This document shows positions 1 to 30,975 of a stretch of DNA of 30,975 nt, piece after piece. Position numbers and translations under genes: made by a program. The notes beneath the pieces are model-generated. The model had not been told where the DNA came from and did not search any database. It worked only from the letters and a program-made list of their open reading frames with translations. Position 1 is the first letter of the stretch; the number at the start of each line of letters is the position of its first letter. Source of the stretch: a virus; the IMG/VR virus record IMGVR_UViG_3300009152_000139, positions 1 through 30,975 of that record; one strand, written 5' to 3'.

Positions 1-42
1 CAAATCGCTGTCCCCTCTCCACTTATCGAAAGGAGCAACACC

Positions 43-225
43 ATGAACTACCGAATCAAACTCAACACACAGGAAGATGAGAACGCTTCTCGTGGCACAA
101 GATACTACGTCGAGTTCGAACGACTCGACGATTGGAACACATCACTAGGCGAGACAGAAGGAGAAACATGGCAAGAAGCCATGTGGCTAATGCTAAGCAG
201 ACTACAGGAAATGGGGGAAATCTAA
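43..225 (+). CDS. Small hypothetical phage protein (60 aa)
   Basis: I do not recognise this family. It is a short acidic protein with a central aromatic patch (YYVEFERLDDW) and a Trp-rich C-terminal helix-like half. The start is supported by a strong ribosome binding site, cgaaaggagcaacacc, directly before ATG; nearly the same site is used at 3421. Its stop overlaps the next start by one base (TAATG), so the two genes are probably translationally coupled. It is the first complete gene of the small-gene plus-strand block. Confidence 0.75.
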   Translation: MNYRIKLNTQEDENASRGTRYYVEFERLDDWNTSLGETEGETWQEAMWLMLSRLQEMGEI

Positions 226-584
226 TGGGAGCACGTATCAACTTCGTACTAAAGGTCTATCCGAACGAACAAGCACACGTCACACTCTACTCACACTGGG
301 GCGAGACAATGTGGCGTGAAGAACTAGCCTTTGCTTTAAGCAAAGCAACACCACGATGGACAGACCAAAACTATGCAGCCCGCATAGTTGTATCACAACT
401 AATCGGCGACCAATGGAACAGCGAGACAGGCTTCGGCTTGTTCACTAGCGTTGACGGCGAGGACTTAGGGGACACCACTGTAGTGGTGGACTTTACGAAA
501 CAGACTGTCAATGATGAGGGGCATGAACATTCGTTCAATGCTTTCATCGAGTACCAACAAGAGATGAAGGAGTACCACGTATGA
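225..584 (+). CDS. Hypothetical phage protein (119 aa)
   Basis: Family not recognised. The frame is open further upstream to 132, but ATG at 225 is preferred because it overlaps the previous stop (TAATG) and has ggggaa just upstream. The protein begins MGARINFVLKV, is acidic toward the C-terminus, and looks soluble with mixed alpha/beta composition. No cysteine motif, signal peptide or membrane segment is visible. The stop overlaps the next ATG (ATGA). Confidence 0.7.
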   Translation: MGARINFVLKVYPNEQAHVTLYSHWGETMWREELAFALSKATPRWTDQNYAARIVVSQLIGDQWNSETGFGLFTSVDGEDLGDTTVVVDFTKQTVNDEGHEHSFNAFIEYQQEMKEYHV

Positions 585-889
585 CACAGAAAACAGCACT
601 CACTTTCAGTGAGTGGGAGGTTAAGTACAAGCCGAAGGCTAATCACATTGTAGAAAGTGCATCCTTTCAGGATGAGGACGGCGTCGGCATTATGTTCGAG
701 ACTTACGGAGTAGAGGTGGACTATGTCCGCACCAATTCCAACGAGCACATCTGGACATACATAGACGAAGACGATAAGGGCTACATCATTGCGGGTTATC
801 ACTGGATAAACCGCATTGGTTACTTCGTAACCACAGAACCATGGACTGATGAGTGGGAAAGTATCTCACTTGATGAGGAGGATAACTAA
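581..889 (+). CDS. Acidic hypothetical protein (102 aa)
   Basis: Family not recognised. It is strongly acidic (for example YIDEDDKGYI and the tail SLDEEDN) and rich in Trp and Tyr, with no membrane segment. The start overlaps the preceding stop as ATGA, with gaaggag about nine bases upstream. The stop overlaps the next start as TAATG. Small acidic early phage proteins sometimes mimic DNA or inhibit host enzymes, but nothing specific here shows that. Confidence 0.75.
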   Translation: MTQKTALTFSEWEVKYKPKANHIVESASFQDEDGVGIMFETYGVEVDYVRTNSNEHIWTYIDEDDKGYIIAGYHWINRIGYFVTTEPWTDEWESISLDEEDN

Positions 890-1083
890 TGACCAAGTAC
901 ATAGCCAACGAAAACGGTGACTGGTGGGAGTACGTAGAGGACTCTGTCCTCTTCGTAATCGACGACACCGAAGGTCACATAAGCAAGGCAATGCAAGAGG
1001 AGGACACATCACCCGATGATGACAAGTTCGAGAAGTTCATTTGGCGATACGGCAAAGCCGTAACAATCAAGGAGGTTATCTAA
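889..1083 (+). CDS. Acidic hypothetical protein (64 aa)
   Basis: Family not recognised. Roughly a quarter of its residues are Asp or Glu, including a DDD and EED cluster in the middle. It has several Trp and Tyr residues and no visible motif or membrane segment. It is coupled at both ends by one-base TAATG overlaps, and the start follows gaggaggataacta, a clear ribosome binding site. Confidence 0.72.
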   Translation: MTKYIANENGDWWEYVEDSVLFVIDDTEGHISKAMQEEDTSPDDDKFEKFIWRYGKAVTIKEVI

Positions 1084-1253
1084 TGATGGGCTATAAGTAT
1101 GCAGACATACAGAAGTTCGGCACTGCTCTGAATAGAGCAGAGTTCTATCTACCACCGAACGATACGGAAATAAGGGAGGGTCTCACTCAGGTGTGGGATT
1201 TCTTCGAAGGACTACTAGCCGAAGGCTATGTAGAAGGAGAGGAGCAAGAATAA
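1083..1253 (+). CDS. Small hypothetical protein (56 aa)
   Basis: Family not recognised. The frame is open from 1041, but ATG at 1083 overlaps the previous stop and follows aaggaggttatc, so it is the chosen start. A second in-frame ATG follows immediately (MMGYKYAD). The C-terminus is very acidic (EGYVEGEEQE). It is a link in the chain of coupled early genes. Confidence 0.65.
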   Translation: MMGYKYADIQKFGTALNRAEFYLPPNDTEIREGLTQVWDFFEGLLAEGYVEGEEQE

Positions 1254-1525
1254 TGGGACGCAATACAGCGCAAGACCTAGCGGAGAATGTCATTGACATT
1301 CGCCAGTCAATCGCAATACAACTGACGAGTAATCACTACCCGCCAGTGCCACTTAGCATGGTGGAACCATGCATCGAGGCAATCTATGCAGTATCCGAAG
1401 GACTAACCCATAAGCAAATCAATCTGCCGAAGGGTGTCAAATGGCGGGGCTATCCTACGGCTCCCGCCTACACGATAGTCGAAGGTCATCACTTAGAACC
1501 ATGGTGTGATTATGACAACGACTAA
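1253..1525 (+). CDS. Hypothetical protein (90 aa)
   Basis: Family not recognised. ATG at 1253 (MGRNTAQDLAENV) follows gagaggagcaagaata and overlaps the preceding stop; the longer frame from 1193 is less likely because it overlaps the preceding gene by about 60 bases. The first half looks helical and the second half is rich in Pro, Tyr and His. No catalytic motif is evident. Confidence 0.65.
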   Translation: MGRNTAQDLAENVIDIRQSIAIQLTSNHYPPVPLSMVEPCIEAIYAVSEGLTHKQINLPKGVKWRGYPTAPAYTIVEGHHLEPWCDYDND

Positions 1526-1700
1526 ACACATCATGGACATGGACATACACGAGCTCGCGGATCTGGTGTGCTTTGGATACGAAGGACATCCTTGTACCAA
1601 CACACTCGATGAGTATGGCTGTCGCAATTCCATGAAGGACAACGAGGCATTCTGTGCTGAGTGTTGTGAAGATACCAACGGAGGTGCGTGTTGTGGGTAG
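1512..1700 (+). CDS. Cysteine-rich small protein, possible metal binder (62 aa)
   Basis: The protein carries many cysteines in its C-terminal two thirds (CFGYEGHPC, then C, then CAECC and ACCG). This suggests a small zinc- or iron-binding module, although the spacing does not match a named zinc finger I know. ATG at 1512 is chosen; GTG at 1506 is in frame and possible. It overlaps the preceding gene by 14 bases and lacks a clear ribosome binding site. Its stop falls immediately before the first copy of the duplicated hairpin leader. Confidence 0.55.
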   Translation: MTTTKHIMDMDIHELADLVCFGYEGHPCTNTLDEYGCRNSMKDNEAFCAECCEDTNGGACCG

Positions 1701-1703
1701 CAC

Positions 1704-1778
1704 GTCATTCATAGATAACACATCGAAGATGTGTATAGAAAGTGGCTCAACAAATCAACCAACAAAGGAGGCAACACA
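1704..1778 (+). repeat. Duplicated hairpin leader, copy A
   Basis: This untranslated stretch matches 3354-3420. Shared parts are gtcattcatagata (14 bases exact), a cacatc/gatgtg stem flanked by catagata and yatagar, a caaccaac stretch, and an aaaggag-caacac-atg ribosome binding site. In this copy it lies wholly between genes, after the stop at 1700 and before ATG at 1779. It may be a promoter or operator plus 5' leader, or a structured RNA element controlling the downstream gene. Confidence 0.6.
1718..1734 (+). promoter_or_regulatory. Hairpin / inverted repeat in leader copy A
   Basis: acacatc and gatgtgt form a perfect 7-bp inverted repeat around a 3-base gaa. No T-run follows, so it is not a typical terminator. 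Compared with copy B, the outer pair changes from A:T here to G:C there, which keeps the pairing. Confidence 0.55.
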
Positions 1779-2150
1779 ATGAACTACAAACTCAGAGCAA
1801 TCAACGATGACTCGATTTCCCTGAACGGAACTCATGGTCAAGGCTCAATCATCACGACGATGCGTAATCTCACGCTTGCATTCGGTGAATGCGAGGAAGA
1901 AGAGAGCGACAAGACACGCTACATGTGGTTCCTCAAGTTCGAGACGGACGAAGGGGAAGATGTCGTTGCCGACATCTATGACTACAAGAACTACGACGAA
2001 GACAACGGCATGCGTATCGCCGACATCGAACTCGATGAGATATTCGAGTGGAGTATCGGCGGGACTAGTGCTCATGCTGTCTATGCAATCATGGATGCCC
2101 TTCGTAAGCGAGGCGTAAGTTTCGCTGGCGTCAAGGTCAACCACCCCTAA
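1779..2150 (+). CDS. Hypothetical protein (123 aa)
   Basis: Family not recognised. ATG at 1779 (MNYKLRAINDDS) follows aaaggaggcaacaca, a strong ribosome binding site at the end of the duplicated hairpin leader; the open frame from 1731 would run through that leader. The protein is acidic with alternating beta-like and helical stretches, and its C-terminus (AVYAIMDALRKRGVSFAGVKV) resembles a helix followed by a strand. No catalytic motif is seen. Confidence 0.7.
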   Translation: MNYKLRAINDDSISLNGTHGQGSIITTMRNLTLAFGECEEEESDKTRYMWFLKFETDEGEDVVADIYDYKNYDEDNGMRIADIELDEIFEWSIGGTSAHAVYAIMDALRKRGVSFAGVKVNHP

Positions 2151-2163
2151 CGAAAGGACGAAC

Positions 2164-2886
2164 ATGCTATCCCTGAAACGTAGCAATGACCGCAAGGTCA
2201 CCAATCTAGTAACACCTAATGGTAAGCAGTCGGCTATCGCCAACACCTTCGGCTTACCAGCAGGCAAACTCTTCTCATGTCCCGACGCGACGTCGATTTG
2301 TGAGAAGGTCTGCTATGCAGGTCGGCTTGAGAAAGCATACAAGCCAGTGCTTGCAACTCTCATGCATAACTGGGGACTACTCAAGGATGCAGACATAGAC
2401 ACAATGGTCGAACTACTCGACGACATGCTTGTTGATTTCATCGCAGATTGTGAGAGACGGAATGCCCCGAAGTTATTCCGCATCCACTGGGACGGCGACT
2501 TCTTCAGCGGTGAGTATGAGTATGCATGGCAGAAAGTAATCATGATGCATGAGGACGTGCAGTTCTGGTGCTACACACGAGTGCGATCTGCTGCCTATTC
2601 CCTATCGGGACTAACAAATCTCTCGCTGTATTACTCAACCGATAGCGAGAACAAACACATAGCCGAACAAGTTCGGCGTGATACCGACACCAAACTAGCG
2701 TATCTATCCACCACTTTTGCTGATGCAGAAGAGGAGATGACACGTATCACTGGCAAGGTAGGTGCGAAATGTCCTGCACTTACCAAGCAAATCCCGCTCA
2801 TCTCAACGAGCGGTTCAGCCTGCGTCAGCTGCGGGCTCTGCGTATACGGAAAGTCCGACATACGATTCAGCACATCTAAGAAATGA
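2164..2886 (+). CDS. GP88-family protein (phage Cys-cluster protein)
   Basis: The protein matches my knowledge of the GP88 family found in actinobacteriophages and some plasmids; its biochemical role is not established. Diagnostic features are an N-terminal Cys cluster (C39-P, C46, C50 in CPDATSICEKVCYAG), a central FRIHWDGDFF motif at about residues 105-114, WCYTR at 135-139, and a C-terminal cluster C203-P then C220-x2-C223-x2-C226. The cysteine pattern suggests bound metal or an Fe-S cluster, which is inference. At 240 aa it looks full length. The ribosome binding site is cgaaaggacgaac. Confidence 0.78.
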   Translation: MLSLKRSNDRKVTNLVTPNGKQSAIANTFGLPAGKLFSCPDATSICEKVCYAGRLEKAYKPVLATLMHNWGLLKDADIDTMVELLDDMLVDFIADCERRNAPKLFRIHWDGDFFSGEYEYAWQKVIMMHEDVQFWCYTRVRSAAYSLSGLTNLSLYYSTDSENKHIAEQVRRDTDTKLAYLSTTFADAEEEMTRITGKVGAKCPALTKQIPLISTSGSACVSCGLCVYGKSDIRFSTSKK

Positions 2887-2893
2887 GGAACTA

Positions 2894-3205
2894 ATGGAAG
2901 CATCATTCATGATCACACAAGTGGAGACAACCATGTCTAACTACACCAACCAATACCACCGATTAGGTATGCAAGACCTTGCTATCTGGCAAAGCCTTGA
3001 GAGTATCTACTCACGACCAGAAGAGTACGACCTCGTGCTTACCTCAACACGTGAAGAAGCCTTTGACCGCATGGTCAAGGACAACTGGCACGTAGATATG
3101 GGCGACCATTTCTTCGGGCTGGATTACGAAACGATAGATGAATGTGTACTTGATTACGTCAAGGCTAACAAGTTAGTAACCGATACAACAGAGGAGGAAG
3201 AATGA
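2894..3205 (+). CDS. Hypothetical protein (103 aa)
   Basis: Family not recognised. ATG at 2894 sits eight bases after the previous stop with gaggaa upstream; a second candidate start is ATG at 2933 (MSNYTNQYHRLG), preceded by gtggagacaacc. The protein is acidic and aromatic-rich, ends in DTTEEEE, and has no obvious motif. The stop overlaps the next start as ATGA. Confidence 0.62.
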   Translation: MEASFMITQVETTMSNYTNQYHRLGMQDLAIWQSLESIYSRPEEYDLVLTSTREEAFDRMVKDNWHVDMGDHFFGLDYETIDECVLDYVKANKLVTDTTEEEE

Positions 3206-3882
3206 GTGAGGCACTAGTCACCAGTAAATATACATTCGTCTGCGATCCAAACGAGTGTGACACCATGTTCGAAGTAACTACATCGGATGGGTTTGGATTT
3301 CCATCTGGAGTTACGCAGTTGAAGTGTCCGTGTGGACGTAACACAACGCTTGTGTCATTCATAGATAGCACATCTTTAGATGTGCATAGAGATAGCCAAC
3401 CAACCGAAAGGAGCAACACCATGACAACAGAAGCACCAGAAGTAACGCCAGACCAGCAGAAGATTGTGTACCTCGAGGAAGAAAAGGTTGCACTTCAGAA
3501 GCGTGTCGATGCACTAACGATTGACCTAGCAACACAACGCAGTATCGTAGATGAACACCGCCGTAAAGTAAGCAGGTTATTCACCAAGGTGAATGACTGG
3601 ATTGAAGAGAACGATGCCGAAGAGGACACAGAGATACCACTCGGTGAACTCGATGACATCCTTTATGGTGTACATGGCAGTCGACTTGTCTTCGACAAGG
3701 AATATGAAATCCAAGTACAGCATGTTGTGTATGCAACGTTTACTGTCCGAGCCAAGGACGAGGAGACTGCAGCCACAGAAGCAGAACGCTACGAGATGAA
3801 CGAGCCATCGTTCGAGACCGAAGCCGACAGCGTGGAGTATGAAGTTGACCGCGTTGTATACAGCCAACGAAAGGAAAAGTAA
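3202..3882 (+). CDS. Apparent fusion: zinc-ribbon head joined to coiled-coil protein (226 aa; nested start at 3421)
   Basis: Residues 1-50 form a zinc-ribbon-like head (CDPNEC, then CPCGR). Residues 52-73 are encoded by the second copy of the hairpin leader, and residue 74 onward (MTTEAPEVTPDQ) has a charged coiled-coil-like segment followed by a mixed alpha/beta domain. ATG at 3421 has the strong ribosome binding site cgaaaggagcaacacc and would give a 153-aa protein by itself. In copy A the upstream gene stops before the leader; here no stop exists, so the frame runs through. Either a genuine fusion or two nested products are made. Family not recognised. Confidence 0.6.
   Translation: MSEALVTSKYTFVCDPNECDTMFEVTTSDGFGFPSGVTQLKCPCGRNTTLVSFIDSTSLDVHRDSQPTERSNTMTTEAPEVTPDQQKIVYLEEEKVALQKRVDALTIDLATQRSIVDEHRRKVSRLFTKVNDWIEENDAEEDTEIPLGELDDILYGVHGSRLVFDKEYEIQVQHVVYATFTVRAKDEETAATEAERYEMNEPSFETEADSVEYEVDRVVYSQRKEK
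3354..3420 (+). repeat. Duplicated hairpin leader, copy B (read in frame)
   Basis: This is homologous to 1704-1778, starting with the identical gtcattcatagata and ending in caaccaaccgaaaggagcaacacc just before ATG 3421. Unlike copy A, it lies inside an open frame that joins the upstream zinc-ribbon segment to the downstream protein. Confidence 0.6.
3368..3385 (+). promoter_or_regulatory. Hairpin / inverted repeat in leader copy B
   Basis: gcacatct and agatgtgc form a perfect inverted repeat (8 bp around tt, or 7 bp around a 4-base loop). The outer pair is G:C where copy A has A:T, a compensatory change that suggests the structure is conserved. Confidence 0.55.
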
Positions 3883-4133
3883 TGACGATAAACAGAGGAG
3901 ATGTCTGCGCCAACGGAGCCGTTGTCGTAGATTGCAAGAAGGCATGGGATGAATCAGGTTACGTAATCCTATGCTTGTGGATCAATGACACACAGTCACA
4001 GCCATATACCCGCACAGCTGACCCATACGTAACGTGGTTCGCTCGACGTGAAGACGGAGAAATCCGTTGCTTCACTGGTCATTACCATGACCAACTCTCA
4101 GATGCAGTTGTTGATTTCACCAGCCGTATCTGA
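3882..4133 (+). CDS. Hypothetical protein (83 aa)
   Basis: Family not recognised. ATG at 3882 overlaps the previous stop (TAATG) and follows cgaaaggaaaa. The product looks like a compact beta-rich protein (GAVVVDCKKAW, GYVILCLWIND), with no membrane helix or Cys pair spacing typical of a zinc finger. Confidence 0.7.
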   Translation: MTINRGDVCANGAVVVDCKKAWDESGYVILCLWINDTQSQPYTRTADPYVTWFARREDGEIRCFTGHYHDQLSDAVVDFTSRI

Positions 4134-4169
4134 TACCCTCACCTACAACCCAACACGAAAGGAACTACC

Positions 4170-5150
4170 ATGTCAAACCTAACAATCAAGTCCCGCCGTA
4201 ATGCATACAGCATCATCGGCGAAGAAGTAACAGCAACATCAGCACGAGACGCAGCCACACAGGCTGGGCTCGACTGGCATGTATCACTAGCCGACGTTCA
4301 AGCGTTGGCTGTATCAAACACAGGTGTTAGCCAACTCGAAGTGCCTAACACTTTCGCTACTGTCCGTACCAACGAGGACAACACACAGTCAGTGCTTGGC
4401 ACTGTCGGTGGACGATACAAAGTATTCCAGAATGCTGAGATGTTCTCAGGTCTAGATGCTCTGGTCGATTCAGGAGATGCACGATATGCATATGCTGGTG
4501 AAGTCAAAGGTGGAGCACAGGTATACATGGTGCTCGAGCTACCTAAAGGTGTGAAGATTGGTAACGATGAGCATAAGGCTTATCTAGTAGCACGAACTTC
4601 ACATGATGGTTCAACTGCACTGCAGATTGCACCAAGTGTAACTCGTCTACGCTGTACCAATCAGATCGCTGGCATCTTCTCTAAGTCAGCGACCTACACA
4701 CTCAAGCACACAACCAATGCCGAGTTCAAGATTGAGGACATCCGAAAGATTATCCCAGTCACATACACTGGTATCGAGTTCTACGAAACCGTAGGCAACA
4801 AGCTTCTCAAAGAGAAGCTAACCGATATAGAGGTAGACAACATCTTCAAGAAGATGTGGTCACTACCATCCTTCGTTGAGCAATCGCCATATGCACTGCT
4901 TTCAACAGGGCAGAAGCGACAGTACAACTCGGCAATATCTGCACGAGATGCAGCCAAAGGTATCTACAAAGGTGCAACTGGCACACAAGAAGAACTGTAT
5001 GGCACAGCGTTCGGTGTGTTCCAATCAGTGGTTGAGTACGCTGACCACTACAGTCACAAGACAGAAGCAACTCGAGCCGAGCGTGTCATCAACGGTTCGG
5101 CTGACCGTATCAAGAGCAAGGCTCTTGCCCTACTAACGAAGGGAATCTAA
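4170..5150 (+). CDS. DUF932 phage/plasmid-like protein
   Basis: This 326-aa protein matches the DUF932 (phage/plasmid-like, TIGR03299-type) family. Hallmarks are the N-terminal Trp-His region GLDWHVSLADV, then FATVRTNE, a SVLGTVGGRYKVFQNAE motif around residue 90-105, VYMVLELPKG, and the central APSVTRLRCTNQI motif near residue 165. The family is common in phages and plasmids of Actinobacteria; its function is unknown. The start follows cacgaaaggaactacc. It is the largest gene of the early block and is followed immediately by the next gene. Confidence 0.82.
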   Translation: MSNLTIKSRRNAYSIIGEEVTATSARDAATQAGLDWHVSLADVQALAVSNTGVSQLEVPNTFATVRTNEDNTQSVLGTVGGRYKVFQNAEMFSGLDALVDSGDARYAYAGEVKGGAQVYMVLELPKGVKIGNDEHKAYLVARTSHDGSTALQIAPSVTRLRCTNQIAGIFSKSATYTLKHTTNAEFKIEDIRKIIPVTYTGIEFYETVGNKLLKEKLTDIEVDNIFKKMWSLPSFVEQSPYALLSTGQKRQYNSAISARDAAKGIYKGATGTQEELYGTAFGVFQSVVEYADHYSHKTEATRAERVINGSADRIKSKALALLTKGI

Positions 5151-5357
5151 ATGGATAAGGAAGACCTATACATCCAGCCTCGCATCTCAACAAGGCTGGC
5201 ACAGTACATACAAAAGGCACTCGATTACCTACACATCTATGCACAAAAGATGGATGACCCAAGCGTGATCGAGCCTGAGCTACACAAAGAAGCAGATGAT
5301 GCCATGATTGACATCATCTTAGACGCACCGCTACCAGAGGAGGAATCTAATGGGTAA
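5151..5357 (+). CDS. Small helical hypothetical protein (68 aa)
   Basis: Family not recognised. It starts directly after the DUF932 stop with gaagggaatcta as ribosome binding site. The sequence looks largely helical and acidic (LAQYIQKALDYLHIY, then DDAMIDIILDAPLPEEES). The 3' end overlaps the next gene by eight bases. Confidence 0.68.
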   Translation: MDKEDLYIQPRISTRLAQYIQKALDYLHIYAQKMDDPSVIEPELHKEADDAMIDIILDAPLPEEESNG

Positions 5358-5577
5358 GTTAATCAACAAAGATACACTCGGTGTCCGTGTTGGGGGTATG
5401 AAAATTACCCCCATCGCTGGCTGGTCATGGTACTGTGGATACCATGACTCATACGGAATCGGAGATGACCGCGACGAAGTCGTGTTCATGTTCGGTGCTC
5501 ATATGAAATACAACGAGGTCGACGGCGATGTATGTGAACCGTACTACAAGGAATGGCAAGTAAAGGAGGAAGCATGA
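5350..5577 (+). CDS. Small hypothetical protein (75 aa)
   Basis: Family not recognised. It has an aromatic core (GWSWYCGYHDSYG) and is acidic. The start follows ccagaggaggaatcta, a strong ribosome binding site. It overlaps both neighbours and belongs to the coupled early series. Confidence 0.7.
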   Translation: MGKLINKDTLGVRVGGMKITPIAGWSWYCGYHDSYGIGDDRDEVVFMFGAHMKYNEVDGDVCEPYYKEWQVKEEA

Positions 5578-5705
5578 TCTACTTAGCAAGCGTGTGTCTC
5601 ATCTGTTCATACTGCAATGCAGAGATTGAACGAGTCACAGAACGCGAAGCACAAGAAGCACTGGCTTGGCATCAGAAATATGTGCAGTGTATGAAGGAAT
5701 ACTAG
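5574..5705 (+). CDS. Short zinc-knuckle-like protein (43 aa)
   Basis: ATG at 5574 overlaps the previous stop (ATGA) and follows taaaggaggaagc. The 43-aa product contains CLICSYC near its N-terminus and H34-x4-C39 near its end, so a small C2HC-type metal site is possible. The last codon region overlaps the next start by one base. Its small size leaves the function open. Confidence 0.6.
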   Translation: MIYLASVCLICSYCNAEIERVTEREAQEALAWHQKYVQCMKEY

Positions 5706-6028
5706 TGGGCAAGCCACGTCCAACAGAGATACGTCTAGTAGCGAAGCTACTAGATCCAGACGCTGAGAACTCCGAAGATGCTGCAGCATTAGCGATTGAA
5801 ATCATTGAGGCACTAGATAACTCTAGGCTTAAACGAGAATCGTTTATTGTTGTAGCAAAGTTGGCGGACTGGGTTCCCTTGCAGGCATGGGGGGAATTCA
5901 GTACCCGCTTACAAGCAGAGAAGTTCTTCCCGCATCTATCAGCACCAGGTCCAGATACTGGTGGCAAGGGTGCAATAGCAAGGCTAGAAAATCCAGATGA
6001 TTTACTCAAACGAATAGGAGCACAGTAA
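5705..6028 (+). CDS. Hypothetical helical protein (107 aa, GTG start)
   Basis: Family not recognised. GTG at 5705 overlaps the previous stop (TAGTG) and follows atgaaggaata; the longer frame from 5666 is less likely because it overlaps the preceding gene. The protein looks all-helical, starts MGKPRPTEIRLVAKLLDP, and ends RLENPDDLLKRIGAQ. No motif or membrane span is visible. Confidence 0.65.
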   Translation: MGKPRPTEIRLVAKLLDPDAENSEDAAALAIEIIEALDNSRLKRESFIVVAKLADWVPLQAWGEFSTRLQAEKFFPHLSAPGPDTGGKGAIARLENPDDLLKRIGAQ

Positions 6029-6195
6029 TGTTCTACAACGGATTCACTTTGCTCATGCAGATACTAGCAGGCATGAGTATGTACTACGTTGGTCGACACT
6101 TTGGTTACCACCAAGGTGAGCAAGAGATGTATCAGAGATGTCGTAGTGCTGATGCAGTACGAAGAGAATTCTTTTCCGACATCAGTCGGAACTAG
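6028..6195 (+). CDS. Small membrane-anchored hypothetical protein (55 aa)
   Basis: ATG at 6028 overlaps the previous stop (TAATG) and follows aataggagcacag. Residues 6-22 (FTLLMQILAGMSMYYVG) could form one short membrane helix, followed by a basic cytoplasmic-type tail. It is the last gene of the plus-strand block, and its 3' end overlaps the converging minus-strand glycosyltransferase gene by 14 bases, with the terminator just after it. Confidence 0.6.
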   Translation: MFYNGFTLLMQILAGMSMYYVGRHFGYHQGEQEMYQRCRSADAVRREFFSDISRN

Positions 6196-6943
6196 GTTCA
6201 GAATCAAGGGCGGGGGCTTGTGCCTCCGCCTTTTTTTCTGTCTCGTCCGCGACTAGGTGCGTGATCCAAAATAATTTATAGTAGTCATAGTCATAAGAAA
6301 ATCTCTTCATGTGTTTAACTGTTGCACCTGTATGTGCGTGAAGTGGGACACCAGCTTGCTTCATTAGCATGAAGAACTGGATGTCTTCCGATACATACTG
6401 AGCATCAGTACCACCACTAGAATGCTCAACAAAAAATGGCTTGTCATGACCATGAAATTCTTTCATCTTGTCAGCCACTGATCTATGCATCAGGAAGAAT
6501 CCATAGCCAGCATAATCACATTTAACTATGGCATTAGGTTCCATTGGATGTAGGTATGACATCTGATGGATGTCATCTGGATGCGCTATGAATAGACATG
6601 GGTACGGAGACATCAACGCCTGTTCATTCTCCTTGGAAATAAAGTATGTACCACTAACAGCTGGCATTGTCTTAGCGTCAGCTATATTCCAAATTTTTTT
6701 CAGCGCATCGTTGGTTACATGGATGTCGCTATCTACCCAGAGAATCCAATCAAAGTCTGATGCATACCAAGTATCAAATGCCGTCTGTCGTTGACGCCCG
6801 ATCTGATTACCTTGCACACGTTGAGCACCTCTGATTGGCAAACCACTGGTCAGAACTGTGTAGACCAAACCCTCTGTGAACTTACCGTCTACCATCCCAT
6901 TGTCACACCATGTAAGCATCATCTTTTCATTAGCTTTGTGCAT
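6182..6943 (-). CDS. GT-A fold glycosyltransferase-like protein
   Basis: ATG at 6943 is chosen because it follows gatggggaggtaatc; the frame is open to 6988. The 253-aa product has a GT-A-type core: an early VYTVLTSGLPIRGAQ region, FDWILWVDSDI with a DxD (D71-S-D73) for metal and nucleotide-sugar binding, GTYFIS, and a CDYAGYGFFLMHR acceptor-side motif. Such enzymes transfer a sugar to DNA bases, virion proteins or surface glycans; the substrate is not visible here. The C-terminal tail (KKAEAQAPALDSEPSSD) is low-complexity and is encoded by the sequence that forms the opposite-strand terminator. The start overlaps the FmdB-like gene by 14 bases. Confidence 0.75.
   Translation of the reverse strand: MHKANEKMMLTWCDNGMVDGKFTEGLVYTVLTSGLPIRGAQRVQGNQIGRQRQTAFDTWYASDFDWILWVDSDIHVTNDALKKIWNIADAKTMPAVSGTYFISKENEQALMSPYPCLFIAHPDDIHQMSYLHPMEPNAIVKCDYAGYGFFLMHRSVADKMKEFHGHDKPFFVEHSSGGTDAQYVSEDIQFFMLMKQAGVPLHAHTGATVKHMKRFSYDYDYYKLFWITHLVADETEKKAEAQAPALDSEPSSD
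6209..6237 (+). terminator. Rho-independent terminator of the early plus-strand block
   Basis: ggcgggggc (6209-6217) pairs with gcctccgcc (6222-6230) around ttgt, with one G:T wobble, and is followed by seven T. The polarity is plus-strand. It lies inside the C-terminal codons of the opposing glycosyltransferase gene. Confidence 0.85.
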
Positions 6944-7109
6944 GATTACCTCCCCATCCTGTCCCTGTAAATTTAATTGGTGGTGCATTATATATTCTAG
7001 TTAGTGTGCTACCGCATACAGGACAGTCATACTCTTGTTCATCCTCTGTCATGCCACGTTCGATGATGACAACTTGTCCGTCACCTGGACATTCATATTC
7101 ATAGTTCAT
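6930..7109 (-). CDS. FmdB-like small zinc-ribbon protein (59 aa)
   Basis: The product begins MNYEYECPGDGQ, has a CPVCGS knuckle at about residues 29-34, and a PPIKFTGTGWGG tail close to the FmdB-family SxPxxKFxGxGW signature. FmdB-type proteins normally have two CxxC pairs; here the first is reduced to a single Cys (C7), so full zinc binding is uncertain. The start overlaps the sigma-like gene stop as TAATG. Probably a regulatory or accessory protein; role unknown. Confidence 0.7.
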   Translation of the reverse strand: MNYEYECPGDGQVVIIERGMTEDEQEYDCPVCGSTLTRIYNAPPIKFTGTGWGGNHAQS

Positions 7110-7747
7110 TAGTAAGGCGTAGCCCCTCCCAGTTTATCTGCTATCTCTTTGATTCCTTTAGCAATCAATTGCTCAACACGTTGAGGTGAGATGTCCCAAG
7201 CTAGTGCTATCTCAGCTAATGGCTGGTCGTTAACAAACCGACACGTAAGAATGCCTTGCATTCTTGAGTCAAGCTTCTTCATTGCTGCATCTACATCAGC
7301 AATCATTGCTGCTAAGTTGTTACCCTCATTAGCCAATCGCTTGACCTTGACACCATGTACATCTGGATCGAATACTTGGTTAGCCAAGTATGATTCATCA
7401 GTACCAGCAACCTTGATCAAGCTTTCAATTAACTCGAGGCGATAGAAGTATTCATCGCCGAGTTCATAACCTAAAGCTTTGGCTTTTTCCTTACGAACAT
7501 ACCGCTCGCCAGCCCTACGTATGAATGTATGAAACGCTTTATACCCTTGCTTCTTCTCAATGGGATCTTCGCGGTCAAGGTACTCCTTGACTTTATCCTT
7601 ACGCTTCCATGCGTACTCATTCATTGCTTGTCTAACATCTTCAAGCTCAACGAATCGATGATAACGTTTAGATAAATGCCAAGCGATACCAGATGTTATC
7701 TCATTGATCTCTTGCCATATCGGATGGTCTCTTGTTAGGTCAGACAT
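7109..7747 (-). CDS. Sigma factor-like protein with C-terminal region-4-type HTH
   Basis: ATG at 7747 (MSDLTRDHPIWQEI) is chosen; the frame continues to 7798 but overlaps the upstream gene more. The 212-aa product is helical and basic, and its end (residues about 160-205: MKKLDSRMQGILTCRF then LAEIALAWDISPQRVEQLI) resembles sigma region 4, which binds the -35 element. An N-terminal helical segment could correspond to region 2, but a clear region 2 motif is not obvious. It likely redirects host RNA polymerase to phage promoters. It could also be a simple HTH regulator. Confidence 0.68.
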   Translation of the reverse strand: MSDLTRDHPIWQEINEITSGIAWHLSKRYHRFVELEDVRQAMNEYAWKRKDKVKEYLDREDPIEKKQGYKAFHTFIRRAGERYVRKEKAKALGYELGDEYFYRLELIESLIKVAGTDESYLANQVFDPDVHGVKVKRLANEGNNLAAMIADVDAAMKKLDSRMQGILTCRFVNDQPLAEIALAWDISPQRVEQLIAKGIKEIADKLGGATPY

Positions 7748-8027
7748 ATTGCCTAACCAAGTACGTGTGTGCAGCAAGTAACAGATCGGGATCATCACCC
7801 AATAAACCTAATGCTCTGTTGTGATTAGAGCAGAGTAAGCCACGCACCTTGCCAGTACGATGGTCGTGATCTATATCCAACGCACGAACTGATGGACTAG
7901 CACCACAGATGTAACAGCCACCACCTTGTGACTCAAGCATCTCTTCGTATTGTTCTACGGTAATACCATAAGAACGAATCCGTGAACCACGTTGCTCATT
8001 GTAAGTTTTATTTCGATTGCGTGGCAT
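7740..8027 (-). CDS. Recombination endonuclease VII-like HNH nuclease
   Basis: The 95-aa protein matches the endonuclease VII family: YGITVEQYEEML at 20-31, a CYIC knuckle (C38, C41), LDIDHDHRTG at 50-59 with catalytic-type Asp/His, and VRGLLCSNHNRALG at 61-74. The last zinc ligand is His69 rather than Cys. T4 endonuclease VII resolves branched DNA before packaging; this short form lacks the T4 dimerisation extension, so it may be a simpler nicking enzyme. It overlaps both neighbours. Confidence 0.85.
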   Translation of the reverse strand: MPRNRNKTYNEQRGSRIRSYGITVEQYEEMLESQGGGCYICGASPSVRALDIDHDHRTGKVRGLLCSNHNRALGLLGDDPDLLLAAHTYLVRQYV

Positions 8028-8325
8028 ACTTCTCCCAGATACCCCGCTCTACCATCAAAGCAATGATGGCGTAGTTAGCGATGTCAACGAAGCTATCTTC
8101 AAGAGCTTCGTTGTTGGGCTCGATGGAGTTGTATATAAGATTCTTAAGTCGCTCAAGTTTGTCGGACATGCGAACCATCAACCCATTCGTAGCACCGCCA
8201 GGTGCATTCCAAATGTTTAGTGGTCCGTAGTCTTGTTGCTTAGATACTAAGATAGCCAAGAGTTCTTGGTAAATATCACCAGCATCATCCGAAAAATCTT
8301 GGATGGTTAGTTTGTTCGTCGCCAA
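8008..8325 (-). CDS. DUF1599 (nucleotide modification-associated, MazG-like) protein
   Basis: This 105-aa protein has the DUF1599 signature: KQQDYGPLNIWNAPGG at about 29-44, then GLMVRMSDKLERLKNL, and a C-terminal DIANYAIIALMVERG helix. The family is related in fold to all-alpha MazG/dUTPase-type NTP pyrophosphohydrolases and is often found in phages near nucleotide or DNA modification genes. It may adjust nucleotide pools. The start is TTG at 8325, preceded by aaaggtg. Confidence 0.75.
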   Translation of the reverse strand: MATNKLTIQDFSDDAGDIYQELLAILVSKQQDYGPLNIWNAPGGATNGLMVRMSDKLERLKNLIYNSIEPNNEALEDSFVDIANYAIIALMVERGIWEKYATQSK

Positions 8326-8336
8326 CGGAGCACCTT

Positions 8337-8984
8337 TCAGTTGTTAATTGCATTAACTAAATCAGCTAATGCTTGCGCTCCTTGGTTGACAATTATACTA
8401 TTAACATCGCTATCTGGCGGTAGCGACACGCGGACAGCTTGAGGGATTGCATCCTGCAATCGACGAGCAAGTTCCTGCCCTGGATTAGAGCCATCCTCTT
8501 TAGCATCGTTGTCAGTACAGATTACAACAGTGCCAATCCCATCAAAACACCTACTAAAATAAGGCTTCCAAGCATTGACGCCAGCAACGGCAACCGCTGG
8601 GAACCCAGCAAGAGTCGCACTAATCGCATCTATTTCTCCCTCTACTACTAGCACTTGGCTAACTGCATTAACTATTGCACTGACATTGTATAGGTGGTGC
8701 TTCTGACCAGTAGGTATCATGTACTTAGGATCCCCGCCATCAATGCGACGGAACTTAAACCCAACTACACCAGCCTCTGTTATATAGGGGATGGATAGGT
8801 GATGCTTAAGTCTGTCCTCATGACCAGGTGCTACCTCGGCTACGTAACCTAGCAAAAATTTTTCGGCTCCATCAAGGATGCCACGTTGTGTTAGGTACGC
8901 CTCTGCTGGTGAACCAGCAAGGCTGTTGTGGTACTGATGTGCTGCTTTAGTCCAGAGATCTATGAGTTTGGGATTAGTCTTCAT
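8337..8984 (-). CDS. DNA primase, Toprim domain subunit
   Basis: The 215-aa product contains the Toprim core: VLVVEGEIDAISA (E115) and VVICTDND (D158, D160), which bind catalytic Mg. It lacks the CHC2 zinc finger; that domain is encoded separately at 9508-9834, with a peptidase gene in between. Residues 1-90 are a primase-type linker ending in GFKFRR. Together the two proteins likely make primers for phage DNA synthesis. The start overlaps the previous stop (ATGA) and follows caggagaaagt. Confidence 0.85.
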   Translation of the reverse strand: MKTNPKLIDLWTKAAHQYHNSLAGSPAEAYLTQRGILDGAEKFLLGYVAEVAPGHEDRLKHHLSIPYITEAGVVGFKFRRIDGGDPKYMIPTGQKHHLYNVSAIVNAVSQVLVVEGEIDAISATLAGFPAVAVAGVNAWKPYFSRCFDGIGTVVICTDNDAKEDGSNPGQELARRLQDAIPQAVRVSLPPDSDVNSIIVNQGAQALADLVNAINN

Positions 8985-9511
8985 ACTTTCTCCTGCCTGT
9001 GCGTAATGAATGGAGGTGCAGTGTATACATCATTGCGAGCAGCAATCTGCATTGCTTGTTTCCATGTTGCACCACCCGCTAGTGCGCCTAGTGCAAAGCT
9101 TGACCCTGACCCTACGCCATACAGCCCATCATCACGTAAGTATACAGAATAAGAATCATCTACTTGGTAGATAGTTCCATTGATTGCAAGTATAAACTCA
9201 AACCCAGCATCTGCATCATCCTTATCTGGTACATACCCTGACTCCTTGATGCAATCTCTTATGCTTGGTGCAACAGTTGTAATCATAAAGTGATACATGT
9301 CTTTGATGTTAACTGGTATAGCTGGCGGTTTCCACACATGTTGTATCACATCACATGGTTGCACATCACCAGCACCAGCAATTAACCACTTACCCCGCTT
9401 GCTAATCTTAGTAACAATTGGATGTGAGTATGGTCTGTTCATTGCAGTGGTGCGTGAATCGGCTGCAAGAATGCAGCCGTTGTCTTGTTGGATACCAATG
9501 ATTGTTGTCAT
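8981..9511 (-). CDS. HslV/proteasome beta-like threonine peptidase (Ntn hydrolase)
   Basis: ATG at 9511 gives Met followed by TTIIGI, so simple Met removal would expose Thr1, as in HslV; the frame is open to 9538. In mature numbering, Asp17 is conserved, Lys34 matches Lys33 of the family, and GAGD at 45-48 matches the GxxGD-type strand. Ser134 lies in GSGSSFAL and Asp160 near the end matches the supporting residues. The mature length of about 175 residues equals HslV. It probably forms a ring peptidase needing an unfoldase; no HslU or Mpa/ARC-like ATPase is encoded in this window. The gene sits between the two primase genes with ATGA overlaps on both sides. Confidence 0.82.
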   Translation of the reverse strand: MTTIIGIQQDNGCILAADSRTTAMNRPYSHPIVTKISKRGKWLIAGAGDVQPCDVIQHVWKPPAIPVNIKDMYHFMITTVAPSIRDCIKESGYVPDKDDADAGFEFILAINGTIYQVDDSYSVYLRDDGLYGVGSGSSFALGALAGGATWKQAMQIAARNDVYTAPPFITHRQEKV

Positions 9512-9834
9512 CGAGATCGTAACCTTGGTGGTGTCCACCGCCCACTCTTCTTACTGCGACGATTGTGAACAATCGGAGTAGAAGATTCTTTGCCAATATT
9601 TTTTTCAGCCCATGACCGAGCTTCTGGGTATGCTAAATGTTCACGTGCCATGATGATCTGTATACCAGAACCACCAGCAGCACATGCATAGCATACCCAG
9701 ACGCCCTTGTCTGAGTTAACTGAAGCAGATTTACGAGAGTCGTCATGCACTGGACAGAGAATAGACTTCTCACCTTGCGGTAAGTCCAATCCATAATGAT
9801 TAAAGACTGCTTCAAGAAACTCAGGCTGGTTCAC
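9508..9834 (-). CDS. DNA primase, CHC2 zinc-finger subunit
   Basis: The 108-aa protein is essentially a CHC2 zinc finger: LCPVHDDSRKSASVN (C27, H30) and WVCYACAAGG (C48, C51). It continues with the IQIIMAREHL helix typical of the end of that domain. CHC2 recognises the template in bacterial-type primases. The basic C-terminus (RRSKKSGRWTPPRLRSR) may bind DNA. The Toprim half is a separate gene downstream (8337-8984). Confidence 0.85.
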   Translation of the reverse strand: MNQPEFLEAVFNHYGLDLPQGEKSILCPVHDDSRKSASVNSDKGVWVCYACAAGGSGIQIIMAREHLAYPEARSWAEKNIGKESSTPIVHNRRSKKSGRWTPPRLRSR

Positions 9835-10212
9835 TTAATACCAATTCCTTTCTTGATGGAACTTGTATGCCTTGCACCAAGTTCCGTAACGATGAAGCAC
9901 ATACTCGTGTGCTTCTGATGTTTGTTTCAGTATGGACCACTCGGGTTGTCCCCATAGTAGTTGCCATACTCCACGTGCTCCACTCGATTTGTTGTAGGAG
10001 CCTACGTTGTATCGGCTTTCCTTGTACGCAATCTTCTTCGCACAAGCTGCCTCTTGTTTGTCCGTTGTTACTGTGCTTATCGCAAGCTCTATCGCTGGTT
10101 CCTTGTCCATCGCCATGATGCGTTGGTCCAAGGTCATGATTGGAGACTGTGCTTCCGCTGGCGACATTAAAACCAATGTCGCCGTTACTACGGTTAATGC
10201 AATCAACCGCAT
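9835..10212 (-). CDS. Secreted lytic transglycosylase-like protein
   Basis: Residues 1-21 form a signal peptide (MRLIALTVVTATLVLM, cleavage likely after AEA). The mature part has an SLT-type core: IAYKESRYN with Glu65 as candidate acid catalyst, then SSGARGVWQL, and a C-terminal YGTWCKAYKFHQERNWY tail found in many phage transglycosylases. It would cut peptidoglycan outside the membrane. It is oddly placed within the replication block rather than near the endolysin. The start follows gaaaagaggtaact. Confidence 0.8.
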   Translation of the reverse strand: MRLIALTVVTATLVLMSPAEAQSPIMTLDQRIMAMDKEPAIELAISTVTTDKQEAACAKKIAYKESRYNVGSYNKSSGARGVWQLLWGQPEWSILKQTSEAHEYVLHRYGTWCKAYKFHQERNWY

Positions 10213-10250
10213 AGTTACCTCTTTTCAGTTGGTAACGCACTGTCACTGTG

Positions 10251-10604
10251 TTACCTATGTCCATTGTAACCTGCCTGTTTTAGCAGATCAGCCCAGAGCC
10301 ATGCGGGCATTACCGCGTATGACTCTGAGACATTTGTAGTGCCACGCTTTTTTATTAGCACCACGCCAGTCTCAGCATCAGCATGAGTCATCTCATCTGA
10401 GAGCTCCTGCAGATAGCCACTGAGAGTGATCTTCTTTTCGTTCTTACATTCTATCACTACGCCATCGATGCCATCAATATCACCAACGTCGTCGTGACGA
10501 CCTGCACCATACGCACGTTCAGCGCATGGAAATCCATACGAGACTAGCCACTTGACTACATCTCGCTCATACTGTGAGCCTTTGCGTTTGCTTGGTGTTG
10601 TCAT
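10251..10604 (-). CDS. Holliday junction resolvase-like PD-(D/E)XK nuclease
   Basis: The 117-aa product starts with a basic KRKGSQYERDVVKWL helix (Glu13), followed by GFPCAERAYGAGRHDDVGDIDGIDGVVIECKN. The Asp42, Glu52, Lys54 set fits the Hjc-type PD-(D/E)XK catalytic site. Such enzymes resolve recombination or replication junctions. The start overlaps the upstream WhiB-like gene stop as ATGA. It could instead act as a general phage nuclease. Confidence 0.82.
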   Translation of the reverse strand: MTTPSKRKGSQYERDVVKWLVSYGFPCAERAYGAGRHDDVGDIDGIDGVVIECKNEKKITLSGYLQELSDEMTHADAETGVVLIKKRGTTNVSESYAVMPAWLWADLLKQAGYNGHR

Positions 10605-10858
10605 ACGTAGTCCGAGCTAAGGATAGATTCCAATTGGATACCAAGTTGTCTACGCATCTGCATTCTAACGCGAGGAACTGTGCCACCCCAGATACCAAAA
10701 GCTTCGTGACGCATACCCCACTCCAAACATTCTTTAATTACTGGACAACTACTGCAAATCTTTTTTGCTATTGGAACAATGCTTACATCATCTTCTGGAT
10801 AAAAAAATTCAATGCCAACCTCTTTACATAAAGCTTCACTAAAGTCTGGATACTTCAT
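10601..10858 (-). CDS. WhiB family Fe-S transcriptional regulator
   Basis: The 85-aa protein has the four WhiB cysteines (C11, C35, C38, C44) in the C-x23-C-x2-C-x5-C pattern and the GIWGGTVPR turn at 55-63, followed by a basic R-rich tail. WhiB proteins carry a [4Fe-4S] cluster and act with the primary sigma factor to control transcription. Phage copies probably take over or block host WhiB. It is the strongest host marker in the window, pointing to Actinobacteria. The start follows gaggtgctaatca. Confidence 0.92.
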   Translation of the reverse strand: MKYPDFSEALCKEVGIEFFYPEDDVSIVPIAKKICSSCPVIKECLEWGMRHEAFGIWGGTVPRVRMQMRRQLGIQLESILSSDYV

Positions 10859-11360
10859 TGATTAGCACCTCTATTGGTTGTAGTTGATCAGCGTCCATAA
10901 CTAATCGGATGCCGTAACCATAGTCATGCTTGTAATGATTTGCAAGAAATAATTCTCGTGTCGTCCAACCAAGTATTGAGAATCTACTATCTACATGTGG
11001 CAATTGTTTATCGCCAAAGAACTGCACCAACACTGCATAGTCAGATACAAATAACTCTGGTGCGTTAAAGATTAATTTATCTAATGTCGATGTCTTGACT
11101 TGTATATTTTTTCCCAGTGGTGTAGATAAGTCGTGTCCATTGTCGCCACTCGGAGAAATCGATCTGTCCACCTGAAGCCCAAGCCCTTTGCCACACGCCA
11201 TCTCACCGAGCTGACCCATAAGATTAACCGAATACGATGAATTGTTTCTGTCAAATTTTTTGTCAACAACTTCATATTGTTTTTTGTTTTCTCTCACTAG
11301 GTGGATGAAGCGAAGCGCATCCATAGTCTCATCTAAAGTTAGTTCAATATCTATTGCCAT
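10839..11360 (-). CDS. Putative PD-(D/E)XK endonuclease-like protein (173 aa)
   Basis: The fold assignment rests on a motif pattern: NLMGQLGEMACGKGLGLQVD, then GDNGHDLSTPLGKNIQVKTST, where a conserved Asp followed by QVK resembles the PD-(D/E)XK active site. The C-terminal half has FSILGWTTRELFLANHY, similar to phage endonuclease-like proteins. Its target is unknown. It overlaps the neighbours on both sides and lies between the ATPase and WhiB. Confidence 0.6.
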   Translation of the reverse strand: MAIDIELTLDETMDALRFIHLVRENKKQYEVVDKKFDRNNSSYSVNLMGQLGEMACGKGLGLQVDRSISPSGDNGHDLSTPLGKNIQVKTSTLDKLIFNAPELFVSDYAVLVQFFGDKQLPHVDSRFSILGWTTRELFLANHYKHDYGYGIRLVMDADQLQPIEVLINEVSRL

Positions 11361-12184
11361 TGACGCATAGTCCTTGCTCTTTGCAACTCACTAGGTGAGT
11401 TATACAAAGTCATATGGCTTGCCTCCGCTGACAGCGAGATATAAATCTCTGCTGTTGGGTCAGCCTTACCATGTCGGTTCTTCACTACAGCAACGCGATA
11501 AGCGTTTGCCTGTCCGTCTAGTGCAACACTAAGAACCAACTCTGGTAACGCTGCAACCTTACCCATCAATGCCTTACGCGGAGCAGGATAGTTAGGCTTA
11601 GACATCTTTTCGTTCTCGGATACATGGTGCAGAACGATAAATGCTGACTCGTATTCACGAGCCATATAGTGGAACGCTGACATTGCATCACGCAATGCAG
11701 TCCATTCATTGTCGCTTGTTGAAGCGACATTCATTAAGTTGTCTACAAAGATTGCTTGTGGTGCAGAGCCGTGCAGTTCTATCCAAGCTTCTATTTCTTC
11801 TTCGATATCTTCTAACGAAGGCGACGGATCAAAGTTGAATCGAACATGCCCTGCACCATCAGCGAGTGCATCCTCTAAAAGAACAGATGCTTCAGAGTCC
11901 ATCATCTTCTCAACGTATGCTACTTCTCTCTCCATAAGGATTGCCCCTGCACGAGTGGCTATTGTTCGGGAGTCAGAGTCAGCTGAAAAGTAAAGCGAAG
12001 GAACTTTAGAATTAATTGCGTACCACAGTGCAAGTAGTGTCTTACCACCACCAGGTTGTGCTGCTATCAAATGCAATTGCGCTTGACGAAACACTACCTG
12101 TGATTGAGTAAGTTGTGGCAATATCTCTGGAAGCATATGACCAACAGGAGATTCAACTCCCACTACCTGCAACAGTGAACGCAT
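11351..12184 (-). CDS. RecA/DnaB-like ATPase (replicative helicase candidate)
   Basis: The 277-aa protein has a Walker A motif AAQPGGGKT (41-49), a LYFSADSDSRTIATR strand-helix, Walker B AIFVDN (144-149), and IVLHH (183-187) typical of the DnaB/RecA-like helicase core. It lacks a DnaB N-terminal domain, like RepA/GP4-type single-core helicases. It is adjacent to primase, nuclease and resolvase genes, so a replication or recombination role is likely. No clear ribosome binding site precedes ATG 12184. Confidence 0.82.
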   Translation of the reverse strand: MRSLLQVVGVESPVGHMLPEILPQLTQSQVVFRQAQLHLIAAQPGGGKTLLALWYAINSKVPSLYFSADSDSRTIATRAGAILMEREVAYVEKMMDSEASVLLEDALADGAGHVRFNFDPSPSLEDIEEEIEAWIELHGSAPQAIFVDNLMNVASTSDNEWTALRDAMSAFHYMAREYESAFIVLHHVSENEKMSKPNYPAPRKALMGKVAALPELVLSVALDGQANAYRVAVVKNRHGKADPTAEIYISLSAEASHMTLYNSPSELQRARTMRQWQ

Positions 12185-12186
12185 TG

Positions 12187-12660
12187 TTACTTAGCCCAGA
12201 TAGTTTCTGCTTCTACTGCACCTGGAGTAAAAGGCTTTGGTCCCTTGGCTGGGTCAAACCAACCAACATAAGCCTTGCCAGCTTTGGAAGTACCCTTCTT
12301 CTTTGCGTACTTACCTCGACCGTCTGGCAATGCTGGTGCATCTGGATGTCCATATGTCCATTCATTACCGTAGCGATCCATGATTACTTCAATTGCTGCA
12401 GCGGATGTGCCTGCTGCAACTGGAGTTGGATTGAGACCAGCATCTTGTAGCACTTGCACTGCTGCTGCTGAAGCAGCAAATGCACCACCTGACGCACCAC
12501 CTGAGCGGTTGTTAAGTGATTGCTGTAGCGCAGTAGCGGAAGCAATTGCTTCTACTGCTGCTGTTAGATTTGCGCTGAACTCGCTAACACTATTACCGCG
12601 AACGGTGAATAGGTCAGTTGAGTTTAGCTTGCCTGTATATGAGAACATAGATTCAGTCAT
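12187..12660 (-). CDS. Hypothetical recombination-module protein (157 aa)
   Basis: Family not firmly recognised. Residues 1-40 are beta/alpha-like (SYTGKLNSTDLFTVRGN), residues 50-90 are Ala/Gly/Ser-rich, and residues 95-157 are compact (NEWTYGHPDAP, then GKAYVGWFDPAKG). The layout resembles a poorly studied actinophage protein encoded between Cas4-type nuclease and helicase genes, but the Cys residues I associate with that group are missing. A single-stranded DNA-binding role is only a guess. The start follows ccttttggag-like aaaaggagatgaactag. Confidence 0.6.
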   Translation of the reverse strand: MTESMFSYTGKLNSTDLFTVRGNSVSEFSANLTAAVEAIASATALQQSLNNRSGGASGGAFAASAAAVQVLQDAGLNPTPVAAGTSAAAIEVIMDRYGNEWTYGHPDAPALPDGRGKYAKKKGTSKAGKAYVGWFDPAKGPKPFTPGAVEAETIWAK

Positions 12661-13330
12661 CTAGTTCATCTCCTTTTCTTTTTCCCTGGATTTGTAATGG
12701 GAAATCTTTGCCACCCATTGCAGGACATTGTGCCGTAAAACTGCACATCCTGCATGAGTCACCAACTGATGGCGGAAACCAACCTTCCCAGACGGAAGCG
12801 TTCATCGCACCAAATACATAATCGAAATATTCCATTGACAGATGTGATAGGTCAATCAATTCATCAAGCTCGCCTTTGCGAGTCATGAAGAAGGCTCCCC
12901 ACTTAGGGCGGATGCCATAACTACGTTCAATACCAGAGGCATAGAGACCTGCTTGGATTGCACCGAAGGGCGTCCTAGAACCTGTCTTGTAGTCAACGAT
13001 AACCAAGTCTTCCCCTACTTGGTAGATCGCATCAACAACCATACGCACTGGTGTACCCCCGAAGAATACATCAGCAGCCCATTCAATTCCAGGACGACCA
13101 TCGGGCATTGTTGCAATTTTCCAACCAGATTGTTTGTACCAGTTATAGTACGCCTCAACCTGCTTGAGTCCATCGCTCTGCCAAAAGGGCAGATCTTCCC
13201 CATCAGGACGCAAGGTGGTCTTGCGTCCCGCTGTCTTCCACTCCGTAGAGGGAATGCCAGTCTTCTGTTCTGTTTCTAGAACAGCGTCATTAAATACTTC
13301 AGCCCACTTAGTTGTCAAATCGATAGTCAT
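12653..13330 (-). CDS. Cas4/RecB-like PD-(D/E)XK exonuclease, C-terminal part
   Basis: The 225-aa product carries most of a Cas4/RecB-type nuclease: D100 in MVVDAIY, D113-x-K115 in IVDYKTG, the QxxxY motif Q126-Y130, and a C-terminal Fe-S triplet C193-x2-C196-x5-C202. It lacks the N-terminal motif I (GxxxH) and the fourth cysteine, both found in the separate gene 13504-13698. Only about seven extra codons are open upstream before a stop. It likely acts with that fragment as a two-polypeptide nuclease; a decayed gene is the alternative. Confidence 0.8.
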   Translation of the reverse strand: MTIDLTTKWAEVFNDAVLETEQKTGIPSTEWKTAGRKTTLRPDGEDLPFWQSDGLKQVEAYYNWYKQSGWKIATMPDGRPGIEWAADVFFGGTPVRMVVDAIYQVGEDLVIVDYKTGSRTPFGAIQAGLYASGIERSYGIRPKWGAFFMTRKGELDELIDLSHLSMEYFDYVFGAMNASVWEGWFPPSVGDSCRMCSFTAQCPAMGGKDFPLQIQGKRKGDELDD

Positions 13331-13538
13331 CGGGGTTCCATTCTGGGTGGTCTACTGGTGTCGGTGCTGTCATTGGTGAGCCACAGTTGGCACAAAAAGA
13401 ATCTAAGAACCACATAACTAGTTCGTAGTCTGAGAAGATTGCTCTGATAACTTGGACGTTACTCCCGCAATTAATACACTCATTGCTGGGTACGCCACGT
13501 TGGTCAATCCCCTGTGGAGTGTTGTCGGTAGAGCTCAT
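13308..13538 (-). CDS. Small double-CxxC zinc-ribbon protein between nuclease halves
   Basis: The 76-aa product has two Cys pairs, CINCG (about residue 21) and CANCG (about residue 49), separated by an IRAIFSDYELVMWFLDS helix-strand, and an acidic Pro/Asp-rich tail. It resembles small zinc-ribbon proteins seen in actinophages. The start overlaps the N-terminal nuclease fragment by 35 bases and the end overlaps the C-terminal fragment by 23, in a third frame. The start follows gttggagtggttaaacc. Confidence 0.7.
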   Translation of the reverse strand: MSSTDNTPQGIDQRGVPSNECINCGSNVQVIRAIFSDYELVMWFLDSFCANCGSPMTAPTPVDHPEWNPDDYRFDN

Positions 13539-13698
13539 GGTTTAACCACTCCAACATTGAATGGACGGCGGAGCCAGCAGCAAGATATACTGCGGGCTTT
13601 TCTGGAACCATGGCTACCTTACTCAGATAATATTTCTGAGGGCAGGACTGCCACGTGGATAGCTGACTAAACGAGCGGTGCGGAGGAAGTTCATTCAT
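13504..13698 (-). CDS. Cas4/RecB-like nuclease, N-terminal part (64 aa)
   Basis: ATG at 13698 (MNELPPHRSFSQLS) is tentative; the frame is open to 13761 with TTG or GTG alternatives and no strong ribosome binding site. The sequence has SFSQLSTWQSCPQKYYL with Cys19, and GSAVHSMLEWL with His46 and Glu50. These are the motif I region and first Fe-S cysteine of Cas4/RecB-type nucleases, whose other residues lie in 12653-13330. It is probably the first gene of the minus-strand replication block. Confidence 0.7.
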   Translation of the reverse strand: MNELPPHRSFSQLSTWQSCPQKYYLSKVAMVPEKPAVYLAAGSAVHSMLEWLNHELYRQHSTGD

Positions 13699-13793
13699 AC
13701 CAGTAGGATACCAGCAGTGACCAAGATTACTTGGTAACGACACGCCTTTCTTTTTGACCAATAGGTGATAGGGTTGAGGGGTGGTGGGCGGGA

Positions 13794-13813
13794 TGGGCTG
13801 CTCAGGCAGCCCA
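13794..13813. promoter_or_regulatory. Perfect 8-bp inverted repeat in divergent spacer
   Basis: tgggctgc and gcagccca flank tcag. It sits in the only divergent spacer in the window, between the minus-strand replication block and the plus-strand island. No T-run follows on either strand, so an operator or leader structure is more likely than a terminator. No convincing -10/-35 pair was found nearby. Confidence 0.45.
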
Positions 13814-13833
13814 ATGAAAAGACATGGAGAAAA

Positions 13834-14043
13834 ATGAAACCAGAAGAGAAAACCAAGTGGGACGAATACATCAATGCGCTATTAGCGCATCATAAGAATG
13901 AAGAGTATGTCGAACACATGAAGAAGGTGATCTATAAAATTCTGGAAACAAGAATTGCACCCAAGGATGATTGGTGTGATGGCTTTAATACTGGGTTGGA
14001 ATGGTCAATCCGTATCTATCTAAAAGATAAGAGTGCTTACTAA
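13834..14043 (+). CDS. Small hypothetical protein (69 aa)
   Basis: Family not recognised. ATG at 13834 (MKPEEKTKWDEY) follows catggagaaaa; the longer frame from 13765 would read through the inverted repeat. The protein is helical and charged. It directly precedes the methyltransferase gene (stop at 14043 overlaps ATG as TAATG), so the two are probably co-expressed. Confidence 0.7.
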   Translation: MKPEEKTKWDEYINALLAHHKNEEYVEHMKKVIYKILETRIAPKDDWCDGFNTGLEWSIRIYLKDKSAY

Positions 14044-14615
14044 TGACATATCCGAATTGGTTTGAAGGAACGGACGCAAAACAAAACTTTGAAAAACATC
14101 TATTGCATCTGGCTGATAAGCCAAACCTACGGCTACTCCAGATAGGTGCATTCACTGGCGATGCAAGTGTGTGGCTATGTGAAAATATATTAAGCGACAG
14201 GTCATCAATCCTTATTGACGTTGATACATGGGCTGGTTCGGATGAACCAGTTCATCACAACATGGATTGGGATGATGTACTTCAAGTTTATGAAGACAAG
14301 ATTGCTAAATACCAAAGAGTCGTTCGACTTAAGATGACCAGTGACCAATACTTTGCTGGCGAAATCGAGGCAGAGTTTGATTTTATTTATATTGATGGAG
14401 ACCATACAGCTTTTGCTGTACTTCGTGATGGCATGAATGCTTACGAGAAATGCAAAGTAGGTGGCATCCTCGCCTTTGATGATTACATATGGAGTGCAAG
14501 TAAAGGTGATTTCTATGATCCGAAGTATGCCATTGATGCACTGATGCATCTATTGATTGGAAGAGTTGAAAGGATAGAAGACAACTCTCAGCTCTGGTTA
14601 AGAAAGATTATATAA
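14043..14615 (+). CDS. Class I SAM-dependent methyltransferase-like protein
   Basis: This 190-aa protein matches Methyltransf_24-type enzymes: LLQIGAFTGDASVWL (SAM-binding motif I, about 31-45), ILIDVDTW (acidic end of the second strand), DFIYIDGDHT at 113-122, and GGILAFDDY at 140-148. Substrates of this class are often small molecules or glycans; its own is unknown. It has a Rossmann fold and no target-recognition domain, so DNA methylation is unlikely. It and its partner form a two-gene plus-strand island between two minus-strand blocks. Confidence 0.83.
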   Translation: MTYPNWFEGTDAKQNFEKHLLHLADKPNLRLLQIGAFTGDASVWLCENILSDRSSILIDVDTWAGSDEPVHHNMDWDDVLQVYEDKIAKYQRVVRLKMTSDQYFAGEIEAEFDFIYIDGDHTAFAVLRDGMNAYEKCKVGGILAFDDYIWSASKGDFYDPKYAIDALMHLLIGRVERIEDNSQLWLRKII

Positions 14616-14618
14616 ATG

Positions 14619-14652
14619 AAAAAAGAGGGGGAATCATTTCTGATTCCCCCTC
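14619..14652 (-). terminator. Rho-independent terminator of the late minus-strand block
   Basis: A perfect 12-bp stem (gagggggaatca / tgattccccctc, loop tttc) is followed on the minus strand by six U. It closes the late transcript after 14663 and also faces the end of the methyltransferase gene; the plus side has no T-run. Confidence 0.88.
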
Positions 14653-14662
14653 TCCTTCAGCC

Positions 14663-14878
14663 CTACCATTCTGGTGGAGCAACTGCGAGCGCATCCAGCG
14701 TGGCTTTATTGATGCACCCGACTGCTGGGATGTCATAGCGATGCTGCAACCCTTTGAGTATTTCCTGTAGGGGAGCATCTAGCCGATCATCACCAGCAAC
14801 ATTAAGAGCTACACGTACTTGTGTAACCAATGGCGATCTTTCTTCTGGTTGTACTAATGGTAAATAATTTCCGATCAA
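14663..14878 (-). CDS. Peptidoglycan-binding-like small protein (71 aa)
   Basis: The sequence resembles a short peptidoglycan-binding (PGBD-type) repeat: a helix LVTQVRVALNV, LQEILKGLQHRYDIP, then GCINKATLDAL near the C-terminus, like the usual QxxxGLxxDGxVGxxTxxAL pattern. It is the last gene of the late block, overlaps the tail gene by ATGA, and ends just before the terminator. It may help anchor a tail or lysis protein to the wall, or be a remnant of an endolysin binding domain. Confidence 0.5.
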   Translation of the reverse strand: MIGNYLPLVQPEERSPLVTQVRVALNVAGDDRLDAPLQEILKGLQHRYDIPAVGCINKATLDALAVAPPEW

Positions 14879-16782
14879 ACTACTACTTCTTCTGTGTCGA
14901 TTGTTTGCAATTGCAATGTGACGATACCGCCGAACCCGCTTGCAAAAGTGGGAGGTGCAGTTTGCTCAAATTGAATAGCACGGATAACACAGATTCTTTC
15001 TTCTCCTGAGTTGAAATCTTGGTAGAGTACTGCTCCGCCATTCTGCTCAATAGACTCAAGGTATTGGATTCTCTCCCATGGGCTGGAGACTCGTGTGTTT
15101 CCATTTGGATCTCTTTCTTCCTCATAGCAAAGCAAAGGTATTGTTATTGTTCGTGAACGCAATGGTGATGGAAGAGCACGTACTTGCCATTCAGTTAGCG
15201 TTGGTCCAAGTGATGATGTAGTTGTATCTCGCGCAAAGTTAAATGTAACTTGGAATACGTCAGCTGGTGATATATAACTAGCAAGCGCAGCTTCAGTGTT
15301 AGGACCAAATGGAACTGTTCCAGTTGTTAATAGTTGGTCAGCGTTATCATCAAGGTTAAACCCAAGTGTTCCACTGGAATCTGGATCTGACTTAATGCTT
15401 AGTGATACTGGTTGTTTTTTTTCTCCAGTACCCCATCGGATTAATCCAGAGCTAAGGTAGCCAGATGCAGCCAGGGTAGTTGCATGTTCTACCCATGTGC
15501 CAGATGAGGATGTCATAAATTTTAATCCAGTAGTTCCAACAAAAGCTATACCGTTTGGAGCATTGCTATCTGTTACAAGATCTGGAGCGTAGGCATAACC
15601 GTTGTCAATAGCTTGACCAAGATTAAGACGCCATAACCCAGCAGAACCTGAGACAAGATTTGATCTTGTCGCATATACATATGATTCATCTTGTGCTACA
15701 TCTTTTACATCGCCATCGACGTTGATGGGACCGTAAGTAAATGATTGACCATCTGTCCCAATAGTTCCAATACGTAAACCTTTTGTTGTAGCAAGGATTA
15801 CATATTCATTGAGGTATGTTCGCAGTTGATTAACTGTTTCACCACGAGGTAGCTCAGCAATGATAGTTGGTCCAACTATTGCAGCGGTAGGTGAGGTTGG
15901 ATTAATTGTGTACATTTGAACACGTGATATAGCACCCTGTGTATAGGCAACCACGACAGCACTTGGCAGTTCTGAGATTGAATTAAATACTAGGGATGTA
16001 TTAGCAAAGGTAAACCTTATATCACCTGTAGCCATAGTTACAGGTGGGCTAGATGGATTTCTTGCCAACTCATAGAGATGCATATCTGTTGCATCGTGCA
16101 TTACACCAGCAACAATTCTATCTTTAACATATGCAATGGACTGGACTACTTGAGTAGTAACACTTGCTTTTTTGGAGTATAACTTAGTCACGGCTAACGC
16201 TGTGCTTACCTGATATATACCATCGTTAGTTCCTACTAATGCATAGGTTCCATCTGATGTTAAAGTTTGTGCAGTTGTTGATGTTCCTAATGATGTTGTT
16301 GTGGTAGTTGATCCGTTATAGAATTTAACAGCACCACCAGAAATATAAAATGTTCCGCCAGATACCGTGGCAGGACTAGTGGCTGAAGAAGTTGTTAGGT
16401 TTGTTGTAGCAGGTAGAAGTTTTAATTCACCAAGAGTCCATGGGTCTATGTTGTTTGATTCATAATAGCGATAAAGATCACTACTGTCAGCGTCATAGTA
16501 TTGCTCGCCCGCACCATGATGCCATGATGTAGCAGACCGTAACCACCAATTTGTCAATGACTGTTCGCCAGTCAATGTTCCTTGGTCAATACGTTCCTTC
16601 TGGTAAGTCGTAGTGATACGACTGATACGGTTGTTGTCAGATGCAGCTGATAACCAAGGTGTGTTACCAATGGCATAGCTTGCAGCAAAGTCTTCCCTGC
16701 CGTAGCGAACCAATGCTGTAGGCACGTTAGTGCTAATAGCAATAGGTAGATCACCTTTAAGATACTTGTTGGTCGTTGCCAC
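14875..16782 (-). CDS. Large tail/minor structural protein with beta-propeller-like repeats
   Basis: The 635-aa protein starts with GTG at 16782 after agtaggggtaaatc. Residues about 120-480 show repeating beta-rich segments (GTNDGIYQVS, ILATTKGLRIGTIGTDG, DESYVYATRSN), suggesting a propeller. The end (SPLRSRTITIPLLC, then GGIVTLQLQTI) resembles minor tail proteins of actinophages. It likely forms part of the tail tip or receptor-binding complex. The placement after holin and endolysin genes is unusual but seen in compact phages. Confidence 0.65.
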   Translation of the reverse strand: MATTNKYLKGDLPIAISTNVPTALVRYGREDFAASYAIGNTPWLSAASDNNRISRITTTYQKERIDQGTLTGEQSLTNWWLRSATSWHHGAGEQYYDADSSDLYRYYESNNIDPWTLGELKLLPATTNLTTSSATSPATVSGGTFYISGGAVKFYNGSTTTTTSLGTSTTAQTLTSDGTYALVGTNDGIYQVSTALAVTKLYSKKASVTTQVVQSIAYVKDRIVAGVMHDATDMHLYELARNPSSPPVTMATGDIRFTFANTSLVFNSISELPSAVVVAYTQGAISRVQMYTINPTSPTAAIVGPTIIAELPRGETVNQLRTYLNEYVILATTKGLRIGTIGTDGQSFTYGPINVDGDVKDVAQDESYVYATRSNLVSGSAGLWRLNLGQAIDNGYAYAPDLVTDSNAPNGIAFVGTTGLKFMTSSSGTWVEHATTLAASGYLSSGLIRWGTGEKKQPVSLSIKSDPDSSGTLGFNLDDNADQLLTTGTVPFGPNTEAALASYISPADVFQVTFNFARDTTTSSLGPTLTEWQVRALPSPLRSRTITIPLLCYEEERDPNGNTRVSSPWERIQYLESIEQNGGAVLYQDFNSGEERICVIRAIQFEQTAPPTFASGFGGIVTLQLQTIDTEEVVV

Positions 16783-16791
16783 GATTTACCC

Positions 16792-17298
16792 CTACTTCTT
16801 AGACGGACAGTGCTGACAGCATTTAGATGTATCTTCTGCTGGGTAAGCTTTCTTTACTGGTATAGCAGCAACGGCTGCTCTTACTTGATTAATTAACTTA
16901 GGTTGATTCATCCACCAGAACCATGGACTAGTGTCATTACCCATACCATCGTTGATAGATATATGAAGATGCTTACGGTGCATGTTGCTACCTGTATAAT
17001 TACGGTCGCCTTGCTTAGCACGTTCTCTTGACCAGATCTTGCCGTTAAATATTAGATACTTAACACGCTTGTCTTCCTTAAGCTTCTGAAAGATATCAGC
17101 GCAATCAATACCGTTAACAGGATCATGTGTTAGATCAGTTGCGAGCCCAGTATTGTGGTCCGAAGTCGGGCTTTGTTTGACATGGGCAGCAGATGGTAGA
17201 AGACCATCGCTGATCTTCTTGCGCTTTGGTTTTAACGCCGTCGCTTGGCGCAGCACAGCAAGTGCAGCAGGTGTGGCTTTCTTGGCTACAGGTATCAT
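16792..17298 (-). CDS. Endolysin, M15-type D,D-carboxypeptidase/peptidase
   Basis: The 168-aa product carries the VanY/M15 signature: SDHNTGLATDLTHD (H48, D55) and HRKHLHISI (H110, H112), the zinc ligands and catalytic region. Peptidase M15 endolysins cleave stem-peptide bonds. The N-terminus is basic, and the C-terminal end has a Cys cluster (C160, C161, C164) that may be structural. The start overlaps the upstream holin-like gene by ATGA, giving a lysis cassette. Confidence 0.87.
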   Translation of the reverse strand: MIPVAKKATPAALAVLRQATALKPKRKKISDGLLPSAAHVKQSPTSDHNTGLATDLTHDPVNGIDCADIFQKLKEDKRVKYLIFNGKIWSRERAKQGDRNYTGSNMHRKHLHISINDGMGNDTSPWFWWMNQPKLINQVRAAVAAIPVKKAYPAEDTSKCCQHCPSKK

Positions 17299-17498
17299 TC
17301 ACGATTCTTTCCAGCTACTAATTCATACAGGCTGTCGACGCGGAGTTCTAATCTATCGAGTGAGTCACGCATCGAGCTGCCTGAATTTGGTTTCAATTCT
17401 GTGAGGTAGTGTTTTACTAACCAACGAACTGAGCCAGCAAAGCTGGCAACTATTGTGGCAGTGGCAACAGCCAAGCCAGCCCATTCGTTGGTAGACAT
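17295..17498 (-). CDS. Holin/spanin-like membrane protein (67 aa)
   Basis: Residues 5-29 (EWAGLAVATATIVASFAGSVRWLV) form one membrane helix, followed by a charged coiled-coil-like tail (MRDSLDRLELRVDSLYELV). This resembles phage holin or antiholin proteins lying next to an endolysin. It overlaps the endolysin gene and follows another membrane protein, so the three form the lysis cassette. Confidence 0.72.
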   Translation of the reverse strand: MSTNEWAGLAVATATIVASFAGSVRWLVKHYLTELKPNSGSSMRDSLDRLELRVDSLYELVAGKNRE

Positions 17499-17686
17499 TA
17501 TTCTGCTCCGCGACCGAAGTCTGTTGAAGATCCATCAAGCCACTTAAGCACTGGACCAAGGAAGCCTGTTAAAGCTGCCATGCCAAGTGTCTTAAGGTCT
17601 GTTGAACCAGTTAGGTATAGTGCAATAGCAGCTGATGCTGCTGCACGGAACCAAGATAATGTTACTGCTTGAAACTTTGCGTTCAT
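17498..17686 (-). CDS. Holin-like membrane protein (62 aa)
   Basis: ATG at 17686 follows agaggagaaaaca; the open frame from 17719 is longer. The protein has two likely membrane segments (about residues 8-26 with LSWFRAAASAAIALYL, and 30-48 with TLGMAALTGFLGPVL). It is a good holin candidate by size and position. Its stop overlaps the next start by one base. Confidence 0.75.
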   Translation of the reverse strand: MNAKFQAVTLSWFRAAASAAIALYLTGSTDLKTLGMAALTGFLGPVLKWLDGSSTDFGRGAE

Positions 17687-17704
17687 TGTTTTCTCCTCTA
17701 AATA

Positions 17705-17732
17705 AAAAGACCCCGCCAAGGCGAGGTCTTTT
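17705..17732 (-). terminator. Terminator or attenuator before the lysis cassette
   Basis: aaaagaccccgcc pairs with ggcgaggtctttt around aa with a single C:A mismatch, and the minus strand continues in five U. It lies between the fibre genes and the holin ribosome binding site, so it could reduce read-through into lysis genes. It is nearly symmetric and would also act on plus transcripts. Confidence 0.7.
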
Positions 17733-17751
17733 ATAGTTGTTGTTAATTAAT

Positions 17752-18090
17752 TTATTCTGTTACTTCAACCCAAGAGGTTGTCTCTTCATCCCATGTGTAA
17801 CGCTTGCCATCTGTTGGCATAGGGGTTGGTGCTTCCCATAGGTAAGAGGTTGAGTTCTTTGTCCATGATGGATATGGCTGTGGTGCATAGAACCCAATAC
17901 CATCAAAGTGGTATCCAATGCCAGCATAGTTCTTGTGGATTGGTAGCTTACCACCTGAATGAATTCCACCATATGTATTGTAAGAAGTTTGTACCCACTC
18001 ACCACCTAGATTTTGTTCGCACCAATCGGGACCATCAGCCACAATTACCTGTGTAACAATTCCATTTTCTACTTTTGCATAGTGACCCAT
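17752..18090 (-). CDS. Phage virion-associated small protein (112 aa)
   Basis: The sequence begins GHYAKVENGIVTQVIVADGP and later has NYAGIGYHFDGIGFYAPQPYPSW and TDGKRYTWDEETTSWVEV. I associate this layout with small proteins encoded next to tail genes of marine and freshwater phages; the function is unknown. It is beta-rich and aromatic. The start follows taaggataaata. Confidence 0.65.
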   Translation of the reverse strand: MGHYAKVENGIVTQVIVADGPDWCEQNLGGEWVQTSYNTYGGIHSGGKLPIHKNYAGIGYHFDGIGFYAPQPYPSWTKNSTSYLWEAPTPMPTDGKRYTWDEETTSWVEVTE

Positions 18091-18285
18091 TTATTTATCC
18101 TTATCTTCTCCGTAAAGAGTTGCTGTATTCAGCAACTTAACTTCACGCTTGGTTACGATTCCACCTTTTTCATCAAGCTGAGATTTAGCAATAGCCTCAT
18201 CATCAGCAATAATATGAACCAACATTGTTACTTCATAGCTAAAGCATTGCGTTGGCTTGGTTTCCTTGATCTTAGTTACTGTCAT
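18091..18285 (-). CDS. Small hypothetical tail-region protein (64 aa)
   Basis: Family not recognised. The protein is basic and short, with a single helix-rich centre (ADDEAIAKSQLDEKG). It follows agggagatcaa and lies directly downstream of the glycine-rich fibre gene. Its position suggests a chaperone or small tail protein. Confidence 0.6.
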   Translation of the reverse strand: MTVTKIKETKPTQCFSYEVTMLVHIIADDEAIAKSQLDEKGGIVTKREVKLLNTATLYGEDKDK

Positions 18286-18298
18286 TTGATCTCCCTAG

Positions 18299-20032
18299 TT
18301 AGACTGCGTAGCGTATGATAACAATACCTGAACCACCGTTGCCAGCGATAGCACTTACATTATCGCTACCAACAGCTCCTCCACCACCACCAGAGTTTGG
18401 GGTTCCAGCTACACCAGCAGCATAACCACCAGCACCACCACCACCTATACCACCAGCACCAAACACGACTGGACCTTCACCACCACCACCACCACCACCT
18501 GCGTAATAACCACTTACACCAGTTCCCGTTGGAGTAGAAAAAGCTGTAATTGAAACACCAGCACCACCAGTAGCAGCTTGAGAAGCAGTTCCATTTCCAC
18601 CAACTGCACCAGCTCCACCGCCACCACCTGCACCATTAGGGGAAGTTCCTGTACCACCTGCATAACCTTGATTTGTTGTTCCGCTACCAGCAGTTTTACC
18701 ACCGATACCATTACCACCACCGCCACCTGAACCGCCAGTTAAACCGTTACCGCTAGTTCCTGCGTCATTAGCATCACCACCGCCACCACCACCAGTTGAT
18801 GTGATAGTTGAAAATATTGAGTTGCCTCCACTACCTCCAGTTGTGCTACCTCCAGCACCACCAGCACCAACAGTTATTGTATATGCGGTTGCGGTAACAG
18901 ATAAAGCAGTTTCAAGTGAACCACCTCCACCAGTTGTTCCAACTGTTGAACGAAGTCCACCAGCTCCACCTCCGCCACCTTGGTATCTATTAGATGGTTC
19001 ACCTCCACCAGCTCCTCCACCTGCAACTACAAGGTAGTCGCAAGTAAGTGATTGCAATGGAGTAAATGTTCCTGAAGAATTAAATACATGATAAAAATAA
19101 GTTCCATCTGTATTTATTGCACCACCAGTTGCTTTAGCAGTAGTATATGAAGTTTGAAAAATACCACTAGCATTAAAAGTATGAATTGTATTTCCGCCAG
19201 ATGTTGTGACTATACCGCCCATTGCTTTTTGCACAGTTCCTGAGTAACGAGTAATAACAACTCCTGAATTACCAGGAGCAAAATATTGACCACCACCACC
19301 TGTATTAGCAGCACCTGTTCCAGTTCCAGCAGTTCCTACTGTACCATTATTTGTACCGCCTGCTCCACCACCTGCATAAGTTACAGATGAACCACTTATA
19401 GATACAGCAACTCCATTACCACCAGCACCACCAACTGCGTTAGCAGCAGCAGATCCTGCACTACCAGCCCCACCTCCGCCACCGCCTGATGCCCAAACGC
19501 CAGGAACATGTTGTCCAGTTCCTCCGTCATAACCTTGACCAGTTGTTCCAGCACCGCCTGCTTGTGTTCCAGATGATGATGATGATCCTCCACCGCCACC
19601 GCCAGAACCACCTGCTGCACCAGTAATATAAGCAACAGTATCTACTGTTCCGTTAGCTCCTCCGCCACCACCTGTAGAAGTAACTGTTGTTATTCCAGTT
19701 CCAGATATAGATGAAGACCCGCCATTAGAAAAAGATGGATTTTGAGAAGCAAGACCAGACTGAGGTCCACCGCTACCTACAACTACTGTATATGTAACAC
19801 CTGTTGGCATAGATAAAGCAGTTTCTAAAGATCCACCACGACCAGTTGCTGTAACTGTAGAACGCAATCCACCACCACCGCCACCGCCACCACGGCGATC
19901 CGTGCCAGATGCATAACCACCACCACCGCCACCTGCAACTACAAGGTAGTCAACCGTTAAAGGTATTGAAGCACCTTTCATACCGCCAAAACCTTTGGCT
20001 GATCCTCCTGCTAATGTACTGATAAGTGGCAT
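18299..20032 (-). CDS. Glycine-rich tail fibre/adhesin with duplicated module
   Basis: The 577-aa protein is dominated by Gly runs. Two modules are evident: residues 28-264 and 332-576, each opening DYLVVAGGG, repeating GLRSTV...GGSLETALS, and closing with GVVITRY or GIVIIRY. The linker (265-331) contains NTIHTFNASG and FYHVFNSSGTF. Poly-Gly runs resemble the polyglycine-II sandwich of T4-like Gp38 adhesins, which recognise hosts; the comparison is by composition only. The start follows aataaggagatctaaca. Confidence 0.75.
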   Translation of the reverse strand: MPLISTLAGGSAKGFGGMKGASIPLTVDYLVVAGGGGGGYASGTDRRGGGGGGGGLRSTVTATGRGGSLETALSMPTGVTYTVVVGSGGPQSGLASQNPSFSNGGSSSISGTGITTVTSTGGGGGANGTVDTVAYITGAAGGSGGGGGGSSSSSGTQAGGAGTTGQGYDGGTGQHVPGVWASGGGGGGAGSAGSAAANAVGGAGGNGVAVSISGSSVTYAGGGAGGTNNGTVGTAGTGTGAANTGGGGQYFAPGNSGVVITRYSGTVQKAMGGIVTTSGGNTIHTFNASGIFQTSYTTAKATGGAINTDGTYFYHVFNSSGTFTPLQSLTCDYLVVAGGGAGGGEPSNRYQGGGGGAGGLRSTVGTTGGGGSLETALSVTATAYTITVGAGGAGGSTTGGSGGNSIFSTITSTGGGGGGDANDAGTSGNGLTGGSGGGGGNGIGGKTAGSGTTNQGYAGGTGTSPNGAGGGGGAGAVGGNGTASQAATGGAGVSITAFSTPTGTGVSGYYAGGGGGGGEGPVVFGAGGIGGGGAGGYAAGVAGTPNSGGGGGAVGSDNVSAIAGNGGSGIVIIRYAV

Positions 20033-20047
20033 TGTTAGATCTCCTTA

Positions 20048-20608
20048 TTAGGCAAACTTGGTTTGTGTCTCAAGAACTGTAAATGTTGCTGATGCTGTCT
20101 TAATAATTGTAAATGAATAAGCATCAATAGACGATGCGTTACCAGCCGTGATTGCTGCTGGAACCTTTGGGGTTACAGTAGTTCCATCGATCTGGATTGT
20201 GTTTGGATAGTAAGCAGTAGCACCGTTAGTATTCATCCATACTACGGTAATGGCATCACCAACTGCTAGTGCAGTATTAAGAGATACAGTAGAACTGTAT
20301 CGAATGTTAAGTGTATGGTTTGCTGTTGCGTTAGATGTGTAATACCAGATAGAAGCAGTCTCAACATTTAAGTTGATTGTTCCAGTTGCAGCAGAAGCTA
20401 CAACATTAACATCTTCTTCTAGTCCTCTAATAACTGTGTCTTCAAGAGTTCCACCCTTTGCACGAGCTAGAGGGTATCCACCTGCTAAGGATCCATCATG
20501 TACTACTACTGTGTCCTTATCAGTATCTACTGTCAATTCGCCCAGTAGTCCTGTAAAGGATGCGTGTTGTGCCGTAGTTCCTCTACGGCGTTGGAATGCG
20601 AATGGCAT
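20048..20608 (-). CDS. Tail fibre protein with Mtd-type N-terminal domain (186 aa)
   Basis: ATG at 20608 (MPFAFQRRRGTTA) overlaps the preceding stop as TAATG. Residues 1-45 contain RRRGTTAQHASFT, LLGELTVDTDKDT and VVVHDGSLAGG, the N-terminal domain seen in phage fibre and major tropism determinant (Mtd) proteins. The rest is a beta-rich domain with no cysteines. It likely anchors or forms part of a fibre. The frame is open to 20623, but the RBS and overlap favour 20608. Confidence 0.75.
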   Translation of the reverse strand: MPFAFQRRRGTTAQHASFTGLLGELTVDTDKDTVVVHDGSLAGGYPLARAKGGTLEDTVIRGLEEDVNVVASAATGTINLNVETASIWYYTSNATANHTLNIRYSSTVSLNTALAVGDAITVVWMNTNGATAYYPNTIQIDGTTVTPKVPAAITAGNASSIDAYSFTIIKTASATFTVLETQTKFA

Positions 20609-22227
20609 TAGATCGTTCCCCAATCTGCTAAGGAAGCCCAGTTAGCTGAGGTTCCGTTGTTAGTCATGAAATAACCACTTACACCAGAAGTTATAGTTGG
20701 TATATAACCTGCTGCCGTAGTGGCACTTGCTGCAGCAGAAGTTGCTGATGTAGCTGCAGAAGACGCTGATGTCGCAGCCGAAGTCTGCGATGTTAAAGCA
20801 CTCGAAGCAGAGGTCGCTGCCGAGGTAGAACTAGTTAATGCATTGCTTGCATATACACCAGCAGATCCTGCTGATGTTGCAGCCGATGAGGCTGAAGTAG
20901 CAGCAGCTGACTGTGATGCAGCAGAACTTGTTGCACTTGTCTGTGCAGCCGTGGCTGATACTCCAGCAGATCCTGCACTGGTTGCTGCGCTTGATGCGCT
21001 TGTTGCAGCGGATGCTTGTGATGTCGCTGCGCTAGAAGCCGAAGTAGAAGCTTGCCCTGCAGACGTTACCGCAGTAGCTGCTGATGTAGTAGCCGTTGCT
21101 GCAGATGCTGAAGCAGTAGATGCTGATGCAGATGCAGAATTAGCTGACGTTAAAGAACTTGATGCCGAAGTAGCAGCACTTGCTGCTGATGTATTTGTAT
21201 TTGCTTCAACAGATGATAATGAAATCCACGTTCCAGTGGAAGTATCAGCAGTTGTTATATCTCCCATGTCTCTAACGAGACCAGATGCAACTTGACCAGC
21301 AACTGTTGATGCTGAACCAGCAGCAGATGATGCTGATGTTCCTGCAGATGTTGCGCTGGTGGCTGCAGAGTTGGCTGAAGTTACAGCAGCCGATGCCGAT
21401 GCTGCTGCACTAGTTGCACTAGTAGCAGCAGAAGTAGCAGAAGTAGAAGCAGATGATGCAAATGTAGATGCACTAGATTGTGAAGTAGATGCAGAAGAAG
21501 CAGAAGCTGCTGCTGAACTAGCACTAGTTGCTGCCGATGTAGCACTAGTAGATGCTGAAGATGCTGACGTGGCTGCAGCAGAAGATGCTGTACCAGCGTT
21601 AGTTGCTGCAGTGGTTGCGCTAGATGCGGAAGTAGCAGCCGAGGTTGCTGAGGTAGCAGCACTAGATGCACTAGTGGCTGCAGCAGTTGCACTGCTTGCA
21701 GCAGCGGTAGCAGAACCTGCAATACCAGTTACGTATGCTAAGTTAGCTGCGTCACCAGATGTTGTTGGTGTTGCTACGTTTGTAATCTTGTAGCTATTAG
21801 CATTGATTACACCAGCAGCGGTGATGATTGCTGCAGATAAAGTCTTTGTTCCAGTGAGAGTCTGTGTTCCACCAGTACCGACAACGTCGCCTGTAATACC
21901 ATGGATATCAGTAGTTGCTACTTCGTGTTGGCGAGACTCAGTAAAGTCTCGAGCCGATACGCCGTGTTCAACGTTAGCACCAAAGGCGTGTGCCTTAGCA
22001 CCTGATGAGTCAATGTTACGAGTGATCTGATAGGCAGAACCTACCAGACTGGTAACTTCGACTACTTCTTCATTAGCTGTATCCTTCTCAAGAATGAGTG
22101 TGTATGGATATTGCGCTGGAAGATTGCTTGCAGCAGCAAGCGTAAGGCTTACTGCTGAAGAACTTATCGATGCAGCAAGAGTTGTCTTAGCTGCATTCGA
22201 ACTATAGTAACGTGCTTGTGTTGGCAT
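20608..22227 (-). CDS. Ala/Ser-rich tail fibre protein with long repeats (539 aa)
   Basis: Residues 1-160 form an N-terminal domain (for example TLILEKDTANEEVVEVTSL and a GITGDVVGTGGTQTLTG segment). Residues about 168-497 are Ala/Ser/Thr repeats, often 7-residue units such as SASSAAT, interrupted near residue 300-345 by a non-repetitive stretch (VRDMGDITTADTSTGTW). The C-terminus ends GYFMTNNGTSANWASL. Such repeats suit an elongated fibre shaft. The repetitive DNA also generates long false antisense frames. Confidence 0.75.
   Translation of the reverse strand: MPTQARYYSSNAAKTTLAASISSSAVSLTLAAASNLPAQYPYTLILEKDTANEEVVEVTSLVGSAYQITRNIDSSGAKAHAFGANVEHGVSARDFTESRQHEVATTDIHGITGDVVGTGGTQTLTGTKTLSAAIITAAGVINANSYKITNVATPTTSGDAANLAYVTGIAGSATAAASSATAAATSASSAATSATSAATSASSATTAATNAGTASSAAATSASSASTSATSAATSASSAAASASSASTSQSSASTFASSASTSATSAATSATSAAASASAAVTSANSAATSATSAGTSASSAAGSASTVAGQVASGLVRDMGDITTADTSTGTWISLSSVEANTNTSAASAATSASSSLTSANSASASASTASASAATATTSAATAVTSAGQASTSASSAATSQASAATSASSAATSAGSAGVSATAAQTSATSSAASQSAAATSASSAATSAGSAGVYASNALTSSTSAATSASSALTSQTSAATSASSAATSATSAAASATTAAGYIPTITSGVSGYFMTNNGTSANWASLADWGTI
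20736..21726 (-). repeat. DNA repeats encoding Ala/Ser/Thr shaft
   Basis: Imperfect repeats built from GCN/AGY/ACN codons encode SASSAAT-like units through most of the fibre protein. The repeat phase suggests expansion by slippage or recombination. The reverse strand is also open in long stretches because the complement encodes Ala/Val/Asp-type codons. Confidence 0.7.
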
Positions 22228-22230
22228 TCA

Positions 22231-23130
22231 TCACCTCTGGTACTGGATTATGTTGAGGAAGTTGGCTTGCTGCTTTGCCACCTCTTCCGCAAGGCGGACG
22301 GAGTAAAGCTGGAATAGATATTTAGCAGCAGTAGTAGATGCGCCAGCAGATACTGGTTGATCTAATGCGTCTGCAGAAACTGATGTGGCAATTACCTTGC
22401 CTGGGTCTACTGTTGAAAGTAGGCGATACATAGCACCAAGACGAACAACATCTTCACATGATGCGGGAAGACCACTTACTGTCAACTCTTGGCTATCTGT
22501 AATGGTTGTTGGATAGGCTGTGTACTGAACGTTAATACGAGCACCAGCCATAGGTGCTTCATTAAGCACAATAGCCTGACCATATGTATCTGTATCTTCG
22601 TCATAATAATTGGTATCAATACGCCATCTTTTAATAAGAGCCCATACTCCAGTAGCGTCTGGTAGTTCCCATGAAACACCAGTGATATCTACAACTGTGC
22701 TTGGGATTGAGTATGCGTATTGTGAGCCAGTAAAATCAAAGTTTGTTTCTTTAATAACTGGAAAGTTCATTCCTTTTATAGTCTCGAGCAATGCTCGTTT
22801 AACTTGTGTCCTTGGAAATAAAGGATTGTTTCTTACTATAGATCCAGACACATGGCTAGTTGCTGTAGTCCCACGCCATCCTCGACCAACAGGATTAGCT
22901 GATGTTCCAAGAATAGAAAGGTTACCGCTTGCTGCAATAGATTTCTTTACATATAAGAGTTCATCATCAATCTCAATGATGCCTTTGCTTATAGCTGATG
23001 CATCATCAACTGCAATAGATAAGTCGTCACCATCAACGGTATTAAGTGCAATTGTTACCGATTCCTGGTTGCGGACATAGCCATTAATCTCGCCAAGCGT
23101 TTGTTCTGTTAATTGATTTAACGTAGCCAT
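22231..23130 (-). CDS. Head-tail adaptor or tail structural protein (299 aa)
   Basis: The N-terminus (LTEQTLGEINGYVR) is followed by a beta domain ending GRGWRGTTATSHVSGSIV, similar in layout to residues 40-95 of the next fibre protein. The centre carries FPRTQVKRALLETIKGMNFP, and the C-terminus is helical (VRLGAMYRLLSTVDPGK, then LFQLYSVRLAEEVAKQQ). Position between capsid and fibre genes suits an adaptor or tail tube base. No closer family was recognised. Confidence 0.65.
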   Translation of the reverse strand: MATLNQLTEQTLGEINGYVRNQESVTIALNTVDGDDLSIAVDDASAISKGIIEIDDELLYVKKSIAASGNLSILGTSANPVGRGWRGTTATSHVSGSIVRNNPLFPRTQVKRALLETIKGMNFPVIKETNFDFTGSQYAYSIPSTVVDITGVSWELPDATGVWALIKRWRIDTNYYDEDTDTYGQAIVLNEAPMAGARINVQYTAYPTTITDSQELTVSGLPASCEDVVRLGAMYRLLSTVDPGKVIATSVSADALDQPVSAGASTTAAKYLFQLYSVRLAEEVAKQQANFLNIIQYQR

Positions 23131-23372
23131 TATGCTTGTAACGCCTTTCCTGCTTTATCAGACATGCGGACAGCTTTTTCAATGTCCTTTATCTTGGTTG
23201 ATGCTGGCTGAATGCCATCTTTTCTTGCGTTTCTATATGCATTGAGTTCTTTATTAACAAGCTTTGATGCTGCGTTAGATAACGGATCTGTAATACTAAA
23301 GTTAGCAGCCTTAGCACATTCGCCCCAATTTGCATGGTCTTGGGTTTTACAACCTGATCTACAATTAGACAT
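23130..23372 (-). CDS. Small Cys-containing structural protein (80 aa)
   Basis: The N-terminus MSNCRSGCKTQDHANWGECAKA has a Cys-x3-Cys and CKTQDHANWGEC pattern that recurs in small phage structural proteins I know of from actinophages; its role is unknown. The rest is helical and basic. It overlaps both neighbours slightly. Confidence 0.65.
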   Translation of the reverse strand: MSNCRSGCKTQDHANWGECAKAANFSITDPLSNAASKLVNKELNAYRNARKDGIQPASTKIKDIEKAVRMSDKAGKALQA

Positions 23373-23619
23373 TGAAAACGTAATCTCCGTATCCCGCTGC
23401 TGTTAGTTCTGATGCTTCTGCATCTGTTATGACATTGTCATAACCACCGCGTAAGACGCGTTGGTATGTTGCTAGATCTGAATCTTGCGGGACAACTATT
23501 GTTTTCCAAACGCCACCAGTTTTAACAACGCTCTTACCAATAGGATAAGAAACAAACCATAGGTCATACTCACGACCAGGCTTATATTTGTATGTTGGTC
23601 CACGAAATACCTTTGCCAT
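23365..23619 (-). CDS. Small virion-region protein (84 aa)
   Basis: ATG at 23619 (MAKVFRGPTYKYKPG) overlaps the preceding stop as TAATG; the open frame to 23643 is less likely. The sequence is beta-rich (GREYDLWFVSYPIGKSV) with a C-terminal AAGYGDYVFNV. No family was recognised. It sits among the head-to-tail connector genes. Confidence 0.65.
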   Translation of the reverse strand: MAKVFRGPTYKYKPGREYDLWFVSYPIGKSVVKTGGVWKTIVVPQDSDLATYQRVLRGGYDNVITDAEASELTAAGYGDYVFNV

Positions 23620-23894
23620 TACCACTTCACCTTGTCTGCCCAATAGGCTGCTGACATCACACCTTTAGATATATTCTTTGCGTGTCGAGCCTTAAATGAT
23701 TGGCGTCGTTGACGATACTTCTTTGTCTCACCAGATTTCTGTGGGGAACCAGAGACACCTTGCTGACCAAAACGGATAGTCTTTACTTGTGTGCCAGATT
23801 TGGCTACAACAACATGTGACTTCTTTGGGTGACTAGGTGTAGCTTTAGGTTTATTAAAACCAGATACGCCTGCTCGCTTTAGTCTTGAGTCCAT
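23619..23894 (-). CDS. DUF6321-like basic protein (91 aa)
   Basis: The product is Lys/Arg-rich with VVVAKSGTQVKTIRFGQQ and a KYRQRRQSFKARHAKN helix, followed by MSAAYWADKVKW at the C-terminus. This matches the small basic DUF6321-type protein common in cyanophages and related phages; its role is unknown. It may bind DNA inside the capsid. Start ATG 23894 directly follows the next gene's stop. Confidence 0.7.
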   Translation of the reverse strand: MDSRLKRAGVSGFNKPKATPSHPKKSHVVVAKSGTQVKTIRFGQQGVSGSPQKSGETKKYRQRRQSFKARHAKNISKGVMSAAYWADKVKW

Positions 23895-24071
23895 TTACTT
23901 CTTCTTTACTTTAGGTTTCTTAATTCCCATTTTTGGTTTAGACTTACCAGCCTCGGAAAGAGCAATAGCAATTGCCTGTTTGCGAGACTTAACTACTGGA
24001 CCACCCTTACCAGAATGCAAAGTTCCAGTTTTGAACTCATGCATAACTTTGGCTTCTTTGGTTTTTTTCAT
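23895..24071 (-). CDS. DUF6496-like small basic protein (58 aa)
   Basis: The product MKKTKEAKVMHEFKTG continues with LHSGKGGPVV and KQAIAIALSEAGKS, the DUF6496 signature, and a Lys-rich tail (MGIKKPKVKKK). Proteins of this kind are common in aquatic phages and may be DNA-binding; the function is unknown. The next gene starts at the same point on the upstream side. Confidence 0.7.
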   Translation of the reverse strand: MKKTKEAKVMHEFKTGTLHSGKGGPVVKSRKQAIAIALSEAGKSKPKMGIKKPKVKKK

Positions 24072-24223
24072 TACTTCTTCTTTTTGATTGTAGGCTTCTT
24101 AACAGCCATCTTCTTCATGGCAAACTTCTTGCCGTATTCCATTGTCATTTCTTTCTTGCCTTCAGAACCTTCGTGCTTCTTCATAGCTTTCTTAGAAGCA
24201 TACTTTTCATTCTTCGCTGACAT
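24071..24223 (-). CDS. Lysine-rich small protein (50 aa)
   Basis: ATG at 24223 (MSAKNEKYASKKAMKK) follows gaggaagaagaag. The protein is extremely basic with several KK and KKM motifs and resembles small virion-packaged DNA-binding proteins. It overlaps the next gene (24207-24419) by 17 bases. A role in DNA condensation is inference. Confidence 0.6.
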   Translation of the reverse strand: MSAKNEKYASKKAMKKHEGSEGKKEMTMEYGKKFAMKKMAVKKPTIKKKK

Positions 24224-24419
24224 CTTCTTCTTCTTCCTCAAAATCATCCATGTCATTCTCTGACATTGGTGCGGGAAATTCCCAGTCTGGTAGTTGGCGA
24301 GTTAATAGATCCCAAGCTTCAGCATCACTAAAGCCAGCATCCATAAATGCTTTATACATTTCATGCGCTTCGTAGGCGTAAGCCTGGAGCGGTGTAATTA
24401 GATCTAATTCTTCGCTCAT
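24207..24419 (-). CDS. Acidic small protein (70 aa)
   Basis: Family not recognised. The first 50 residues are helical (LDLITPLQAYAYEAHEMYKAF), and the end is very acidic (DMDDFEEEEEDVSEE). It follows the capsid gene in transcription order and precedes the basic proteins; pairing of acidic and basic partners is possible but not shown. Confidence 0.65.
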   Translation of the reverse strand: MSEELDLITPLQAYAYEAHEMYKAFMDAGFSDAEAWDLLTRQLPDWEFPAPMSENDMDDFEEEEEDVSEE

Positions 24420-24433
24420 AGTTTCCTTAAGTA

Positions 24434-24459
24434 GAGAGGGGCAGTTGCCTGCCCCTCTC
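24434..24459 (-). other. Stem-loop after the capsid gene without U-tract
   Basis: gagaggggca and tgcccctctc form a perfect 10-bp stem around gttgcc, seven bases after the capsid stop. Neither side has a T-run, so it is better seen as an RNA stability or processing element than as a classic terminator. Confidence 0.6.
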
Positions 24460-24466
24460 CGTCAAA

Positions 24467-25441
24467 TTAAGCAGCGATGCTTGACTTGCTCTTGATAACG
24501 TAACGTGCTTCTGTACGGAAGACGTTCCATCCAAGAAGACCCTTCCAGCCCGCTGGGCGGAAGCGCATCAACTTATCTGTAACTGGACCGATAACAGTCT
24601 TTGGCTCGTATGAGACAGCCTCAAGAAGAGCCTGCTTTCCAAGTAGAACTGTTCCGTATACCTTTGATGTACCAGAACCTGATAGGGCTTCGGCACGAGG
24701 TGTTTCGATATAGCGAACCTGATCGAAGATTCCGATCTCGCCAGACCATAGGTTACCTACACCTGCTTCGGTGTATGTGTGAGGAAGCTGCCATACAGCA
24801 GATCCTGATGTTTGTGCTTCAGAACGAAGATCGTATGAAACATCTGGGTGGATTAGTGCAGTGTAAAGACCGCCTTCGCGTGTCTGAACATTTGCTCCAC
24901 GTAGCTTTGCTACACCACGGCGAGCAAGTGCTGCTGTGAAGTTAGCTGCTGAAGTTGATGCAGAAACATCTTGTCCGTTGAGTGTTGATTCGTCAGCAGA
25001 AGTTGTTCCTGTGTAGCGACCTGTTGCTAGGGCAGTTAACTTAGTCCATACAAGTGAATCCAGTGAGTCACGCATGTTGAAAGACAACATGTCTGCAACT
25101 GCTGGATCGATTGCTGATAGAGACTCAAGAGCAAGACGCTCAGTTGTTAGAACAGCATTACCGTATTCGTTCACTGTTACGTGGACGCGGTTGGTGTTGC
25201 TTAGCTCTACTGCATCTGGATCAGCTGTTTGAGTTAGTGCTGAAGTAGCACGAGATAGATCTGTGTAGACCTGAAATACGACAGTGTTACCTGGGTTTGT
25301 TACATCGACAGGACGCTTGTCCGCAAACTTGCGGAACATTGGTTCTGAACGAAGGTTAAACTCAATGTACTTGTCATACGCAGTCTGGATCAAGTTCGAC
25401 ATCGTCGATGTCGTTGTTGACGTGGCTGGTGTTGTTGGCAC
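24467..25441 (-). CDS. Major capsid protein (N4-gp56-like, HK97 fold)
   Basis: The 324-aa product starts with GTG at 25441 after aatagaaggaattaaac. It fits the N4-gp56-like capsid family: IQTAYDKYIEFNLRSEPMFRKF, NTVVFQVYTDL, LTTERLALESL, YTALIHPDVSYDLR, and GTVLLGKQALLEA toward the end. The adjacent scaffold-like gene supports the call. It assembles the head shell. The stem-loop that follows it may help set its mRNA level. Confidence 0.85.
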   Translation of the reverse strand: MPTTPATSTTTSTMSNLIQTAYDKYIEFNLRSEPMFRKFADKRPVDVTNPGNTVVFQVYTDLSRATSALTQTADPDAVELSNTNRVHVTVNEYGNAVLTTERLALESLSAIDPAVADMLSFNMRDSLDSLVWTKLTALATGRYTGTTSADESTLNGQDVSASTSAANFTAALARRGVAKLRGANVQTREGGLYTALIHPDVSYDLRSEAQTSGSAVWQLPHTYTEAGVGNLWSGEIGIFDQVRYIETPRAEALSGSGTSKVYGTVLLGKQALLEAVSYEPKTVIGPVTDKLMRFRPAGWKGLLGWNVFRTEARYVIKSKSSIAA

Positions 25442-25474
25442 GTTTAATTCCTTCTATTAGGGTTGATTGTATTG

Positions 25475-25933
25475 TTACCGTTTTAAGAAGTTGGTGAGTT
25501 CTTCCACTGAAGTAGCATTGCTAATCAGTGAATGAATGTCACGACCCACTGATGGGTCGACATCACCATCTTCAAAATTCGACATTTGCTCAAATGCTTG
25601 AGCATCAGGGTCTTCTTCAGAAGACTCTGATTCATCAACGGCAGTAATGCCAAAGGCATCGCCGTATTCATTTAACCATTCAGCTACTGCTTCCTCGTCG
25701 GCTTCAATGTCCGATGGAATAAATGCTGCGATTCTTGGATTGAGACCAAAACTTTCTAGTACTTCCCCGATAGCTGCTTCGTGACTATATGTCTGATACT
25801 CCTCAAGCTGTGAATCTCTTTCCTTGATTTGCTTGGAAAGTTGATCTACTTGCTTGCGTAGTTTCTTTACTAAGTCAGTACCGTAGTCTTCGGTATCGTC
25901 TTCGAACGTTTCGTACTCGTTATATTCTGCCAT
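25475..25933 (-). CDS. Scaffolding-like protein (152 aa)
   Basis: Residues 20-46 form a charged coiled coil (DLVKKLRKQVDQLSKQIKER), followed by helices and an acidic linker (ESSEEDPDAQAFE), ending in a short helix (SLISNATSVEELTNFLKR). Length, acidity, coiled coil and position directly upstream of the capsid gene fit a phage scaffold. The start follows agggagaaaaagca. Confidence 0.75.
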   Translation of the reverse strand: MAEYNEYETFEDDTEDYGTDLVKKLRKQVDQLSKQIKERDSQLEEYQTYSHEAAIGEVLESFGLNPRIAAFIPSDIEADEEAVAEWLNEYGDAFGITAVDESESSEEDPDAQAFEQMSNFEDGDVDPSVGRDIHSLISNATSVEELTNFLKR

Positions 25934-26074
25934 TGCTTTTTCTCCCTATTAGTTGTTGGACCCTCATCGGGTTTGCACCACACGTACTCCTCACAAGGGG
26001 AAGTGATTCATAGACGTGATGACTACCAGACTGATACTCGTTACCTGGGCTGGTCGATCAGGAACGGAACTTAG
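25934..26074. other. Non-coding gap before the scaffold gene
   Basis: This 141-base stretch is the longest plain gap in the late block. It contains the scaffold ribosome binding site at its end, but no convincing promoter, terminator or tRNA was seen. It may still carry a promoter for the capsid genes. Confidence 0.5.
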
Positions 26075-27763
26075 TTATACGTCAGCTTTTTTACTACGAC
26101 GTCCAAGAGAGGACGCATCAATTGCTGATTTCTGTGCAAACATTGCACGTTCTTTAGAAGCTAATCGCTTCTTCTTCATTGTTACATCTGCGCCACCTGC
26201 AAGAGCAAGCTCTTCACGAGCTAGATCTTGAGTGCCACCTTGTTCACCATAAAGACCTGTAAGTCTTTGGTAATCAGCTTGGTTTGCAGCTGCAGACTGG
26301 AAGGCTGACTCTGCTTGAGCACCTTTACCAGATGTATAAATTTCTTCTGCGAAAGCTTGGTCAGATAGTTGACCAGCACGTGCAGCAGCACCACCGATTT
26401 CGGCTGCGCCGTACATCTTCTTAGCTTCTTCGGTTGTGTACTTAAACTTAGAGTTAACTAAGTCAAAAGCCTTTTCGCTGTCAAGCATATATGCAGCAAG
26501 TTCGCCTTCTGTCCAACCGTAATATTCTTTAAGAGCATTCTTGGTGCTGTAATCAGCATTTTGCAAAGCATTCTTTGCAATATTAACACGGTCTGTAAGT
26601 TCGCTTACACTGACTGAGTTTTCAATAAGACGACGAAAGTCGTCTTGTGTATCATAGAAACCAGTTGGTAATCCAGCCTCACGAAGAATTGATTCGTATC
26701 CTTTTTCTGCTTGGATATATTCGTATGGTGTAAGAAGTTTATCGCCAGGTCTACCCTTGCCATCTTTCATACGTGCAGCAATTGTTTCGTTAGCAGCAAA
26801 GCGGGTCTTATATGCATCGCTGTCATAAATACTATTAAGGATCTGAGCATCGGTTGGCATAATGTTTTCTTCATATACTTTGTCAATGGATTTCATTAAT
26901 GAATCTAAAAATCCAGAACCAAGACCTGTGTTTTCAAACATTTTAAGTACTGAATCACGAGCACCAAAATCAGTATACGTGTCAACCATTTGACCCATAG
27001 TTCCATCTGACATAACTTGCCAGACTTCTACAACTCCACCAGTTTTGCGAATAGTCTTTTCATAAGCAACTGTTTTTGCCACTGGCTTATTAAATGTATT
27101 TTGCATTGCTTTAATTTGAGCAAGCAAATCTGCAATTTGTGAATCAACTGCACCAGTTGCTGCAGTTACTGGATTAATAAATGTTGTTGATCCACCGTAT
27201 GTAGCAGTCGAACTGTTTGTTGCTGTTGAAGTTGTAATAACCGTAGTTGTTGTATCAGTACTTGTATCAGTGGAAGTATCAGGGGAAGTATCAGTTGCTG
27301 TTGCAGTGCTAGTGTTGCCATACTTAGCCCAATTCTGAGAATCAGTTGCAGCACCACCTGGTGCTGGCGCAGTTGGCTTAGCTGGCTCTGTGTAAATCTT
27401 AGTACCAGACCAAATCATTGAACCGTCTTTATACTTTGCGGTATTGTCAATGGTTGGATTAATAGCCAAAAGTTCTTTGACTGTCATGCCGTTGTCTTTG
27501 GCAATCTGGGAGAAAGTATCTCCTGGCTTTACTGTAACAAACTCACGTGGTGTAACAGGTGCAGCTGCTGCAGCAGCTGCGTTAGCAGCAGAGGCAGCAG
27601 AAGCATTTCTCTCACTGAATGTCATTCCATAATCAGCTACTGCTGATGCCAATGGACTAACAGTTACACCAGATAAAGGATTATATGGTTGCGTTGCTGC
27701 AACTGGAGTATCTGTTGTACTGTATGGAAGATTATAACTAGCGGTATCTCTATCTCTTGGCAT
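26075..27763 (-). CDS. Large virion protein with LysM domain and helical body (562 aa)
   Basis: Residues 74-126 are a LysM peptidoglycan-binding domain (FVTVKPGDTFSQIAKDNGMT). A Thr/Asp/Ser-rich linker follows (about 140-200), then long helices (for example ALKEYYGWTEGELAAYMLDSE) and an Ala-rich stretch near residue 60. The N-terminus is Ala-rich. It is probably an internal virion or tail protein that contacts the host wall at DNA entry. It is paralogous in plan to the next gene. Confidence 0.7.
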   Translation of the reverse strand: MPRDRDTASYNLPYSTTDTPVAATQPYNPLSGVTVSPLASAVADYGMTFSERNASAASAANAAAAAAAPVTPREFVTVKPGDTFSQIAKDNGMTVKELLAINPTIDNTAKYKDGSMIWSGTKIYTEPAKPTAPAPGGAATDSQNWAKYGNTSTATATDTSPDTSTDTSTDTTTTVITTSTATNSSTATYGGSTTFINPVTAATGAVDSQIADLLAQIKAMQNTFNKPVAKTVAYEKTIRKTGGVVEVWQVMSDGTMGQMVDTYTDFGARDSVLKMFENTGLGSGFLDSLMKSIDKVYEENIMPTDAQILNSIYDSDAYKTRFAANETIAARMKDGKGRPGDKLLTPYEYIQAEKGYESILREAGLPTGFYDTQDDFRRLIENSVSVSELTDRVNIAKNALQNADYSTKNALKEYYGWTEGELAAYMLDSEKAFDLVNSKFKYTTEEAKKMYGAAEIGGAAARAGQLSDQAFAEEIYTSGKGAQAESAFQSAAANQADYQRLTGLYGEQGGTQDLAREELALAGGADVTMKKKRLASKERAMFAQKSAIDASSLGRRSKKADV

Positions 27764-27767
27764 CTAC

Positions 27768-29012
27768 TTACCCCAGGAATCCGAAGTCGCGGAGAATCGT
27801 TGATGCAATCTTGGTCTTCTCCTCTTTTGCTGTACTTGTGTAATCCCAGTTGCCAGAACGACGAGCCATTTTCTTAGCATCATAAAGGTTCATTGTTGTT
27901 ACATTTCCCTTTTCATCTGTGTAGTTAAGTGCTCGCTGGACATAATCATTATTAAGATCTAATGAATTAACATCTGTTTCCCATGTATCAGCAATCGCTG
28001 TTAACCATGGATCAGCTGCATCACGTAATGTTTTGCCTTGAGATAGTTGAGTTGTTAGACCAGGAAACATTGACATTGCTTGCTTCTGAAGTTCATTATC
28101 CAGATCTTCTGCATTAAGAGTTCCAGCAATAAGACCCTTCATACTATTTTCAAACCATGATTCAAATCGTGTATTTGACATGCTTGCTGGGAATCCATAT
28201 TCCCATGCCCGCTTGTAAAGTTCGTTAGATACTGTCTCTAACTTTCCAGTTAAGTTATAGATTGTCTTGCCACCAATGGTGCTCTTCTTACTAAAGTCAA
28301 TAGCATTAGCCATAATCTTATTAAGGAACTCTTGGTCATAACGAACAACCTTGCCATCTTTAATAATGGCTGACTGCATCATTTGCTGTGCATAATCAAT
28401 AGCTTGTGCTGATGTAATGGTTATACCATTACCCATAAATTGTTTAACAATATTGCTTGCGTTAAGTTGCAAGTCTGCAGCATATTGCCCAGGATTTGTT
28501 TCTTTATAATATGCATATTGACGCTGGGTATCTGTTTGGTTTTTATACCAAGTAGTTCCCTGAATCATCTGAGTCATTAATGCCTCAGATGTAATTTGTT
28601 GATCTAAAATTTGATTAAGTACTGCCTCAAGACTTCCGTCTGCACCAATAACACCAGCAGCAATACCGAATTTAGCTTGCAATGTAGCTTTGTCAAGCTT
28701 GTCAATATTAGTTGCAGCTTGGCTTGATGTACCACTAGATGTACCACTACCAGTATTGCTTCCAGTATTGCTTCCAGTATTACTGCCAGTATTGCTACCA
28801 CTAGTTGCATTGTTAACTGCTGTGTTTAAGCCAGTTGATGCACCAGACTGTGTTGGCATCTGAAGGACAGTACCACTAAAGATTGTGCTTCCGCCGTTAT
28901 ATTTTGGATTAGTCTTTAAGAATGGATTGGCTGCAATAATCTTTGCGGTTGTTGTTCCATTAGCAGCTGCAATTTTACTAAGCGTATCGCCAGTTTTAAC
29001 TGTATATGCCAT
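27768..29012 (-). CDS. LysM virion protein with GSNT linker (414 aa)
   Basis: Residues 2-52 are a LysM domain (YTVKTGDTLSKIAAANGTT). Residues 72-96 form a flexible GSNT/GTSS linker, followed by a helical body (for example GTTWYKNQTDTQRQYAYYKE and NTRFESWFENSMKG). It resembles the neighbouring LysM protein in layout, suggesting duplication. Position upstream of the capsid genes suggests an internal or injection protein. Confidence 0.7.
   Translation of the reverse strand: MAYTVKTGDTLSKIAAANGTTTAKIIAANPFLKTNPKYNGGSTIFSGTVLQMPTQSGASTGLNTAVNNATSGSNTGSNTGSNTGSNTGSGTSSGTSSQAATNIDKLDKATLQAKFGIAAGVIGADGSLEAVLNQILDQQITSEALMTQMIQGTTWYKNQTDTQRQYAYYKETNPGQYAADLQLNASNIVKQFMGNGITITSAQAIDYAQQMMQSAIIKDGKVVRYDQEFLNKIMANAIDFSKKSTIGGKTIYNLTGKLETVSNELYKRAWEYGFPASMSNTRFESWFENSMKGLIAGTLNAEDLDNELQKQAMSMFPGLTTQLSQGKTLRDAADPWLTAIADTWETDVNSLDLNNDYVQRALNYTDEKGNVTTMNLYDAKKMARRSGNWDYTSTAKEEKTKIASTILRDFGFLG
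28725..28799 (-). repeat. 12-bp tandem repeats encoding GSNT linker
   Basis: Four 12-bp units encode GSNT, followed by related GTSS units. On the plus strand they read as degenerate copies of ccagtattgctt. It is an in-frame coding microrepeat, not a CRISPR. Confidence 0.8.
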
Positions 29013-29830
29013 TAGCCACCCACCACATTTCCAATTGCATTAGGATCTTTAAGAAGTTTTTCAACTAGACCTAAGAATGTATTTGCTGCAAATGACTCGG
29101 CATAATCTGGACGAGACATTGCAAAGTTACGAGCAAACATTGTTGGATCAAATCCAGTAGTTTGTGTTCCAGTTGTTGCAGTTGAACCTAATGTATTCTT
29201 ACCTTTAGGAGCAGTAGTTGTAGTTGAACCAGTAAATACTGAAGGTTCTTTTTTAGCTGCTGCATTAACACCCGCAGTGTATGCATCAATTTCAGACTGT
29301 GTCGCTCTGCGACCAAGTCTGCGCTCCATCTCATCGCTGATTTGTTGAGCAGCAGATGAACCACTGTACTGTGTAACACGTGAATCTTTTTGAGCCTGTG
29401 TTCCATATTTAGGACCAGAACCTTCAGTTCGATATAAAGATGGGTCCATTACATTAAGGTATTCAAATGGATTACCACTGGTGCTACCTAGTGATTGTGT
29501 CCAACCAACTGCATCATTCCAAACAACCTGTGCATATTTTTTAGCTATACCTTTACGTGCAAGATCTGCAACAAAGTCATTGTATAAAGACTTGTTCTTA
29601 GTAGGTAGATACTTAAACCAGTCTTTAGCTTCATCTGGTGAGGCAAAACGTGCAGGTGGTAGACCTGGCAATTGAATACCAGGAACGTTAGGAGCAAATG
29701 ATGGGTATGATGAACTCGTTCCAGTGTTTGTAAGTACAGGTCTTACCTTGGAACCTTTGTTATATGCAGCAGTTCCTGGTACAAGACTTTCTCCATTAGG
29801 ACCGTATCTTGGTTCTGGGTTCTTAGCCAT
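29012..29830 (-). CDS. Large structural virion protein (272 aa)
   Basis: ATG at 29830 (MAKNPEPRYGPNGESLVPG) overlaps the preceding stop as TAATG; the longer frame to 29878 is less likely. The N-terminus is Pro-rich and the body helical (FKYLPTKNKSLYNDFVADLARK). A Thr/Gly/Ser-rich stretch (about 215-240) separates it from a C-terminal helix. No domain was recognised. It belongs to the same set of large helical virion proteins as its neighbours. Confidence 0.65.
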   Translation of the reverse strand: MAKNPEPRYGPNGESLVPGTAAYNKGSKVRPVLTNTGTSSSYPSFAPNVPGIQLPGLPPARFASPDEAKDWFKYLPTKNKSLYNDFVADLARKGIAKKYAQVVWNDAVGWTQSLGSTSGNPFEYLNVMDPSLYRTEGSGPKYGTQAQKDSRVTQYSGSSAAQQISDEMERRLGRRATQSEIDAYTAGVNAAAKKEPSVFTGSTTTTAPKGKNTLGSTATTGTQTTGFDPTMFARNFAMSRPDYAESFAANTFLGLVEKLLKDPNAIGNVVGG

Positions 29831-30975
29831 TATGAAGCCACCAATTCTGTACTTAGTTCGGGCATGTTCTCTAACCACCTTGCTGCAAATGTTGAAAAGT
29901 CATCGCTTGCAACTTGCATAAAGTTATAATGAAATTGCGAGAACTGTGCTTTAAGATCTGCTTTACGAGCATCGCTGCTCATTGCTTGGGCATACTGTTG
30001 TTTGAATGCGTTAGCTTGGGTTAACCAGTAGGCAATCTCTGTCCACTTGTCACCTTTACCATCGGCATATTGTCTCCACTTAGGATCATTAGCAATCTCC
30101 TGGATTGCTGGAACTGTTACGCCCCAGAAATCTCTTTGGCTTGCCGAACGATTATCAGCCCAACCTGGAAAGTCTGTTTGAATTGCTTTAACCATTCGGT
30201 CATACTCTGCTTTAATACCAAGCGATTGGTATCTAGTTTGGTATGGAGATGTAACTCCATACTGAGCCATAACTGAATCACGCCACTCTGTGGCTTTCTG
30301 ATATTCAGCCCACCCACGGCGTGATTCAATGTCAACTCTTAGTTCTTCTGCACTCTTCTTTTGAGTAAGAGGAGAGTTATATCCGCCAGGGAAATTTAAT
30401 CTCTTATAGATTGCAGCGATCTCAGTTGAATATTCATCTGTTAACTCACCATATCCAGCAGATAACATTGATGCGTATTTAGTATCCCAACGACCAATCT
30501 TTTCAAGAAGGGCTGGGTTATTACGAATCATTTTAATATCTGAGTAGTTTGCAGCTACACCAGCAATGTTCTTTTGGTTTGAACCAATCAAAGCAATGGA
30601 GTCAATACCCCATTCTTCTTCCATCTTCTTCTGCGCTAGGTCGTAGTCGCCACCAAACTGAGTAAGTAGGTCGCTATAATACTGTGTAGCAGCACGAGTT
30701 ACTGGATCAAAAGTTGTTGAGATAGGAGCAAAGAATTGAACCACAGAACGGATGAAAGACATATTGCCTGCTGCCTTAGCAGCAACCGCCATGCTAGGAG
30801 GTTCGCCTGTACGTCCATTGCGATCCCATTCTGAATAGAGAACACGATAATTAGTAAAGACTTCGTCGACAAATCGATCACTACGCAGTATGCCAATCTT
30901 ATCCAGTGCTGAACGTAAATAGCCTGGAGCAATTGTATTAACTGCTGTGCTTACTAGGTTGCCACCTTCTTGTGG
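29830..30975 (-). CDS. Large virion protein, 5' end outside window (381 aa visible)
   Basis: The reading frame is open from 29830 to the window edge, so the apparent start at 30792 (MAVAAKAAGNMS) is probably internal. The visible part is helical (VVQFFAPISTTFDPVTRAATQYYSDL, WGIDSIALIGSN) and lacks cysteines or membrane spans. The upstream residues (YLRSALDKIGILRSDRF) continue the helical pattern. It is likely the C-terminal part of an internal virion or tape-measure-like protein. Confidence 0.7.
   Translation of the reverse strand, partial: PQEGGNLVSTAVNTIAPGYLRSALDKIGILRSDRFVDEVFTNYRVLYSEWDRNGRTGEPPSMAVAAKAAGNMSFIRSVVQFFAPISTTFDPVTRAATQYYSDLLTQFGGDYDLAQKKMEEEWGIDSIALIGSNQKNIAGVAANYSDIKMIRNNPALLEKIGRWDTKYASMLSAGYGELTDEYSTEIAAIYKRLNFPGGYNSPLTQKKSAEELRVDIESRRGWAEYQKATEWRDSVMAQYGVTSPYQTRYQSLGIKAEYDRMVKAIQTDFPGWADNRSASQRDFWGVTVPAIQEIANDPKWRQYADGKGDKWTEIAYWLTQANAFKQQYAQAMSSDARKADLKAQFSQFHYNFMQVASDDFSTFAARWLENMPELSTELVAS

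Follow-up and report, generated by a model that had tools for sequence, protein, structure and literature searches.

A putative Cas4/RecB-type exonuclease of aquatic actinobacterial viruses encoded in two complementary halves around a gene-tolerant junction

The split nuclease locus

The virus record IMGVR_UViG_3300009152_000139 (here called the window, the whole analyzed stretch of 30,975 nucleotides) most probably encodes a PD-(D/E)XK exonuclease of the Cas4/RecB type as two chains that assemble in trans, with an unrelated small gene seated at the break. From comparative genomics, we assign this reading a probability of about 0.86. The split is widespread in aquatic actinobacterial viruses, both with and without inserts, and the spread of the loci indicates that it is older or wider than the zinc-ribbon gene that occupies the junction in the window. 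The genes concerned are given in the order of the leftward operon.

13504..13698, minus strand: N-half of the putative Cas4/RecB-type exonuclease, 64 aa; C19, G42xxxH46 (motif I), E50
13308..13538, minus strand: inserted zinc-ribbon-like gene, 76 aa; CxxC x24 CxxC
13331..13503, minus strand: 173-nt junction separating the halves; equivalent to an inter-helix loop in single-chain relatives and is an insertion site in other phages
12653..13330, minus strand: C-half of the same putative exonuclease, 225 aa; E83, D100, D113-x-K115, Q126xxxY130, C193/C196/C202
12187..12660, minus strand: downstream gene, 157 aa; overlaps the C-half, no family match, operon position shared with a gene of Planktophila phage F5
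11351..12184, minus strand: DnaB-like replicative helicase/ATPase of the same leftward operon; phrog_243, E 2e-75

The N-half, the zinc ribbon, and the C-half lie in three different frames of the minus strand. The N-half runs from ATG 13698 to its stop at 13504, with an open frame that extends back to TTG 13761. The zinc-ribbon ORF differs in frame from both halves and shares 35 nt with the N-half and 23 nt with the C-half; herein, the TGA stop of the N-half is located within the zinc-ribbon ORF and the TAA stop of the zinc ribbon within the C-half ORF. A sequence-only reading of the window had described a 173-base gap holding a 76-aa double-CxxC gene that overlaps both halves in a third frame, and the ORF coordinates agree with this description. 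A comparison of variability by codon position revealed indels among relatives in the overlap of N-half and zinc ribbon.

Complementary halves of one nuclease domain

The two halves match successive parts of the same profiles. In the Pfam family PDDEXK_1 (PF12705), the N-half covers positions 3–50 (E 3.4e-7) and the C-half positions 110–247; in PHROG 1870, an "exonuclease" family of 313 positions, they cover 11–68 and 75–293, respectively. The C-half matches phrog_1870 with an E value of 3e-56, and the N-half matches phrog_69 with 2.6e-11. That each half might be complete by itself had been named as a possible objection to a split enzyme; each half instead accounts for a different stretch of the same domain. 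The profile matches thus indicate contiguous, complementary pieces of a single nuclease domain, with no duplication and almost nothing absent. No helicase domain of the kind found in AddB and AdnA was detected in the 225-aa C-half with Pfam or PHROGs, which leaves a nuclease domain only.

The motif set of PD-(D/E)XK nucleases of the Cas4/RecB type (GxxxH motif I, D, D-x-K, and QxxxY) is complete, with H46 on the N-half and the rest on the C-half. Likewise, there are four Cys ligand positions, one N-terminal (C19, on the N-half) and three C-terminal (C193/C196/C202, on the C-half). Near or full invariance in both split and single-chain relatives is found for C19, H46, and E50 of the N-half and for E83, D100, D113, K115, Q126, Y130, C193, C196, and C202 of the C-half. 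This bears out the earlier assignment of H46 and a candidate Fe-S Cys (C19) to the first gene and of D100, D113/K115, QxxxY, and the Cys triplet to the second. The distribution of all motifs over two ORFs instead of a single polypeptide is a variant feature of this Cas4/RecB-type nuclease, and because one domain is encoded as two proteins, the Fe-S site would need two chains.

Fused versions, for which a search had been suggested, exist among the single-chain actinophage exonucleases of PHROG 1870, such as gp36 of Streptomyces phage Ponzi, gp68 of Mycobacterium phage SWU2, and gp36 of Propionibacterium phage BruceLethal, and are colinear with the halves. They share with the split form the motifs, the motif order, and the operon neighborhood (small gene or genes, helicase, resolvase, and primase) at approximately 25 to 38% identity, but consist of one ORF where the window has two with a third gene between them. 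Hence, the locus corresponds to a gene in pieces: single-chain relatives are known and the pieces are complementary. All three genes are under purifying selection, with N-half and C-half strongly constrained. The median dN/dS in the window clade, calculated with the overlapping gene ends excluded, is 0.017 for the N-half, 0.059 for the zinc ribbon, and 0.089 for the C-half.

Distribution of the split form

The order N-half, zinc ribbon, C-half, which the sequence-only reading had proposed to look for in relatives, is found with identical frames in each of the first 80 IMG/VR relatives listed, wherever the contig reaches far enough. The C-halves of these 80 contigs are 77 to 100% identical, and the frame steps are always +1, +1. 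A distant phage, OX376641 (C-half 32% identical), is broken at the same position, with its N- and C-ORFs overlapping and no gene between them. OX376641 and OX376640 are LanE43AprF5 (F5) and LanE43AprE7 (E7), respectively, cultured lytic Planktophila phages isolated on "Ca. Planktophila landstejnensis" LanE-43; the main text of their description does not mention a split nuclease (PMC10202952). In the collection used here, both GenBank records are unannotated and labeled Caudovirales sp. ct2KA10. E7 and F5 share the break point and lack an insert, as do approximately 80 further contigs related to OX376641, all of which are split at the same break.

A scan seeded with single-chain forms recovered both single-chain nucleases (in Cutibacterium, Lentzea, and several aquatic phages) and more split clades, and relatives in bacterial genomes are single ORFs throughout (27 of 27). 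After removal of duplicates, 265 distinct split and 53 single-chain loci were obtained. The break point is identical in all split loci, and an N-half was found in every one of them with more than 400 nt upstream; the entries lacking an N-half in the list of the junction survey are all single-ORF bacterial genes under the threshold for the N-half. A read or indel error, by which the split might have been explained away, is excluded because there are 265 distinct split loci, including those of the two cultured Planktophila phages.

In a tree rooted on the bacterial single-chain relatives, the split forms fall into three clades, one of which is the window clade. The best rooted tree requires three changes, but a single clade of split forms withstands the AU test (p-AU 0.156) and long branches are present; therefore, one to three origins of the split, followed by gains and losses of inserts, are possible. 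One locus (L029) carries a 78-nt in-frame deletion in its N-half (975–1088) that removes the motif-I His while zinc ribbon and C-half are intact, which is either a mutation or an assembly artifact.

Proposed assembly in trans

The N-half and the C-half would be translated separately from one operon mRNA, either through stop-start overlap or by initiation at a start site belonging to each half. The chains would then associate noncovalently and rebuild the active site from H46 of the N-half and E83, D100, D113, and K115 of the C-half. In the same way, a 4Fe-4S site would be formed from C19 of the N-half and C193, C196, and C202 of the C-half. The rebuilt enzyme would act like the single-chain form in the same recombination/replication operon, that is, in the resection or degradation of DNA ends. 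The sequence-only reading had suggested an Fe-S nuclease assembled in trans, possibly with the zinc ribbon as a third subunit; comparative genomics supports the split and the assembly in trans well, but not a general role of the zinc ribbon, since at this position most of the other split lineages have unrelated genes or no zinc ribbon.

Contents of the junction

The junction survey revealed at least nine unrelated families of small inserted genes, reaching up to 0.9 kb. Apart from simple overlap with no insert, the junction holds the window-type zinc ribbon, a helical protein of approximately 78 aa, a coiled-coil-like protein, small CxxC proteins, or one-offs. The helical protein (MIxIVNEEGG...TYNxIMRERYxDGL...) is present in approximately 60 loci (L274, L279, and L383–L450) and belongs to no known family. 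The 0.9-kb insert of L122, L123, and L125 consists of two genes, which encode the coiled-coil-like protein and a 218-aa protein with a weak likeness to DUF7574 under the Pfam cut-off. Small CxxC inserts other than the window type occur in L262, where the insert matches DUF7695, and L267, and one-off families in L263, L374, L377, L378–L380, and L381. Nucleases that are at least 90% identical differ by the presence or absence of an insert in the L122 group, the L262 group, and L274/L276.

The zinc ribbon itself is conserved in its own clade, but most of the other split lineages do not have it. All loci found carry it between N-half and C-half; among the IMG/VR homologs kept, none lies outside this junction, and no homolog of either the window or the L280 version was found in 50,697 phage records. 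L280 and, judged by the zinc-ribbon profile, close relatives are divergent members that keep the three-gene order. All zinc-ribbon matches of the protein in Pfam are under the cut-off. Homing endonuclease activity of the zinc ribbon was considered and dismissed: neither it nor the sampled other inserts gave a significant HNH or GIY-YIG match in Pfam or PHROGs. In L036 and L043, its conserved ATG is changed to ACG, which is synonymous in the frame of the N-half; a TTG seven codons downstream would give MTIDQRG, near the zinc-ribbon start of L280.

Paired Cys are also present in the unrelated insert families of L262, L267, L377, and L378. Small ORFs elsewhere in the sampled loci show them in 7 of 168 cases (4%), a background that derives from crude gene calls and is compared with few insert families. 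This is a hint that Cys-rich inserts may be functional partners. An extended form of assembly in trans, in which the Fe-S ligands are divided one plus three and the junction is a recurrent docking site for interchangeable, often Cys-rich partners or regulators, is conceivable, though we consider it doubtful. That the zinc ribbon is indispensable as a third subunit, bridging or regulating the halves, is unlikely. Its constant position between the halves, its dN/dS of 0.059, and the paired Cys of several other insert families argue for such a role; against it stand the many split lineages without an insert or with non-Cys inserts, in addition to the crude background rate and the small number of insert families. 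The zinc ribbon is not a general subunit because many split phages do without it. The most plausible view is that it belongs to a set of small genes that have come to rest in a permissive junction, with a possible role as nuclease partner in the window clade.

Structure models

The single-chain aquatic relative L246, which is 38% identical to the joined halves of the window, is predicted by AlphaFold to form one compact domain (pLDDT 95.1, pTM 0.90); the underlying alignment comprised single chains together with separate halves in 52 rows. The compact fold bears indirectly on the objection, raised in the sequence-only reading, that the halves might make no contact. In this model, the motif-I His is located in helix 42–62, which is followed by a four-residue loop and helix 67–86. 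By alignment, the break of the split form falls into this predicted surface loop. The loop varies in length among single chains, with approximately ten additional residues in Cutibacterium phages. The closest PDB folds to L246, and likewise to the window C-half, are the Cas4-family protein CtACE1 (9iab), mycobacterial AdnA (7sjr), and AddB (3u4q). All three are single chains, and AdnA and AddB carry helicase domains, unlike the split nuclease.

Modeled alone, the window C-half has a confident core, but its Cys tail reaches a pLDDT of only 45 to 61 compared with 92 to 95 in L246. This is weakly consistent with a Cys tail that needs the N-half, since the two models differ in sequence and in alignment depth (24 versus 52 rows). 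In another explanation, the C-half is active alone and the N-half has turned into a separate regulator or Fe-S accessory. Because the C-half holds all metal-binding acidic residues, activity of the C-half alone is conceivable: E83, D100, D113, K115, Q126, and Y130 are all found there, on a core that models well by itself. The N-half, however, retains precisely the first Cys along with the catalytic His, shows the strongest constraint among the three genes, and accompanies the C-half in all split loci whose upstream DNA is long enough; together with the poorly predicted Fe-S tail of the isolated C-half, this makes independent activity improbable.

Frames and start sites

Assembly from two separately translated chains has to be weighed against the synthesis of one continuous polypeptide, either by two programmed +1 frameshifts (from N-half to zinc ribbon to C-half) or by translational bypass. 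In favor of this, the steps in the window clade are always +1, +1, with overlapping ORFs at either junction. Across lineages, however, the frame offset from N-half to C-half is 0, +1, or +2, and the junction spans anything from an overlap to approximately 925 nt that contain in-frame stops and other genes. The step from N-half to zinc ribbon in L280, which carries a window-type zinc ribbon, differs from that of the window clade, and the nucleases of at least 90% identity with or without an insert speak against it as well. Because frames, inserts, and stops are variable, frameshift, bypass, or readthrough cannot be the general explanation, in line with the earlier remark that a simple frameshift is insufficient; a continuous polypeptide is very improbable.

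The insert being removed at the RNA or protein level as a small intron or intein, to give a normal single-chain nuclease, is the least credible explanation. In its favor, inteins do interrupt members of this broad nuclease family in cluster C1 mycobacteriophages (PMC5050341). However, the window and three loci with inserts gave no Rfam match, no splicing elements were found, and the Pfam matches of the insert, an ordinary ORF of 76 aa, include no intein family. In addition, most inserts start in overlap with the N-half stop and finish at the C-half start, and many split loci consist of overlapping ORFs with no insert. The sequence-only reading had considered the gap rather short for a self-splicing intron.

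Most inserts thus have their own start codon, which overlaps the stop of the N-half, and end at the start of the C-half. Shine-Dalgarno-like matches of at least 4 nt precede 71% of the C-half starts behind an insert compared with 45% of internal ATGs; these rates ignore relatedness and permit two candidate starts for the C-half. At overlapping C-half starts without an insert, the rate is 29% against the same 45% background. With no excess there, the translation of these C-halves rests on presumed coupling; the rate fits stop-start coupling but is no proof of it.

Relation to known systems

Phage enzyme genes in separate coding regions are known from NrdA of phage Aeh1, the gp43 DNA polymerase of Aeromonas phage 25, and the T4 topoisomerase gp39/gp60; an active enzyme arises from the pieces of NrdA, and those of gp43 copurify with activity (PMC2988022). 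The split nuclease resembles these systems in its gene organization. Their breaks, however, occur in single phages and are associated with untranslated inserts or homing endonucleases, whereas the break described here is common to many lineages. Moreover, most inserts are not recognizable homing endonucleases, and a set of Fe-S ligands would be divided. The RecB/Cas4-like exonucleases of cluster C1 mycobacteriophages contain inteins (PMC5050341). They belong to the same broad family and are likewise interrupted by foreign sequence, but the inteins splice back to one chain, whereas here no intein is present and each half has a start and a stop of its own. The split nuclease is hence a variant of genes in pieces, within a family of nucleases that inteins are already known to target. 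In a literature search, no split phage exonuclease of the Cas4/RecB type was found to be described, which is not proof of its absence.

If the halves assemble, an oxygen-sensitive 4Fe-4S cluster and a nuclease active site span two chains in very common aquatic phages, and a natural split nuclease exists whose break point tolerates cargo. Such an enzyme would allow a simple test of the Fe-S cluster as a staple that joins the N- and C-terminal ends of Cas4/AddB-type nucleases. It would also be a case for asking why phages repeatedly insert genes within an essential-looking gene. For gene calling, the locus is a warning that half of an enzyme can be a 60-aa ORF, which is easily overlooked.

Genomic neighborhood

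Downstream of the C-half, the operon encodes the DnaB-like helicase, WhiB, a RusA-like Holliday junction resolvase, and a primase; single-chain relatives adjoin a DnaB-like helicase, a Holliday junction resolvase, and a primase. The neighbors examined belong to replication and recombination; CRISPR Cas4, by comparison, is encoded with cas1/cas2. The split enzyme most likely acts as its single-chain counterpart does in the recombination or replication of DNA. Further genes of the window include the WhiB-like regulator at 10601–10858 and, at 8981–9538 on the minus strand, a match to HslV-family peptidases (PHROG 1040), which is unusual within a replication operon. Upstream of the nuclease operon, a divergent gene at 14043–14615 on the plus strand appears by eye to be class I methyltransferase-like (LLQIGAFTGDASVWL).
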